DNA of 47,495 nt from a virus. The position numbers were made by a program, and so were the translations under genes. Below are positions 1-47,495 of this stretch, piece by piece. Under the pieces are notes generated by a model. That model saw only the letters and a program-made list of their open reading frames with translations, ran no database searches and was not told the DNA's origin. The stretch is taken from positions 1 through 47,495 of the IMG/VR virus record IMGVR_UViG_3300042892_002959, one strand, 5' to 3'. The stretch's first letter is position 1; each line of letters opens with the position of its first letter.

Positions 1-98
1 CACACAAAAACTAACCTGCCTTAGGTCCGTGCCGTTCCGGTTAGAGCGTCCGTAACCCAGTCGGTGACAACGTAATCGTCACGCTGTATATCGTAAGC
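1..98. other. Non-coding segment with hairpins, function unknown
   Basis: No credible reading frame is present. Several inverted repeats are visible: ctaacc (11-16) with ggttag (39-44), a CCG-ttc-CGG hairpin inside it, and a gtgac/gtcac hairpin near 64-82. The segment lies directly upstream of a long-stem RNA element and the tRNA cluster. It may be the 3' part of a structured RNA that starts outside the window. I do not recognise a known RNA family. Confidence 0.35.
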
Positions 99-100
99 AG

Positions 101-203
101 CATATTTAATTCTAGCGAAAATGCGCTATAGTGTGTAGGCAATGTTCCTTCCATTGCTGAAACTCACTCGGGGATTGCGCACCGGGCGCTAGAATTAAAT
201 ATG
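101..203 (+). ncRNA. Long-stem structured RNA element 1
   Basis: A perfect 17-bp inverted repeat, catatttaattctagcg (101-117) and cgctagaattaaatatg (187-203), closes about 70 nt. The interior has nested complementary segments (tgcgc/gcgca, agtg/cact, gcaatg/cattgc), so the RNA can fold as one extended multi-helix rod. The right arm ends on the ATG of the following small gene, so the folded RNA would hide that start codon. It is one of several such elements in the first 3.2 kb. The strand is inferred from the neighbouring genes, and the function is unknown. Confidence 0.6.
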
Positions 204-356
204 AAAAAGTTTTGGAACTTATGGGCAAAAGCCTTGGGTGAAAAAGTTGGCGACGAACATACCGCTGATCGAGTAGCTTTAATTAGAACAGCAATTGTTA
301 TGTGCTATATCATAACTAATATATTTATTATTGCTGGTGTTATAAGACACTGGTGA
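201..356 (+). CDS. Small phage membrane protein (51 aa)
   Basis: This 51-residue frame starts at an ATG inside the right arm of the upstream inverted repeat. It has an amphipathic basic N-terminus (MKKFWNLWAKALGEKVGDE) and one hydrophobic helix over about residues 31-47, ending in IRHW. From memory, short proteins of this pattern (a W-K-LGEK-like start, a helix containing ITNFFIIA-like residues, an HW end) recur in T4-like phages of aquatic bacteria, without a known role. It is followed 5 nt later by tRNA-Asn. No clear ribosome binding site is visible because the stem occupies the upstream bases. It is probably an inner-membrane protein. Confidence 0.65.
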   Translation: MKKFWNLWAKALGEKVGDEHTADRVALIRTAIVMCYIITNIFIIAGVIRHW

Positions 357-361
357 TATAT

Positions 362-436
362 TCCATGGTAGCACAGCGGTAGTGCAGTTGACTGTTAATC
401 AATTGGTCGTAGGTTCGATCCCTGCCCATGGAGCCA
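362..436 (+). tRNA. tRNA-Asn(GTT)
   Basis: A full cloverleaf is present. The acceptor stem is TCCATGG/CCATGGA, the D-arm GCAC..GTGC, and the anticodon loop CTGTTAA gives GTT. The T-loop is TTCGATC, the discriminator base is G, and the CCA is encoded. It is the first tRNA of the cluster. Confidence 0.95.
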
Positions 437-443
437 TAATTGT

Positions 444-517
444 TGGGGGTTAGTGAAATGGTATCACACGGGATTTTGATTCCCTTGTCACAAGTTCGAT
501 TCTTGTACCCTCTGCCA
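444..517 (+). tRNA. tRNA-Gln(TTG)
   Basis: The cloverleaf has acceptor strand TGGGGGT with ACCCTCT, and the weak 1-72 pair is typical of tRNA-Gln. The anticodon loop TTTTGAT gives TTG. The T-loop is TTCGATT, the discriminator base is G, and the CCA is encoded. It starts 7 nt after tRNA-Asn. Confidence 0.93.
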
Positions 518-521
518 ATCA

Positions 522-599
522 TCCGTCTTTAGCACAACTGGATAGTGTCCGGGTTTACGAAGCCTTGGGGTGGGAGTTCGAATCTCTCAGGACGGACCA
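522..599 (+). tRNA. tRNA-Arg(ACG)
   Basis: The D-arm is GCAC/GTGT, the anticodon loop TTACGAA gives ACG (probably read as ICG after A34 deamination), and the T-loop is TTCGAAT. The encoded 3' end is GGACGGACCA. The acceptor strand TCCGTCT pairs with the 3' strand but the register near the discriminator is uncertain. The anticodon stem contains weak pairs, so this is a somewhat divergent tRNA. The next inverted repeat begins 2 nt after its CCA. Confidence 0.85.
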
Positions 600-601
600 A
601 G

Positions 602-902
602 ATTATAAAGTGTAAACGTGACTGATAACGCTCTTGTAATGGGAGAAAAGGTGCTAGATATGCAGAGGTCTAGGCTTTATTAGGTTGCGTTAATCTGTAG
701 TGTATTACTGGTATAGTGGCCAAGCTGTAGGCATTATGCAAGTAAGTATTCCGAAATTATTATAGTCACATTACTAGGAATTGGGTAAACAAACCCTAAA
801 GCGTTGAAAGTTTGGTAGGCCACCAAACCTAGCTTTATCACACAATAACAGGTCGCAATCGAAAAATTCAGGGTTGACATCCTGACGTTTACACTTTATA
901 AT
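602..902 (+). ncRNA. Long-stem structured RNA element 2 (about 300 nt)
   Basis: A perfect 18-bp inverted repeat, attataaagtgtaaacgt (602-619) and acgtttacactttataat (885-902), encloses about 265 nt without a convincing reading frame. Inside are several local helices: taacgc/gcgtta, ctaga/tctag, attcc/ggaat, gggt/accc, and tttggt/accaaa flanked by aaag/cttt. The layout is that of a large multi-branched RNA. Its right arm also contains the spacer and -10 box of the promoter for the next gene. I compared it mentally with RNase P RNA, 6S RNA and tmRNA and saw none of their conserved cores. This is probably an undescribed phage RNA, or a processing structure. Confidence 0.55.
874..902 (+). promoter_or_regulatory. 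Sigma70-type promoter, consensus
   Basis: TTGACA (874-879), a 17-bp spacer and TATAAT (897-902) match the sigma70 consensus fully. The start point would fall near 909, only about 7 nt before the ATG at 916, giving a nearly leaderless mRNA. The -10 box lies in the right arm of the 18-bp inverted repeat. A second TATAAT follows at 905-910. Confidence 0.85.
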
Positions 903-915
903 TTTATAATATATC

Positions 916-1386
916 ATGTACCAACTCAATATTCAAGAAGTCAAAGACTTTATTGCAGCACAAAGTGCCGATACACGAGTTTATCTTGGTGCTGACTCGG
1001 AGCGTGTTAAGGTATCTGGGATATGGCACGCGGACTATACTCTAGCAGTTGTTGTACATATTGACGGCTGTCATGGCTGTAAGATTTTTGGTTCAATCAC
1101 ACGAGAGCGTGACTGGGATCAAAAAGCCGATAAGCCTAGCCTACGTTTAATGAACGAAGTCTATAAAGTAAGTGACTTATTTCACGAACTCTCGGATGTG
1201 TTACAAGATCGTCACGTAGAAGTACACTTAGATATTAACCCTAACTTACGATACAAGAGTTCTGCTGTTGTGCAACAAGCTGTTGGATATATTAAAGGAA
1301 CTTGCAACATTGATGCTCAAGTTAAACCAAATGCTTTTGCAGCAAGCTATGCTGCTGATCGTTTAAAATTTGTATTGGCCAACTAA
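916..1386 (+). CDS. RNase H-fold protein, YkuK/DUF458-like
   Basis: The 156-residue protein resembles the YkuK family (DUF458) of RNase H-like proteins. It begins with a strand and acidic signature YLGADSE (D27), followed by a long strand pair (TLAVVVHI), then VHLDINPN with D106, and ends with AADRL containing D148. These spaced acidic residues are where RNase H-fold enzymes bind metal. The fold suggests a nuclease or nucleic-acid-binding role, but no substrate can be inferred. It has its own consensus promoter with a very short leader. It is followed after 1 nt by a small conserved phage gene. Confidence 0.65.
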   Translation: MYQLNIQEVKDFIAAQSADTRVYLGADSERVKVSGIWHADYTLAVVVHIDGCHGCKIFGSITRERDWDQKADKPSLRLMNEVYKVSDLFHELSDVLQDRHVEVHLDINPNLRYKSSAVVQQAVGYIKGTCNIDAQVKPNAFAASYAADRLKFVLAN

Positions 1387-1387
1387 A

Positions 1388-1591
1388 ATGTCAGACCGCT
1401 TTGACCTAGAACAAAATATTATGCAATGCTGGAATGTTTGTGATGACATTCAGCTTTACTTGGATATGTATGACAACATGGACGAAGACCAGCGTATGAA
1501 CTACCTGATTGGTCTTAAACAAATGTATCAAATGAAGTTTGAGCGCTGTTTTAACAATTTTGAAACAGTGGTTCGTAATCGTCAAATTTAA
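1388..1591 (+). CDS. Conserved small phage protein (67 aa)
   Basis: The start is the ATG one base after the stop of the preceding gene; an in-frame ATG further upstream would overlap that gene. The protein (MSDRFDLEQNIMQCWNVCDD...) is acidic and helical. From memory, short proteins with the same DRFDLEQxIMxCWNV start are common in T4-like phages, usually unannotated. No catalytic motif is visible. The stop codon lies 1 nt before tRNA-Cys, so the mRNA and tRNA are probably processed from one transcript. Confidence 0.75.
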   Translation: MSDRFDLEQNIMQCWNVCDDIQLYLDMYDNMDEDQRMNYLIGLKQMYQMKFERCFNNFETVVRNRQI

Positions 1592-1592
1592 T

Positions 1593-1667
1593 GTAGGTGT
1601 GGCGGAACGGCTACGCAGCGGATTGCAAATCCGTTCTATGCAGGTTCGAGTCCTGTCACCTACTCCA
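1593..1667 (+). tRNA. tRNA-Cys(GCA)
   Basis: The acceptor stem is GTAGGTG/CACCTAC. The anticodon loop within GGATTGCAAATCC gives GCA. The T-loop is TTCGAGT, the discriminator base is T as expected for tRNA-Cys, and the CCA is encoded. Confidence 0.95.
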
Positions 1668-1735
1668 ATTTAAAATCTATGGGTACATCCATAGTCAGTT
1701 TTGTAGCGGGTGTTCTGTAATAAACACTTGCCCAT
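1668..1735 (+). other. Spacer with two short hairpins
   Basis: This 68-nt spacer between tRNA-Cys and tRNA-Thr contains ctatgg/ccatag (6 bp, loop gtacat) and a gggtgtt/aacacttgccc hairpin. No reading frame or tRNA shape is seen. It may be a processing spacer. Confidence 0.4.
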
Positions 1736-1811
1736 GCCCTTATAGCTCATTTGGTAGAGCAACCGCCTTGTAAGCGGTAGGTGGTCAGTTCGAAACCGAC
1801 TGAGGGCACCA
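1736..1811 (+). tRNA. tRNA-Thr(TGT)
   Basis: The acceptor stem is GCCCTTA/TGAGGGC, the anticodon stem-loop ACCGC-CTTGTAA-GCGGT gives TGT, and the T-loop is TTCGAAA. The discriminator base is A and the CCA is encoded. The CCA also forms the first three bases of the next inverted repeat. Confidence 0.95.
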
Positions 1812-1877
1812 TATATAAGTACACGTCCTAAATGAAAGAAACCTCTGAGGGCTTTAGTGGGGTGTACTTATATATGG
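1809..1877 (+). ncRNA. Long-stem RNA element 3 between tRNA-Thr and tmRNA
   Basis: A perfect 16-bp inverted repeat, ccatatataagtacac (1809-1824) and gtgtacttatatatgg (1862-1877), closes a 37-nt interior. The interior has nested pairs ctaaa/tttag and cctc/gagg. The left arm includes the CCA end of tRNA-Thr, and the right arm abuts the presumed 5' end of the tmRNA acceptor piece. It is probably an RNA processing structure, for example an RNase III site. Its arms resemble those of the element at 3096-3199. Confidence 0.6.
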
Positions 1878-1937
1878 TTGTATGAAGCAAATAGAAAAAT
1901 GTTCTGGACGCGGGTTCGACTCCCGCCAGGTCCACCA
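1878..1937 (+). ncRNA. ssrA: tmRNA acceptor piece
   Basis: This segment contains the T-arm GCGGG-TTCGACT-CCCGC, the acceptor 3' strand CAGGTCC, discriminator A and an encoded CCA (1935-1937). Upstream, ttgtat (1878-1883) can pair with gtacaa in the coding piece, as expected for helix P2. The 5' boundary is inferred from this pairing. Confidence 0.85.
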
Positions 1938-2035
1938 GGAAGTGTATTGTGTGTTTAGGAGTGGGGGATACGAACCACGTTAAATAAATAAGTCTACAAA
2001 AGCCTAGACACAAGCGCAACAGTACACTTCCTAAT
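1938..2035 (+). other. Internal spacer of permuted tmRNA
   Basis: This spacer joins the CCA of the acceptor piece to the 5' end of the coding piece and should be removed during maturation. It is closed by aggaagtgta (1937-1946) with tacacttcct (2023-2032), which stacks next to the acceptor stem. Inside are gtcta/tagac and gtgg/ccac hairpins. Confidence 0.75.
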
Positions 2036-2221
2036 GGGCCTGCCATGGTTTCGACAGGGTAATGAGTACAAGAGTGGACAACTCGGCAAGGTAGAAGCCG
2101 TAGGGTTGGGGATTCCTGGCCGCAGACACAAAACAAAAATAACTGCAAACGATAATACGTACGCATTAGCAGCCTAAACGCCGCTTAGGGTTTCGCCAGT
2201 TCCTCGTAACAGAATACTGGC
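2036..2221 (+). ncRNA. ssrA: tmRNA coding piece
   Basis: It starts with the acceptor 5' strand GGGCCTG and a D-region containing TTTCGACAGG. The resume codon GCA is at 2145. The tag stop codon lies in a CCTAA/TTAGG hairpin (2173-2189), as in other tmRNAs, and a ccagt/actgg helix follows (2196-2220). The 3' end is not certain: it may run into the following inverted repeat. Confidence 0.8.
2145..2177 (+). other. tmRNA proteolysis tag ORF, ANDNTYALAA
   Basis: The frame gca-aac-gat-aat-acg-tac-gca-tta-gca-gcc-taa encodes ANDNTYALAA. The C-terminal LAA is the signal read by ClpXP in bacteria. The tag is close in form to betaproteobacterial tags (AND....ALAA). Confidence 0.92.
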
Positions 2222-2335
2222 ACTATAGTTTAGCACATTACTTGCCACTTAATAAATAAATGCGGAGTCGCCTGCAGCAATACCTTCCGCGGGTAACTGG
2301 GAGCACCCAGCATGGGTAGTATGCTAAACTATAGT
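2222..2335 (+). ncRNA. Long-stem RNA element 5 between tmRNA and clpP
   Basis: A perfect 14-bp inverted repeat, actatagtttagca (2222-2235) and tgctaaactatagt (2322-2335), encloses 86 nt. The interior has gcgga/tccgc and a ctggg/cccag hairpin. It directly follows the tmRNA coding piece and ends 1 nt before the ribosome binding site of the ClpP gene (aaagga). It may define the 3' end of the tmRNA by processing, or belong to the tmRNA itself. No promoter was found here, so the ClpP gene probably shares the tmRNA transcript. Confidence 0.55.
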
Positions 2336-2345
2336 AAAGGAACTT

Positions 2346-2939
2346 ATGAAGTCTAATATTCTCGACCCTAAATTGTTTGAATCCAACAAATTTTCAAACA
2401 ACTTTACCAAACCAGTGGCACACATTCATGAGTTTTATCTAACTGGTGAAATTGGTGATGCTGAAGAATACATTGAATGGTTTGATATAATTCGCAATGC
2501 AGGTTCCACAGACACAATTCGCATCTATATCAACAGCCCTGGTGGTGACCTATTTACCACCCTACAGTTCTTGCGTGTTATGTCGGACACAGATGCCACA
2601 GTTGTGTGCAGTGTAGAAGGCGCTTGCATGAGTGCAGCCACCATGATCTTCTTACACGGTCATAGTCAAGAAGTTACACCGCATAGCCTATTTATGTTTC
2701 ACAACTATAGTGCTGGAACATTTGGCAAAGGCGGCGAAATGTACGATCAGCTACAGTTTGAGCGTACTTGGTCAGAAAATTTCATGACTGAGGTTTATAG
2801 TGGCTTTTTGACCACAGAAGAAATCTCCAGCATGATGCACAACAAAGACATTTGGATGGGCTCGGATGAAGTGGTCAAGCGATTGCAAGCCATGCAAGCG
2901 GCTCGCGAAGCTGAAGTCTCAGAAACCGGTGAAGAATAA
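2346..2939 (+). CDS. clpP: ClpP-type serine protease
   Basis: This 197-residue protein has the ClpP fold signatures: the strand motif IRIYINSPGGD (residues 58-68), the nucleophile motif GACMSAATM with Ser96, and FMFHNYS with catalytic His119. A later Asp (D168 in NKDIWMG, or D174) probably completes the triad. The length matches bacterial ClpP (about 195-205 aa). ClpP forms a barrel that degrades substrates delivered by ClpX or ClpA. No ATPase partner gene is visible in the window, so the host unfoldase would be needed, or the enzyme acts on phage proteins such as the prohead. It lies 10 nt after an RNA hairpin that follows the tmRNA. A good ribosome binding site (aaagga) precedes the ATG. 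Confidence 0.92.
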   Translation: MKSNILDPKLFESNKFSNNFTKPVAHIHEFYLTGEIGDAEEYIEWFDIIRNAGSTDTIRIYINSPGGDLFTTLQFLRVMSDTDATVVCSVEGACMSAATMIFLHGHSQEVTPHSLFMFHNYSAGTFGKGGEMYDQLQFERTWSENFMTEVYSGFLTTEEISSMMHNKDIWMGSDEVVKRLQAMQAAREAEVSETGEE

Positions 2940-3007
2940 ATCTCAGCGCAGTAAGTGTTATGCGCATACACAAAACGAAACACTAGGCACATGAGATGTG
3001 TGTCCTT
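2940..3007 (+). other. Spacer with weak inverted repeat
   Basis: Between clpP and tRNA-Ser, atctca (near 2940) and tgagat (near 2993) form a 6-bp outer pair around gtgt/acac helices. This is similar in layout to the long-stem elements but much weaker. No reading frame is present. Confidence 0.3.
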
Positions 3008-3099
3008 GGAAAGTAATGCAGCGGGGTTGGTCCTGCGACTGGCCTTGAAAACCAGGTTCTGTTAACACGGATGGGGTTCGACTCCTCTGCTTTCCGCCA
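3008..3099 (+). tRNA. tRNA-Ser(TGA)
   Basis: This is a class II tRNA with a long variable arm. The acceptor stem is GGAAAGT/GCTTTCC, the anticodon loop CTTGAAA gives TGA, and the T-loop is TTCGACT. The discriminator base is G and the CCA is encoded. The last anticodon stem pair (C31-A39) is mismatched. Its CCA is part of the next inverted repeat. Confidence 0.92.
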
Positions 3100-3199
3100 T
3101 ATATAACCACATCAGCCTTGACTCCACGGTAGTGCCTAGTTTACTAGTGGCGAACGGGTCTAGTAAGAAGCCCTGGCACTTGGTGTGGTTATATATGGC
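3096..3199 (+). ncRNA. Long-stem RNA element 6 after tRNA-Ser
   Basis: A perfect 15-bp inverted repeat, gccatatataaccac (3096-3110) and gtggttatatatggc (3185-3199), closes 74 nt. Nested helices gtgcc/ggcac and ttactag/ctagtaa lie inside. The left arm contains the CCA of tRNA-Ser and the right arm contains the ATG (3195) of the next gene. The arms share the ccatatata/tatatatgg core with element 3 after tRNA-Thr, which suggests a related family. Confidence 0.6.
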
Positions 3200-3509
3200 C
3201 CTGAACTTTAAAAATCTCAAATCACCCTTGCTAGGCATGACTGACAATATACTGATCGGCAAACTAGCTGGATGCCGCGTATGCGACGTTATTCCCGATC
3301 ACTACGAATATTTGATTTGGGCAGATAAACAAGGTTTGTTAAAATTTCAAGCAATTGTTGTTGAAACTATTGCAGAACACGCTGGATATAAGTCGCAGCA
3401 GCAATATTACACAGAAGAAGTAGAGCCTTTTATTACTAAAGAGCCTAAGTTACGAGAAACCAACGAACCTCCTTATTTAGACGACTACTTTGATGATATA
3501 CCATTTTAA
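3195..3509 (+). CDS. Small protein with DUF3820/ExoX C-terminal-like motif
   Basis: The protein is about 104 aa. Residues near 18-50 read as ILIGKLAGCRVCDVIPDHYE and continue into YLIWADKQG. This fits the short 'GKxxGxxxxxxPxxYLxW' pattern of DUF3820 and of ExoX C-terminal regions. The C-terminus is acidic. The start is uncertain: ATG 3195 lies in the stem of element 6 without a clear ribosome binding site, and ATG 3237 is an alternative. It stops 1 nt before tRNA-Gly(GCC). The function is unknown; the motif is linked to nucleic-acid enzymes, but that is inference. Confidence 0.6.
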   Translation: MALNFKNLKSPLLGMTDNILIGKLAGCRVCDVIPDHYEYLIWADKQGLLKFQAIVVETIAEHAGYKSQQQYYTEEVEPFITKEPKLRETNEPPYLDDYFDDIPF

Positions 3510-3510
3510 T

Positions 3511-3586
3511 GCGTGCTTAGCTCAGTTGGTAGAGCACTTCGTTGCCAACGAAGATGTCGCAGGTTCGAACCCTGTAGCCCGCACCA
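3511..3586 (+). tRNA. tRNA-Gly(GCC)
   Basis: The anticodon arm CTTCG-TTGCCAA-CGAAG gives GCC, the T-loop is TTCGAAC, the discriminator base is A and the CCA is encoded. The acceptor strands GCGTGCT and AGCCCGC leave a T4-C69 mismatch, also present in the second tRNA-Gly. Confidence 0.93.
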
Positions 3587-3616
3587 CTTTTTAACCGGCG
3601 CCAAAGTAGCAAAATT

Positions 3617-3823
3617 ATGTACCGAGTATACTACACAGACCCTGAAACAGGACAAGCGTTAGGCGTTGATGTACCAACACTAACAGCTGCACTAGATCGC
3701 TGTGAACAGCTGCGCGAATACCACTACGAGTATGTAACCATGGTCAGTGATTATCACAACATGGTAGGTAAACCTGGTGCCTGTGGAGCCGGTACGGAAT
3801 ACGTTCCACAACTAAAAAATTAA
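3617..3823 (+). CDS. Conserved small phage protein (68 aa)
   Basis: The protein begins MYRVYYTDPETGQALGVDV and contains a helical middle followed by VGKPGACGAGTEYVP. From memory, short phage proteins with a YTDPxTGxxxGVD start and a later VGKPG motif are frequent in T4-like phages of aquatic bacteria. No function is known. It lies between two tRNA-Gly genes, with only 30 nt upstream and 3 nt downstream, so it is probably co-transcribed with them. Confidence 0.75.
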   Translation: MYRVYYTDPETGQALGVDVPTLTAALDRCEQLREYHYEYVTMVSDYHNMVGKPGACGAGTEYVPQLKN

Positions 3824-3826
3824 ACC

Positions 3827-3900
3827 GCGTGCTTAGTTTAATGGTAAAATTCTTTCCTTCCAAGTAAGAGTCAAGGGTTCGATTCCCTTAGCCCGCACCA
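3827..3900 (+). tRNA. tRNA-Gly(TCC)
   Basis: The anticodon loop CTTCCAA gives TCC, the T-loop is TTCGATT, the discriminator base is A and the CCA is encoded. The acceptor strands GCGTGCT/AGCCCGC carry the same T4-C69 mismatch as tRNA-Gly(GCC). Confidence 0.93.
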
Positions 3901-3901
3901 T

Positions 3902-3976
3902 GCATCGTTAACTCAGCGGTAGAGTGCCTCCTTTACACGGAGTAGGTCGGCGGTTCGATCCCGTCACGATGTACCA
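3902..3976 (+). tRNA. tRNA-Val(TAC)
   Basis: The acceptor stem is GCATCGT/ACGATGT (G1-T72 wobble), the anticodon loop TTTACAC gives TAC, and the T-loop is TTCGATC. The discriminator base is A and the CCA is encoded. It starts 1 nt after the preceding tRNA. Confidence 0.93.
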
Positions 3977-3993
3977 ACACAAAAAATTTTCAC

Positions 3994-4022
3994 TTGCAAA
4001 ATTACCCTAAACCTGGTACAAT
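3994..4022 (+). promoter_or_regulatory. Sigma70-type promoter overlapping a hairpin
   Basis: TTGCAA (3994-3999), a 17-bp spacer and TACAAT (4017-4022) make a good promoter. The spacer contains the left arm taccctaaa of an inverted repeat whose right arm lies downstream of the -10 box. Confidence 0.7.
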
Positions 4023-4045
4023 AGTGCTGGATTTAGGGTATTTTT
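4003..4045 (+). terminator. Hairpin with T-tract after the tRNA cluster
   Basis: taccctaaa (4003-4011) pairs with tttagggta (4033-4041), and attttt follows. It could end the tRNA operon, but the 21-nt loop is long and the loop contains a -10 box. It may instead be an operator for the promoter at 3994-4022. Confidence 0.5.
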
Positions 4046-4186
4046 GTTTGCACAATTACGTGCCCAACATACTAGGCTTGGTATATTAATATGCTTTATA
4101 CCATTTAGAAATTTTAACGGTTTTGACGTATGTTCAAGCACCGTTTTATAGGAAATAATTATGCAAAATAACGCAAGGAATATGCT
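4046..4186 (+). promoter_or_regulatory. Leader region with two inverted repeats
   Basis: ggtata (4080-4085) pairs with tataccc-type tatacc (4097-4102). aacggt (4116-4121) pairs with accgtt (4140-4145) and is followed by ttat. The ribosome binding site aagga precedes the ATG at 4187. The region may hold a leader hairpin or attenuator. No reading frame of note is present. Confidence 0.35.
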
Positions 4187-4762
4187 ATGGCAGTAACTAT
4201 TGGCTCATCAGGAATTACGTTTAATGATAGCAGTATTCAAACAACAAAACCAATGAAGCTTCTAGGCGAAGTTAGCAACACTGCCACCGGAAATGGCAGC
4301 CATTCTTTCTATGGTTTAAGCGCTTATAATCAACTAGTACTAGTCTGGAACGGTACTCAATACAGCGGGCCTGCGGGTAGTAGTTTAACACTCACAGAAG
4401 GTACTACTAGTGTTTTATTCACTACCTCTGCGACTAATGAGTTACTATTAACAACTCAAAGTTTGAACACTGTCACCCGAGTGCAACAGGCTAGCAACAG
4501 TTCAAATCTTTTAACTAGCTTTAGCGGCGGCAATAGCTTCTGGAAAGGTAGGGTAGTTATGACAAAAATAAGAAATATGTCAGCCACTTTACCACAAATG
4601 TGGAATGTGAGCATTGAAGGTGGTACTAGTACTAATTACTTTGCCGCTAATCTAGCCGTAGGCACCCCCACTCTTAGTGCTTCAGGTTTCAGTCTGGACA
4701 GTATTAACTTAAATCTTGGACTAACGAATCTAATTAATATTAGACTATATGGAACACAATAA
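4187..4762 (+). CDS. Tail fibre-like or surface virion protein
   Basis: This 191-residue protein is rich in Ser, Thr, Gly and Asn and is predicted to be mostly beta strand. Its start, MAVTIGSSGITFNDSSIQTT, is typical of phage fibre or receptor-binding proteins ('ltFndgs.qtT'). The remainder resembles a beta-sandwich head or tip domain, but I do not recognise the family. The following gene encodes a small tail-assembly chaperone-like protein, which supports a fibre or tip role. A ribosome binding site (aagga) sits about 9 nt upstream. The leader has two hairpins. Confidence 0.6.
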   Translation: MAVTIGSSGITFNDSSIQTTKPMKLLGEVSNTATGNGSHSFYGLSAYNQLVLVWNGTQYSGPAGSSLTLTEGTTSVLFTTSATNELLLTTQSLNTVTRVQQASNSSNLLTSFSGGNSFWKGRVVMTKIRNMSATLPQMWNVSIEGGTSTNYFAANLAVGTPTLSASGFSLDSINLNLGLTNLINIRLYGTQ

Positions 4763-4764
4763 AT

Positions 4765-5052
4765 ATGTTTAAAGTTTTTGATCATGGAATTGGTGCAGAA
4801 CGAGATGCTACGCCAGAAGAAATACACCAACAAAGAGATGCATTTTATGGACCTTCTGATGACCAGTTGTCAGTTTGGTTCAAAAGAGAAAGGGATGGCT
4901 TGCTTTTACAATGTGACTGGACACAACTTTCAGATGTAGCAATGCCTGCTGAAAAAGCACAAGAGTGGAAAACATACCGCCAAGCTTTGCGAGATATTAC
5001 AGCTCAACCTGGGTTTCCCAGAGAAATTGTTTGGCCAGTTAAACCTGTTTAA
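4765..5052 (+). CDS. Phage tail assembly chaperone-like protein
   Basis: The protein has 95 residues. The C-terminal half carries the pattern LLLQCDWTQLSDVAMP, then YRQALRDI and FPREIVWPVKPV. This fits the Phage_tail_APC family (PF16778): 'DW..L.D......W..YRqaLRd......P..v.WP..P'. Proteins of this family occur next to fibre genes and are thought to help fold or attach fibres. It follows the fibre-like gene after only 2 nt. The N-terminal half (about residues 1-45) is not recognised. Confidence 0.7.
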   Translation: MFKVFDHGIGAERDATPEEIHQQRDAFYGPSDDQLSVWFKRERDGLLLQCDWTQLSDVAMPAEKAQEWKTYRQALRDITAQPGFPREIVWPVKPV

Positions 5053-5144
5053 GCATAAACAAACGCTAAGGGCATGAGTACACGCGCGTGATCACCCAGG
5101 GGATGCGTCACTTAGGGTTACCCTTGACCCTAAATTATTTAAAT

Positions 5145-5173
5145 TTGACACAAATCCCTGAATTTAGTATAAT
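5145..5173 (+). promoter_or_regulatory. Sigma70-type promoter, consensus
   Basis: TTGACA (5145-5150), a 17-bp spacer and TATAAT (5168-5173). Just upstream, ttagggt/accctaa forms a hairpin (5112-5133). The -10 box is flanked by atccctgaat and attcggggat, an imperfect inverted repeat. The rest of the spacer 5053-5144 holds no gene. Confidence 0.85.
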
Positions 5174-5199
5174 AACTACTATTCGGGGATTATTACATT

Positions 5200-5724
5200 A
5201 TGGCAAACATTTTTTTCGCGTCAGACCACCATTTTCATCATAAAAATATTCTTGGTTTTAAGAATCAGGATGATACTCCATTACGGGTATTTGATGATGT
5301 TGACCACATGAATGAACATATGGTTTACTGCCACAATCGTGTAGTAAAGCCCGCCGACAAAGTTTATTTTGTAGGTGACGTATCTATGAGTCGCAATGCC
5401 AAGGGTTTAGAAATTCTTGGGCGCATGAACGGCGAGAAGGTCTTGATCAAAGGCAATCATGATCTAGCTAACGCTAATCAATACTTACAATATTTCAAAG
5501 ATATTCGTGGATCACATCAATTTGATGGAATCATTCTAACACATATTCCAATTCACCCAGAGAGCCTAGCTCGCTGGAGTTTAAATGTGCACGGACACTT
5601 ACACAACAATGTGGTACGTATGCCACTATCACAAATTCCAGACCGCCGTTATTTTAACGTAAGCATGGAAAGAATAAATTACACACCAATTTCACTAGAA
5701 CAGGTAAAAAAGCAATGTCAATAA
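5200..5724 (+). CDS. Calcineurin-like metallophosphoesterase
   Basis: The 174-residue protein has all the motifs of the calcineurin-like phosphoesterase fold. They are SDHHFHH (D9, H11), VGDVS (D60), GNHD (N86-H87-D88), THIPIH (H115) and HGHLH (H131, H133). These residues bind two metal ions and hydrolyse phosphomonoesters or phosphodiesters. Short phage and bacterial proteins of this size act on nucleotides or nucleic acids, but the substrate cannot be told. It has its own consensus promoter. Its last 10 bases overlap the rubrerythrin gene. Confidence 0.88.
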   Translation: MANIFFASDHHFHHKNILGFKNQDDTPLRVFDDVDHMNEHMVYCHNRVVKPADKVYFVGDVSMSRNAKGLEILGRMNGEKVLIKGNHDLANANQYLQYFKDIRGSHQFDGIILTHIPIHPESLARWSLNVHGHLHNNVVRMPLSQIPDRRYFNVSMERINYTPISLEQVKKQCQ

Positions 5725-6167
5725 CATTACAAAACTTGGAAAGTGCCTTAGCCGGGGAATCAATGGCATACACAAAGTACATGTACTTTGCACGTATTGC
5801 TCGTGAAGACGGCTTTGAAGACGTTGCCAAGCATTTTGAACACACCGCAGCACAGGAACTAAAACATGCTTGGGGTCATCTTGAGCTACTTATTGGGCGA
5901 CCCTCAACCAAAGTATGTTTGGAAAAAGCCATTGAAGGCGAAACTTACGAGTACACAACTATGTACCCTCAGTTTGAGCGTCAGGCAAAAGCTGAGCACA
6001 ATATTGAATCCGTTCGCGAGTTTAATGAACAAGGCCGCGAAAGTCTACAGCACGCGCAAGAATTCAAAACTGTACTAGACAAAGCACAAAAACGCTTTGC
6101 AGCACTCAAGCGTGTAGAACAACGTCACGCAGAAGCATATCAACAAGTTTGGGAAACAGTAAAATGA
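5715..6167 (+). CDS. Rubrerythrin-like diiron protein, ferritin-like domain only
   Basis: This 150-residue four-helix protein matches the ferritin-like domain of rubrerythrin. E15 lies in LAGESMAY, the first ExxH is E48/H51 (QELKHA), and the second ExxH is E110/H113 (ESLQHA), with further acidic residues at 75-79. Rubrerythrins reduce peroxide at a diiron site using electrons from a rubredoxin domain. Here that domain is missing from the C-terminus and is encoded by the next gene, which overlaps by 4 nt (ATGA). The pair would work as a two-protein peroxidase in the host cytoplasm. Phage copies are unusual and act as accessory stress-protection genes. Confidence 0.87.
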   Translation: MSITLQNLESALAGESMAYTKYMYFARIAREDGFEDVAKHFEHTAAQELKHAWGHLELLIGRPSTKVCLEKAIEGETYEYTTMYPQFERQAKAEHNIESVREFNEQGRESLQHAQEFKTVLDKAQKRFAALKRVEQRHAEAYQQVWETVK

Positions 6168-6298
6168 TGCATATTTGTATAGTATGTGACCACGTTCACG
6201 ATCCAGAAACTGAAGGCCGCTGGGAAGATTTGCCAGATACCTTTGAATGCCCAGAGTGTGGTGTAGGCAAAGAAGACTATGTTGCGTTAGAGGATTAA
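6164..6298 (+). CDS. Rubredoxin (44 aa)
   Basis: This frame begins at the ATG that overlaps the rubrerythrin stop codon (ATGA). It encodes a short rubredoxin with one iron site: C5-x-x-C8 and C29-x-x-C32. The typical sequence around these is WEDLPDTFECPECGVGKED. The loop between the two CxxC knuckles is shorter than in free-standing rubredoxins and longer than in rubrerythrin C-terminal domains. It should donate electrons to the diiron protein encoded just before it. The SGNH hydrolase gene starts directly after its stop codon, so all three probably form one operon. Confidence 0.9.
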   Translation: MMHICIVCDHVHDPETEGRWEDLPDTFECPECGVGKEDYVALED

Positions 6299-6712
6299 AT
6301 GCTAGACTGCTTAATCATAGGCGATTCAATTGCTGTTGGCACAGCCATGCAACGACCTGAGTGTGTAAGCTACTCTCGTGGTGGCTGGAATAGCTGGCAG
6401 TGGAATAAAGACTATTTAGACAAAGCGTCTAGCCAGTCAGCAAAAACCGTAATTATTAGTTTGGGTGCTAATGACCACAAAGGCATTAAAACTGAAACAG
6501 AATTACGAAAAATGCGTGAAGCCGTTAAAGGTACGCGCGTATTTTGGATTGATCCAGGCCAAGACCGAAAACCTATTGCACACGCAGCAATAGTAAAAAT
6601 CGCTAACCAATATGGTGATATAATCTTACCACGACCCAAGGACCAAATGAGTAACGACGGCGTACACCCAACAGGCCGTGGGTATAAAACTTTAGCAAAT
6701 CAAACGCGCTAG
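6299..6712 (+). CDS. SGNH/GDSL-type hydrolase
   Basis: The 137-residue protein shows the SGNH blocks: GDSIAVG with Ser10, Gly29, SLGAND with Asn58, and SNDGVHPT with Asp120 and His123. It is shorter than typical esterases but all catalytic residues are present. Members remove acyl or acetyl groups from sugars, lipids or peptidoglycan. In phages they are linked to cell-surface glycan de-acetylation, though here no signal peptide or fibre domain is seen. The gene starts right after the rubredoxin stop codon. Its own stop codon (TAG, 6710-6712) lies within the acceptor stem of tRNA-Met. Confidence 0.82.
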   Translation: MLDCLIIGDSIAVGTAMQRPECVSYSRGGWNSWQWNKDYLDKASSQSAKTVIISLGANDHKGIKTETELRKMREAVKGTRVFWIDPGQDRKPIAHAAIVKIANQYGDIILPRPKDQMSNDGVHPTGRGYKTLANQTR

Positions 6713-6780
6713 TAGCTTAAAGGCAAAGCAGTCGACTCATAATCGATCGAGTACTGGTTCGATTCCAGTCTAGCGCACCA
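6706..6780 (+). tRNA. tRNA-Met(CAT)
   Basis: The acceptor stem is GCGCTAG/CTAGCGC, the anticodon loop CTCATAA gives CAT, and the T-loop is TTCGATT. The discriminator base is A and the CCA is encoded. It could be elongator Met or an Ile2-type tRNA whose C34 is modified to lysidine. It overlaps the stop codon of the SGNH gene by 7 nt. Confidence 0.92.
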
Positions 6781-6783
6781 CTT

Positions 6784-6808
6784 AACCCACCGTCCAGGTG
6801 GGTTTTTT
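6784..6808 (+). terminator. Rho-independent terminator
   Basis: The stem AACCCACC/GGTGGGTT with a 5-nt loop is followed by T residues. It ends the transcript that carries the metallophosphoesterase, rubrerythrin, rubredoxin, SGNH and tRNA-Met genes. Confidence 0.92.
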
Positions 6809-6826
6809 GTTTGCAGAAATATTCAC

Positions 6827-6855
6827 TTGAAACTGTTACTACTTTTTGATATAAT
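6827..6855 (+). promoter_or_regulatory. Sigma70-type promoter
   Basis: TTGAAA (6827-6832), a 17-bp spacer and TATAAT (6850-6855). It drives the small-gene operon starting at 6892. Confidence 0.85.
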
Positions 6856-6891
6856 TATTCTTTAACAACGCAACCCAACTAACCAAATCAC

Positions 6892-7251
6892 ATGAAAATT
6901 AATTTTGCTCAAGTTCCTGCCGAAGATGTTGATGCTTTCGGAGACGACAACCTTTTTGGCCCCGATGAGGCCGGTAACTTCTACTACAACTATGTAGAGT
7001 TTGGCACTAATCCAGGCGGCACAGAAGAAGTTGCAATTGTTGACGGCTGTGACCGATTTATGCCTATTTCAGTAGACAGTATCCCTGATCTAGTAGTTGC
7101 TCTTAATGAGTGCTATAAAATTGCTAAGTCTCTAGAGGCTTCACAACGCATTCAAGATTACGTTACCCGAGACAATCAAGCATACGCCACAGAGGATTCC
7201 ATTGACTACGAACCCATTCAGATCTCTATTAACTGGCCTTTCAAGCACTAA
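6892..7251 (+). CDS. Acidic hypothetical protein (119 aa)
   Basis: I do not recognise this protein. It is acidic and starts MKINFAQVPAEDVDAFGDDN. It has a central beta-rich segment (NFYYNYVEFG, EEVAIVDGCDRFMPI), then a helix (IPDLVVALNECYKIAKSLE) and a C-terminal stretch ending INWPFKH. A sigma70-type promoter lies 37 nt upstream. Its last 50 bases overlap the next frame, which has no ATG start. The two could therefore be linked by translational coupling or by a frameshift. Confidence 0.65.
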   Translation: MKINFAQVPAEDVDAFGDDNLFGPDEAGNFYYNYVEFGTNPGGTEEVAIVDGCDRFMPISVDSIPDLVVALNECYKIAKSLEASQRIQDYVTRDNQAYATEDSIDYEPIQISINWPFKH

Positions 7252-7432
7252 AAGTGTTCCAGTTACCCTACAGTTGTTGGAGTGGGTAACCAAAACTATA
7301 AATGAACCCAGTGAGGTAGTTCAAACCTATGGCGAAGCATTTCAAGTATTACAATTCTTGGAAACTGCTGGCGTAGTTGAACTAACTCCTGTTGAAGACA
7401 ATCCTGGCGCATACACAATCCGAAAGTTATAA
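7202..7432 (+). CDS. Hypothetical protein, uncertain start
   Basis: The frame encodes up to 76 residues and has no ATG. TTG at 7202 would overlap the previous gene by 50 nt, and TTG codons near 7274 are alternatives. The well-formed part begins around SVPVTLQLLEWV, which reads as a small alpha-helical domain (about residues 18-76). Two helices, GEAFQVLQFLETAGVV and the LLEWV segment, are followed by a short beta end, GAYTIRKL. This looks like a winged-helix type fold, but that is only an impression. The protein could also be the C-terminal part of the 6892 gene product after a frameshift. Confidence 0.5.
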   Translation: MTTNPFRSLLTGLSSTKSVPVTLQLLEWVTKTINEPSEVVQTYGEAFQVLQFLETAGVVELTPVEDNPGAYTIRKL

Positions 7433-7822
7433 ATGGCAACTAAATCTAAAACACAAGCCGCAAGCGCACCCAGTGTACCACAAGGCGTACAGCGTACTCA
7501 AGCCAACCGCAAGCGTCGTCTGCAAAAACAACTCAAACTTCAACCTAATAATAAGCAAGTGCAAAACGCGCTCTTAGAAGTGGGCCGTGCGCGCAAAGCT
7601 CCGATTACCAAACAATGGTCGCATACTGCAATTCGCCTGGCAAAATTGTTCAAAGAATTTTGCGGAAGTGCTCCCAAAGAACTTTTTAGTAATAACCCTA
7701 AAGTGCAGCAGGCAGCACTAAGCATGCCTAGTACCAGATTATTTGTTGGTTTACCACAAGGTAAGGTTGACTTCTCGCTGGGCGCTCGTGCTTTTATTCG
7801 CAAAGGCAGCACATGGAATTGA
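7433..7822 (+). CDS. Basic hypothetical protein (129 aa)
   Basis: I do not recognise a family. The N-terminal 50 residues are very basic and of low complexity (TKSKTQAASA, QANRKRRLQKQLKLQ), which suggests nucleic-acid binding. The C-terminal part (about residues 55-129) looks globular, with IRLAKLFKEFCGSAPKEL and a final FSLGARAFIRKG. The gene directly follows the preceding stop codon, and its 3' end overlaps the next gene by 10 nt, so it is part of the same operon. Confidence 0.65.
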   Translation: MATKSKTQAASAPSVPQGVQRTQANRKRRLQKQLKLQPNNKQVQNALLEVGRARKAPITKQWSHTAIRLAKLFKEFCGSAPKELFSNNPKVQQAALSMPSTRLFVGLPQGKVDFSLGARAFIRKGSTWN

Positions 7823-8082
7823 TTGGCTACTACTTGCTATTTGCATTTAGTACCTCAATTACTGCTTGCATTTTCTGGTTTTGGCCGCTGGTGCAGCAAG
7901 CACAAGCTAGTGGTGTTGAAAATACCTTTACGGAATATCCCAAAATTAGTACAGTAATATACGTACTAGTAAGCACATTAGTGGCTCCCCTGCTGATTCC
8001 ACCAATGCTCAGTGAGCAAATGGCACAAAAATTTAGCAGCGGACTTGCACGAGAAATATTAAAACCAGATCCAAAAATTTAA
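7813..8082 (+). CDS. Two-helix membrane protein (89 aa)
   Basis: Two hydrophobic segments are visible: residues about 3-26 (LIGYYLLFAFSTSITACIFW) and about 46-65 (ISTVIYVLVSTLVAPLLIPP). A polar loop (about 27-45) and a charged C-terminal tail complete it. No family is recognised. A role in membrane remodelling or as a holin-like protein is possible but unsupported. It is the last gene of the operon; a promoter for the next gene begins 3 nt after the stop codon. Confidence 0.65.
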   Translation: MELIGYYLLFAFSTSITACIFWFWPLVQQAQASGVENTFTEYPKISTVIYVLVSTLVAPLLIPPMLSEQMAQKFSSGLAREILKPDPKI

Positions 8083-8084
8083 AT

Positions 8085-8113
8085 TTGCACTGTTAGTGGT
8101 TATTTGATATAAT
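8085..8113 (+). promoter_or_regulatory. Sigma70-type promoter
   Basis: TTGCAC (8085-8090), a 17-bp spacer and TATAAT (8108-8113), upstream of the 8145 gene. Confidence 0.8.
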
Positions 8114-8144
8114 ATATACTTATCGAACACACAAAGGCTCACAA

Positions 8145-8417
8145 ATGAAAATCAAAGAATTCACCTACACAAAACCCAATGGCGATGTTAGTCAACGTAC
8201 ACTTGTTGAATTGGTGTCGCCTACTGAGCACGTTGAAGGCATTGATGTAAGTGAACTAGACATGGATTCTTATGCCAAGTTTACGCAACAACTGCGCGAT
8301 CTTGAAACTCAAGTCTACAATCAGCGCATGGCACTATACGCTGACTTTGATCTTGGCAATAACTATCGCCGCTTTGTGCCAGCCCGAATGACAAACGTAA
8401 CCACCGAATTCGCATAA
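8145..8417 (+). CDS. Conserved phage protein (90 aa)
   Basis: The protein begins KEFTYTKPNGDVSQRTL, then has a short acidic GIDVSELD motif, a helix (SYAKFTQQLRDLETQVYNQRMALY) and the ending NNYRRFVPARMTNV. From memory, phages of the T4-like group carry similar small proteins with a YRxF-P motif near the C-terminus. Their function is unknown, although some sit near WYL-type or replication genes. It has its own promoter, and another promoter follows 10 nt after its stop codon, so it is a single-gene unit. Confidence 0.7.
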   Translation: MKIKEFTYTKPNGDVSQRTLVELVSPTEHVEGIDVSELDMDSYAKFTQQLRDLETQVYNQRMALYADFDLGNNYRRFVPARMTNVTTEFA

Positions 8418-8427
8418 AAATACAAAC

Positions 8428-8456
8428 TTGAATATAACAGCTATAGGCTGTATAAT
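8428..8456 (+). promoter_or_regulatory. Sigma70-type promoter
   Basis: TTGAAT (8428-8433), a 17-bp spacer and TATAAT (8451-8456). The spacer contains a perfect small hairpin acagc-tatag-gctgt, a possible operator. Confidence 0.82.
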
Positions 8457-8486
8457 ATTATTTTAAATCACAGAAAGAAACATATC

Positions 8487-8852
8487 ATGGCCGCTACCTG
8501 GACAGACGAACTCAAACAAGAAGTTATCAGCAAATATGAAGCCGCAGGCCCAACGCCTGAAAACTCAACCGAAATTATCAAAGACATTGCAGAAGAATTT
8601 GAGCAATCGCCAAACGGTGTTCGCATGGTGCTAGTACAAGCTGGCGTTTATGTGAAAAAAGACCCCGCCGCTGGTTCTGCATCAAAAACAAAAACTGCTG
8701 CTACTGGCGACAAACCTGCTCGCGTTAGTAAAGAATCAGCTATTGCTGACTTGACCGCTGCTATCCAAGACATGAACAAACCAGTTGATGCAGACATTCT
8801 TAGCAAACTCACTGGCAAAGCAGCAGTGTATTTTCTCAGCATCATCAAGTAA
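8487..8852 (+). CDS. HTH-like phage protein, candidate DNA binding
   Basis: The N-terminal half (about residues 1-58) has a Myb/HTH-like pattern: WTDELKQEVISKYEAA, then helices ending SPNGVRMVLVQAGVYVKK. A Lys/Ala-rich linker (about 60-82) follows, and then a helical C-terminal domain (SKESAIADLTAAIQDM and ILSKLTGKAAVYFLS). The start W-(T/S)-D-E resembles that of the larger protein at 12843, so the two may be related. From memory, similar proteins are common in T4-like phages without assigned function. It is a single-gene unit with its own promoter and a strong terminator. Confidence 0.7.
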   Translation: MAATWTDELKQEVISKYEAAGPTPENSTEIIKDIAEEFEQSPNGVRMVLVQAGVYVKKDPAAGSASKTKTAATGDKPARVSKESAIADLTAAIQDMNKPVDADILSKLTGKAAVYFLSIIK

Positions 8853-8854
8853 TC

Positions 8855-8882
8855 AAGGCGGCCCTGTGCCGCCTTTGTTTTT
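8855..8882 (+). terminator. Rho-independent terminator
   Basis: The perfect 8-bp stem AAGGCGGC/GCCGCCTT with a 5-nt loop is followed by tgttttt. It ends the 8487 transcript. Confidence 0.92.
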
Positions 8883-8893
8883 AAAGGATTAAT

Positions 8894-9520
8894 ATGGCAA
8901 CCAAAAAACGAAGCGAACTGGAAACCGAACTGATGACTCCGGCCAACATTAGCCGAGTTATCCGTTTGCTAGAACCCACCGAAGAAGGTGTTAAACCTAT
9001 TACTAAAAAAGATGCTTGTCAGATACTGGGCATGGCATATAACACAACTAGACTGGGCACAATCCTTGAGGAGTTTAAAAAAGCTCAAGCACGTGATGCC
9101 AAACGTCGCGCTGAGTTACGTGGTAAGCCCGCCAGTCGTGAGGATATGGTGTACATTATTTCGGAATACTTGGCGGGTGAGACCGTGGATGCTATTAGTA
9201 AGATGACGTATCGCTCACCAACATTCATCAAGCGTATTCTTGAAGAAAACGCAGTTCCAATTCGTGTGCCTGGATCAAGCTACTTTAGTCCTGAAATGGT
9301 TCCTGAAGGTGCACAGCGCGAGCGCTTTAAAGTAGGCGAAGTTGTGTACTCTACCAAGTATGATAGCACAGCACTCATTGAAGTTGAAAAACTCACTGAA
9401 CAATATGGATATATTTACCGCATCTTCTTATTATCAGACAAGTGGCTACAATCGGCGTGGCAAGAACACTATGAACTTGCCAGCTTAGAACATCTTCGCG
9501 AACTAGGAGTACGCATTTGA
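8894..9520 (+). CDS. Conserved phage protein with HTH segments (208 aa)
   Basis: The first half contains two HTH-like segments: ITKKDACQILGMAYNTTRLG (about residues 36-55) and a later one, AISKMTYRSPTFIKRILEEN. The second half is beta-rich (FKVGEVVYSTKYDSTALIEVE, YGYIYRIFLL) and ends LEHLRELG. I believe comparable proteins are present in T4-like phages of aquatic bacteria, with no known role. DNA binding and a packaging or transcription role are possible. It starts 11 nt after a terminator with a good ribosome binding site (aaagga), and no promoter is visible. It may rely on read-through or an undetected promoter. Confidence 0.7.
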   Translation: MATKKRSELETELMTPANISRVIRLLEPTEEGVKPITKKDACQILGMAYNTTRLGTILEEFKKAQARDAKRRAELRGKPASREDMVYIISEYLAGETVDAISKMTYRSPTFIKRILEENAVPIRVPGSSYFSPEMVPEGAQRERFKVGEVVYSTKYDSTALIEVEKLTEQYGYIYRIFLLSDKWLQSAWQEHYELASLEHLRELGVRI

Positions 9521-9681
9521 TTCAAATATTTATAGCATTTGTGCTAGTAGCATTACTAGTAGCTTTTGTTTACAACACAGTTAGTAAGTTTACATTACGT
9601 GAGTATAAGCTTGCTTTTAAAGTTGGGGCATTTGCCACAGCTTCCGCACTAATTCTTTTTGTTATCACTCAAACATTCTAA
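9517..9681 (+). CDS. Small membrane protein with TTG start (54 aa)
   Basis: The frame begins at TTG 9517, overlapping the preceding stop codon (TTGA). A strong ribosome binding site, aggag, lies 8 nt upstream, which decides this start. The protein has two hydrophobic helices, residues about 2-19 (IQIFIAFVLVALLVAFVY) and about 34-52 (GAFATASALILFVITQTF), with a short polar loop. No family is recognised. The stop codon lies 1 nt before the SPFH lipoprotein gene, so the two membrane proteins may work together. Confidence 0.65.
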   Translation: MIQIFIAFVLVALLVAFVYNTVSKFTLREYKLAFKVGAFATASALILFVITQTF

Positions 9682-9682
9682 T

Positions 9683-10480
9683 ATGAAATCTATTTTTAAA
9701 ATCTCTGCTGTTATTGCTGCTGTTGTTCTGGCTACTGGTTGCACTCGTATTGAAACGGGTGAAGTAGGCGTTCGCGTTGGTTTTGACAAACAAGTTCAAA
9801 GCGGCGAACTGTTGCCTGGCTCTTTTAACCAGACTTTGGTTGGTACTGTGATGACTTTCCCCATCAAGGATGTAAACGTGTCGTTGGAGAACATGACTCC
9901 TGTTGCCAAAGACAACTCAACCATGAAAGACTTGGATGCTGTTGTAGTATACAACATCAACCCACAGGCTGTTGCTGAGTTGTACTCGACTAAGAACAAA
10001 TCGTTTCACGCTGAATTCAAGGGCGACACCTATGTGATGTACAACTACATTGTGCAGAACGCTCGTAACTCCATCTACAAGGCTGCTCGCAAGTACGAAG
10101 CATTGGACATGGCCGATAACCGTACTGAGATGGAAAACTTCATTAAAGAAGAAATCATCCGTAACTTGGCTGAAGAGAAGTTGGACGGTTCTATCACAAT
10201 TAGCCAGGTCATGATTCGTAATGTTGTGCCCAGCGATACTGTGGTTGAAAGTGCGAACGCCCTAGTTCGTAGCAAAAACGAGCTAAAGCAAAAGGAAGTT
10301 GAAGTTAAGACTGCTGAAGCTGAATCACGTCGTATGGCTGCCCTGGCTAACAATAGTGGTAGCTCTATTGCATTTATGCAGGCACAAGCTATGCTGAATA
10401 TTTCCGAAGGTATTAAAGCAGGTAAAGTTCAGACTATTGTTGTGCCCAGCAACTTTAACGCACTAATGATGTCAAAATAA
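9683..10480 (+). CDS. SPFH/Band 7 (prohibitin-like) lipoprotein
   Basis: The 265-residue protein starts with a lipoprotein signal peptide: a basic start, a hydrophobic core and lipobox LATGC with Cys20. A Band 7 domain follows over about residues 25-200 (IETGEVGVRVGFDKQV, then DLDAVVVYNI). The C-terminal coiled coil (VRSKNELKQKEVEVKTAEAE) and the ending LNISEGIKAGKVQTIVVP are typical of prohibitin/stomatin proteins. These assemble membrane-bound rings or scaffolds. The lipobox implies anchoring on the periplasmic side of a membrane, which is unusual for SPFH proteins. The ATG at 9683 was chosen because it gives a complete signal peptide. Confidence 0.87.
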   Translation: MKSIFKISAVIAAVVLATGCTRIETGEVGVRVGFDKQVQSGELLPGSFNQTLVGTVMTFPIKDVNVSLENMTPVAKDNSTMKDLDAVVVYNINPQAVAELYSTKNKSFHAEFKGDTYVMYNYIVQNARNSIYKAARKYEALDMADNRTEMENFIKEEIIRNLAEEKLDGSITISQVMIRNVVPSDTVVESANALVRSKNELKQKEVEVKTAEAESRRMAALANNSGSSIAFMQAQAMLNISEGIKAGKVQTIVVPSNFNALMMSK

Positions 10481-10481
10481 T

Positions 10482-10742
10482 ATGAGACATTGGCTATTTG
10501 CTGAACCTATTGGTGCAACAAGTGAGCCCGTGTGGATGGTATACTCTGAGGATGCTATTATTACCGAGTACTGGGATACTTGGCAGCGTCAGGGTATAGC
10601 CTACAACAAAGCACATGGGCTTGATATTAATAATAATATTACTGCACACAACTGTATACAGGACTGGATTGTAGTGCATTGGGCTGTTGAAGCAACACCA
10701 GAAAACCTACTTAAAATTATATCTGCGCCAAAAGGTCAATAA
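10482..10742 (+). CDS. Hypothetical protein (86 aa)
   Basis: The protein is unrecognised. It starts RHWLFAEPIGATSEPVWMVYSE and is rich in Trp (six residues), with a charged, mostly soluble pattern. The central part has an ILE/ASN-rich stretch (GLDINNNITAHNC). No membrane segment or catalytic motif is obvious. It follows the SPFH gene after 1 nt and precedes the PC4-like gene by 2 nt, so it belongs to the same operon. The ending TPENLLKIISAP may be a helix. Confidence 0.65.
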   Translation: MRHWLFAEPIGATSEPVWMVYSEDAIITEYWDTWQRQGIAYNKAHGLDINNNITAHNCIQDWIVVHWAVEATPENLLKIISAPKGQ

Positions 10743-10744
10743 TT

Positions 10745-11023
10745 ATGGATGAGAATATACAGTACTCAAAGATCATTGACGAAAACATGGACAAAGGGTT
10801 CCAGATTCGTCTAGCTGTTAACGACTTCCGCGGTATTACATATATCCAGCTTCGCAAGTTTTTTCTATCATACGAAGGCGAGTGGATTCCCAGTCGTGAA
10901 GGCGTTTCGATCCCTGCTAGTACTGAAAATATTTACGCATTACTGGACGGACTTTTTGAAATTTGTAGTGTAGCTGAGGGCGAAGAAATTATCAAACACT
11001 ATAGTGAGCGGCTAAAATCTTAA
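10745..11023 (+). CDS. PC4/p15-like transcriptional coactivator
   Basis: The 92-residue protein fits the PC4 (p15) ssDNA-binding fold: a strand-rich core with LAVNDFRGITYIQLRKFFLS (about residues 23-42), then EGEWIPSREGVSIPA and a C-terminal helix beginning IYALLDGLFEICS. PC4-like proteins bind single-stranded DNA as dimers and act in transcription or DNA repair. Phage versions are known in T4-like phages, so a role in phage late transcription or replication is plausible. It is the last gene before the ligase promoter. Confidence 0.75.
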   Translation: MDENIQYSKIIDENMDKGFQIRLAVNDFRGITYIQLRKFFLSYEGEWIPSREGVSIPASTENIYALLDGLFEICSVAEGEEIIKHYSERLKS

Positions 11024-11024
11024 C

Positions 11025-11053
11025 TTGTTTATTTGACCCTAAAGTGTTATAAT
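11025..11053 (+). promoter_or_regulatory. Sigma70-type promoter giving a leaderless ligase mRNA
   Basis: TTGTTT (11025-11030), a 17-bp spacer containing gaccctaaa, and TATAAT (11048-11053). The ATG at 11061 is only 7 nt after the -10 box, so transcription would start at or next to the start codon. No ribosome binding site is present. Confidence 0.75.
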
Positions 11054-11060
11054 TATTGCT

Positions 11061-12011
11061 ATGAACAAAATCACACAATATCTCGATTCGGCTTCAGCCG
11101 CTTATTATGCAGGCTCACCCTTTATTAGCGATGCACAGTTTGATACGCTTGCTGAAAGTGTGGGTTATGGTGCTGTGGGTGCTAAACAAAATTCCAAAAC
11201 CGAGCGACACCTGTACCAGATGTACAGTTTACAAAAGTATTACGAAGATGAAGGAACCCAACCACTCCAAGGTATTCGAGGCATTGCTACTAGTATTAAG
11301 CTGGACGGGGCAGCTCTTAGCCTACTTTATGTTGATGGTAATCTTGTTCGAGTTCTTACCCGTGGGGATGGTGTAGAAGGTCAAATTGTCACAGACAAAT
11401 TCTTGGGCAATCCTATTGTACCGCAAACAGTACCATTTCAAGGCGTACATCAAGTTACTGGCGAGATTGTTGCTCCGATCAACATTGAGAATAGCCGTAA
11501 CTACGCAGCAGGTGCACTTAACCTAAAAGACCTAAACGAGTTTCGCTCACGTGCACTCAGCTTTTTTGCTTATGGTGTACAGCCTAGCTTGCACGATACT
11601 TTTAACGCAGACATGAATACGCTACGTTTGGCAGGTTTTGGTGTAATCAATGAACCAGACCTTGACAAAATCTTCCCATGTGATGGACTTGTGTTCCGAG
11701 TCAACGACAATGCCCAGTTTTATGAACTGGGCTACACAGCCAAGCATCCCAGAGGTGCGTATGCTAAAAAAGAGCGTGCCGCTCATGTCGAAACCACGTT
11801 GCTTGCAGTTGAGTGGCAAGTTGGCAAATCCGGCAAAGTTACCCCTGTTGCCATGCTAGAACCAGTATTTATTGGCGATGCCTTGGTCAGCCGAGCAACA
11901 TTAAATAATCCAGGGTTTATCGAAATGCTAGACCTACGTATTGGTGACCGAGTGGCTGTTATCAGAGCCGGAGAAATTATTCCTTGCATCTTGCACAAAG
12001 TTGATGCTTGA
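11061..12011 (+). CDS. ligA: NAD+-dependent DNA ligase, N-terminal half (adenylation and OB domains)
   Basis: The 316-residue protein matches the first half of LigA. A short Ia domain (YYAGSPFISDAQFDTLAE, about residues 15-32) binds NAD+, the catalytic lysine is K80 in SIKLDG, and TRGDGVEGQ, CDGLVFRV and YTAKHPRGAYAKKE are the nucleotidyltransferase motifs. The OB fold ends at VIRAGEIIPC. It stops where LigA would continue into its zinc finger. The rest of LigA is encoded 71 nt downstream from a separate promoter. The two chains should assemble into a nick-sealing ligase, as in phage T5, which also has a split NAD+ ligase. The mRNA is probably leaderless. Confidence 0.9.
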   Translation: MNKITQYLDSASAAYYAGSPFISDAQFDTLAESVGYGAVGAKQNSKTERHLYQMYSLQKYYEDEGTQPLQGIRGIATSIKLDGAALSLLYVDGNLVRVLTRGDGVEGQIVTDKFLGNPIVPQTVPFQGVHQVTGEIVAPINIENSRNYAAGALNLKDLNEFRSRALSFFAYGVQPSLHDTFNADMNTLRLAGFGVINEPDLDKIFPCDGLVFRVNDNAQFYELGYTAKHPRGAYAKKERAAHVETTLLAVEWQVGKSGKVTPVAMLEPVFIGDALVSRATLNNPGFIEMLDLRIGDRVAVIRAGEIIPCILHKVDA

Positions 12012-12028
12012 GGAGTAAAAATTTACAC

Positions 12029-12057
12029 TTGTCAAACCATACCTAATCCAGTATAAT
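12029..12057 (+). promoter_or_regulatory. Sigma70-type promoter between ligase halves
   Basis: TTGTCA (12029-12034), a 17-bp spacer and TATAAT (12052-12057). It lies in the 71-nt gap between the two ligase genes and allows the C-terminal half to be expressed separately. Confidence 0.85.
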
Positions 12058-12082
12058 ATAGTCTACAAAGTGATAAAACAAC

Positions 12083-12850
12083 ATGAAGATAGAAATCCCA
12101 ACAACCTGCCCCTGCTGTGATTATAAACTTGAATTGGTCAACGACCAATTGTTTTGTCGCAACACAGCTTGCGGTGCACAGCTGGGCAAAAAAGTTGAAC
12201 ACTTTTGCAAGACACTAGGTATCAAAGGCATGGGTCCCAAGAGTGTTGAAAAACTCAATCTCCAAGACCTAACTGAGTTATTTTATCTTGACCAAGATAG
12301 TGTAACGGAAGCCTTGGGTAGTGAAAAAACTGCACTCAAATTGCTTGATGAAATTGATCGTGCTCGGAGTGCCGACTTAGCCATAGTGTTGGCTAGTTTC
12401 AGTATTCCACTTGTGGGTGCTACGGCATCACAAAAGATTTGCAGTGTGGTTGAACATATTAATGAAATCAACTACGAAACTTGCAAACAAGCTGGCCTAG
12501 GCGACAAAGTTACAGAAAACTTAGTTGGCTGGCTACAAACAGATTTCCCTGACTTACAAGAGTTTTTGCCGTTCTCTTTTAAGTCCAATCGTAATTCCAC
12601 TACAACCAGTAACAATAATTCTAAGACTGTTTGTATCACTGGAAAACTATCTTCTTACAAAACTAAAGCAGAAGCATATAAAGCTCTGGAAATTGCCGGT
12701 TACAAGGCAGTAGAGACTGTAACAAAAACCACAGACTATTTAGTCGATGAAGAAGATAAAGCTAGTACAAAACGCAAAAAAGCCGAATCCCTTGGCATCC
12801 AAATCATAACAAACCTAAATACTTTCTTGAAAGAAAATAAAAATGACTGA
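12083..12850 (+). CDS. ligA: NAD+-dependent DNA ligase, C-terminal half (zinc finger, HhH, BRCT)
   Basis: The 255-residue protein carries the rest of LigA. It has a four-Cys zinc finger (C9, C12, C25, C30), and then helix-hairpin-helix segments (LGIKGMGPKSVEKL, and SIPLVGATASQKI). A Ser/Thr/Asn-rich linker follows (about 168-175). The C-terminal BRCT domain begins KTVCITGKLSSYKTK and contains KTTDYLVDEE. It starts at the point homologous to 'IPTHCPVC' of bacterial LigA, so the split lies cleanly in an interdomain linker. It needs the adenylation half to seal DNA. Its 3' end overlaps the next gene by 8 nt. Confidence 0.9.
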   Translation: MKIEIPTTCPCCDYKLELVNDQLFCRNTACGAQLGKKVEHFCKTLGIKGMGPKSVEKLNLQDLTELFYLDQDSVTEALGSEKTALKLLDEIDRARSADLAIVLASFSIPLVGATASQKICSVVEHINEINYETCKQAGLGDKVTENLVGWLQTDFPDLQEFLPFSFKSNRNSTTTSNNNSKTVCITGKLSSYKTKAEAYKALEIAGYKAVETVTKTTDYLVDEEDKASTKRKKAESLGIQIITNLNTFLKENKND

Positions 12851-13592
12851 AAAAACAACTAAAAACTGGTCTGACGAAGCTGTTGACCAACTGATGAACA
12901 TCGTTGGCAGCGAAAGCCCCGTTAGCGTTGAAGCCGTTGAGCGTGCTGCTGAACAATTGGGTAAAACCACTCGTAGTATTGCATCAAAACTGCGTCAACT
13001 AGACCGTGAAGTTGCAAGTCTTGCCAAAGAAAAAACCAGTGCGTTTACTGCTGACGAAGGCGCTGATCTTGCCGATTTCGTTAGTGCAAATGCTGGTAAC
13101 TTAACCTACAAAGAAATTGCCGAAAACTTTGCTGATGGTAAATTCAGTGCCAAGCAAATCCAAGGTAAATTGCTTGCCTTAGAATTGACCGGCAGTGTTA
13201 AGCCAGCTGAAAAAGTTGAAGTTGCTCGTACTTACACAGAAGCCGAAGAAATGACTTTTGTGCGTATGGCAGATGCTGGCAGCTATATTGAAGAAATCGC
13301 AGCTAAGCTCAACAAGACTGTTGCCTCAGTTCGCGGTAAAGCACTGAGCCTGACACGCAAAGGTCAGATTGCTAAGATTCCAGCACAAAAAGAATCTCAT
13401 GCCAAAGAGTCGGTTGACCAAGTAACTGCCATTGGTAGCGCTATCCACACTATGACTGTGGCTGAAATTGCTGCCAAAGTTGACAAAACAGAGCGTGGTC
13501 TGCGTACATTGCTGACTCGCCGTGGTATCAAAGTTGCTGACTATGATGGTGCAGCTAAAAAAGCCAAAGCCGAAGCTAAAGCAGCCGCTTAA
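12843..13592 (+). CDS. Multi-repeat Myb/HTH-like DNA-binding candidate
   Basis: The 249-residue protein has about three similar helical repeats, each starting with an aromatic-(S/T)-x-(D/E)-E box. They are WSDEAVDQLMNI (about residue 9), FTADEGADLADFV (about 68) and YTEAEEMTFVRMAD (about 130). Each ends in a recognition-like helix: KTTRSIASKLRQL, SAKQIQGKLLAL and KTVASVRGKALSL. A fourth HTH (TVAEIAAKVDKTERGLRTLL) and a Lys/Ala-rich tail follow. This looks like tandem Myb/SANT-type repeats. It could be a transcription or replication accessory factor. It overlaps the ligase C-terminal gene and ends at a strong terminator. The function is inferred only from the fold. Confidence 0.65.
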   Translation: MTEKTTKNWSDEAVDQLMNIVGSESPVSVEAVERAAEQLGKTTRSIASKLRQLDREVASLAKEKTSAFTADEGADLADFVSANAGNLTYKEIAENFADGKFSAKQIQGKLLALELTGSVKPAEKVEVARTYTEAEEMTFVRMADAGSYIEEIAAKLNKTVASVRGKALSLTRKGQIAKIPAQKESHAKESVDQVTAIGSAIHTMTVAEIAAKVDKTERGLRTLLTRRGIKVADYDGAAKKAKAEAKAAA

Positions 13593-13608
13593 TTTGGTTT
13601 AAACCAGT

Positions 13609-13642
13609 AGCCCGGGAGTTCCATAAAGCTCCCGGGCTTTTT
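13609..13642 (+). terminator. Rho-independent terminator
   Basis: The perfect 10-bp stem AGCCCGGGAG/CTCCCGGGCT with a 10-nt loop is followed by tttttc. It ends the ligase/HTH transcript. Confidence 0.93.
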
Positions 13643-13662
13643 CTGTTTAGGAGGTTCATAGT

Positions 13663-13962
13663 ATGAAGGTAACTATCACATACCATGACAACGAGTCGTT
13701 TACGATGGAAGAAGTCGTTAAACAGGCTGTGCATAATTATGGAAAAGCCGCACAAGTAGAAATCACGCCAGAATCTACAATGGCTTATGACCACATCTAT
13801 TTCGGATTACAGCAGTTGATAACTCATGAACAATTGAGTTTGCTGTATGATAGTGGTGCAACTTATCAACAAGATTTAAAAAAACTACGAGAGCAAGTAA
13901 TGTACAAGATTACTGAAATCGTAGATCAAGTTATTATCGACAATGAAGCGAAAGTAGGGTAA
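13663..13962 (+). CDS. Conserved phage hypothetical protein (99 aa)
   Basis: The protein starts KVTITYHDNESFTMEEVV and has the central motif ITPESTMAYDHIYFGLQQLI (about residues 38-57), then a helical acidic C-terminus. From memory, small phage proteins with an 'AYDHIYFALQQL' motif occur near replication genes of T4-like phages. Their function is unknown. A strong ribosome binding site (aggagg) precedes the ATG. It is 2 nt from the helicase gene and probably shares its transcript. No promoter is visible between the upstream terminator and this gene. Confidence 0.7.
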   Translation: MKVTITYHDNESFTMEEVVKQAVHNYGKAAQVEITPESTMAYDHIYFGLQQLITHEQLSLLYDSGATYQQDLKKLREQVMYKITEIVDQVIIDNEAKVG

Positions 13963-13964
13963 CT

Positions 13965-15353
13965 TTGGATACTAGTGCAGTAGTCTTAAACAAATTATTA
14001 ACTGAGCGTAACCTAGATATCTGGGCTAAGCTCAAGTTGGTATTTTTAGACCCTGCGTATTCTTCCTTGTACAGCGTAGTAAATAAATACTACGAAAAGT
14101 ACAGCGCAATTCCGTCTTTTGACGATCTTGAGCTAACCTTAAGGGAGGGTCCGGCGTCTAAAACACTGGCAACTCTCCGGTTAACCGAGGTACCAGACGT
14201 TTCCGCAGAAGTAGCCCTGGACGCATTAATCGACCAGTATACTCAAAACGAAACGGTAAAATTATTAGATAAATTCGTAGACAAATTACCCCTCTACGAT
14301 ACAAATGAAATAAAAGAAAACTTAGCTACAATCGCACTTACGATTGAAGAAAAGACCCACACAAGCGAAAAAGTGTTTACAATGGCTGACATGATGATGT
14401 TCAGCCATCCAGAAGATTTGGAAAAAGAACGTGTTTACCTTGGTCTTAATAACGGCTTTGACAGTGTGCTTGGTGGCGTGGCTCGCCAAGAACTCATTCT
14501 CATTGGGGGTAAACGGGGATCTGGTAAATCTATTGCTAGTAGCAATCTTTTTGTTAATCAATATGAGTCTGGTAACAGTAGTATTTATTTTAGTATTGAA
14601 ATGACTGCCAAAGAGACAATGGAGCGTAACTTGTCAATCTTGGCAAATGTTAATCTTCAAAATCTCAAGCAACATAAACTAACAGATGACGAGCTTTTCA
14701 GAGTTGTTAAGGCTCGTGCTGAAATGTTTGTTGATAGCGGTGATCTAGTGTCAGAGTTTTTACGTCACCGTGACCGTTTTAAGTTTGAAGAAACACTAGT
14801 CAGAAACTGTGTGCTAAAACCAGATAATCAAATGATTATTGTTGACGACCGTGACTTGACCCTAAGCAGTATCGACTTACATATCGGCAAAGCCAAGGCC
14901 AAGTTTGGTGATAAACTCAAACTGGTAGTAGTTGACTACTTAAACCAAATTGCAATTGAAGGCACAGATATTTATGATTGGAAGCCGCAGATTGAAGTAT
15001 CAAAAAAGCTCAAGAATCTGGCCCGTAAGTACGAGATTGTTATGGTTTCCCCTTATCAGATCGACGCCAACGGTGAAGCCCGTTTCGCCAAAGGTATTCT
15101 TGATGCAGCAGACATTGCCCTTACTATGGAAGCGCATGATAAAGAAACCAATGCTATCAGCTTCGCCACAACTAAAATTCGCGGCGGCAAGGAAATGGCA
15201 TTTACTTGCCCGATTGATTGGGATACCTTACGTATCAGCCCACAATCGGTGGATAAGCCGCAAGCTAAAGAGCCGATTAAAAAAGTAAAGAAAAATCAGG
15301 AAGAAGTAGTGCCGGTTAATGACTCCGGCGCAGACTTACCTTGGAACGCATAA
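13965..15353 (+). CDS. Replicative DNA helicase, DnaB/SF4 type
   Basis: The 462-residue protein is a DnaB-type hexameric helicase. An N-terminal helical region (about residues 1-140) precedes the RecA-like ATPase core, with Walker A GGKRGSGKS (181-189), FSIEM, and Walker B LVVVDYL (320-326). Arg and Gln motifs follow (SPYQID about 362-367, TKIRGG). It would unwind DNA at the replication fork together with the primase encoded next (1 nt gap). The TTG at 13965 is the start; an AGGG element lies about 6 nt upstream and there is no nearby in-frame ATG. The Lys-rich C-terminal tail ends ADLPWNA. Confidence 0.9.
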   Translation: MDTSAVVLNKLLTERNLDIWAKLKLVFLDPAYSSLYSVVNKYYEKYSAIPSFDDLELTLREGPASKTLATLRLTEVPDVSAEVALDALIDQYTQNETVKLLDKFVDKLPLYDTNEIKENLATIALTIEEKTHTSEKVFTMADMMMFSHPEDLEKERVYLGLNNGFDSVLGGVARQELILIGGKRGSGKSIASSNLFVNQYESGNSSIYFSIEMTAKETMERNLSILANVNLQNLKQHKLTDDELFRVVKARAEMFVDSGDLVSEFLRHRDRFKFEETLVRNCVLKPDNQMIIVDDRDLTLSSIDLHIGKAKAKFGDKLKLVVVDYLNQIAIEGTDIYDWKPQIEVSKKLKNLARKYEIVMVSPYQIDANGEARFAKGILDAADIALTMEAHDKETNAISFATTKIRGGKEMAFTCPIDWDTLRISPQSVDKPQAKEPIKKVKKNQEEVVPVNDSGADLPWNA

Positions 15354-15354
15354 T

Positions 15355-16209
15355 ATGTCAGACCCAGTACTAGAACTCATACAGAAAAACAATCTAGCGT
15401 TCAGCGTGTCTGGGCGCGACTACTTAATCAAATGTTTAAATCCAGATCATCAAGATTCAAATCCTAGTTTTCGAGTAGACAAAGTAACGGGTGTGGCCCA
15501 TTGCTTTGCTTGCGGATTTAAAACAAATCTTTTCAAGTACTATGGTGTATTCACCAATTTAGTACCAATGAAGATTTTGGCATTAAAAGAAAAGCTGGAT
15601 GCACTCAAGAAGTTCGGACAGGAGCTAGAACTACCACAAGGCTACACACCTTGGACAAAACAGTTTCGTGGCATTAGCCCAGCAACTCTCAAACACTTTG
15701 GGGCTTTTTATACCAATCAAGTAGAAAAGCTACAAGATCGTATTATCTTTCCAATCAAAGATATTACCAATAAAACGCAAGTGTTTGTTGGCCGACACAC
15801 AATGTCACAAGGCAATCCAAGATATATCAACTATCCTAGTGGTGTAAAGATTCCGCTTTACCCAGCACATTTACCCAGCGGATATAATTCAATGGTAATT
15901 GTTGAAGGTTTGTTTGATATGCTAAACTTATACGACAATGGTTGTGAGAATGTTGTATGTGCTTTTGGCACTAACACCCTTCAGAATGATATTAAATCAA
16001 AACTTTTACCATTCCGAGCACAAGGCATTACACACATCTATGTTCTATTTGACGGAGATGATGCAGGCCGAAGCGCAGCAAAAAACCTTGAACCCCTGCT
16101 AAAAGCAGAAGGGTTTATTGTTGAAATCGTTGAGCTACCTGATGGTACTGACCCAGGCGACTTAGATATCGAAAATGTCCGCAGTATCGCAGAGTACGTA
16201 AATAAATGA
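15355..16209 (+). CDS. DnaG-type DNA primase
   Basis: The 284-residue protein is a short DnaG-like primase. The N-terminal zinc-binding domain has C27-x4-H32 and C50-x-x-C53 (AHCFACGF). The TOPRIM core has VIVEGLFD (E184) and LFDGDDAG (D233, D235). DnaG zinc domains usually precede a separate RNA polymerase domain; the length here suggests a compact primase. It synthesises RNA primers for the replication fork alongside the DnaB-type helicase. The ATG follows the helicase stop codon by 1 nt, and the next gene overlaps by 4 nt (ATGA). Confidence 0.88.
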   Translation: MSDPVLELIQKNNLAFSVSGRDYLIKCLNPDHQDSNPSFRVDKVTGVAHCFACGFKTNLFKYYGVFTNLVPMKILALKEKLDALKKFGQELELPQGYTPWTKQFRGISPATLKHFGAFYTNQVEKLQDRIIFPIKDITNKTQVFVGRHTMSQGNPRYINYPSGVKIPLYPAHLPSGYNSMVIVEGLFDMLNLYDNGCENVVCAFGTNTLQNDIKSKLLPFRAQGITHIYVLFDGDDAGRSAAKNLEPLLKAEGFIVEIVELPDGTDPGDLDIENVRSIAEYVNK

Positions 16210-16409
16210 ACTTGACAGATAAGCAAAAACTTGATATAATACTTGAAGCATTGCACATCATAGGCAGCTATGAAACGTGTGATTGCGGATGCCCCTATAA
16301 CCGAAAAGCCAGGATTGCAGGTAAACCTGCTCACACTTGGTATATTGCCAATGAAGCATTAAAAGCTGTTGGCCAGGAAATAAAAACATATGAAAATTGC
16401 AGTTATTGA
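16206..16409 (+). CDS. Small phage protein between primase and polymerase (67 aa)
   Basis: The frame starts with the ATGA overlap of the primase gene. The protein contains a Cys cluster, ETCDCGCPYN (three Cys), after a helix (KQKLDIILEALHIIG), and ends with a second helix (WYIANEALKAVGQEI). The Cys residues could bind metal but no known finger is matched. A strong promoter is embedded in its first 35 bases, so part of this gene is also the leader of the polymerase mRNA. Its 3' end overlaps the polymerase gene by 20 nt. Confidence 0.6.
   Translation: MNLTDKQKLDIILEALHIIGSYETCDCGCPYNRKARIAGKPAHTWYIANEALKAVGQEIKTYENCSY
16212..16240 (+). promoter_or_regulatory. Sigma70-type promoter inside a gene, for DNA polymerase
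   Basis: TTGACA (16212-16217), a 17-bp spacer and TATAAT (16235-16240). It lies inside the start of the 67-aa gene and about 150 nt upstream of the DNA polymerase. Confidence 0.85.
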
Positions 16410-18684
16410 CAAAGCACCTAATCGTACCCGGTATTCAGACTACTTTGAGTTTGAATTCGACCAGTATCACATGAGTTCGGTGCCAATTACCAAATTGCTG
16501 AAAAAAGATGTAGACTTGCAGGTAGACTTGGAACCCTACGACTTTGTAGTCTTAGTCGGTGCAGAGGCTGCTAAAGAATACGCCAAGATTACCTCAGTAA
16601 CCAACATGGCCGGACAGCTTGTTAACGACAGGTTTATTGCCATTTCAAACCCCGCAATGCTTAGCTTCAAACCTGAAGGCAAGCCTGACTTTCAGCGTGC
16701 TGTGGATCGTATTCACAAGTATGTAAAAGGTCAGCTAAAGCCCACAGTACAGGGTGATTTTAAAGGCATTGATAGTACCGCCGAAGCCAAAGATTTCTTG
16801 CGAGAAGTATTAGACAATGCTCAAGGCTATGTTGCCTGGGACACGGAAACAACTTGTCTTTACCCACGAGACGGTTATGTACTTGGTGTGTCAATGAGCT
16901 ACAAAACCAAACACGGTCGCTATATCTTAACCGATTGCCTAGACGACGAGTGCATGGATTTGCTCAAACAAATTGCCAACAACTTCTATACAGTGTTTCA
17001 TAACATGAAGTTTGACTACAAGATGATTGAATATCATCTTGGCATTAGCTTTCCACGTGATCGTGTACATGATACAATGGTCATGCACTATGTGTTGGAT
17101 GAAACTGACAGTCATGGTCTAAAACCACTGGCCCTAAAGTACACCGATTACGGTGACTATGATTCAGAGTTAGATGACTTTAAAAAGGCATACTGTGCAG
17201 CACATGGTTTGCTGCAAGATGATTTTACTTATGACCTTATTCCATTCGACACTATTAGCCGTTACGCTTCGATTGACACTGCCGTTACATACGACCTTTT
17301 CCACAAGTTCTGGCCGATTGTTCAGGCCAATGACAAACTGCGTAAAGTTTATTCGGAAATCTTGATTCCAGGCACATTGTTCTTGATGGATATGGAAGAA
17401 GTTGGTATTCCTATGAGTACTGAACGCATGGCCGCTGCTAGCAAATACCTGGATCAAGAGATTGAAGCTGCCAAGCAGGTTGTGTATAGCTTTGATGCAG
17501 TAAAGCAATATGAAAAAGATTCTGGAAAAATATTCAACCCTAACTCAGTTATGCAGCTTCGTGTTGTGCTTTTTGATTACCTGGGGCTCAGCCCTACAGG
17601 TAAGAAAACTGCTACCGGAGCCGTCTCAACTGATGCAGAAGTGCTCGGAGAATTATCTGAAGAACACCCACTGCCTGCGGCTATCTTAAAGGTTCGTCAG
17701 CTTGGCAAGATTCAAAACACATATATTCAAAAGATTCTACCAGAAATTGACCGCGATGGTCGTATTCGTACGAATTTTAATCTTATCTTTACTACTAGCG
17801 GTCGTCTTAGTAGTAGTGGCAAGTTCAACGCTCAGCAAATACCTCGCGACGACCCTATTATCAAGGGTTGTATTGAAGCTCCAGCAGGATATAAGGTTGT
17901 ATCGCAAGACTTGACCACAGCTGAAATGTACTATGCAGCTGTGTTAAGTGGTGACAAGAATTTGCAAGAAGTTTTTAGCTCAGGCGGTGACTTTCACTCA
18001 ACAATTGCTAAAATGGTGTTTAGTCTACCCTGTGCAGTTGAAGATGTTAAAAAGCTGTTTGGGTCAATGCGTCAATCGGCTAAGGCTATTTCGTTCGGCA
18101 TCTTGTACGGTTCAGGCGCTAACAAGGTTGCTCAAACCGTTACTAAAGGTTTGCCAGATGGTGAAAGCTATCCAGTTGAACAGGCTCGTGATGATATTAA
18201 GCAATACTTTACAAAATTCAGTAAGCTAAAACGTTGGCTTGAAGATCGCAAAAACTTTATTCAACAAAATGGTTACACATACTCATTCTTTGGCAGAAAG
18301 CGCAGACTACCTAATGTGTTTAGCGCAGATAAAGGCATTGCAGCTCACGAAGTCCGTAGTGGAATTAACGCCGAAGTACAGTCACTTGCCAGTGATGTTA
18401 ACCTACTTGGAGCTATGCGAACAGCAACAGAGGTTAAAGAGAAACGGCTAGATGCTAAGATCTTTATGCTTGTTCATGACTCGATTGTTGCGCTTGTAAA
18501 AGACGAAGATGTGGTGGAATACTGCGAGATCCTAAAGCGTAACACTCAACACAGTTGGGGCTGTGAAATCCCTAACACTCCAATTGGTGTAGATCAAGAT
18601 ATTGGCGAGGACTATAGCTTTGGACACTTTAGCGAAACATACGAAATTATCGGAGATACACTGGCCCGTATTCAGGCTAGGTGA
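16390..18684 (+). CDS. polA: Family A DNA polymerase with 3'-5' exonuclease
   Basis: The 764-residue protein has an N-terminal region (about 1-140) without clear motifs. A 3'-5' exonuclease domain follows (AWDTETT, D151/E153; NMKFDYKMIEYHLG; SIDTAVTYDLF). The polymerase domain has motif A SQDLTTAEMYYAA (D507), motif B R561-K565-F569-Y573 (RQSAKAISFGILYGSG) and motif C LVHDSIV (H696-D697). The motif C catalytic segment is HDS rather than the usual HDE. It should be the replicative polymerase, acting with the helicase and primase upstream. No 5'-nuclease domain is present; that function is encoded separately at 25574. The last 83 nt overlap the next frame. Confidence 0.92.
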   Translation: MKIAVIDKAPNRTRYSDYFEFEFDQYHMSSVPITKLLKKDVDLQVDLEPYDFVVLVGAEAAKEYAKITSVTNMAGQLVNDRFIAISNPAMLSFKPEGKPDFQRAVDRIHKYVKGQLKPTVQGDFKGIDSTAEAKDFLREVLDNAQGYVAWDTETTCLYPRDGYVLGVSMSYKTKHGRYILTDCLDDECMDLLKQIANNFYTVFHNMKFDYKMIEYHLGISFPRDRVHDTMVMHYVLDETDSHGLKPLALKYTDYGDYDSELDDFKKAYCAAHGLLQDDFTYDLIPFDTISRYASIDTAVTYDLFHKFWPIVQANDKLRKVYSEILIPGTLFLMDMEEVGIPMSTERMAAASKYLDQEIEAAKQVVYSFDAVKQYEKDSGKIFNPNSVMQLRVVLFDYLGLSPTGKKTATGAVSTDAEVLGELSEEHPLPAAILKVRQLGKIQNTYIQKILPEIDRDGRIRTNFNLIFTTSGRLSSSGKFNAQQIPRDDPIIKGCIEAPAGYKVVSQDLTTAEMYYAAVLSGDKNLQEVFSSGGDFHSTIAKMVFSLPCAVEDVKKLFGSMRQSAKAISFGILYGSGANKVAQTVTKGLPDGESYPVEQARDDIKQYFTKFSKLKRWLEDRKNFIQQNGYTYSFFGRKRRLPNVFSADKGIAAHEVRSGINAEVQSLASDVNLLGAMRTATEVKEKRLDAKIFMLVHDSIVALVKDEDVVEYCEILKRNTQHSWGCEIPNTPIGVDQDIGEDYSFGHFSETYEIIGDTLARIQAR

Positions 18685-19171
18685 AACCGAACCCACACAG
18701 CGTGATAACTTAGTGTTCTATTATACTCACTATGTAGATGAGCTAAATTGTGAAACAGCAACTATTCGTGTAGTAGATGACCGTAACTTGCCGCAAGCCA
18801 ACCTTGGTTTGCGGCGACTTGCTCTTAAGGCCAGCGGTTCTCCATTGTTTCCAATTCGCACCGCTATCTACTTTTTAGCAGACTTGGTAAAACTTGCCAA
18901 GTCTACTACTTGGTTTGTTGATAGTAGTGGTAGAGTATTTCACTATGAAAAAACCACTCGCGCCAAACTCACCACAAAGAAGATCAAACAAGTTTTACCT
19001 GCTAGTGGCATTGGGTGTGTCTTTGAGTTGGTGGGAGTATCAAACCGATTCAAAGCCATGCAGCGGCCCAGCGAAACACAACTGTATGCTAGAGTACTGC
19101 AATTGGGCATGGGATATATTTTTTACGGGTTTTGTGAAACACACAAGCCCGATAGTTGGAGAATGGTATGA
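18602..19171 (+). CDS. Conserved phage protein of unknown function (189 aa)
   Basis: The best-formed part begins WPVFRLGETEPTQRDNLVFY. The protein continues with NLGLRRL, SPLFPIRTAIYFLADLVKL, STTWFVDSSGRVF and GCVFELVGVSNRFK, a beta-rich fold I have seen in T4-like phage proteins without assigned function. The start is uncertain: TTG 18602 (83 nt inside the polymerase gene) or TTG 18620. No ATG is available in frame. The stop codon overlaps the next gene by 4 nt (ATGA). A role in replication or transcription is possible from its position only. Confidence 0.65.
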   Translation: MARTIALDTLAKHTKLSEIHWPVFRLGETEPTQRDNLVFYYTHYVDELNCETATIRVVDDRNLPQANLGLRRLALKASGSPLFPIRTAIYFLADLVKLAKSTTWFVDSSGRVFHYEKTTRAKLTTKKIKQVLPASGIGCVFELVGVSNRFKAMQRPSETQLYARVLQLGMGYIFYGFCETHKPDSWRMV

Positions 19172-19323
19172 AACTTAATTATGTACAATATTGTGAGCAT
19201 TGTCAATGTCCAGTAGTAATATGTGGCAAATGTGGGAATAATACTTGTAATGGAGGATATGGTATTGTAGATGGCCTACCTTGTGATCAGTGTCCAAGTG
19301 CTTATGAGGAAGATAGTGCCTAA
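19168..19323 (+). CDS. Cys-rich zinc-binding small protein (51 aa)
   Basis: The frame starts with the ATGA overlap and encodes nine Cys residues in 51 positions: CEHCQCP, ICGKCG, NTCNGGYG and PCDQCPSAY. Several CxxC knuckles suggest one or two zinc ions. The NNxCNGGYG segment resembles DnaJ-type zinc repeats (CxxCxGxG) and is found, from memory, in small T4-like phage proteins. It may bind nucleic acid or proteins. It ends inside the start region of the helicase gene. Confidence 0.7.
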   Translation: MKLNYVQYCEHCQCPVVICGKCGNNTCNGGYGIVDGLPCDQCPSAYEEDSA

Positions 19324-20611
19324 AGCAATTATATCAAACCGTATTTACATGGATAATCCTGGTGTTGAGCACACCAAAAAGGTTATCAGTGAACTTACCT
19401 ACAAAATCAAAAAAGACACTGGGTCAAAGAAGTTTGCTACCATTGAAACTATCAAAAACTACAAAGTATTGCCAAAAGGCATACTCTCAATTCCACAAGG
19501 TCGACTAGACTTGATTCCAGACGACTATGAAGTAGTAGATAAGCGAATAGTAGAAAACATACCTTTTCCCGACCCGCTATTCGCCTTAAGACCTGAGCAG
19601 CAGGTAGTATATGACCCAATCGACGATACTTGTTTCATCAACGCCTTGGTGGGATGGGGCAAGACATTCACCGCACTCCATCTGGCACACAAATTTGGTC
19701 AAAAAACACTGGTTATCACACACACTGCCGCACTACGCGACCAGTGGTGTGAAGAAATCGAAGTCTTATTCGGGCACAAATCCGGAGTTATTGGTGGTGG
19801 ACGAGTGGACTACGCCGACCACTTTATTACAGTCGCCAACATACAAACCCTTGCTAAGATTGCTGGTGATTTATCTAAAGAGTTTGGGTGTATTATCCTT
19901 GACGAGGCCCACCACTGTCCTGCCACTACATTTGCACAAACAGTGGACGTTTTTCATGCCCGTTACAGGATTGCCCTTTCAGGCACAATGATTCGCAAAG
20001 ACGGCAAGCACATATTATTCCGTGATTACTTTGGACCAGTGGTTTACAAACCGCCACAATCTAACACACTAACACCCACAGTGCACATTGTGCGTAGTGG
20101 TATTACACTCAAGCCTGGCGTGCCTTGGGTTGAAAAAGTAACGGAATTGCTAGAGTCGGATAAATACCGTCAGTTTATTGCAACTATTGCACTAATGCAT
20201 ATGCAAGAGGGCCATTCGGTGCTAGTAATAGCTGATCGAGTAGAGTTTTTACACAAAGTTGGAGAATATATTGGCGAAGATTGCGCGGTTGTTACAGGCG
20301 ACACAGAATACGAAGACAGACAGCATATCAAACAGCAAATGCTCGACGGAACCAAGCGTGCCATTTGCGGGTCGAGGCAAATCTTCTCAGAAGGCATATC
20401 TATTAACACACTCAGTTGTGTTATCCTTGCCGCCCCCATGAGCAACGATAGTTTACTTGAGCAAATTGTAGGTCGCGTTCAGCGACTACACGAAGGCAAA
20501 TTAGATCCACTTGTAGTAGACATTAATTTTGCTGGTTACGCAGACAAAAAACAAAACAACGATAGGCTAGCGCTTTATTTACGTAAAGGCTGGCAAGTAA
20601 TAACAGCATGA
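19316..20611 (+). CDS. Superfamily 2 DNA/RNA helicase, UvsW-like
   Basis: The 431-residue protein has the SF2 motif set: Walker A VGWGKTFTALH (113-117 for GWGKT), Ia LVITHTAALRDQW, II LDEAHHC (196-199), III ALSGTMIR (222-224), then the second RecA domain with FSEGISI and motif VI QIVGRVQR. In T4, UvsW of this class unwinds branched DNA and R-loops. The GTG at 19316 was chosen because GAGGA lies 5 nt upstream; an ATG at 19304 and an upstream frame to 19271 are alternatives. It overlaps the Cys-rich gene by 8 nt. A promoter for the next operon follows. Confidence 0.85.
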   Translation: MPKAIISNRIYMDNPGVEHTKKVISELTYKIKKDTGSKKFATIETIKNYKVLPKGILSIPQGRLDLIPDDYEVVDKRIVENIPFPDPLFALRPEQQVVYDPIDDTCFINALVGWGKTFTALHLAHKFGQKTLVITHTAALRDQWCEEIEVLFGHKSGVIGGGRVDYADHFITVANIQTLAKIAGDLSKEFGCIILDEAHHCPATTFAQTVDVFHARYRIALSGTMIRKDGKHILFRDYFGPVVYKPPQSNTLTPTVHIVRSGITLKPGVPWVEKVTELLESDKYRQFIATIALMHMQEGHSVLVIADRVEFLHKVGEYIGEDCAVVTGDTEYEDRQHIKQQMLDGTKRAICGSRQIFSEGISINTLSCVILAAPMSNDSLLEQIVGRVQRLHEGKLDPLVVDINFAGYADKKQNNDRLALYLRKGWQVITA

Positions 20612-20623
20612 TAAAATTTACAC

Positions 20624-20652
20624 TTGCTCTAGGTTGGTTGTTGTGCTATAAT
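20624..20652 (+). promoter_or_regulatory. Sigma70-type promoter
   Basis: TTGCTC (20624-20629), a 17-bp spacer and TATAAT (20647-20652), upstream of 20675. Confidence 0.8.
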
Positions 20653-20674
20653 ATATTCTGAAATTAGAACACTT

Positions 20675-21052
20675 ATGGCTTTATTTTTCAACCTAGACTT
20701 ATTGGAAACGGAAACTAACTGCGACCCTAAACTAATGTTAAGTACACTTGAGAGGCATTTTACTGGAAAGCTAATACCGAAAAACAGTCGTGATAGAGTA
20801 ATTACTCGAAACCTAGTCGGACACAGCTTCCTTTTAAATGCCAGCTCTTTTTTCCAAGATACCTCAGATATTGGGCATAAAACTCAGTATATCAGACTTG
20901 CAGGAAGGCGTGATTATAGCTTATACAAACTTTATCGTGTAACATACTTAGATCTAAGTTATTTCAAAGACATTGACCTAGACGCAATTAAACACAATCC
21001 ACTGCTCACAATAACAGACAACAAAATTTACTTCAAATACGAAAACAACTAA
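20675..21052 (+). CDS. Conserved phage protein of unknown function (125 aa)
   Basis: The protein has the segment RNLVGHSFLLNASSFFQDTS and the later YIRLAGRRDYSLYKLYRVTY, ending HNPLLTITDNKIYFKYE. From memory, T4-like phages carry proteins with the same 'GxSFLLNxxSL...YIRLAGRRDYxLYKLY...NPLLxxTxxxIYFKYE' pattern, upstream of the single-stranded DNA-binding protein gene. The function is unknown, but its position (1 nt before the candidate ssDNA-binding gene and sharing its promoter) suggests a replication accessory role. Confidence 0.75.
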   Translation: MALFFNLDLLETETNCDPKLMLSTLERHFTGKLIPKNSRDRVITRNLVGHSFLLNASSFFQDTSDIGHKTQYIRLAGRRDYSLYKLYRVTYLDLSYFKDIDLDAIKHNPLLTITDNKIYFKYENN

Positions 21053-21053
21053 T

Positions 21054-21695
21054 ATGGCAATTTCATTTAAAAACACCAAAGGCAAAGCAATCTCAAATAA
21101 AGTTGAGGCTTATGAGTACAAAGATGGCGAAAACACAGTTCGACTAGTTGGCGGAGTTCTGCCACGCTACATCTATTGGCTCAAAGGCGCTAACAACAAG
21201 GATATTCCGGTTGAGTGCTTGGCTTTTAGCCGTGATAAAGAAAAATTCGACAACATCGAAAAAGATCACGTTCCAACTTACTTCCCAGACTTGAAGTGCA
21301 GCTGGTCATACACAGTTAACTGTATTGACCCTAAAGACGGCAAAGTCAAGGCGCTTAACTTGAAAAAGAAACTTTTTGAACAAATTGTTTCAGCGGCCGA
21401 AGACTTGGGTGATCCTACCGATTTTGACACTGGTTGGGATGTGGTTTTCAAGCGTACCAAAACAGGACCTCTGGCTTTTAATATCAGCTACGACTTGTCA
21501 GTACTACGCTGCAAACCTCGTGCTCTTACTGATGCAGAACGCGAAGCTGCGGCATCGGCCAAGTCTATTGATGAAAAGTACTCTCGCCCAACCGAAGCCG
21601 AAGTACTGGCTCTGTTGGAGAAAATCACAACTAACACTGACGAAGGCGATGCTGGCGATGATTCAGCAGCCGAAGCAGTCAAAGAACTAGGTTGA
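21054..21695 (+). CDS. Candidate single-stranded DNA-binding protein
   Basis: The 213-residue protein starts MAISFKNTKGKAISNKVEAY. It has a beta-rich middle with aromatic and basic residues (NTVRLVGGVLPRYIYWLKG, CLAFSRDKEKF, YFPDLKCSWSYTVNCID, WDVVFKRTKTGPLAFNISY). The C-terminal tail is strongly acidic (about 195-213, including DEGDAGDDSAAEA). An OB-like core with an acidic tail fits SSB-type proteins that recruit partners. A phage gp32-like role fits the placement between replication genes. The family name is inferred from pattern only. A strong terminator follows. Confidence 0.6.
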   Translation: MAISFKNTKGKAISNKVEAYEYKDGENTVRLVGGVLPRYIYWLKGANNKDIPVECLAFSRDKEKFDNIEKDHVPTYFPDLKCSWSYTVNCIDPKDGKVKALNLKKKLFEQIVSAAEDLGDPTDFDTGWDVVFKRTKTGPLAFNISYDLSVLRCKPRALTDAEREAAASAKSIDEKYSRPTEAEVLALLEKITTNTDEGDAGDDSAAEAVKELG

Positions 21696-21699
21696 TATA

Positions 21700-21736
21700 A
21701 ATAGCCCGCAATCCTAAAAAGCTTGCGGGCTATTTT
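21700..21736 (+). terminator. Rho-independent terminator
   Basis: The 12-bp stem AATAGCCCGCAA/TTGCGGGCTATT with an 11-nt loop is followed by ttgtc. It ends the candidate SSB transcript. Confidence 0.88.
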
Positions 21737-21750
21737 GTCTGATAAACACA

Positions 21751-22707
21751 ATGAAAATACTATTTACAGCAGACGTACATATTAAACTAGGTCAAAAGAA
21801 TGTTCCCGTAGAGTGGTCGCGTAATCGCTTTCGATTATTCTGCGAACAGTTTAGTGAAATGCAAAAACAAGCTGACCTAATAATTATTGGGGGTGATGTG
21901 TTTGACCGTTTACCTACCATGGACGAAGTTGAACTTTACTTTGATTTTGTGGAAAGCTTTCACAAGCCCACAATGATATATTCTGGTAACCATGAAATGT
22001 TGAAAAAAGATTCAACATTTCTTAGCAATCTTAAAAAATCAACACACCGACTAAACCCACTGGTAAGTTTAATAGATGACTACCATGAAAACGTAGGGTT
22101 TGATCTAGATATTATTCCCTATAACAAACTCAAAGACTTTGAAAAGCAGGGTCGTGAGTTCAGTGGTCGTATACTATGCACACACGTTCGCGGCGAGATT
22201 CCGCCACACGTTAAGCCAGAAGTAGACTTAGATATATTTAAACGCTGGCAAGTTGTGCTAGCCGGTGATTTACATTCATATGAAAACTCGCAACTTAATA
22301 TTCTTTATCCAGGCAGTCCTTATACTACTAGCTTTCACAGGCATCCCGTGGACACTGGAGCTATTTTGCTTGACTGTGATACTTTGGATCATGTTTGGCT
22401 CAAATTCGCACTACCTCAACTACTCAAACGTACCATCAGTGCTGACGAGACGCCAGTTCCTACAGACTTTGACCACACCATTTACGAAGTCCAAGGAGAC
22501 ATGCAAGAACTCGGAGACTTAGCTGACTCAGAGCTTATTGCTTCAAAAGTACTAAAACGCGATACCGATTCAGCACTAATGCTTGATGCTGAAATGACGC
22601 TAGATGCCGAAGTTCGTGAGTACGTAACCTATATTTTAGAATTACCAGAACCTACCGTTGATAAGGTTCTCAAGGAAATGCAAAATCATGCAGAAAAATT
22701 TACCTAA
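21751..22707 (+). CDS. sbcD: SbcD/Mre11-type nuclease (T4 gp47-like)
   Basis: The 318-residue protein has the Mre11/SbcD metallophosphoesterase motifs: ADVHIK (D8, H10), GGDVFDR (D49), SGNHEM (N80, H81), LCTHVRGE and LAGDLHSY with a final GSPYTTS. With the SbcC/Rad50 protein encoded two genes downstream it forms a nuclease complex that processes DNA ends for recombination and replication. The length matches phage gp47 proteins (about 340 aa) and is shorter than E. coli SbcD. Its 3' end overlaps the glutaredoxin gene by 20 nt. Confidence 0.9.
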   Translation: MKILFTADVHIKLGQKNVPVEWSRNRFRLFCEQFSEMQKQADLIIIGGDVFDRLPTMDEVELYFDFVESFHKPTMIYSGNHEMLKKDSTFLSNLKKSTHRLNPLVSLIDDYHENVGFDLDIIPYNKLKDFEKQGREFSGRILCTHVRGEIPPHVKPEVDLDIFKRWQVVLAGDLHSYENSQLNILYPGSPYTTSFHRHPVDTGAILLDCDTLDHVWLKFALPQLLKRTISADETPVPTDFDHTIYEVQGDMQELGDLADSELIASKVLKRDTDSALMLDAEMTLDAEVREYVTYILELPEPTVDKVLKEMQNHAEKFT

Positions 22708-22960
22708 AACAGCAGAAGTTTGGTCACAAACAAATTGTCCTGCCTGTACAGAAGCTAAACGTTTACTAGAACAGCAAGGCACACGTATTGTGGAAAAAAT
22801 GCTTGGTATTAACGGTTATACTAAAAAAGAATTAATTGAACTAGTTCCACATGCTCGCAGTGTTCCGCAAATCTTTTTAGATGGTGAGTACATTGGTGGC
22901 TTGCAGGAGCTAAAAAGAAAACTAGCAAATGATAACAATAAAAACACTGGCATGGTCTAA
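22688..22960 (+). CDS. Glutaredoxin
   Basis: The protein has the glutaredoxin fold: an N-terminal strand followed by the active site QTNCPACTEAKRLL (CPAC), then the cis-Pro segment RSVPQIFLDG and the ending YIGGLQELKR. It reduces disulfides. A likely substrate is the phage ribonucleotide reductase, which needs re-reduction after each turnover, though host pathways could also be served. The ATG at 22688 was chosen because it fits the start of the fold; it lies inside the SbcD gene. The gene also overlaps the SbcC gene by 32 nt, so all three form one tightly coupled unit. Confidence 0.85.
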   Translation: MQKNLPKTAEVWSQTNCPACTEAKRLLEQQGTRIVEKMLGINGYTKKELIELVPHARSVPQIFLDGEYIGGLQELKRKLANDNNKNTGMV

Positions 22961-24767
22961 TGCTTTCTCGTATGGTCTAGACAATAAAGTTGATTTTGTT
23001 GCCGCACCCCTTACTCAACTTGTGGGTAAGAATGGTCACGGTAAAAGTTCTATTGCACTAGTGCTTGAAGAAGTGCTATTCAACAAGAACTCAAAAGGCA
23101 TTAAAAAAGCGGATATTCTTAACAGGTATGTAAAAGACAAACACTATGCAATAGAATTAGTGTTTGACCGTGATGGAACTGAGTACAAGATCGAAACGCG
23201 TCGCGGTACTACACAAACAGTTAAATTGTACAAAAATAGTGTAGACATTAGTGCACATACAGCCACAGCCACTTATAAAATTGTTGAAGAAATAATTGGT
23301 ATTGACCACAAAACTTTTAGTCAAATTGTTTATCAATCAAATGCCTCTAGTCTTGAATTCTTAACTGCTGCTGACACAGCACGCAAGAAGTTTTTAATTG
23401 AGATCCTAAACTTGGGCAAATATACTCAAGCACAAGAAGTTTTCAAAGAAGTAGCCCAAGATTTAAGCAAAGACATTGCCGCAACTCAATCTCAGGTAAA
23501 CACAGTGGTTGCTTGGTTGGATAAGTATTCTAGGACTGATTTAACACTAAAACAACCTGTTAGTGTTCCTGAAATAGACGCTACTGCATTACAGTCTGCC
23601 GCTAAACTAGAAGTAGCAATTCAAGGTGTTGAGACTACCAATAAGAAGATTGCTCAAAATAATACTTACAAGCAGTTACAATCAAAAATAGCACTACTGC
23701 CTCTGCCAGAAAAGCCACAAGAAGACGTTTCAACAAAACAAACTATTGTAGCACAGCTAAGCGCTACAGCAGTTGAGCTACAAAAAACAGTAAAAGATGC
23801 CGAAGCATTTGTTCAGAAAATGAACAAATTACATGGCAATTGTCCTACCTGTTTACAGCCTATTAATACTGACAAAATTACAGAATTAGTAAATGAGCAA
23901 GCCAGCATAAAGCAAACTGCCAAAGATAAACTAGAAATAGCGCAGAACTCTAGTAAAGAAATCAACAACGATTTAAATGTGTACGCACAAAAAATGTTTG
24001 CCTGGCAGCAGGCGCAGCAAAGTCAAGCTGATTGGGAAAAATATCATCAGCTTATTGATAACGAGCTACCAGAAGCTGTACTAGATAAAAACCTACTTCA
24101 AACAGATTTACAAACACTGCAATCAAGTATTGAAACTACTCGTGCTAAGATTGTTGTGGCTGAAAAAACCAATCAACAGGTAAGCGCTCACAATTCCAAA
24201 GTTGACACGATCAGCAAGCAATTGGCAGAAATGTCAGAAGAACTGGAAACTTACGGCGACAGGCTGCATGAACTTTCAGAGCGCATGAGTATTGTTAATG
24301 TGTTAACCAAAACATTTTCAACAACTGGACTAGTTGCATACAAAATTGAGTGTTTAGTCAAAGACTTGGAAGAGATTACCAATAGCTATTTGGTAGACTT
24401 AAGTGATGGTCGTTTTCAAATCAGTTTTAAGATTAGTGCTAGCGATAAACTAAACGTGGTTATCACTGATAATGGTCGCGACATTGAAATGTTGGCGCTT
24501 AGCGGCGGTGAACGTGCTCGTGTAAATGTAGCCACACTATTAGCAATTCGCAAACTAATGCAGACCCTAAGTAGTTCCAGAATCAACTTGCTGATCTTAG
24601 ACGAAACTGTTGAAGCACTAGACACAGATGGCAAAGAAAAATTAGTGGAAGTCCTCTTAGGGGAAGAACACTTAAACACCTTTTTAGTATCACATGGTTT
24701 TAGTCACCCACTACTAGAAAAGGTCAACGTTGTAAAACGCAACAACATATCCCACATAGAGGTATAA
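22929..24767 (+). CDS. sbcC: SbcC/Rad50-type ATPase (T4 gp46-like)
   Basis: The 612-residue protein has the Rad50/SbcC layout. Walker A is GKNGHGKSS (33-41), long coiled coils surround the zinc hook CPTC (305-308), the ABC signature is LALSGGERARV, and Walker B is LLILDETVEALD. An H-loop (VSHGF) follows. It is shorter than bacterial SbcC and close to phage gp46 proteins. The ATP-driven dimer regulates the SbcD nuclease. It lies 2 nt before the next gene, and a ribosome binding site is not obvious, so coupling to the glutaredoxin gene is likely. Confidence 0.92.
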   Translation: MITIKTLAWSNAFSYGLDNKVDFVAAPLTQLVGKNGHGKSSIALVLEEVLFNKNSKGIKKADILNRYVKDKHYAIELVFDRDGTEYKIETRRGTTQTVKLYKNSVDISAHTATATYKIVEEIIGIDHKTFSQIVYQSNASSLEFLTAADTARKKFLIEILNLGKYTQAQEVFKEVAQDLSKDIAATQSQVNTVVAWLDKYSRTDLTLKQPVSVPEIDATALQSAAKLEVAIQGVETTNKKIAQNNTYKQLQSKIALLPLPEKPQEDVSTKQTIVAQLSATAVELQKTVKDAEAFVQKMNKLHGNCPTCLQPINTDKITELVNEQASIKQTAKDKLEIAQNSSKEINNDLNVYAQKMFAWQQAQQSQADWEKYHQLIDNELPEAVLDKNLLQTDLQTLQSSIETTRAKIVVAEKTNQQVSAHNSKVDTISKQLAEMSEELETYGDRLHELSERMSIVNVLTKTFSTTGLVAYKIECLVKDLEEITNSYLVDLSDGRFQISFKISASDKLNVVITDNGRDIEMLALSGGERARVNVATLLAIRKLMQTLSSSRINLLILDETVEALDTDGKEKLVEVLLGEEHLNTFLVSHGFSHPLLEKVNVVKRNNISHIEV

Positions 24768-24768
24768 C

Positions 24769-25065
24769 ATGATCAAAATCGAAAAAATTTCTGCAACCAA
24801 AGCCACGATTGTTCGTGGTGGTGTGCGCCAACCACTGATTTTAAACTCACACATTAGTGCCGAAGAACTGGCTACAGTTGAAGCCGAAACCGGAAGCGTT
24901 ATTTATAGTGTAGATGAAACAGAAGTCAAAGAGCTGACTTTTCAAACAAAATCAGCAACTCCAGTTCCAGTTACTAAGCCAGCAATCAGCCAACCACCTC
25001 CACGTGTACGCAAGGTTGCCGAGCCCAGTGTGGAACCTGCAAGTACGAAAGCAGCGGCTGAGTAA
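24769..25065 (+). CDS. Hypothetical protein with Pro-rich C-terminus (98 aa)
   Basis: The protein is unrecognised. The N-terminal part (about 1-57) is a small beta-rich domain (ATIVRGGVRQPLIL, ETGSVIYSVDETEVKEL). The C-terminal part is low-complexity, rich in Pro, Ala and Val (SATPVPVTKPAISQPPPRVR) and probably disordered. Its position after the SbcC gene and before a resolvase-like nuclease (overlap of 1 nt) suggests a DNA-metabolism accessory. No catalytic residues are visible. Confidence 0.6.
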   Translation: MIKIEKISATKATIVRGGVRQPLILNSHISAEELATVEAETGSVIYSVDETEVKELTFQTKSATPVPVTKPAISQPPPRVRKVAEPSVEPASTKAAAE

Positions 25066-25523
25066 TGGTCGTAGACGCTAGGGCGAAAGGTGCACGTACT
25101 GAAACCACAGTACGTGATCTTTTGCGTAAACACACCGGTTTAGGGTGGGAGCGAATACCGGGGTCCGGTGCGCTTGACCCTAAACACCTGCTCAAAGGCG
25201 ATTTATATGTGCCGGGACGAACCAACTTGTGGTGCGTAGAAGTAAAAGGCTATGCTGAAGATCACCTTACTTCGCACCTGTTAACTTCAAAGAATCCACA
25301 GCTTGTGGAATTTTGGGAACAAAGTGTGCGTCAAGGCAAGCAGGTAGAAAAGAAACCGCTGCTAATCTTTAAATTTGATCGATCAAAGGTATTTGTAGCT
25401 TTTGATGAAATGCCCAATAGTCAGGACTACCGCTGTGTTTACTATAATCATGAAACTCACGAATTTTACGTTGCGCTACTCGAAGATTGGTTAAAGTATG
25501 AGCAACCACAATTTGTCACTTGA
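25065..25523 (+). CDS. PD-(D/E)xK nuclease, Holliday junction resolvase-like
   Basis: The 152-residue protein has KGARTETTVRDLLRKH at the start, then RIPGSGALDPKHLLKGDLYV with a central Asp (about D47) and WCVEVKGYAED, which carries the E-x-K catalytic motif. The order (E near the N-terminus, D, then ExK) matches the Hjc/archaeal resolvase type of PD-(D/E)xK nucleases. Such enzymes cut branched DNA and help resolve recombination intermediates. The last few codons contain the -35 box of the next promoter. Confidence 0.75.
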   Translation: MVVDARAKGARTETTVRDLLRKHTGLGWERIPGSGALDPKHLLKGDLYVPGRTNLWCVEVKGYAEDHLTSHLLTSKNPQLVEFWEQSVRQGKQVEKKPLLIFKFDRSKVFVAFDEMPNSQDYRCVYYNHETHEFYVALLEDWLKYEQPQFVT

Positions 25524-25548
25524 CTTGCACGGTTATCAAGTGTATAAT
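25520..25548 (+). promoter_or_regulatory. Sigma70-type promoter with palindromic -10 region
   Basis: TTGACT (25520-25525), a 17-bp spacer and TATAAT (25543-25548). The -10 box lies in a near-perfect palindrome (aagtgta..tacactt), flanked further out by ggtt/aacc. This suggests an operator. Confidence 0.85.
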
Positions 25549-25573
25549 ATACACTTAACCACAAAAATACACA

Positions 25574-26419
25574 ATGAGTAAAACATTCAAACAAGCCACC
25601 GAATCAACTCGCACACTGCTTGTTGTAGATGCACTAAACCTTGCTTTTCGCTATAAACATAGTGGAGCCACTGATTTTGCAGAAGACTATCTTCGCACAG
25701 TTAACAGTCTCAAGAAAAGCTACAAAGCCTCACACGTTATCATTGCTTGCGACCAAGGCTCTAGCAGCTATCGCAAAGCATTAAGCCCCGAATATAAGCA
25801 AAACCGCAAAGATAAGTTTGCAGAACAAACTGACGCTGAAAAAGCGGCATTTGAACTTTTCTTTGAAGAATTCTCCAATACGCTAGAACACATTGCTGCC
25901 AACACAGATTATCCTGTGTTGCGGTTTCAAGGCGTTGAGGCTGACGACATTGCAGCTTACATTGTCAGTAAAAAACCAAATCTGCCGTTTGACGACATTT
26001 GGTTGATTTCCAGCGATCGAGACTGGGACTTGTTAGTTGCTGAGGGAGTTTCTCGATTCAGCTATGTAACACGCAAAGAAGTAACCATCAACAACTGGAA
26101 TGACCATTATGAATTTAGCCCTGAAGATTACATTAGTATTAAGTGCCTTATGGGCGATAGCGGTGACAACGTTCTTGGTGTGCCTGGCATTGGGCCTAAA
26201 CGAGCTGTTACCTTGGTTGGTGAATATGGCAGCTGTTACGACATTGCTGCAAACATTCCAATTGGCGGTAAGTACAAGTACATTCAAGAGCTAAACAAGT
26301 GCCGAGACCTGTTATTGCTCAATTATCAGCTAATGGACTTAGTCACCTACTGTGCCGAAGCTATTGGCGAAACAAATACAAAAACTATTGACCAAACCCT
26401 AGAACTTTACGCAAAATGA
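25574..26419 (+). CDS. 5'-3' exonuclease / RNase H (FEN-like)
   Basis: The 281-residue protein has the FEN/5'-nuclease pattern: LLVVDALNLAFRY (D19), VIIACDQGSSSYRKAL, RFQGVEADDIAAYI (acidic cluster), ISSDRDWDLL, CLMGDSGDNVLGVPGIGPKRA (helix-hairpin-helix and acidic residues). It removes RNA primers and 5' flaps during lagging-strand synthesis. This activity is absent from the phage polymerase, so it is the logical partner. The ATG is followed by a 4-nt overlap (ATGA) with the dUTPase gene. Confidence 0.9.
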   Translation: MSKTFKQATESTRTLLVVDALNLAFRYKHSGATDFAEDYLRTVNSLKKSYKASHVIIACDQGSSSYRKALSPEYKQNRKDKFAEQTDAEKAAFELFFEEFSNTLEHIAANTDYPVLRFQGVEADDIAAYIVSKKPNLPFDDIWLISSDRDWDLLVAEGVSRFSYVTRKEVTINNWNDHYEFSPEDYISIKCLMGDSGDNVLGVPGIGPKRAVTLVGEYGSCYDIAANIPIGGKYKYIQELNKCRDLLLLNYQLMDLVTYCAEAIGETNTKTIDQTLELYAK

Positions 26420-26892
26420 GCAATTTTTTAAATATTAACAGAAATTACGACCACGGTCGTATGCAAGAAGTAAAACAAGAGCTGGAATGTCAAGTGCAGC
26501 CAGGAGCACAACTTCCAAAACGTGCACATCCTAGTGATGCCGGAGCAGATTTATTTAGCTATGAAGAGCATGAAATCTATCCCGGAGAACAAAAACTTGT
26601 TGATACGGGTATAGCCATCAAAATTCCAGAAGGCTACGGAGGCTTTATTTTCAATCGCAGCTCGCAGGGCAAAAAAGGTATTACAATCCCACATTCGGTT
26701 GGAGTCATTGATTCCGAGTATCGTGGAAATTTAAAAGTTTTGTTAAAAAATATCGGCGAAGACCCGTACAAAATTTCAGTTGGTGATAGAATTGCTCAGC
26801 TGGTTATTATGCCAGTATTGTTGCCTGAATTCAAAGATATTTGGAATGACACACAACGTGGTACTGGTGGCTTTGGCAGTACCGGGACTTAA
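26416..26892 (+). CDS. dut: dUTPase
   Basis: The 158-residue protein has the five dUTPase motifs: HPSDAGADLFS, the substrate-binding FNRSSQGKKG, GVIDSEYRG, GDRIAQLVI and the C-terminal RGTGGFGSTG. It converts dUTP to dUMP and PPi, keeping uracil out of phage DNA and supplying dUMP for dTMP synthesis. The N-terminal 15 residues before MQEVKQELECQV look weakly conserved; ATG 26461 is an alternative start. It is part of the nucleotide block that ends with the ribonucleotide reductase. Confidence 0.93.
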   Translation: MSNFLNINRNYDHGRMQEVKQELECQVQPGAQLPKRAHPSDAGADLFSYEEHEIYPGEQKLVDTGIAIKIPEGYGGFIFNRSSQGKKGITIPHSVGVIDSEYRGNLKVLLKNIGEDPYKISVGDRIAQLVIMPVLLPEFKDIWNDTQRGTGGFGSTGT

Positions 26893-27087
26893 ATGCAAGA
26901 ATTAAAGTATGTGCTGGTAGCCATAGTAGCTATAATCATTATATTAGTAGGTAATTTTCAATATACTACTTACGAAACTCGCAAAGCATATTATGCTTGC
27001 CTCCAGCTAAGTGAAAAGTTAGCTGAACAACAAAAACAACCAGATGGTGGCATACGAATTGTATCGCTACCATATTGCAGAAATTAA
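26893..27087 (+). CDS. Small membrane protein (64 aa)
   Basis: The protein has one N-terminal hydrophobic segment (LKYVLVAIVAIIIILVGNFQ, about residues 4-23), followed by a polar helix (RKAYYACLQLSEKLAEQQKQ) and a short tail ending YCRN. This is the layout of a single-pass anchor with an exposed coiled segment. No family is recognised. It starts directly after the dUTPase stop codon and 8 nt before the ribonucleotide reductase, so it is co-transcribed with both. A link to nucleotide metabolism is not supported by sequence. Confidence 0.6.
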   Translation: MQELKYVLVAIVAIIIILVGNFQYTTYETRKAYYACLQLSEKLAEQQKQPDGGIRIVSLPYCRN

Positions 27088-27095
27088 GGAATTAG

Positions 27096-29063
27096 ATGAA
27101 TCTACCATCAACACGAGCACAAGTAATTACGCGTCGTACATATAACAGACCCACCAGTGACGACGGTACGCAATTTGAAACCTGGCAAGAAACAGTTGCC
27201 CGAGTTATTGACCACCAACAGTGGTTATGGGAACGAGCAGCTGGTCGAGACCTTAATGATGTAGAGTATGCAGAGCTTTATGATCTTGAGCAGCTAATGC
27301 TAGATCGCAAAGTATTAATGAGTGGTCGCACACTTTGGCTTGGTGGCACTAACGTAGCCAAGACTCGTGAAGCATCGCAATTTAATTGCAGCTTTACACA
27401 CGTTGAAACAATCTATGACGTTGTTGACGTCTTATGGCTATTGCTACAAGGATGTGGCGTTGGCTTTAAACCAATTGTGGGTACTCTTAACGGGTTCTCA
27501 AAGCCAATTAAAAATATTCGTGTAGTGCGCAGCACACGCACTGAAAAAGGCGGTAATGAATCTAATACCGAAACGTTTGATCCTGAGACCAAGACTTGGA
27601 CAATCACAGTTGGAGATAGTGCAGAAGCTTGGGCAAAGTCTATTGGTAAGCTGCTTGCGGGTAAGTATCCTGCTGATACTCTTGTGCTCGACTTTAGTCA
27701 GTTGCGACCTGCTGGTGAAAGGTTAAAAGGTTATGGTTGGATTTCTTCAGGCGATTCGGCAATTAGCACTGCTTATACTGCTATTGCTAATATACTTAAT
27801 GGCCGGGCTGATTCACTACTTACTCGTATGGATATCCTCGATATTGTCAATCATCTTGGCACCATTCTCAGTAGCCGCAGAAGTGCAGAAATTGCATTAT
27901 TTGATTATGACCAACCTGAATGGGAAGAATTCGCGGTAGCCAAAAAAGACTGGTGGTTGCATAACAACGCACACCGCACACAATCAAACAACAGCTTAGT
28001 ATTTAAAAAGAAGCCGCTAAAATCAGACTTGGAAAAAATCTTTACCATGATGATTAAAGCTGGTGGCTCAGAACCAGGGTTTATCAATGAAGTTGAAGCA
28101 CTCCGACGCGCTCCGTGGTTTAAGGGAGCCAATCCATGCGTTGAAATCTTACTCGGTAACAAGGCTTTCTGTAACCTTACCGAAACTGACATTGCCAAGT
28201 TCAAAGGCGACACTGCCGGCTTGCACAACGCTATTCGATTGGCAGCTCGTGCCAACTACCGACAAACTTGTGTTAACCTTCAGGACGGCATTCTTCAGGA
28301 GTCTTGGCACCTTAACAACTATTTCCTACGACTATGTGGTGTAGGTTTAACAGGTATTGCAATGCGTCCAGACATGGGCAGCTATGACTACGAATACTTG
28401 AAACGTACTGCTACAAGTGCTGCTGTGGGTATGAGCTTGGAACTAGGACTGCCTGCTCCTAAAAATGTAACTTGCGTTAAGCCGTCAGGTACTTTGAGTA
28501 AAATCATGGACACCACAGAAGGTGTACACAAACCACTAGGAAAGTATATTTTCAACAATGTACAATTTAGCAATCATGACCCGGTGGTTGAAAAACTACG
28601 TCAAGCGAATTACCGTGTTGTTAATCATCCTGTTGATCCTTCTGGAGTGCTTGTTACGTTTCCGGTAATGTGGGACGGTGTACAGTTTGACGAGGTTGAG
28701 GGCAAAGAAGTTAATCTTGAGTCCGCAGTCGTGCAACTAGAGCGTTATAAGTTGCTGCAAACATCTTGGAACCAGCAAAACACATCAGTAACTATCAGCT
28801 ACGATCCAACCGAAGTTCCACAGATTATTGATTGGTTGCTAGACAACTGGGATTGTTATGTGGGTGTGAGTTTTATATATCGCACAGATCCTACTAAAAC
28901 AGCCAAAGACTTGGGTTACTTGTATCTTCCACAAGAAGTTGTAAGCGAACAAGACTACCGTGACTATGTTAGCGTAATATCTGAAGTCGATCTAAACAAC
29001 ACCAACAGCTTCGATGAAATCACCGATGCCGAATGTGCAACCGGTGCTTGTCCAATTAAGTAA
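27096..29063 (+). CDS. nrdJ: B12-dependent ribonucleotide reductase, class II (monomeric)
   Basis: The 655-residue protein matches the monomeric, adenosylcobalamin-dependent reductases (Lactobacillus type). The active-site residues are in place: C98 in FNCSF, the thiyl Cys C348 and E350 in NPCVE, and C359 in FCNL. C348 and C359 are 11 residues apart, as in the bacterial enzyme. The C-terminal shuttle pair is CATGAC (CxxxxC). It converts ribonucleoside triphosphates to deoxy forms, using electrons from thioredoxin or glutaredoxin. It works without oxygen, but the host must supply B12. A good ribosome binding site (aagga) precedes the ATG. Confidence 0.93.
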   Translation: MNLPSTRAQVITRRTYNRPTSDDGTQFETWQETVARVIDHQQWLWERAAGRDLNDVEYAELYDLEQLMLDRKVLMSGRTLWLGGTNVAKTREASQFNCSFTHVETIYDVVDVLWLLLQGCGVGFKPIVGTLNGFSKPIKNIRVVRSTRTEKGGNESNTETFDPETKTWTITVGDSAEAWAKSIGKLLAGKYPADTLVLDFSQLRPAGERLKGYGWISSGDSAISTAYTAIANILNGRADSLLTRMDILDIVNHLGTILSSRRSAEIALFDYDQPEWEEFAVAKKDWWLHNNAHRTQSNNSLVFKKKPLKSDLEKIFTMMIKAGGSEPGFINEVEALRRAPWFKGANPCVEILLGNKAFCNLTETDIAKFKGDTAGLHNAIRLAARANYRQTCVNLQDGILQESWHLNNYFLRLCGVGLTGIAMRPDMGSYDYEYLKRTATSAAVGMSLELGLPAPKNVTCVKPSGTLSKIMDTTEGVHKPLGKYIFNNVQFSNHDPVVEKLRQANYRVVNHPVDPSGVLVTFPVMWDGVQFDEVEGKEVNLESAVVQLERYKLLQTSWNQQNTSVTISYDPTEVPQIIDWLLDNWDCYVGVSFIYRTDPTKTAKDLGYLYLPQEVVSEQDYRDYVSVISEVDLNNTNSFDEITDAECATGACPIK

Positions 29064-29067
29064 AATC

Positions 29068-29253
29068 ATGAATCAGAACCCAACATTTACATTTGAATTA
29101 AGTCTTGAAGAAACTAATATTATATTAGCAGCACTACAAGAAGTTCCAGCAAAAGTTTGTAATCCACTCAGTGATAAAATCAAGGCGCAAGCCCAGACCC
29201 AGATCGCTGCACTACAAGCTGCTGAAACGGCAAAAGAACCAGAAGCTGAATAA
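29068..29253 (+). CDS. Conserved small phage protein (61 aa)
   Basis: The protein reads FTFELSLEETNIILAALQEV, followed by PAKVCNPLSDKIKAQAQTQI. Short proteins with this 'L-S-EE-N-I-L-AAL-P...I-K-I-QAQ' pattern are widespread in phages, usually as the last gene in an operon. The function is unknown. It ends at a strong terminator. The start chosen is the ATG after the ribonucleotide reductase stop codon; an upstream in-frame ATG lies inside that gene. Confidence 0.75.
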   Translation: MNQNPTFTFELSLEETNIILAALQEVPAKVCNPLSDKIKAQAQTQIAALQAAETAKEPEAE

Positions 29254-29263
29254 TTAGGCAAAC

Positions 29264-29300
29264 AAAAAGCCCCCGAACTTTAATGTGCGGGGGCTTTTTT
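29264..29300 (+). terminator. Rho-independent terminator
   Basis: The stem AAAAAGCCCCCG/CGGGGGCTTTTT with a 12-nt loop is followed by a T-tract. It ends the nucleotide block. Confidence 0.93.
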
Positions 29301-29402
29301 GTCGTCAAAAATTGTCAGGGTGCGCCAATGCACTTGGCCAAAAATATCCTGCATAATTTCTGATTACCGTGCATTTTAACTCCTGGAACCCTAAAAGTTA
29401 AG

Positions 29403-29431
29403 TTGCGGCTGTTACCAAAAAGTAGTATAAT
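29403..29431 (+). promoter_or_regulatory. Sigma70-type promoter for the structural operon
   Basis: TTGCGG (29403-29408), a 17-bp spacer and TATAAT (29426-29431). The leader of about 70 nt contains a palindrome tgatac-gca-gtatca (near 29465), a possible operator. The preceding 29301-29402 holds no gene but includes the motif accctaaa. Confidence 0.78.
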
Positions 29432-29509
29432 TATCTCAGTTCACAAGATTTGTGGGCTGCGCAGTGATACGCAGTATCAAAATACAACCACACATAGGAA
29501 TTTATACAT

Positions 29510-30427
29510 ATGGTTGATACAACGACTAGCGTACCTGTCACCGAAGCTACAGCTTTAAGTGACAGGGAAGCGCTTACAAAAATTGCCGACTTTGCCGATC
29601 AATACTATCAGCAGTTGGCGTCTCAAACAAAAGACAAATTAAAGGAAATTAATATGGCAGAAATTATGACTCCAGGCGGAATTATGATGGGTGGTGGTGG
29701 AGATAGCGGTATGTTTGGTGGCGGTGGATTAATCGGTGGATTGATCTTAGGCAGCTTACTACGCAATAACGGAAACTTGTTAGGTGGCGACGGAGCAGGT
29801 GGAGCAGCCCTAGGCGCTACATTACGTAACCCTCCAGAACAAAACCAAGCTAATATGGATTTAATGGCAGCAATTGGTGCTGTTGATAAGTCTGTTGCTA
29901 TTAGCACAGCAACAATGGAGGCTTCACAAGCTACACAAACACTAGGTATTACAACTCAGTTAAACAACGTAGCTAGCTCACTAGCCGCGCGTACTGATAA
30001 CCTAAAAGACGTTATCAATACTAATTCAGTTGCCTTAATGCAAGGTCAAGCTGCAATTAACCAGAATATCATGGAAAACCGTTATGAGTTATCACGTGAT
30101 ATTAGTGCTGACGGCGAAAAGACTCGTGCTCTGATCACACAGCAGTACGAACTAAATCTACAACGTCAACTAGCTGATGCTAACGCAGCTATTATTGAAC
30201 TACGTAGCCGTGAGTACGCAGGTACTGTAGGACGCGGTATTGAAGTTACTAACACTAATAACATCAATCAGATGCAAACACAACAGCAACAACAGCAACA
30301 ATACGGTCAGCTAGCTAGCATGATCTGGGGCTTAGGTCAAAGCATTCGCAATGACAACAGCGCTATCAACGTAGGAAGTGGTACACAAACTTCTACACCT
30401 ACAAATACAAATACTAACATTCGTTAA
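29510..30427 (+). CDS. Gly-rich phage protein, candidate virion component (305 aa)
   Basis: The N-terminal part (about 1-48) is a helical acidic segment. A Gly-rich hydrophobic stretch follows (about 55-105, GGIMMGGGGDSGMFGGGGLI and later GSLLRNN). After that comes a long helical region (about 110-250) with GEKTRALITQQYELNLQRQL, and a Gln-rich tail (QMQTQQQQQQQ) with a short TNTNTN end. Proteins with a glycine-rich segment followed by an 'EKTRALI..QYELNLQRQLADA' helix are known from several phages, but their role is unknown. ATG 29654 has a good ribosome binding site and may be an internal start. A terminator follows, and the next operon encodes candidate structural proteins. Confidence 0.7.
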   Translation: MVDTTTSVPVTEATALSDREALTKIADFADQYYQQLASQTKDKLKEINMAEIMTPGGIMMGGGGDSGMFGGGGLIGGLILGSLLRNNGNLLGGDGAGGAALGATLRNPPEQNQANMDLMAAIGAVDKSVAISTATMEASQATQTLGITTQLNNVASSLAARTDNLKDVINTNSVALMQGQAAINQNIMENRYELSRDISADGEKTRALITQQYELNLQRQLADANAAIIELRSREYAGTVGRGIEVTNTNNINQMQTQQQQQQQYGQLASMIWGLGQSIRNDNSAINVGSGTQTSTPTNTNTNIR

Positions 30428-30435
30428 TATTTAGT

Positions 30436-30473
30436 TAAGGCCCCCAAGACCACAAGTCGTGGGGGCCTTTTTT
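30436..30473 (+). terminator. Rho-independent terminator
   Basis: The stem AAGGCCCCCA/TGGGGGCCTT with a 13-nt loop is followed by a T-tract. A ribosome binding site (aaggag) for the next gene starts only a few bases later, so read-through may supply the next gene. Confidence 0.9.
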
Positions 30474-30486
30474 ATAAGGAGTTGCT

Positions 30487-30948
30487 ATGCAACAACAACA
30501 ACAACAGCAGTTTATGCCGTTTGGTTGGCCTATGCCTCCGTATCTACCTATATTACCTAATATAGATGATTGTGATCTATTTATTAACAGTACTGTAATT
30601 GGACCGCCTGGCCCTCCGGGCCCACCAGGTCCACAAGGAGATCCTGGACCACAAGGACCACCTGGTACGCCTGGACTGGTTCCGGTAATTACTGTTGAAG
30701 CTGATTATACTGCACTTTTAACAGATTACTTTATTGGCGTAATTACCAGTGCAGAGTTTACAATCACACTACCTAATGGTCCTACAGGAACTGTGTTCGT
30801 CATCAAAGACGTTAGGGGTACTGCCGGCACAAACCCTATTACCATAGTAAATACTGTAAACATTGATGGACAAGCAGGTGCTACAATTGACGCCGATTTC
30901 GGGTCGCTGACATTTGTATACAGTAATAACGCTTGGAACATAGTATGA
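30487..30948 (+). CDS. Collagen-like repeat protein with C-terminal beta domain (153 aa)
   Basis: The protein starts with a Gln run and a hydrophobic Pro-rich section. A collagen-like stretch of about nine G-X-Y triplets follows (about residues 39-65: [15 protein letters not shown] and more). The C-terminal part (about 66-153) is a small beta domain with the pattern ITLP...FVIKDVRG...PITIVN...IDG...VYSNNAWNI. The same domain pattern occurs in the 31496 and 31838 proteins. Collagen-like triplets make trimeric rods in phage fibres. This suggests a trimeric surface spike or fibre. The gene sits directly after a terminator, with aaggag as ribosome binding site. Confidence 0.8.
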
Positions 30949-31496
30949 GTTATAAAACACCTTTAGCATCAAACACAGAATACGGCCTAGTCCGAGCAGG
31001 TACTGGAGTAAATATTGTCGATGGTACACTAAATGCATCCACAGGACTACTAAACTATGGATTTTTTGCAGACGGTACTCAAACTAATCCGGTCGCAAAT
31101 GCTATTAATATAGCCACATTTACTACTACTGGTCCAGCAAATGGTATTAGTATTGTAGCAGGAACGCAACTTACTGTAGTTAATGCTGGAACCTATACAA
31201 AAATGTTTACACTAATTGTTAACAAAACTTCAGGCGGCACAAGCTCAATGAGTGTTTGGTTACGATTGAATGGTGTGGATGTTGCTGGCTCGCGTCAAGA
31301 CTTAGAACTAACTAATACACTTTCACAAATATTTACTAGTGGTAACTTTACTTTAAATATACCCGCTGGTGGTAATATACAAATGTGTTGGTCAAGCGCA
31401 GATACTACCGTACAATTAGCAGCACTTCCTGCAGCCGTAACACCCACACGACCAACTGGTGATAGTATAAAAATCACGCTAACAAGGATTTCATAA
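30945..31496 (+). CDS. Ser/Thr-rich virion surface-like protein (183 aa)
   Basis: It starts with an ATGA overlap of the collagen-like gene. The sequence is beta-rich: an N-terminal stretch (SNTEYGLVRAGTGVNIVDGT) like the start of fibre proteins, then LLNYGFFADGTQ, a core of strands (ISIVAGTQLTVVNAGTYTKM, MSVWLRLNGVDVAG) and the ending IKITLTRIS. This fits a jelly-roll or TNF-like head domain of phage fibres, but I do not recognise the family. The genes 30487, 30945, 31496 and 31838 form one run of probable surface proteins. Confidence 0.65.
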   Translation: MSYKTPLASNTEYGLVRAGTGVNIVDGTLNASTGLLNYGFFADGTQTNPVANAINIATFTTTGPANGISIVAGTQLTVVNAGTYTKMFTLIVNKTSGGTSSMSVWLRLNGVDVAGSRQDLELTNTLSQIFTSGNFTLNIPAGGNIQMCWSSADTTVQLAALPAAVTPTRPTGDSIKITLTRIS

Positions 31497-31804
31497 TGTC
31501 AGTAAATTTATCGACAAGAATTGTTAATACAACACCATATACTGTTGTAAATAATGACGATGTACTTTTTGTAAACGTAACCAGTGGACCTGCTAGTATA
31601 ATACTACCTGCATCAGGTTCTGATGACTCAAAAAAACGTAGTTTTTATATCAAAGATTACTCAGGTACGTCACTAACAAATCCCATTACCATTACTGCGG
31701 CTGGAGGCAAGACTATTAATGGCGTACCCTTTGCTATGCTTAATGGCGCTTATAGCCACATACAAGTAATATATGATGGCACAAACTGGATGACTATTGG
31801 TTAG
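31496..31804 (+). CDS. Small beta-domain protein, paralogue of the collagen-protein C-terminus
   Basis: The 102-residue protein consists almost wholly of the domain pattern seen in the C-terminal part of the 30487 protein: VNNDDVLFVNV, ASIILPASG, SFYIKDYSG, NPITITAAGGKTING, AYSHIQVIYDGTNW. It is therefore a stand-alone version of that domain. Such small beta domains decorate heads or fibres in other phages. It starts at the last base of the preceding stop codon. The role is inferred from context. Confidence 0.65.
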   Translation: MSVNLSTRIVNTTPYTVVNNDDVLFVNVTSGPASIILPASGSDDSKKRSFYIKDYSGTSLTNPITITAAGGKTINGVPFAMLNGAYSHIQVIYDGTNWMTIG

Positions 31805-31837
31805 TCATCAACAATTTTTTAATTCAAGGAAATAATC

Positions 31838-32239
31838 ATGTCATATACAAATAACCCAACCTCAATCTTAGCTGGTGCAGGTATTACGGTCACACCAACA
31901 ACAGGCACTGGTGCTAATACAATTACAATTAGTACTGCGGGTCCAGAAATTTTAGGTGTAACAATTGCGGTAGCAACTCCAGTTACAGTCGTAGCAGCAA
32001 CTGATGAAGTTGTAAGCATTGAAGTACCTGGTCCAGTTGCCGTTGCAGTTAACCTACCTGCCGGTGTTACAGGCCAAGTATTTTACCTCAAAGATGGACT
32101 AGGACTAGCCGCCCCAGCAACTCCAATCACCATCACGCCAGCGGCGGGAACCATTGATGGCGCTGCAACTGCTACGATTAATGCACCTTATGGTTCAGTT
32201 ACTTTAGTGTATTCAGGAGTAGAATGGAAGATTCTATAA
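31838..32239 (+). CDS. Small beta-domain protein, second paralogue
   Basis: The 133-residue protein has an N-terminal low-complexity stretch (SILAGAGITVTPTTGTGANT) followed by the same beta domain: ATDEVVSIEV, VAVNLPAGV, VFYLKDGLG, PITITPAAGTIDG, APYGSVTLVYSGVEWKI. It is the third copy of the domain in the operon. A role as a decoration or fibre component is likely but unproven. Its stop codon overlaps the Dps gene start by 1 nt. Confidence 0.65.
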   Translation: MSYTNNPTSILAGAGITVTPTTGTGANTITISTAGPEILGVTIAVATPVTVVAATDEVVSIEVPGPVAVAVNLPAGVTGQVFYLKDGLGLAAPATPITITPAAGTIDGAATATINAPYGSVTLVYSGVEWKIL

Positions 32240-32676
32240 TGGAAGAACTAAAGTTGGCGCTTAAACGCGCTTTTGCAACAACTTATGCGTTTTTAGTAAA
32301 GTCCGAAAACTTTCACTGGAACGTAACAGGCCCGAACTTTGTGCAACATCACGAACTGTTTGGTAAAATATACGATGAGGTAGACGATGAACTTGACGAC
32401 TTTGCTGAGCGCGTGCGTGCACTTCGCTGTTTTGTGCCTGCTAGTTTCAGTCAACTTAGTGAACATTCGGTAATTATGGATACTGTGGAAATACTTCCAC
32501 CTATGGAAATGGTACGTACACTATATGTTGACAACGGCAAAGTACATGTAACATTAATGGAAGCGTATGCGCTTGCAGAATCGGAAGGCGAACACGGACT
32601 TAGTGCGTTTTTAAGCGAACGCATTGACGCACATCGCAAACATGGTTGGATGCTATATTCAACAATGCAGCCATAA
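32239..32676 (+). CDS. dps: Dps-like ferritin (DNA-protection protein)
   Basis: The 145-residue protein is a Dps-family ferritin. The ferroxidase pattern is complete: H26 in NFHWNV, H38 in QHHEL, D53 and E57 in DDFAERV, spaced 12, 15 and 4 residues apart as in E. coli Dps (H51/H63/D78/E82). Dps proteins oxidise ferrous iron with peroxide and store it in a dodecamer, limiting Fenton damage to DNA. The N-terminal tail is short, so direct DNA binding is uncertain. It is the last gene of the plus-strand structural operon and ends at a two-way terminator. A phage Dps may protect phage DNA during infection. Confidence 0.88.
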   Translation: MEELKLALKRAFATTYAFLVKSENFHWNVTGPNFVQHHELFGKIYDEVDDELDDFAERVRALRCFVPASFSQLSEHSVIMDTVEILPPMEMVRTLYVDNGKVHVTLMEAYALAESEGEHGLSAFLSERIDAHRKHGWMLYSTMQP

Positions 32677-32718
32677 ACAAAAAGCCCCACACTAGCAATA
32701 GTGTGGGGCTTTTTGTTT
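32675..32718. terminator. Bidirectional terminator between convergent operons
   Basis: The perfect 19-bp stem AAACAAAAAGCCCCACACT/AGTGTGGGGCTTTTTGTTT with a 6-nt loop is flanked by A-tracts and T-tracts on both sides. It serves the plus-strand Dps operon and the minus-strand PhoH operon. The minus-strand stop codon at 32717-32719 overlaps its edge. Confidence 0.95.
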
Positions 32719-33097
32719 ATCCGTCCGAAGATTCTAGTAACTGTGCAGCAAACATCAAATCTTTGGCGTCCGTTCGCTCACGCATGATTTGATTGCGTTT
32801 GGTTGTACTCCACGAGTAGCCACCATCACCGCCCCATAAGTCCCAAGCTACACGACCTTTGCTTGGAAATCCTTCTTCGCCGCTGTTAAAACCTGTGGCT
32901 TTTTTGTCTACTTCATGACGGCTAAAAAAGCTGTACATGCGCAACACAGTAGTTCCACTTAATGGTTCGCGATCTTTTAATTGATTAGCTCTGGCAAGTC
33001 CAACTAATGTACCGCCGGGCTTACCTTCTTCTTTCCACTTTAGTGCTCGCTTGGCTGCTGAGGCCATGCCTTCAGTGGGTGTATATGTTTCAGCCAT
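32717..33097 (-). CDS. Conserved phage protein (126 aa)
   Basis: The protein begins MAETYTPTEGMASAAKRALK and contains ANQLKDREPLSGTTVLRMYS, then FFSRHEVDKKATGF and GRVAWDLWGGDGGYSWS. This sequence family is common in phages, where it occurs alone or as a domain in larger proteins. From memory it is unassigned and sometimes sits near head or protease genes. Helical basic segments suggest nucleic-acid or protein binding. It ends at the two-way terminator. It lies 9 nt after the PhoH gene and shares its promoter. Confidence 0.8.
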   Translation of the reverse strand: MAETYTPTEGMASAAKRALKWKEEGKPGGTLVGLARANQLKDREPLSGTTVLRMYSFFSRHEVDKKATGFNSGEEGFPSKGRVAWDLWGGDGGYSWSTTKRNQIMRERTDAKDLMFAAQLLESSDG

Positions 33098-33106
33098 AAG
33101 GGCTCC

Positions 33107-33865
33107 TTAATTGTTGTAGGCTAAGATAACTTGCTTGCACATTTGTGAACGAACAATATCCTCATCACGAAAACTAACAACACTAACACCGTCAACGTGC
33201 TGTAGGCGCTTTACAGCGTCTAGGAGTCCTGAATCCGGAATGTCTGTTTGCTTGGGGTCGCCGCTGAGTATAACTTTGCAGTTTTTGCCAATGCGTGATA
33301 ACAGCATTTTAAATTCAGTTTTGGTTAAATTTTGTGCTTCGTCTACTAAGATAATGCAATTTTCAAAACTTGCACCGCGCATAAATCCCAGCGGTTTAGG
33401 ATCAATATCTTTGGCCTTTAAGGAGTAATCATAAAAGCCCTTGCCTAGTGCCTTGGTAAATACTTGGTCAAATGGTTGTAGGTATGGAGCGTACTTTTCA
33501 TCTAGTTCACCAGGTAAAAATCCCATACCACGACCTGTTTCTACGTTGGGTCTGGTAAGAATAATTTTATTGATTCGCTTATAGTACAGTTCAGCAGCTG
33601 CATAGTTAGCAGCTATATATGTTTTACCTGTTCCGGCACTACCAATACCAAAAATGATTTCTGAATCTTCAATTGCCTGTAGATATTCGTTTTGAATGAA
33701 GTTTAGTGGCTGAACTTCTTTGAACGTATAATTTCGTTGAGGCATAGGTTCTGCGAACCCTTGCTCCCGATCTTTACGCAGTCTGGCTTTTTCTTCTACA
33801 GATATGTGATTGCCGGACTTTTTATTGGGGAATATGCGATGTGCTTTACCACTATTTCTTGCCAT
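33107..33865 (-). CDS. phoH: PhoH-family ATPase
   Basis: The 252-residue protein has a basic N-terminal stretch (about 1-45) and a PhoH ATPase core: Walker A FGIGSAGTGKTYIA, TRPNVETGRGMGFLPG, Walker B IILVDEAQN and the arginine-type segment SGDPKQTDIP. PhoH proteins are frequent in aquatic phages. In bacteria, PhoH is an ATP-binding protein fused or linked to RNA-processing functions; the phage role is not known. The consensus promoter at 33906-33934 drives it on the minus strand. Confidence 0.92.
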   Translation of the reverse strand: MARNSGKAHRIFPNKKSGNHISVEEKARLRKDREQGFAEPMPQRNYTFKEVQPLNFIQNEYLQAIEDSEIIFGIGSAGTGKTYIAANYAAAELYYKRINKIILTRPNVETGRGMGFLPGELDEKYAPYLQPFDQVFTKALGKGFYDYSLKAKDIDPKPLGFMRGASFENCIILVDEAQNLTKTEFKMLLSRIGKNCKVILSGDPKQTDIPDSGLLDAVKRLQHVDGVSVVSFRDEDIVRSQMCKQVILAYNN

Positions 33866-33905
33866 GAACTTCCTTGTTGGTTATTAAAGTAGGGGGTAAG
33901 TGAAT

Positions 33906-33934
33906 ATTATACCACCCTACAAAAAACGTGTCAA
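33906..33934 (-). promoter_or_regulatory. Sigma70-type promoter for phoH
   Basis: On the minus strand, TTGACA (33929-33934), a 17-bp spacer and TATAAT (33906-33911). The -10 box is flanked by gtaggg in the spacer and cccctac downstream, another inverted repeat around the -10 box. Confidence 0.87.
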
Positions 33935-33942
33935 ATAAAAAT

Positions 33943-34134
33943 TTACTTTGCCTGTTTGTCAGGTACTTTTGTGCCCTCTAACTTTTTGTGCACTTTAACA
34001 TCTTTGCACACTTGTTTGGGCTTTTTGGTTTTTGGATCGGTTTGTTCAACACATACCTTTTTAGTTTCGGCAGCAAATAAAGTTGGTGGCGCCAATAAGC
34101 TTAAAGTTAATGCAGTTACAATTAATAGTTTCAT
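33943..34134 (-). CDS. Small secreted protein (63 aa)
   Basis: A clear signal peptide is present (MKLLIVTALTLSLLAPPTLFA, cleavage near A21/A22). The mature part is about 40 residues, Lys-rich, with two Cys (KVCVEQTDPKTKKPKQVCKD) that may form a disulfide in the periplasm. No family is recognised. It lies directly downstream (minus strand) of a two-helix membrane protein, at the end of the secreted-protein run, and upstream of the phoH promoter. Confidence 0.65.
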   Translation of the reverse strand: MKLLIVTALTLSLLAPPTLFAAETKKVCVEQTDPKTKKPKQVCKDVKVHKKLEGTKVPDKQAK

Positions 34135-34587
34135 TTAAATCTCCGGTTGTGGTGCAGGTTGTGGGGCAGGTTTACCATTTATAAGCCTAATCTCTGCTAG
34201 AGCTGTCCCGTTGAATCCTTGCACGGTTGATAATCCTGAATTAAATGTTGGCTCTGTTTTGGGTACATAACTGGTTTTTGCAGCAGCTGCTGCATTTTCT
34301 TGTGCTTGCTTCATTAATGCTAGACTAGCATCAACTTCTTCTTTTGATCCGCCTGCAAGCATAATTCCAGACAATGTGCCAGTTAAAAACGTGGCAATTG
34401 GCACAATTAGTTCAAAGAATTTTTGATCAATTGGGCTAATAGCATTTAGTGGTTGTGTTACAAAAATTAAACTGTAAAGCACAACAAAAACAATTCCTGT
34501 TAGTGTAAGTGCTAAACACACACCAATAAAGAATTTTAAACGAGCCATTAGCTGTTCATCAGTGTAAATAAGATCATTACTTGACAT
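34135..34587 (-). CDS. Two-helix membrane protein, possible holin (150 aa)
   Basis: Two hydrophobic segments are visible: residues about 18-42 (FFIGVCLALTLTGIVFVVLY and on) and about 56-80 (FFELIVPIATFLTGTLSGIM). A charged helix (KEEVDASLALMKQAQENAAAA) and a Pro-rich tail (PAPQPAPQPE) follow. Phage proteins with the second segment's 'P-x-A-TFLTGTLSGIML-AG' pattern are familiar from aquatic phages, with no proven role. It could be a holin because it shares a transcript direction with the endolysin and spanins, but the sequence alone does not show it. It starts 10 nt inside the upstream gene. Confidence 0.6.
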   Translation of the reverse strand: MSSNDLIYTDEQLMARLKFFIGVCLALTLTGIVFVVLYSLIFVTQPLNAISPIDQKFFELIVPIATFLTGTLSGIMLAGGSKEEVDASLALMKQAQENAAAAAKTSYVPKTEPTFNSGLSTVQGFNGTALAEIRLINGKPAPQPAPQPEI

Positions 34588-34861
34588 TAGGGCATCCTGG
34601 AGTAGATTGGTTTAATTGTTGTTTGGCTAGCACATTTTGTGCTTCTTCTGGTGGGCCAAGCCGCGGATCGCGTTGTCCTTTGAAAACGTGTTCTGGGCAT
34701 GTTCGTGTAACATCGCACGTAGGCTTTTTACACAATTGCTTATCCCAGTTTTCAGGATCTTGGCACGGATATCGGAATCTATCGCCGCCAAAAAATGCCA
34801 GAGCAACTGGTAATATAACCAGTACAGCTAGCCATTTAAATAATTTTAAGTCAGTATTCAT
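34577..34861 (-). CDS. Membrane-anchored Cys-rich protein (94 aa)
   Basis: An N-terminal hydrophobic anchor (FKWLAVLVILPVALAFFGG, about residues 8-26) precedes a polar part with six Cys: YPCQDPENW, LCKKPTCDVTRTCPEH and PGCPNV. These residues are likely on the periplasmic side and may form disulfides. The C-terminus is Gln-rich. No family is recognised. It overlaps the next gene by 11 nt, in the run of secreted and membrane proteins between the endolysin and phoH. Confidence 0.6.
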   Translation of the reverse strand: MNTDLKLFKWLAVLVILPVALAFFGGDRFRYPCQDPENWDKQLCKKPTCDVTRTCPEHVFKGQRDPRLGPPEEAQNVLAKQQLNQSTPGCPNVK

Positions 34862-34862
34862 A

Positions 34863-35426
34863 TTATTTCCCAGCTAGTGGGTTGTCGATTGCTTTTTGTA
34901 TCTTATCGTCAACACTTTTATTCAATCGGTCTAATTTAGATTCTAGGTCCCGCTTTAGCTTATCCATATCGTCACGACTACGGTCTAGGCTAGTGCGCAG
35001 ATCTTTTTGAGCAAGTTTTAAGTCTTGATCAGTTTCTCGCTGGGCTTGTTTAACACCTCGCTCTATTTGCTCAGTTATGCCTTCATTACGACGTAAATCT
35101 GTTTTTAGGTCATTTTTTATATCACGAGTATAGTCCGAAGTTTTTTGGGAGTTTTCTTCGATAACTGCCAGGCGTTTATCAAACTCACTTAAATCAGGGG
35201 CTGAGTATTCGGAAATCTTCTTCTTCATACCTTGATAGTCTTTGTAGACTTCAAAAGCACCATATAGGCCACCTAACACAGAACTAACAAGTGTAAAGGC
35301 TACCATTAATTTAGCAGGAGTAAACTCATATCCACCAATACTAATAACGGTATCTTTACTAGCATACTTTTTAGCAGCAGACTCTAGTTCAGCAATCTTT
35401 TTGTCTATGTTCTTATCATCAGACAT
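34863..35426 (-). CDS. Membrane protein with long coiled coil (187 aa)
   Basis: A short helix (IDKKIAELESAAKKYAS) precedes one hydrophobic segment, about residues 37-57 (PAKLMVAFTLVSSVLGGLYG). A long charged helix runs from about 60 to 187 with many Lys, Asp, Arg and Gln (KRLAVIEENSQKTSDYT, LKLAQKDLRTSLDRSRDDMD), predicted as a coiled coil. From memory, similar proteins (containing VISIGGYEFTPAKLMVAFT) occur in T4-like phages, with unknown role. The coiled coil could span the periplasm or form a scaffold. Confidence 0.7.
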   Translation of the reverse strand: MSDDKNIDKKIAELESAAKKYASKDTVISIGGYEFTPAKLMVAFTLVSSVLGGLYGAFEVYKDYQGMKKKISEYSAPDLSEFDKRLAVIEENSQKTSDYTRDIKNDLKTDLRRNEGITEQIERGVKQAQRETDQDLKLAQKDLRTSLDRSRDDMDKLKRDLESKLDRLNKSVDDKIQKAIDNPLAGK

Positions 35427-35434
35427 TCTACCTC

Positions 35435-35845
35435 CTATTTATTCTCAAACTTTAAATTTTTGAGATTTTCAAGCTCTCGCTCTAATTTTTGAATTTCTAT
35501 ACGCTTTTTCCGTAACTCTAGCTGATACAGTTGATTACAGTCTAGGCGATCTCTTGGGGCTCCTATAGGTATAGTAATTCGGCCGTATACTCCAATATTT
35601 TTACCAGGATCTGATTGTACAGTACTTACTACAGCAGCATCACGATTAATAACACCTACTACACCAAATTCAACATTAGTACTTGAGCCTATGGCCATCG
35701 AACAGTCCAAGCCATTAGCACGAAAACTATCTGATTGATAGCTGCCGTATGTTCCTGGTAGGGATAAGTTTAACGAACCTGTCTGAGCGTGTGCAGTAGA
35801 GCTTATTAAAAAATAAACTACTATTAAGTACTTGACAATATTCAT
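35435..35845 (-). CDS. Secreted phage protein (136 aa)
   Basis: Start ATG 35845 overlaps the upstream stop codon (ATGA); an in-frame ATG 18 nt earlier is less likely. A signal peptide is present (NIVKYLIVVYFLISSTAHA). The mature part is beta-rich (SLNLSLPGTYGSYQ, SSTNVEFGVVGVINRDA, GVYGRITIPI) with two Cys (NGLDCSM, LDCNQL) and a C-terminal charged helix (LELRKKRIEIQKLERELENL), probably a coiled coil. It looks like an exported oligomeric protein. No family is recognised. Confidence 0.65.
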   Translation of the reverse strand: MNIVKYLIVVYFLISSTAHAQTGSLNLSLPGTYGSYQSDSFRANGLDCSMAIGSSTNVEFGVVGVINRDAAVVSTVQSDPGKNIGVYGRITIPIGAPRDRLDCNQLYQLELRKKRIEIQKLERELENLKNLKFENK

Positions 35846-36231
35846 GGTTTGATCTTTGAACAAATTTTACTAGCTATAAGACTTTGTCTGCCACTATCTC
35901 GAAATAATCGAGATTCCGTACATACATAGGTCGCTCGTTTAATATCTTGGGCTTTTACATATATTTCTATGCTTTTGGTTTCAAGATACTGTACTTGGAT
36001 AAGCTTGCCCTGAGAGCTGGCAAAAGTCACTGGACGCCAATTTTCATCAAACACATCTAGCTGATAATAGCTTACTTCTTGACGCTTGTTAAATAATTCC
36101 ATTTTGGTTTGCATTACTCCGTCTATAAAAGACTGCTCAAACTTAGGATAAGTAGGAGTAAATTGGTGAGCAGCGGCCTGCCCACCAAATAAAAATAATA
36201 CAAACACTAAAAAAGTGTAATAAAACCGCAT
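35842..36231 (-). CDS. Secreted Ig-like (pilus chaperone-like) protein (129 aa)
   Basis: A signal peptide is present (RFYYTFLVFVLFLFGGQAAA). The mature part contains strand-like segments KMELFNKRQEVSYYQLDVFD, ENWRPVTFA, LIQVQYLETKSIEIYVKA and ATYVCTESRLF. The order (an N-terminal strand with 'NKRQEVSYYQLDVFDENW', a short loop and 'l..vqyle.ksieiyvk') is similar to the first Ig domain of pilus chaperones of the PapD type, but shorter. Two Cys may form a disulfide. The neighbouring gene encodes a secreted beta-protein that looks like a pilin subunit, which supports this reading. The assignment is an inference. Confidence 0.5.
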   Translation of the reverse strand: MRFYYTFLVFVLFLFGGQAAAHQFTPTYPKFEQSFIDGVMQTKMELFNKRQEVSYYQLDVFDENWRPVTFASSQGKLIQVQYLETKSIEIYVKAQDIKRATYVCTESRLFRDSGRQSLIASKICSKIKP

Positions 36232-36235
36232 CTTA

Positions 36236-36733
36236 TTATAGAGCTATGCACTCCGCTAGTACAATTGCACGATACTCACCAGCAGGAAAGGACTTGTCAT
36301 AGCCATACTCTGCTTTTGAGATTGCTGCAAACCAAACTGTGCCTGGTACGCTTAAATCGATTTCGGTAATATTATTATAAACGCGTTTGCTGGTAGTATA
36401 GGCAGACATAGCTGGATCTGTAACACGACTTACAGTAATACCACCAGACCAGTTAACTGTATCGGATAAACTTGGGCTTGACGTAAACGCATTTGGTGTT
36501 GTGATTGTTGCCTTGTAATAGCCTGCTTGAACCACATCATAACGAATAACAGCAGGAGCACCGCCATCTGCTGCTGCAGTACTTAGTGTACCTGGAGTTG
36601 GGTTACCATAAATACCAACCGTGTCAGTATTGATAACACACTTAGAAGACACAACCCCTCGGATTGGCACTTCAGCAGCATTTGTGCTGAATGAAATAGC
36701 TAGTGCCATTGCTAATAATAGAGATTTAATCAT
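36236..36733 (-). CDS. Secreted beta-protein, spore coat U/pilin-like (165 aa)
   Basis: A signal peptide is present (MIKSLLLAMALAISFSTNAA). The mature domain has VPIRGVVSSKCVINTDTVG at the start, central strands (VIRYDVVQAGYYKATITTP), WFAAISKAEYG and the ending PAGEYRAIVLAECIAL. A Cys near each end could form a disulfide. This is the layout of the spore-coat-protein-U/csu-type pilin domain. A phage-coded exported protein of this type next to a chaperone-like gene is unusual. It overlaps the upstream gene by 8 nt. The family assignment is a guess. Confidence 0.5.
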   Translation of the reverse strand: MIKSLLLAMALAISFSTNAAEVPIRGVVSSKCVINTDTVGIYGNPTPGTLSTAAADGGAPAVIRYDVVQAGYYKATITTPNAFTSSPSLSDTVNWSGGITVSRVTDPAMSAYTTSKRVYNNITEIDLSVPGTVWFAAISKAEYGYDKSFPAGEYRAIVLAECIAL

Positions 36734-37580
36734 TTGTTACTTTCTTGAGTTGATACTGTGATTCAACCATTGTATTATGTAATCGCTGCTGGCTTAGATT
36801 TAGTCTTTGACTATTTCGGCTATCAGGCAGGACTTTATCCCTATACCTTATGGTTTCTTGATAAACACCGCCAGGTAAAGCTACGGTATATAACTTAAAT
36901 TCTGGTATATTGTTTAGGGCTATGAGTGCGGCTTCTTGTGCAGCCGCTTGTGCAGTTATCAAAGAGTTGCTGCTCTTGTTATCTTTGAGTTTCTTTTCTT
37001 TGGGTTCTGTTAGTCCAAATCGGCGATTTGTTTCTAGCACATCTTCGCTACCATAAGTAAATACGTTAAATTGTGGTGCACTATCATAGTCTAATCCAGG
37101 TATAGTTATTTGAGGTAACTTATAGTTAGGACAACTTGTATCAGTTACAGGATCTAATTTACAAGTGTCATACTTATACCCATAGCTTACAAACGGGTCT
37201 GCGATATTGCCAGTACCTTCAGTAATAATTTCTCCACGACCCCAATTTGTAACTGGGATATTATCTACAGGAATGATTCTGATAATAGTATTACCAGGTC
37301 TGCCTGTCCAGTCGTCTAAGCTGCGGAATACATAACCACTACCAGTTATATTTGAGTTTTGTACACTAACCACAAATTTGTCGTCTGTGTTTTTTACTGC
37401 AGTATACCGATAGTTCACCGTGTTAACTGTTAGGCCAGTATACTGTGGCAGTACATTGGTCATAGTCCAAGCTAGTCCAAAATTTACTGCATTTTGTGTT
37501 TTGTCTGTAACAGTTTCAGAGTAGGAGTAACAAGAGCAAAACCATAAGACCGCCACCACCAAGTAGTGTTTTAACTTCAT
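36726..37580 (-). CDS. Secreted phage protein of unknown function (284 aa)
   Basis: A signal peptide is present (LKHYLVVAVLWFCSCYSYSE). The mature protein is beta-rich and Tyr/Asn-rich, with segments VNFGLAWTMTNVLPQYTGLT, FRSLDDWTGRPGNTIIRIIP, YGYKYDTCKLDP and LDYDSAPQFNVFTYGSE. An Ala-rich helix (ITAQAAAQEAALIALNN) leads into a final VALPGGVYQETIRYRDKVLP. I do not recognise it. Its start overlaps the 3' end of the upstream gene by 65 nt. It may be a virion or surface-exported protein. Confidence 0.6.
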   Translation of the reverse strand: MKLKHYLVVAVLWFCSCYSYSETVTDKTQNAVNFGLAWTMTNVLPQYTGLTVNTVNYRYTAVKNTDDKFVVSVQNSNITGSGYVFRSLDDWTGRPGNTIIRIIPVDNIPVTNWGRGEIITEGTGNIADPFVSYGYKYDTCKLDPVTDTSCPNYKLPQITIPGLDYDSAPQFNVFTYGSEDVLETNRRFGLTEPKEKKLKDNKSSNSLITAQAAAQEAALIALNNIPEFKLYTVALPGGVYQETIRYRDKVLPDSRNSQRLNLSQQRLHNTMVESQYQLKKVTND

Positions 37581-38061
37581 TGCTTATACCTCCTGCGTTA
37601 GCTTTATGTTCGGGCTGTAGTGTTTCATTGGCTTTCCAAGCCGCACGAGCTTCTGAACCAATAGACCCATCAAATGGACAAGGTGTACCTGCCATCATCA
37701 TAGCATCAAACACACGACGGTCTTGACAAAGTGTTGAAACCGCCGCTACTTTCATGCCCATGTCATACAATGTTTTTGACAACTTTAAACGCTCACAATT
37801 AAGATCTACAACTGTAGCGCCTGCACTAATACCCAAGATTTGAGTTTGTACAGCACCGGCTACACCCACAGTACAAAGATCACTGTTAGCTGTATTAATA
37901 GTAGGGCTAATAGCGGATGCTGGCGGAGATTTGATATTGCTGTTAGTATCAGATTTAGTAGTAACTGTACTATTTGTATTTACTACGGCATCTTGTGCTA
38001 GCACTCCGCTTGCAAATAATGCCAGTAGCAGTAAAGCTACAAAATACTTTAGTGTAATCAA
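37516..38061 (-). CDS. Secreted phage protein with C-terminal hydrophobic tail (181 aa)
   Basis: A signal peptide is present (LKYFVALLLLALFASGVLAQ). A Ser/Thr/Asn-rich stretch (NTNSTVTTKSDTNSN) and SPPASAISPTINTANSDLC lead into a Cys-containing core with VGVAGAVQTQILGI, LNCERLKLSKTLYDMGMKV, CQDRRVFDAMMMAGTPC. The C-terminus ends in a Gly- and Leu-rich hydrophobic run. From memory, proteins with a 'PPPSAIAPSI...DLCTVGVSGAVQTQ...DMGMKVAAVS' core are found in phages of aquatic bacteria, next to the endolysin gene, without known role. Membrane anchoring at the C-terminus is likely. Confidence 0.7.
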   Translation of the reverse strand: MITLKYFVALLLLALFASGVLAQDAVVNTNSTVTTKSDTNSNIKSPPASAISPTINTANSDLCTVGVAGAVQTQILGISAGATVVDLNCERLKLSKTLYDMGMKVAAVSTLCQDRRVFDAMMMAGTPCPFDGSIGSEARAAWKANETLQPEHKANAGGISNEVKTLLGGGGLMVLLLLLLL

Positions 38062-38063
38062 TG

Positions 38064-38690
38064 TTAGGCTCCTAGTACATGTAGCGCATGCTCATAGTGC
38101 TTTTTACGATCTTCTAAGCCAATGGTACCACCATTAATACGTTTGGTTAGTGTAAGAATATCGCCCGTGTCAGCCCACTGATTTAGTTTGTTGGTTTCCC
38201 AGAACCAGCAAGCACTTTGAGCAGCACCTTCAAATGTTTCCAAGTATTCGGCAGCTTCTTCAACGCTAATACCAAGGCTAGCAGCAAACCAACTATAGTT
38301 GTCTTTGCCAGTTAGTTGAATTAAACCCTTGCCCGCATAGCGATACCCATCACCAGATTCCGGAGGACCATTACCCATACGATTAGCATATACTAAGCTA
38401 GCAATTGCTTGTTGTTTGTTGGGCATTGAGGCATATTGCTGAGCTTTTTCATCTGTGGGAAAATACTTGGGAAATATTTTACGCAGTGTTTGCCAACGAT
38501 AATTTAGGTTTTCTCGCAGTGCAGTAAAGTTTCCTGATTCATGCGCACACTGTGCTATAAAAGCAGCAATACGTTGTGGGTTATTGATTTCGTATTCTGG
38601 TAGGAGTTGTGCAAGTGCATTATGCCATTGTTTGACATAAGGATTTTTGGGAATCAACTGTTGAAGCTGCTGAAGGGTTAGCTCGGTCAT
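38064..38690 (-). CDS. Endolysin, glycoside hydrolase family 19
   Basis: The 208-residue protein matches phage GH19 endolysins. The catalytic Glu is E51 in AHESGNF and the second is E60 in LRENLNY. Further signatures are FPKYFPTDEKAQQYASMPNK, GDGYRYAGKGLIQLTGKDNY and ACWFWETNKLNQWAD. GH19 lysozymes cleave peptidoglycan between GlcNAc and MurNAc (or chitin in other members). No signal peptide is visible, so a holin or other export step is needed. It lies directly downstream of the spanin genes (4-nt overlap). Confidence 0.92.
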   Translation of the reverse strand: MTELTLQQLQQLIPKNPYVKQWHNALAQLLPEYEINNPQRIAAFIAQCAHESGNFTALRENLNYRWQTLRKIFPKYFPTDEKAQQYASMPNKQQAIASLVYANRMGNGPPESGDGYRYAGKGLIQLTGKDNYSWFAASLGISVEEAAEYLETFEGAAQSACWFWETNKLNQWADTGDILTLTKRINGGTIGLEDRKKHYEHALHVLGA

Positions 38691-38950
38691 TTAAGTCCTT
38701 TGTGGATTATTTCTTGTTGCTTGTACCATTCAATCCAAGCATCTAATTTAGTAGCACAAATCCAGTATTCAGTATAGTTATCTGATACAGTTCTAGCCAC
38801 TTGGCTCAATTTAGGGTCTGTTTCTAACTTTTTTAAATCAGGACAGCCTTGAGTTGATTGTAGTCCTGGCGGCGCTGGCCACTTTTGAGTAACTGGTACT
38901 ACAGTGGTGCATCCAGTAAGTAATAGCAGTGATAGTAGTAAACTTTTCAT
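38687..38950 (-). CDS. o-spanin lipoprotein (Rz1-like)
   Basis: The 87-residue protein has a lipoprotein signal: KSLLLSLLLLTGCTT, lipobox LLTGC, Cys14. The mature part starts Pro-rich (VVPVTQKWPAPPGLQ) and then a short helical domain follows. This is the layout of a small outer-membrane lipoprotein subunit of a two-component spanin. The upstream gene encodes the inner-membrane partner, overlapping by 4 nt. Spanins fuse inner and outer membranes at lysis of Gram-negative hosts. Two Cys (GCPD, WICATK) are present. The assignment rests on size, lipobox and neighbours. Confidence 0.75.
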   Translation of the reverse strand: MKSLLLSLLLLTGCTTVVPVTQKWPAPPGLQSTQGCPDLKKLETDPKLSQVARTVSDNYTEYWICATKLDAWIEWYKQQEIIHKGLK

Positions 38951-39366
38951 TTTGGCGGCTCCGCTGCACGATTATGTGCTCCTACAAACTCAGGAGAAAT
39001 TACACAACCACTATCGGTTTTGGTTACTTCTCGGTCTATATATTTTATAGTATCCGCACCACGTACTTTTACAATTTGTGTTTTAGTCACAATTTTTTCT
39101 TTTATTACTTCGTTAACCTGTTGAGACTGTGTTTCAAGTACAGCTATTTTGGCTTCTAACTCACGTGCCGCTGCTTTCCAAGTATTATCCGCGTATAGCA
39201 TACCAAAAATAAAAATTGTTGCCGCCACTACCACTAACCCAGCATTTTTTAATATGACTTGGTAAGGTTTTAATAGACTCAAATAGCTCAATACAAAAGC
39301 GGATATTCCCGCTAAAAATAATAACCACCAAATCCAGTCTGGAAATATTTTAAAAATCCAAAACAT
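38947..39366 (-). CDS. i-spanin (Rz-like) membrane protein
   Basis: The 139-residue protein has two N-terminal hydrophobic segments (about residues 8-30, WIWWLLFLAGISAFVLSYLS; about 42-60, GLVVVAATIFIFGMLYA). A coiled-coil region follows (AARELEAKIAVLETQSQQVN, about 68-95), then a Thr/Lys-rich tail. A single-pass or double-pass inner-membrane protein with a periplasmic coiled coil, directly before a small lipoprotein and the endolysin, fits the i-spanin role. Bacteriophage i-spanins usually have one segment, so the second is unusual. A ribosome binding site (aaggag) precedes the ATG. Confidence 0.7.
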   Translation of the reverse strand: MFWIFKIFPDWIWWLLFLAGISAFVLSYLSLLKPYQVILKNAGLVVVAATIFIFGMLYADNTWKAAARELEAKIAVLETQSQQVNEVIKEKIVTKTQIVKVRGADTIKYIDREVTKTDSGCVISPEFVGAHNRAAEPPK

Positions 39367-39381
39367 TTTATCTCCTTGACA

Positions 39382-40089
39382 CTATTTTTTATAGTATCTG
39401 TTTAATAATATCTCGTGAATTTTTAAATCAAGAGATCGGTCTGATACGTTTTTTACTCTGAAGTGATCTATACACGACAAAGTTTCTTCAGAATCTTTGT
39501 ATAGACTTTGTGATGTACTATTCTCAATATTTTGCACATAGTCTTGTGCATCTAGTATCTGAGCACCACAACGGTTAGTAAAAAATTCACTTAGTATTCT
39601 ATCTTCGGGAATATATTTACCCGTATGCTCGAAGTACGCTTTAGCTGGATTATCTACTAGTATATCCACAAGGTCTTTAGTAACAACCATATCGAAACCT
39701 ACTACGTATTTGGGACTAAAGTACCCTATTCTTCCTGATACTGTTTTTGTAGTTGGTAGCATATTTAATCTATTCAATAGCTTATCAAATACCCAAAAAG
39801 TACTAAGGTTGGTTCTAATTAAAAAGTCATAGTCATGCACAGAATTAATATACTGCAAGGCTCTTACAACTTTTTTAGTTGGATGCGGCTGTACTACACA
39901 CTCTTTTAACTCTGGATAAATTAAGTCGTATTCTTGTGGCACGAAACTAACATTTCCGGCATAAACAAAATAAACCTTTATGTTATAGTTACTAAACATA
40001 TATTTGGTGTATATGTTTTTAAAAGCATTATATAAAGCACCCTCTGAAGCTAAGACTAATATAACTGCTCTATAATAGCTCTTTGCCAT
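39382..40089 (-). CDS. Glycosyltransferase-like paralogue A (235 aa)
   Basis: The protein begins YYRAVILVLASEGALYNAFK and has the central motif YDFLIRTNLSTFW (about residues 90-102), then GFDMVVTKDLVDILVDN and PEDRILSEFF. It shares this layout with the two upstream neighbours, so the three arose by tandem duplication. The R-T-N-L-S-T-F-W box and the acidic 'ED' downstream resemble small GT-A-type glycosyltransferases seen in other viruses. A donor or acceptor cannot be named. It overlaps the next copy by 20 nt. The likely role is building or modifying a sugar on the phage or host surface. Confidence 0.6.
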   Translation of the reverse strand: MAKSYYRAVILVLASEGALYNAFKNIYTKYMFSNYNIKVYFVYAGNVSFVPQEYDLIYPELKECVVQPHPTKKVVRALQYINSVHDYDFLIRTNLSTFWVFDKLLNRLNMLPTTKTVSGRIGYFSPKYVVGFDMVVTKDLVDILVDNPAKAYFEHTGKYIPEDRILSEFFTNRCGAQILDAQDYVQNIENSTSQSLYKDSEETLSCIDHFRVKNVSDRSLDLKIHEILLNRYYKK

Positions 40090-40792
40090 AGTAATGCTTA
40101 AGTAGAAATTCTGCAGTTAATATGTCTTGATATCTCAAATTATTGCTGCTTTTTAATCTATAATGATCTATGTTAGTATCAGTAACTAAACTTTCTAGAT
40201 CTTGTTGAGTTAACACAGTGTTTCTTTCTACTATTCCAATGTTCCTTGTTAGAGGCGGCTGTAGTATCACAGAAGAATTTTTCAGTGAATTAGTCATTGC
40301 GTAGTCTTCAGGATAATCAATATCAAAAATACTCTGATCTTCTAGTAAACTAAAGGCTGCGTCTTTGGTCATAACTAGGCTAGTTCCTGATACATATGAT
40401 GGTAGTACTTTGCCATCATGCTTACAGGATCTAAAAGGGCCTGTAGCATAATTAGTGCTTGGTAAAGTATCTAGACGTTTTAATAATCTATCAAATACCC
40501 AGAACGTGCTTACATTAGTTCTAACTATATAATCACAACTGTAGTTATTCTTAATATGATCTATAGCGGCCAGGGTTTTTTGCAACATACCTGGATAATA
40601 TGTTTCCGGAATATCAAATACTAGGTCATTAATTCCGGGCGTATTTTTTGTGGTGGAATTTCCAAGCACAAAAAATACCTTAATATCATTGCTAACATTA
40701 AGGTATTGTTCGTATATTTGCTTAAATTTACGATATATATCTAGGTTATCGGAAGCTAGTACCAGTAGTACTGCTCTATAGTGTTTTGCCAT
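40070..40792 (-). CDS. Glycosyltransferase-like paralogue B (240 aa)
   Basis: The start at ATG 40792 (MAKHYRAVLLVLAS) is preferred because it aligns with the other paralogues; an ATG 9 nt earlier is in frame. The motif is CDYIVRTNVSTFW, followed by GTSLVMTKDAAFSLLEDQ and PEDYAMTNSL. The pattern of strands and the acidic pair are as in copy A. It overlaps copy C by about 17-26 nt, depending on the start. The same sugar-transfer role is inferred. Sequence divergence between the copies suggests different acceptors. Confidence 0.6.
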   Translation of the reverse strand: MAKHYRAVLLVLASDNLDIYRKFKQIYEQYLNVSNDIKVFFVLGNSTTKNTPGINDLVFDIPETYYPGMLQKTLAAIDHIKNNYSCDYIVRTNVSTFWVFDRLLKRLDTLPSTNYATGPFRSCKHDGKVLPSYVSGTSLVMTKDAAFSLLEDQSIFDIDYPEDYAMTNSLKNSSVILQPPLTRNIGIVERNTVLTQQDLESLVTDTNIDHYRLKSSNNLRYQDILTAEFLLKHYYGKELL

Positions 40793-41552
40793 ATATTTCA
40801 AGCAATAGTTTTTGCATTAGTAGTTTATCGGTTTGCCTGTCAAACCGGTTTTTCACTCTATAGTGGTCAAATACTCTGCCAGTATTTTTAATAGAAACCA
40901 CTGTTTTATCGACTAACTCTAATATTTGAGCATCGTCAGCTAAGTGTAATATTTCGGGGGTATCGAATTTATGCTTAGTATATTTTGATATAATGTCGCA
41001 GATTGACAAATCCTCTAAATTGATATATACTTGCTGGGTTACTAATTCCTGCTTATTATCAATAATAACTTGTACAACATCCTTGCTTAGCACTAGATCA
41101 AATCCAGATATAAAGTTATACCTAGTACTGTCTACAGCCAGACTCATTGGAGTACCTCTAACGCAATTACTTGCGGGTAGAGTATCTAATCTATTCAGTA
41201 ACTTATTTAAATCCCAGAAAGTACTTAAGTTAGTTCTAATAACGTAATCATAAGTAAAATTTTCTGATAGGTACTCCAAGGCAGCTACGGTTTTTAATAG
41301 TATACCAGGATGGTTAGTCTCTGGTATGTTACTAAAAATTAAGTCATGTTCTGAAGGACGACTAACTTGTGTATTTCCGTAGACGTAAAAAGCTCGTATA
41401 TCTTTGTTAGTATTAATATACTGCTCATGTACTGCTTTAAAAAATGGAAACACAGGTTTCCATTCTGGCTTTATTTTCTTTAAAATATAGCAGTCGTTAG
41501 CACTATCCTCAGAAGCTATTAGCAGAACAATAGCTTTGTAGTGTGGTTTCAT
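40776..41552 (-). CDS. Glycosyltransferase-like paralogue C (258 aa)
   Basis: The protein starts PHYKAIVLLIASEDSANDCY and has an insert (about residues 20-38) not found in the other copies. The motif is YDYVIRTNLSTFWDLNKLLN, then FISGFDLVLSKDVVQVII and NLEDLSICDI. Three adjacent copies share the box (D-Y/F-x-(I/V)-RTN-x-STFW), supporting a local gene family. The gene overlaps the upstream methyltransferase by 4 nt (ATGA), so it belongs to the same sugar-modification operon. Confidence 0.6.
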   Translation of the reverse strand: MKPHYKAIVLLIASEDSANDCYILKKIKPEWKPVFPFFKAVHEQYINTNKDIRAFYVYGNTQVSRPSEHDLIFSNIPETNHPGILLKTVAALEYLSENFTYDYVIRTNLSTFWDLNKLLNRLDTLPASNCVRGTPMSLAVDSTRYNFISGFDLVLSKDVVQVIIDNKQELVTQQVYINLEDLSICDIISKYTKHKFDTPEILHLADDAQILELVDKTVVSIKNTGRVFDHYRVKNRFDRQTDKLLMQKLLLEIYGKTL

Positions 41553-42721
41553 TCTATTAAAATATTTGGATAGTACCGCAGTATAGTAGCATCTTTGCGA
41601 TAGTTTAAAATCTTAGACTTTATCTCACTATAAAAATTCCAAGCAAGTGGGACTACTACCAGAGGGCGTGTGTCGTCTTGCAGAACCTTTGTGCTTACTA
41701 TTGGTATATTACAGCCAGGAGTAAGCAGTCCCTGCTTTAGCGAATTATCTTCTACAATATAGTCCAAAGATACTTTACTGTAATTTAAAAAGGTATTAGA
41801 CTTGGCAGCTGCACCATACCCAACCACAGTATAACCGTTTGATTTAAAGTAATCAACCAATGCTTTAACAGCATGTGTTACTGCAGATAATTTAGTCGTA
41901 AACTTACTAACTGTGTTCTTTGTAACTTCTGGATACTTGGAAACATCTAGTTCTGTGCCTGTTTTTTGCAGTACAAAAATATAACTAGTGCCGTGTATAT
42001 CAGGCATTTGAATATCTGTTAATACAAGCCCGGCCCGGCGCGCCAAAGCCTGCATAGACCGTGGACTAAAGAAAGACAGGTGCTCGTGGTAAACAGTATC
42101 AAATTCACCGTTAAATATCATATTTGCCTGAGAAGTTTGTACAAACACAGCACCTGAGTCGTTTAAACAACTTGCTGCATACTGTAAAAACTCCTTGGTA
42201 TAGGCTATATGTGCAAATACGTTTTGAGCAATTACAACATCAAACTTAACACCAAAGCTTTTGATGTTGTCGGCGGTTAGATAGTCGCAGATAATATTGC
42301 CGTGTTGTGAGCTTAGTTCCAGTAAGTTTTCTGCAGGGTCGATGCCATAAGTATTATAAGATTTTTGCTTATAGCACTCTAGTTGTGAGCCGTCGTTGCA
42401 AGCAATATCTAAAACATTATGTATATTATCAACATAATTTTCGGTTAAGGTTACAAAATCACGAAAGTGTTGTCGGCCTGTGCTGCTTGTTCCAGATACG
42501 TACAGGTAGTCTTTGAACAGCTCGTCTGGGTCTACACTAACAGTTAGCTGCACATGGGTGCATTGTTCGCAGTACTGTAGTTCTAGTGGATAAGTTGGCT
42601 CTGCTTGCGGCTGGCTAACATAGCTATTAGCCAGTGGCTGTTTGCCCAAGTCTAAGAACTTGTGTAGATGCGTGCCGCCACAAGCCAGGCAGTTTGTTAA
42701 ATGAGTATATTTTACAGCCAT
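41549..42721 (-). CDS. Sugar C-methyltransferase-like SAM enzyme (390 aa)
   Basis: The protein has three regions. An N-terminal zinc-binding segment contains CLACGG and YCEQCTHVQL. A SAM-binding domain (about residues 100-200) contains VLDIACNDGSQL and FDVVIAQNVFAHI, and is followed by YHEHLSFFSPRSMQ. A C-terminal NAD-like segment contains VVGYGAAAKSNTFLNY. This is the layout of TDP-sugar C-3 methyltransferases (Methyltransf_13/Methyltransf_14 type). It would act on a nucleotide-linked deoxysugar made by the neighbouring dehydratase. It overlaps the dehydratase gene by 10 nt. The exact sugar is not known. Confidence 0.82.
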   Translation of the reverse strand: MAVKYTHLTNCLACGGTHLHKFLDLGKQPLANSYVSQPQAEPTYPLELQYCEQCTHVQLTVSVDPDELFKDYLYVSGTSSTGRQHFRDFVTLTENYVDNIHNVLDIACNDGSQLECYKQKSYNTYGIDPAENLLELSSQHGNIICDYLTADNIKSFGVKFDVVIAQNVFAHIAYTKEFLQYAASCLNDSGAVFVQTSQANMIFNGEFDTVYHEHLSFFSPRSMQALARRAGLVLTDIQMPDIHGTSYIFVLQKTGTELDVSKYPEVTKNTVSKFTTKLSAVTHAVKALVDYFKSNGYTVVGYGAAAKSNTFLNYSKVSLDYIVEDNSLKQGLLTPGCNIPIVSTKVLQDDTRPLVVVPLAWNFYSEIKSKILNYRKDATILRYYPNILIE

Positions 42722-43758
42722 TGTTTGTTATTCAAAGTCCACTCTACTACTTGACGGATACGAGTATCAAAACTATACTTGGGTTCCCAACCTAGTTCTT
42801 TCATATACTCACCGCTAAGACTATAACGGAAATCATGTCCTGGGCGTTGCTGGTCATAACTTACAAAACGGTATTTCAGTGGCTTACCAACAATCTCAGC
42901 AACTTTTTCTGCAACATACAAGTTGCTATGCTCTGCCTGTCCTACAATATTAAACTTTGGGCAAGTAAAGTCTTTGATGTACTTGGGAAACGGAAAACCT
43001 TTATGAGGTAAGTCCATAATAAATATTGTAGCATCCGCAACGTCTGCTGCATGAACCCAGTGACGTAATCCAGATTTAGTGCCGGTTTCTGCGTCTGCAT
43101 GGATTAGTACTTCTTGGTCGGATAATAACTTATTGATTAGCAAACCGATGAATTTTTCATTAAGCTGTCGCTCGCCAAAAACATTCATTGTGTGCGTGCA
43201 GTAAATAGGCATACCATAAGTATTTTCATATGCCACACATAATTCTTCTGCACCTGCTTTTGTTGCAGAGTACGGACTGCGGCTGTTGTATCGCGAATAC
43301 TCATAAAAATCTACACCTGGTGGTGCCGAGCCAAATACTTCGTCAGTACCAAAGTTAATGAACTTTTGCAAGTTCGGCAAGTATTTGCGAGCGTACTCTA
43401 GTAAATTACAAGTACCTACCACGTTGTCTTGTACAAACAGCATGGGATTTTCAATTGATCTGTTTACATGACTTCCAGCAGCCATGTGAATAATAAAATC
43501 TATATTGCCTAATTGATGGGCTAAACCAGAGTTTATTTCTGCACGTAAGTCATGGTGCACAACACGTAATCGCTTCATGTCTTCGGTACTAAACTCCTTA
43601 GACAATTCTGCAAGGCGGTTTAAGTTGCCAGAAAAGTCCAGTCGATCTAGTGACACGATCTGGTACTCGGGATGTTTTAGTAGTCTGCGTATCATATGGT
43701 GGCCAATAAATCCGGCCCCACCAGTAACTAACACTGTTTTAGTATGTGTATTTTCCAT
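42712..43758 (-). CDS. rmlB: NAD-dependent nucleotide-sugar dehydratase (dTDP-glucose 4,6-dehydratase-like)
   Basis: The 348-residue protein is an extended SDR enzyme. The cofactor motif is VTGGAGFIGHHM (GxxGxxG), the catalytic set includes FINFGTDEVFG (T-D-E) and SPYSATKAGAE (YxxxK), and the C-terminal part reads RPGHDFRYSL. The TDE pattern and RPGHD box are typical of 4,6-dehydratases such as RmlB. It would convert a dTDP- or CDP-hexose to a 4-keto-6-deoxy sugar, the first step to many surface deoxysugars. The substrate nucleotide is not determined. The gene overlaps both neighbours. Confidence 0.85.
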   Translation of the reverse strand: MENTHTKTVLVTGGAGFIGHHMIRRLLKHPEYQIVSLDRLDFSGNLNRLAELSKEFSTEDMKRLRVVHHDLRAEINSGLAHQLGNIDFIIHMAAGSHVNRSIENPMLFVQDNVVGTCNLLEYARKYLPNLQKFINFGTDEVFGSAPPGVDFYEYSRYNSRSPYSATKAGAEELCVAYENTYGMPIYCTHTMNVFGERQLNEKFIGLLINKLLSDQEVLIHADAETGTKSGLRHWVHAADVADATIFIMDLPHKGFPFPKYIKDFTCPKFNIVGQAEHSNLYVAEKVAEIVGKPLKYRFVSYDQQRPGHDFRYSLSGEYMKELGWEPKYSFDTRIRQVVEWTLNNKQWL

Positions 43759-44320
43759 TAAATAGAACGCTTACTTTTGTTGTTGAATATTTTTTAAGTA
43801 CAAGAATCCAATCATCTGGCGATTTGATATTTATGTGCATGTTTTCGCCAGATAAAAATGAGTTGTTTGAAGGTGTGGTGCTTACAGAAAACATCAATGT
43901 TCCGCCAGGGGCAACATAGTTGCTGGCTTCAGCAATAAAGCTTTCCATTTCTGTATCAGGAATGTGTTCTAAGACGTCTGAACACACCACTAAATCAAAC
44001 TGTGTAGCTGGCTTTTTACTGTAAATGTCCACTGCTGGATCATATCTGTAAAAGCCTTGTACTTTTTCACCAAGCACACTCATTAGCGACATTGTTCGGT
44101 TAACAAGCGTATGCTTATGCCAGTGAATTGCAGTACCACAGCCAAAATCTAAGATAGTAACAGACTTTTTGTCTGCGACCAACTCAAGGATTGTGTCTAT
44201 TAAACTACGAATTCCACCACCGTCAAAAGCTGCGTACTCTTGTAGCGAAACGGATTTGCCTTTGCGTATAAACTTTCCACCTTCAAAGATTTGTTTATAC
44301 TTGTCTATGTATGAACTCAT
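43739..44320 (-). CDS. SAM-dependent methyltransferase (193 aa)
   Basis: The protein has the class I motif I TILDFGCGTAIHW, an Asp-containing strand (YRYDPAVDIY), FDLVVCSDVLEHI and a post-motif GGTLMFSVST. This is a small SAM methyltransferase of the Methyltransf_23 type. Its neighbours build or transfer sugars, so it may methylate a surface sugar, but DNA or protein methylation cannot be excluded. It overlaps the dehydratase by 20 nt and the fibre gene by 4 nt. Confidence 0.82.
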   Translation of the reverse strand: MSSYIDKYKQIFEGGKFIRKGKSVSLQEYAAFDGGGIRSLIDTILELVADKKSVTILDFGCGTAIHWHKHTLVNRTMSLMSVLGEKVQGFYRYDPAVDIYSKKPATQFDLVVCSDVLEHIPDTEMESFIAEASNYVAPGGTLMFSVSTTPSNNSFLSGENMHINIKSPDDWILVLKKYSTTKVSVLFNGKYTY

Positions 44321-44838
44321 TTGTTATTTAATTTTGTTTGTAGCTCGTTGATTTGAACTTGTTGCGCTTTGACTGCTTCAATAAGTAGAGGAATGATTCG
44401 CGGATAGTTAACAGTCAAGTAGTATTGGCCAGACTTAGAACCGCCACTGTCATCACGATCAAACGGTGCAAGTTCTACAGCATCAGGAATTACGTTTAGT
44501 ATTTCTTGTGCCTTTACACCGTGTTCATGCAAGTTTGTGTAATTAAACCCAAGCTGTGCACAAAGATCCTTATCCCAATCAAATTCATAACCACCAATTG
44601 CCATTAGTTTATCAATGGGATTTTGAATTTGAATAAAGTTTGTTTTTATTCGTTGATCAGAAGAATAAGCTGTAATGTTGGAAGTTGCTGTAATAGTGCC
44701 TGCCGCACCCTCAGCAACACCTATGCCCAGTGCGTTAAACCTTACACCAGACCCAGTGCCTAGTGCGCTAAAGTTGTTGTCTAACTGCGTGTGCGATAGT
44801 GTAGCACCTGCTGATCTTAGTGTAAAAGCTTGTGACAT
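44317..44838 (-). CDS. Fibre tip with S74 intramolecular chaperone (173 aa)
   Basis: The C-terminal part (about residues 58-173) has the S74 peptidase/intramolecular chaperone signature: TAYSSDQRIKTNF, IDKLMAIGGYEFDWDK, HGVKAQEILNVIPDAV and a final coiled-coil (EAVKAQQVQINELQTKLNNK). The Ser-Asp pair in the SSDQR motif is the usual autocleavage site. The N-terminal 57 residues form a short fibre-type segment. S74 domains assist trimer folding of fibre or spike proteins and are then cut off. The protein is very short, so it may be a fibre fragment or a stand-alone tip. Confidence 0.85.
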   Translation of the reverse strand: MSQAFTLRSAGATLSHTQLDNNFSALGTGSGVRFNALGIGVAEGAAGTITATSNITAYSSDQRIKTNFIQIQNPIDKLMAIGGYEFDWDKDLCAQLGFNYTNLHEHGVKAQEILNVIPDAVELAPFDRDDSGGSKSGQYYLTVNYPRIIPLLIEAVKAQQVQINELQTKLNNK

Positions 44839-44851
44839 AGTTACCCTTTAA

Positions 44852-45736
44852 TTATTTGTACACGTACTTGTCTTTGTATTTAGCACGCTCAGTTGTAGTA
44901 TACTCTAAGTAAGCATCTACTTTTGCTTTCCAGTCCACGTCAACTTCTGGATTAATAATTCCAGACTTGTGACTGCTCAAGGCTCTATTAATCCACGCTT
45001 TAGGGTCTGGTTCTGTAAACAAGAACTTATTAACGTGGTAAAAACTACCTTGCTCTACTTTGTTGTATGCATCAATAGGGTCAATAGTTTTGCCCAATGA
45101 TATTGCGTACACAGCCGACTCACTCATGTGTGAGGTATATACTGTTTCGGTTTCATCTGAAACTAACAGCTTATACATGTCTGCATCCCGATCTGTGACA
45201 TTGTTGTTGCCGAACAAATCTTTTAGCTCACCAATTAATTGGTAAGTAGTTAGTGGGTGTGGCTTAAACCACACAGCGTCTTCATGACGATCTTTAATCC
45301 ACTGCAATTTATTTAAACAGATTCGCTCTTTTAGCTTGTTTGAACCAACTAAAATAACTAGAGCTTCTCTGGGCGCATATTCTTGTGTTTTATTAATATG
45401 CTCATATTTGTTAGAATTACGACTGGTAACTCTATTTTTAAAGTATTCGACATAATCTACTTGTGTAGCAGTGGTGTCGTTGTACGCATCTAACATTTGA
45501 TTTATGCGTAGTTCTTGCTGTAGTGGGTGCAACATAAAACAATGTGCCCACTCTGTGTAGTTTAGTGTTTTGTAATATGGAAGTTCGTTTGCCACTACAT
45601 CATAGCTAACTTCTAGTTTATATTTTTGAACTTGCTTGCTAAAATATTTTTCTACTTGTTTTAGGTGCGAGAGTGTTGTGCTTTTTTGTATACTGCCGAT
45701 TCGTTCTTCAACAGCTTTTTTATTAAACATTTGCAT
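44852..45736 (-). CDS. GT-B-like protein of polysaccharide-type (about 294 aa)
   Basis: A start at ATG 45736 (or 45730) is preferred because the upstream part of the frame lies in the promoter. The protein has ALVILVGSNKLKERI, WFKPHPL, TETVYTSHMSESAVYAISLG and KTIDPIDAYNK. The KPHP strand and the later 'S-E-S-A-V-Y-A-I-S-L-G-K' box recall capsule polysaccharide transferases and other GT-B enzymes, where they bind the nucleotide sugar. This is inference from short motifs. It is the first gene of the minus-strand glycan operon and has its own promoter. Confidence 0.55.
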   Translation of the reverse strand: MQMFNKKAVEERIGSIQKSTTLSHLKQVEKYFSKQVQKYKLEVSYDVVANELPYYKTLNYTEWAHCFMLHPLQQELRINQMLDAYNDTTATQVDYVEYFKNRVTSRNSNKYEHINKTQEYAPREALVILVGSNKLKERICLNKLQWIKDRHEDAVWFKPHPLTTYQLIGELKDLFGNNNVTDRDADMYKLLVSDETETVYTSHMSESAVYAISLGKTIDPIDAYNKVEQGSFYHVNKFLFTEPDPKAWINRALSSHKSGIINPEVDVDWKAKVDAYLEYTTTERAKYKDKYVYK

Positions 45737-45797
45737 TACAAAGTTTCTTTGATTAAAATTTATGGTATATAAAAGGCAAGAATTTGCATTTTGTATA

Positions 45798-45826
45798 ATT
45801 ATACAGTATATACAACCAACTATCAA
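45798..45826 (-). promoter_or_regulatory. Sigma70-type promoter for the minus-strand glycan operon
   Basis: On the minus strand, TTGATA (45821-45826), a 17-bp spacer and TATAAT (45798-45803). The start would be near 45791, leaving a leader of about 55 nt before ATG 45736. Confidence 0.8.
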
Positions 45827-45834
45827 GTATAAAT

Positions 45835-45868
45835 TTAAAGATGGGTAGGAGTTACCCTACCCATTGCT
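45835..45868 (-). terminator. Hairpin after the repeat protein
   Basis: ATGGGTAGG (45841-45849) pairs with CCTACCCAT (45856-45864), flanked by tttaaag/ctttaaa. Read on the minus strand, it lies just after the stop codon of the repeat protein and before the next promoter. The T-tract is weak. Confidence 0.7.
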
Positions 45869-47495
45869 TTAAATATAGAAGTTAGTTATTCTATTAGTAT
45901 TCCAACTAGTTGTTGTGCTTCTGGTTGTATTCCACGTAGTGGATGTAGAAACATTAGTACTCCAAGTAGTAGTCCAACTTGTTGCCCATGTAGTAGTAGT
46001 GTTAGTACTTTTTGTAGTATTAACGCTAGTTGTCCATGAGGTAGTCCATGTTGTGCTAGTAGACTGAACTGTAGCACGACTTGTTGCCCAAGTAGTAGTC
46101 CACGATGTAGTCCAGCTTGTACTAGTTGTTGTAGTAGTTGTCCACGAGGTAGTCCACGACGTAGTTGTTGACTGAGTGGTCGTTAAACTAGTACTCAACG
46201 ATGTAGACCAGCTAGTAGTTGTTGACTGACTAGTATTCCAGCTTGTTGTCCAGGCTGTTGTCCAAGTAGTTGACCAACTAGTAGTAGTTGACTGACTTGT
46301 TGCCTGCGATGTAGTCCAACTTGTGGTTGTTGACTGCGATGTAGTCCAACTTGTGGTCCACGACGTAGTTGTTGACTGTGATGTACTACGGCTTGTTGAC
46401 TGACTTGTTGATCGGTTAGTGCTCCACGAAGTAGTCCAACTTGTGGTTGTTGACTGCGAGGTGCTCCACAATGTAGTAGTCGATTGACTTGTACTTTGAC
46501 TTGTTGTCCACGAAGTAGTCCAAGCAGTTGTCCAGGCTGTTGTCCAAGCAGTTATAGTGCTTTGACTTGTTGACTGCGACGTTGTCCAGGTAGTAGTAGT
46601 CGATTGACTAGTGCTTTGACTAGTTGACTGACTCGTTGAACGGTTAGTACTCCACGATGTAGTCCATGCAGTAGTTGTACTTTGACTAGTTGACTGTGAG
46701 GTAGTCCAATTAGTAGTCCAACTAGTAGTCCATGCAGTAGTCCAAGCAGTTGTAGTGCTTTGACTTGTTGACTGCGATGTAGTCCAAGTGGTAGTAGTCG
46801 ATTGACTAGTACTTTGACTAGTTGACTGACTAGTAGACCTTGCAGTACTCCAGCTAGTAGTCCATGCAGTTGTAGTGCTTTGACTTGTTGACTGTGAAGT
46901 AATCCAAGTAGTAGTCCAAGCTGTAGTCCATGCAGTTGTCCAAGCAGTAGTTGTAGCTCTGTTTGTGCTCCATGAAGTAGTCCAAGTGGTAGTAGTCGAT
47001 TGACTAGTGCTTTGACTAGTAGTTTGACTTGTTGAACGGTTCGTACTCCAGCTAGTAGTCCATGCAGTTGTAGTGCTTTGACTTGTTGACTGTGAGGTAG
47101 TCCAAGTAGTAGTCCAAGCTGTAGTCCATGCAGTTGTCCAAGCAGTAGTTGTAGCTCTGTTTGTACTCCATGAAGTAGTCCAAGTGGTAGTAGTCGATTG
47201 ACTGGTTGACTGACTTGTACTTTGACTTGTGGAACGGTTAGTACTCCAGCTAGTGGTCCAAGCAGTTGTGGTGCTTTGGCTTGTTGACTGTGAGGTAGTC
47301 CAAGTAGTGGTCCAAGTAGTAGTCCATGCAGTAGTCCAAGCTGTTGTAGTGCTTTGACTTGTTGATCTGCTTGTTGTCCAAGTAGTAGTTGTTGATTGTG
47401 AAGTGTTCCAGCTAGTTGTTGTTGCTATGCTTGTTGACTGTGAAGTAGTCCATGCAGTAGTCCAAGTAGTACCCCAACTTGTAGTCCAAGCTGTT
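45869..47495 (-). CDS. Thr/Ser/Trp-rich repeat protein, partial (at least 541 aa)
   Basis: One frame stays open from the window edge (47495) to the stop codon at 45869. I read each triplet in this frame and found no stop. The residues are almost only Thr, Ser, Trp, Ala and Gln, with rare Asn, Arg, Ile and Gly. Typical units are TTSW, TTAW, STSQ and SQSTTTSW, with Trp mostly every fourth residue. The C-terminus is WNTNRITNFYI. No domain is recognised. The N-terminus lies outside the window. A virion surface fibre, adhesin or glycan-carrying protein is possible. An internal TTG at 46471 is not a likely start because the frame continues upstream. Confidence 0.8.
   Translation of the reverse strand, partial: TAWTTSWGTTWTTAWTTSQSTSIATTTSWNTSQSTTTTWTTSRSTSQSTTTAWTTAWTTTWTTTWTTSQSTSQSTTTAWTTSWSTNRSTSQSTSQSTSQSTTTTWTTSWSTNRATTTAWTTAWTTAWTTTWTTSQSTSQSTTTAWTTSWSTNRSTSQTTSQSTSQSTTTTWTTSWSTNRATTTAWTTAWTTAWTTTWITSQSTSQSTTTAWTTSWSTARSTSQSTSQSTSQSTTTTWTTSQSTSQSTTTAWTTAWTTSWTTNWTTSQSTSQSTTTAWTTSWSTNRSTSQSTSQSTSQSTTTTWTTSQSTSQSTITAWTTAWTTAWTTSWTTSQSTSQSTTTLWSTSQSTTTSWTTSWSTNRSTSQSTSRSTSQSTTTSWTTSWTTSQSTTTSWTTSQATSQSTTTSWSTTWTTAWTTSWNTSQSTTTSWSTSLSTSLTTTQSTTTSWTTSWTTTTTTSTSWTTSWTTTWATSRATVQSTSTTWTTSWTTSVNTTKSTNTTTTWATSWTTTWSTNVSTSTTWNTTRSTTTSWNTNRITNFYI
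46646..47437 (-). repeat. 198-bp (66-codon) higher-order tandem repeat
   Basis: Similar segments begin near 46646, 46844, 47042 and 47240, always 198 bp apart, each starting with agtactcca or cgtactcca. The copies at 46844 and 47042 are nearly identical over about 160 bp; the outer copies are more diverged. An earlier related block near 46418 is spaced 228 bp from the next. The length is a multiple of three, so the reading frame is kept. Confidence 0.8.

Follow-up and report, generated by a model that had tools for sequence, protein, structure and literature searches.

Here we describe a viral locus in which a permuted tmRNA lies directly upstream of a gene for a ClpP-family protease, an order conserved in one clade of uncultured, T5-like aquatic phages, and in which the spacers before, inside and after the tmRNA hold stem-closed RNA cassettes that are exchanged between phages. 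We read the locus as part of a T5-like tRNA-array operon with two layers, a phage tmRNA and ClpP that would serve tagging and degradation and a set of releasable RNA cassettes, and we put the probability of this reading at roughly 55%. Phage tmRNAs have so far been without a clear purpose, and a clade that carries the tmRNA and a protease gene, probably on one transcript, offers a direct test of phage-driven tagging and degradation. Among the cassettes is an RNA family that had not been filed before, is supported by covariation and is predicted to self-assemble; its genomic place is like that of GOLLD and ROOL, but its members are much smaller. The cassettes suggest that the segment cut from a permuted tmRNA is a site of small-RNA production and not waste. 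The window, that is, the whole stretch of DNA that was analysed, is the entire IMG/VR record IMGVR_UViG_3300042892_002959 (47,495 bases), which is marked linear and so, as such records often are, may be a fragment. On gene content, a split NAD-dependent DNA ligase, a D5-like regulator, a DnaB-like helicase, a primase, a DNA polymerase and SbcCD make its phage T5-like. The tRNA array occupies positions 1-4200, and the parts of the tmRNA-clpP locus placed below lie on the + strand.

The preliminary description of this DNA had placed the 3′ half of a tmRNA ahead of its 5′ half, and the covariance search that it proposed bears this out: RF04321 (tmRNA_permuted) matches 1876-2177 with 119.5 bits (E 7e-23, cut-off 47), RF01850 (beta_tmRNA) also lies above gathering at 106.4 bits, and ARAGORN calls a permuted tmRNA at 1845-2268. 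The acceptor piece (1876-1937; RF04321, ARAGORN) comprises the tRNA-like 3′ half, with the T-arm and the 3′ strand of the acceptor stem, and ends in an encoded CCA (1935-1937). It is followed by an intervening segment of the pre-tmRNA (1938-2035), closed by a stem of ~13 bp that extends the acceptor stem, and then by the coding piece (2036-2221, with an approximate 3′ end; ARAGORN, RF04321), which holds the tRNA-like 5′ half, the tag reading frame and the downstream domain. The two pieces rebuild the 7-bp acceptor stem originally proposed, GGGCCUG (2036-2042) pairing with CAGGUCC (1927-1933) at 7 of 7 positions, including G3-U70, the alanine identity pair of tmRNA. The tag frame at 2145-2177, GCA AAC GAT AAT ACG TAC GCA TTA GCA GCC TAA, reads ANDNTYALAA-stop; this is the tag that had been read by the first description and that ARAGORN returns from its coding part, in frame and with a ClpXP-type degron at its end. 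Most tags of relatives begin ANx and end ALAA, and a few end ALVA or RIAA.

Across the fetched phage loci 33 distinct permuted tmRNAs were recognised, and in each the acceptor is fully paired (7/7) and contains G3-U70. Because the search itself demanded a 5′ GG and at least 6 of 7 pairs, the informative part is the variety of the pairings: six different ones occur among the 33, and acceptor-stem pairing is in excess of chance. The intervening segments of the pre-tmRNAs have UGAU or UAAU at the end and a closing stem with a median of 12 bp. As a separate observation, five intervening segments (L005, L035, L083, L123 and L130) hold an apparent small ORF with a start codon (~34-56 codons) and not a structured RNA.

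The gene downstream, clpP (2346-2939), encodes a ClpP-family serine peptidase that matches PF00574 with 44.3 bits against a cut-off of 20.2. Ser96 and His119, the residues by which the gene had first been recognised as a ClpP, are invariant in an alignment of 39 relatives, and so is Asp168, which supplies the plausible catalytic Asp on which the protease claim had hinged. The AlphaFold2 model (mean pLDDT 84.9, with residues 1-20 of low confidence) has a ClpP fold, its best solved counterparts in Foldseek being ClpPs (E 1.5e-10). A quite improbable alternative is that the protein is a head-maturation protease, for which the tmRNA neighbourhood would be irrelevant; the ClpP of freshwater phage P26059A has been read in this way (PMC5964084), and several PHROG head-maturation protease families match the window protein. 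The best of these reaches E 3.3e-31, however, against 1.5e-62 for the best PHROG match overall, phrog_1827 (ATP-dependent protease), clpP sits in a tRNA array, and a scan of 30 window proteins assigned no head or packaging family except motif-level ATPase matches. As the protease partner of the tmRNA, which is the reading that we prefer, the protein carries an uncertainty: local alignment with a bacterial-type ClpP does not begin until about residue 58 and has 29% identity, and the N-terminal axial-loop region of bacterial ClpP fails to align, which leaves docking on host ClpX uncertain.

The start codon of clpP lies 10 nt after the end of a hairpin at 2222-2335, with the ribosome-binding site just 3′ of that hairpin, so the gene does follow the tmRNA directly, as had been reported. 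A sigma-70-type promoter, TTGACA-17-TATAAT, is predicted at 874-902 from a 12/12 consensus match and is the sole perfect match in positions 1-4200; between tmRNA and clpP (2036-2346) there is no comparable promoter-like site on the + strand, in line with the earlier reading. From these two observations, one transcript that would start at the predicted promoter and run through an RNase H-like gene, the tRNAs, the tmRNA and clpP is likely. When the co-occurrence of ssrA and clpP was searched for, as had been suggested, the order tmRNA-hairpin-clpP was found again in ~24 distinct contigs of the T5-like aquatic clade besides the window. The sample for this count was 80 ClpP loci from viral contigs, in which an ARAGORN permuted tmRNA ends at most 90 nt before clpP in 20 distinct loci, and converted RF04321 coordinates add four further adjacent ones (L011, L012, L018, L031); RF04321 scores above its cut-off on 34 of 50 ClpP-bearing contigs. 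Order and spacing persist down to ~62-64% ClpP identity while the neighbouring tRNAs and the hairpin cores turn over. Adjacency within 200 nt is confined to one clade, and in more distant relatives the two genes stand 0.5-2.4 kb apart with one to several ORFs between them. We conclude that in that one clade the neighbourhood is real and selected.

It is a serious, if somewhat improbable, alternative that tmRNA and ClpP are independent accessory genes in a permissive, early-expressed tRNA-array island, their adjacency being inherited and not functional. The restriction of close spacing to a single clade, with intervening ORFs elsewhere, fits such independence, as do relatives that have ClpP without tmRNA or tmRNA without ClpP; in the isolated, T5-like Erwinia phage KEY the neighbours of clpP are a dNMP kinase and lysis genes, and a tmRNA is absent, and in three regions checked of isolate phages with tmRNA-like matches no ClpP lies within 4 kb. 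Independence does not, on the other hand, account well for order and spacing that outlast the turnover of everything around them, nor for the G062/G063 lineage, whose permuted tmRNA is preceded at ~1.3 kb by an unrelated ClpP of bacterial type. tmRNA and ClpP are not obligate partners, since clpP follows tRNA genes on contigs without tmRNA in six distinct relatives (L025, L033, L034, L036, L039, L043) and ClpP occurs on only 5 of 47 contigs that carry the RNA module described below, absences that are weak because contigs are fragments. As a sister lineage keeps ClpP without the tmRNA, a shared function of the two is plausible only. The preliminary description had seen tagging RNA and protease as a unit. 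The permuted tmRNA, the intact triad, the clade-wide adjacency and the lack of an internal promoter support that part of it; that the two form a single proteolysis pathway is not supported, given the six relatives without tmRNA, the unaligned axial loop and the absence of SmpB and of any ClpX/ClpA-type ATPase from all 50 ClpP-bearing contigs (PF01668, PF07724; controls positive). A working pathway would thus need host factors, and we conclude that any tagging and degradation would use host SmpB and ClpX.

Phage two-piece tmRNAs and phage ClpPs are each already known. Among 133 phage tmRNA structures 53 were two-piece, most of them from aquatic samples (PMC9004378), and a permuted tmRNA model has been described (PMC11915505). 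The two-piece tmRNA of Methylophilales phage Melnitz, for which recycling of host proteins and amino acids, an idea that the preliminary description also raised, was proposed earlier with ClpP unmentioned (PMC9004378), is of the same type as that in the window (RF04321/RF01850), being phage-borne with the same gene order, tRNA-like domain and ALAA-type tag. The Melnitz tmRNA adjoins a transcription coactivator, whereas the window tmRNA adjoins clpP, and Melnitz has a glutamine riboswitch where the window has exchangeable structured RNA cassettes in the intervening segment and on both flanks. Phage ClpPs of the same family (PHROG 1827) occur in Erwinia phage KEY, Pectobacterium phage DU_PP_V, ICP1 and Xanthomonas phage XacN1 at ~32-37% identity; in KEY and XacN1 different genes flank clpP and none of them is a tmRNA, in contrast to the clade of the window, where it comes directly after one. 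In a literature whose coverage left out most subscription journals, we found no described permuted tmRNA/ClpP pair (the preliminary description had likewise known of none), no paper on structured RNA cassettes in permuted tmRNAs, and no report of the RNA described next.

The hairpin at 2222-2335 had been treated as mere punctuation before clpP, a view that has to be given up: it is a conserved structured RNA, here called module A, with covarying stems and a core pattern that matches 70 viral stretches. It consists of a covarying basal stem of ~20 bp (P1), an invariant core and a palindromic apical loop, CUGCAG in the window (inverted repeat, alignment, covariation; folding z-score −3.0), and measures ~60-75 nt plus the basal stem. 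The core reads CCACUUAA..AUA.AUG.GGAG / C.UUCC.CGGGU.A, with 29 invariant alignment columns. No match among 4227 Rfam models overlaps it in the window, whether at gathering or at E up to 1, and we consider module A, on these comparisons, to be an RNA family absent from Rfam; known self-cleaving ribozymes were also considered, and the Rfam search gave no match to one. A scan of 84,980 bacterial and archaeal genomes for the pattern gave 2 matches against ~7 expected by chance from the size of the collection, both in Paenibacillus, where the sequence looks protein-coding and has neither P2 nor P1; both were rejected as chance. With module A of two other lineages as queries, blastn against 50,697 isolate phages found no module A: the first query hit tmRNA coding sequence alone, and the second had no matches; for a separate query that contained the window copy, all of the matches listed lie in tmRNA.

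Covariation supports the helices of module A. In P1, 338 cells carry double changes against 84 in shuffled controls and 99% of cells are paired, a percentage that is inflated by the choice of arms for complementarity; this choice does not inflate the count of different sequences. At each P1 position almost every type of standard pair occurs, with G-U in 46 of 660 cells. P2 is paired in every module A sequence, its variable position being CG, UA or AU; a thermodynamic fold of the window copy by itself fails to give this helix. An automatic covariance model has only 10 pairs, since MAFFT leaves P1 unaligned (P1 was counted by script), and recovered every expected copy in the searched loci together with a divergent one in L029. 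Module A keeps company with tRNA and tmRNA genes: a permuted tmRNA is present on 36 of the 47 contigs, NCCA lies 14-22 nt ahead of the core in 36 of 57 copies, and every copy that has an adjacent tRNA or tmRNA shares its orientation.

The apical loop contains a palindrome of at least 6 nt in 52 of 57 module A sequences, compared with 21% of shuffled loops, and the palindromes differ: UCUAGA, CGUACG, UCCGGA, CGCGCG, CUGCAG, ACCGGU, CUCGAG, CCUAGG and others. Taken together, the pairs of P2 and of the loop palindrome have a covariation of 0.504 on an independent MAFFT alignment, against 0.145 (sd 0.019) for shuffled alignments (0/500) and at most 0.086 for slid controls; the palindrome itself, columns 45-50 of alignment A2, is 94.7% paired, and all three of its pairs have changed on both sides. 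This pattern shows selection for self-complementarity, and because adjacent bases cannot pair inside one molecule it points to intermolecular pairing. We predict that module A self-associates through the palindromic loop, probably as a kissing dimer. Most members outside the clade of the window have another palindromic loop, on the second hairpin (35 of 55 overall, palindrome at least 4), and could form longer assemblies.

Retroviruses offer a precedent in the dimer initiation site, a dimerisation hairpin with a palindromic loop. The retroviral site shares with module A a six-nucleotide self-complementary apical loop but differs in its unrelated sequence and context, and module A has in addition a junction that is conserved and, in many members, another palindromic loop. 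RNA dimerisation has been reviewed (PMC7357161). Large phage non-coding RNAs, GOLLD and ROOL, also lie near tRNA islands and have kissing loops and covarying intermolecular contacts (PMC12286853). Their likeness to module A is that of phage RNAs beside tRNA islands, and their contacts, kissing loops among them, likewise leave covariation. They are hundreds of nucleotides long and form cages, however, whereas module A is set apart by its small size, its self-complementary loops, its placement at CCA ends or inside tmRNA and its lack of an Rfam family.

An unlikely reading of such hairpins is that they are only RNase III sites or protective trailers, in which the stems matter and the cores drift. 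Stems of 17-26 bp would suit RNase III, and the hairpins stand right after CCA ends and just before the clpP ribosome-binding site; yet it is the cores that are conserved, far more than the stems (29 invariant columns in module A against nearly all pair types in P1), they remain recognisable after moving to other sites, and the loop palindromes covary. In the reading that we prefer, that of RNA cassettes, module A is one of a wider set of elements. The loci contain 215 long inverted repeats with cores of 25-130 nt, against 49 in a first-order Markov simulation, and clustering gives about 16 recurring array cores, many of which are found at different sites in different phages. Exchange involves three kinds of site: behind the CCA of a tRNA, in the gap from tmRNA to clpP, and within the permuted tmRNA, in its intervening segment. 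Module A itself is found at each of them: it follows several different tRNAs, it separates tmRNA from clpP, and ARAGORN puts 11 of its copies within permuted tmRNAs. Core B in the window forms a cassette with a 17-20 bp stem (1808-1878; inverted repeat) that reaches from the CCA of tRNA-Thr (UGU; 1736-1811; ARAGORN, inverted repeat I6) to the acceptor piece of the tmRNA, the 3′ ACCA of that tRNA (1808-1811) being the base of the hairpin; in L014, L024 and L044 the same core lies inside the tmRNA intervening segment (core B was followed in the fetched loci only). Core E (3096-3199; inverted repeat, clustering) starts from the 3′ GCCA of a tRNA-Ser-like gene in the window and in L010 precedes clpP, between it and the tmRNA. 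In other phages the occupant of the intervening segment is module A, core B, core D or core c10, the last of which is found between tRNAs or inside tmRNA. Cores c10, c4 and c3E, each with few sequences, have six-base palindromes that differ between members. The basal stems are specific to their sites, include the tRNA CCA and do not travel with the core.

Exchange of cores might also mean that the inverted repeats are DNA elements, such as integron attC-like recombination sites or miniature mobile elements, and that their movement is DNA mobility. Cores do occur at several sites beside the 3′ ends of tRNAs and tmRNAs, which are classical integration sites, and dimeric DNA-binding proteins also recognise palindromes. 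We regard this as quite improbable: module A lies on the same strand as the neighbouring tRNA or tmRNA in every copy that has one, its stems contain G-U pairs (those counted in P1), and basal stems that take in the tRNA CCA stay behind when the core moves. Core conservation, G-U pairs and orientation fit RNA cassettes better than they fit either this view or that of RNase III hairpins.

In the two-layer reading, host AlaRS would charge the phage tmRNA through G3-U70 and host SmpB would load it, so that stalled nascent chains are tagged with ANDNTYALAA; host ClpX would then feed the tagged chains to host ClpP, to the phage ClpP from the same transcript, or to both, so that ribosomes would stay available and proteolysis would continue as the host's mRNA and protein synthesis break down. 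In the second layer, the three spacers of the tmRNA, upstream (1808-1878), internal (1938-2035) and downstream (2222-2335), are stem-closed cassettes that would be freed as small stem-protected RNAs alongside mature tRNAs and the two-piece tmRNA by host tRNA-processing enzymes, whose cuts would fall behind CCA and in many cases ahead of the RNA that follows. Most cassettes border a tRNA-processing cut that is known or expected, which points to their liberation as small stable RNAs, and since they are also exchanged between phages they should be released as such; module A, once free, would dimerise by loop kissing. Tentatively, and at a little short of even odds, we propose that module A, together with the other cassettes, makes up a new class of small phage RNAs, expressed from tRNA arrays by being parked at tRNA-processing cuts including the excised segment of permuted tmRNAs, self-assembling by their palindromic loops and acting as exchangeable effectors, for example as decoys or inhibitors of host nucleases or of defence RNAs or proteins, or as scaffolds on the ribosome or tmRNA.

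Several further features were observed around these loci. In seven loci of distant relatives (L051, L057, L064, L035, L040, L038, L045) a secreted protein, by eye similar to a cell-wall hydrolase, is encoded between tmRNA and clpP. L158 (1416-2036 and 3308-3764; also L159) has a bacterial-type ClpP ~1.3 kb upstream of a permuted tmRNA that encloses module A, and the ARAGORN tag of this tmRNA is unusually long and may be misread. In the window, a 21-bp inverted repeat around ~265 nt (599-905) lies between a tRNA-Arg and the RNase H-like gene and is possibly a larger structured RNA; its 3′ arm contains the −10 box of the predicted promoter. The tRNA-Ser-like gene ahead of core E (3008-3095) has the anticodon UGA by eye; ARAGORN missed it, and its only model match is a sub-threshold tRNA-Sec. 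Core E (3096-3199) contains a segment, GTGGCGAACGGGT..AGTAA, that we take to resemble helix 6 of betaproteobacterial 16S rRNA, so that rRNA mimicry is possible.

Some cassette cores carry apparent T-arm-like motifs. A tRNA-like core in L004 (5439-5536) and L018 (6755-6852) has a clear T-arm (GGGGTTCGAGTCCC), sits within a 19-bp stem and is without a CCA end of its own. Two 188-nt intervening segments (L106, L147) hold two tandem cassettes inside one permuted tmRNA, separated by an apparent shortened copy of the acceptor arm that ends in an ACCA of its own, an arrangement that may record how a cassette was gained through duplication. Near the start of the window, a stem-closed cassette at 101-203 (cluster 0), not in Rfam, has covarying internal hairpins and is present in 15 distinct loci, usually after tRNA-Asp.
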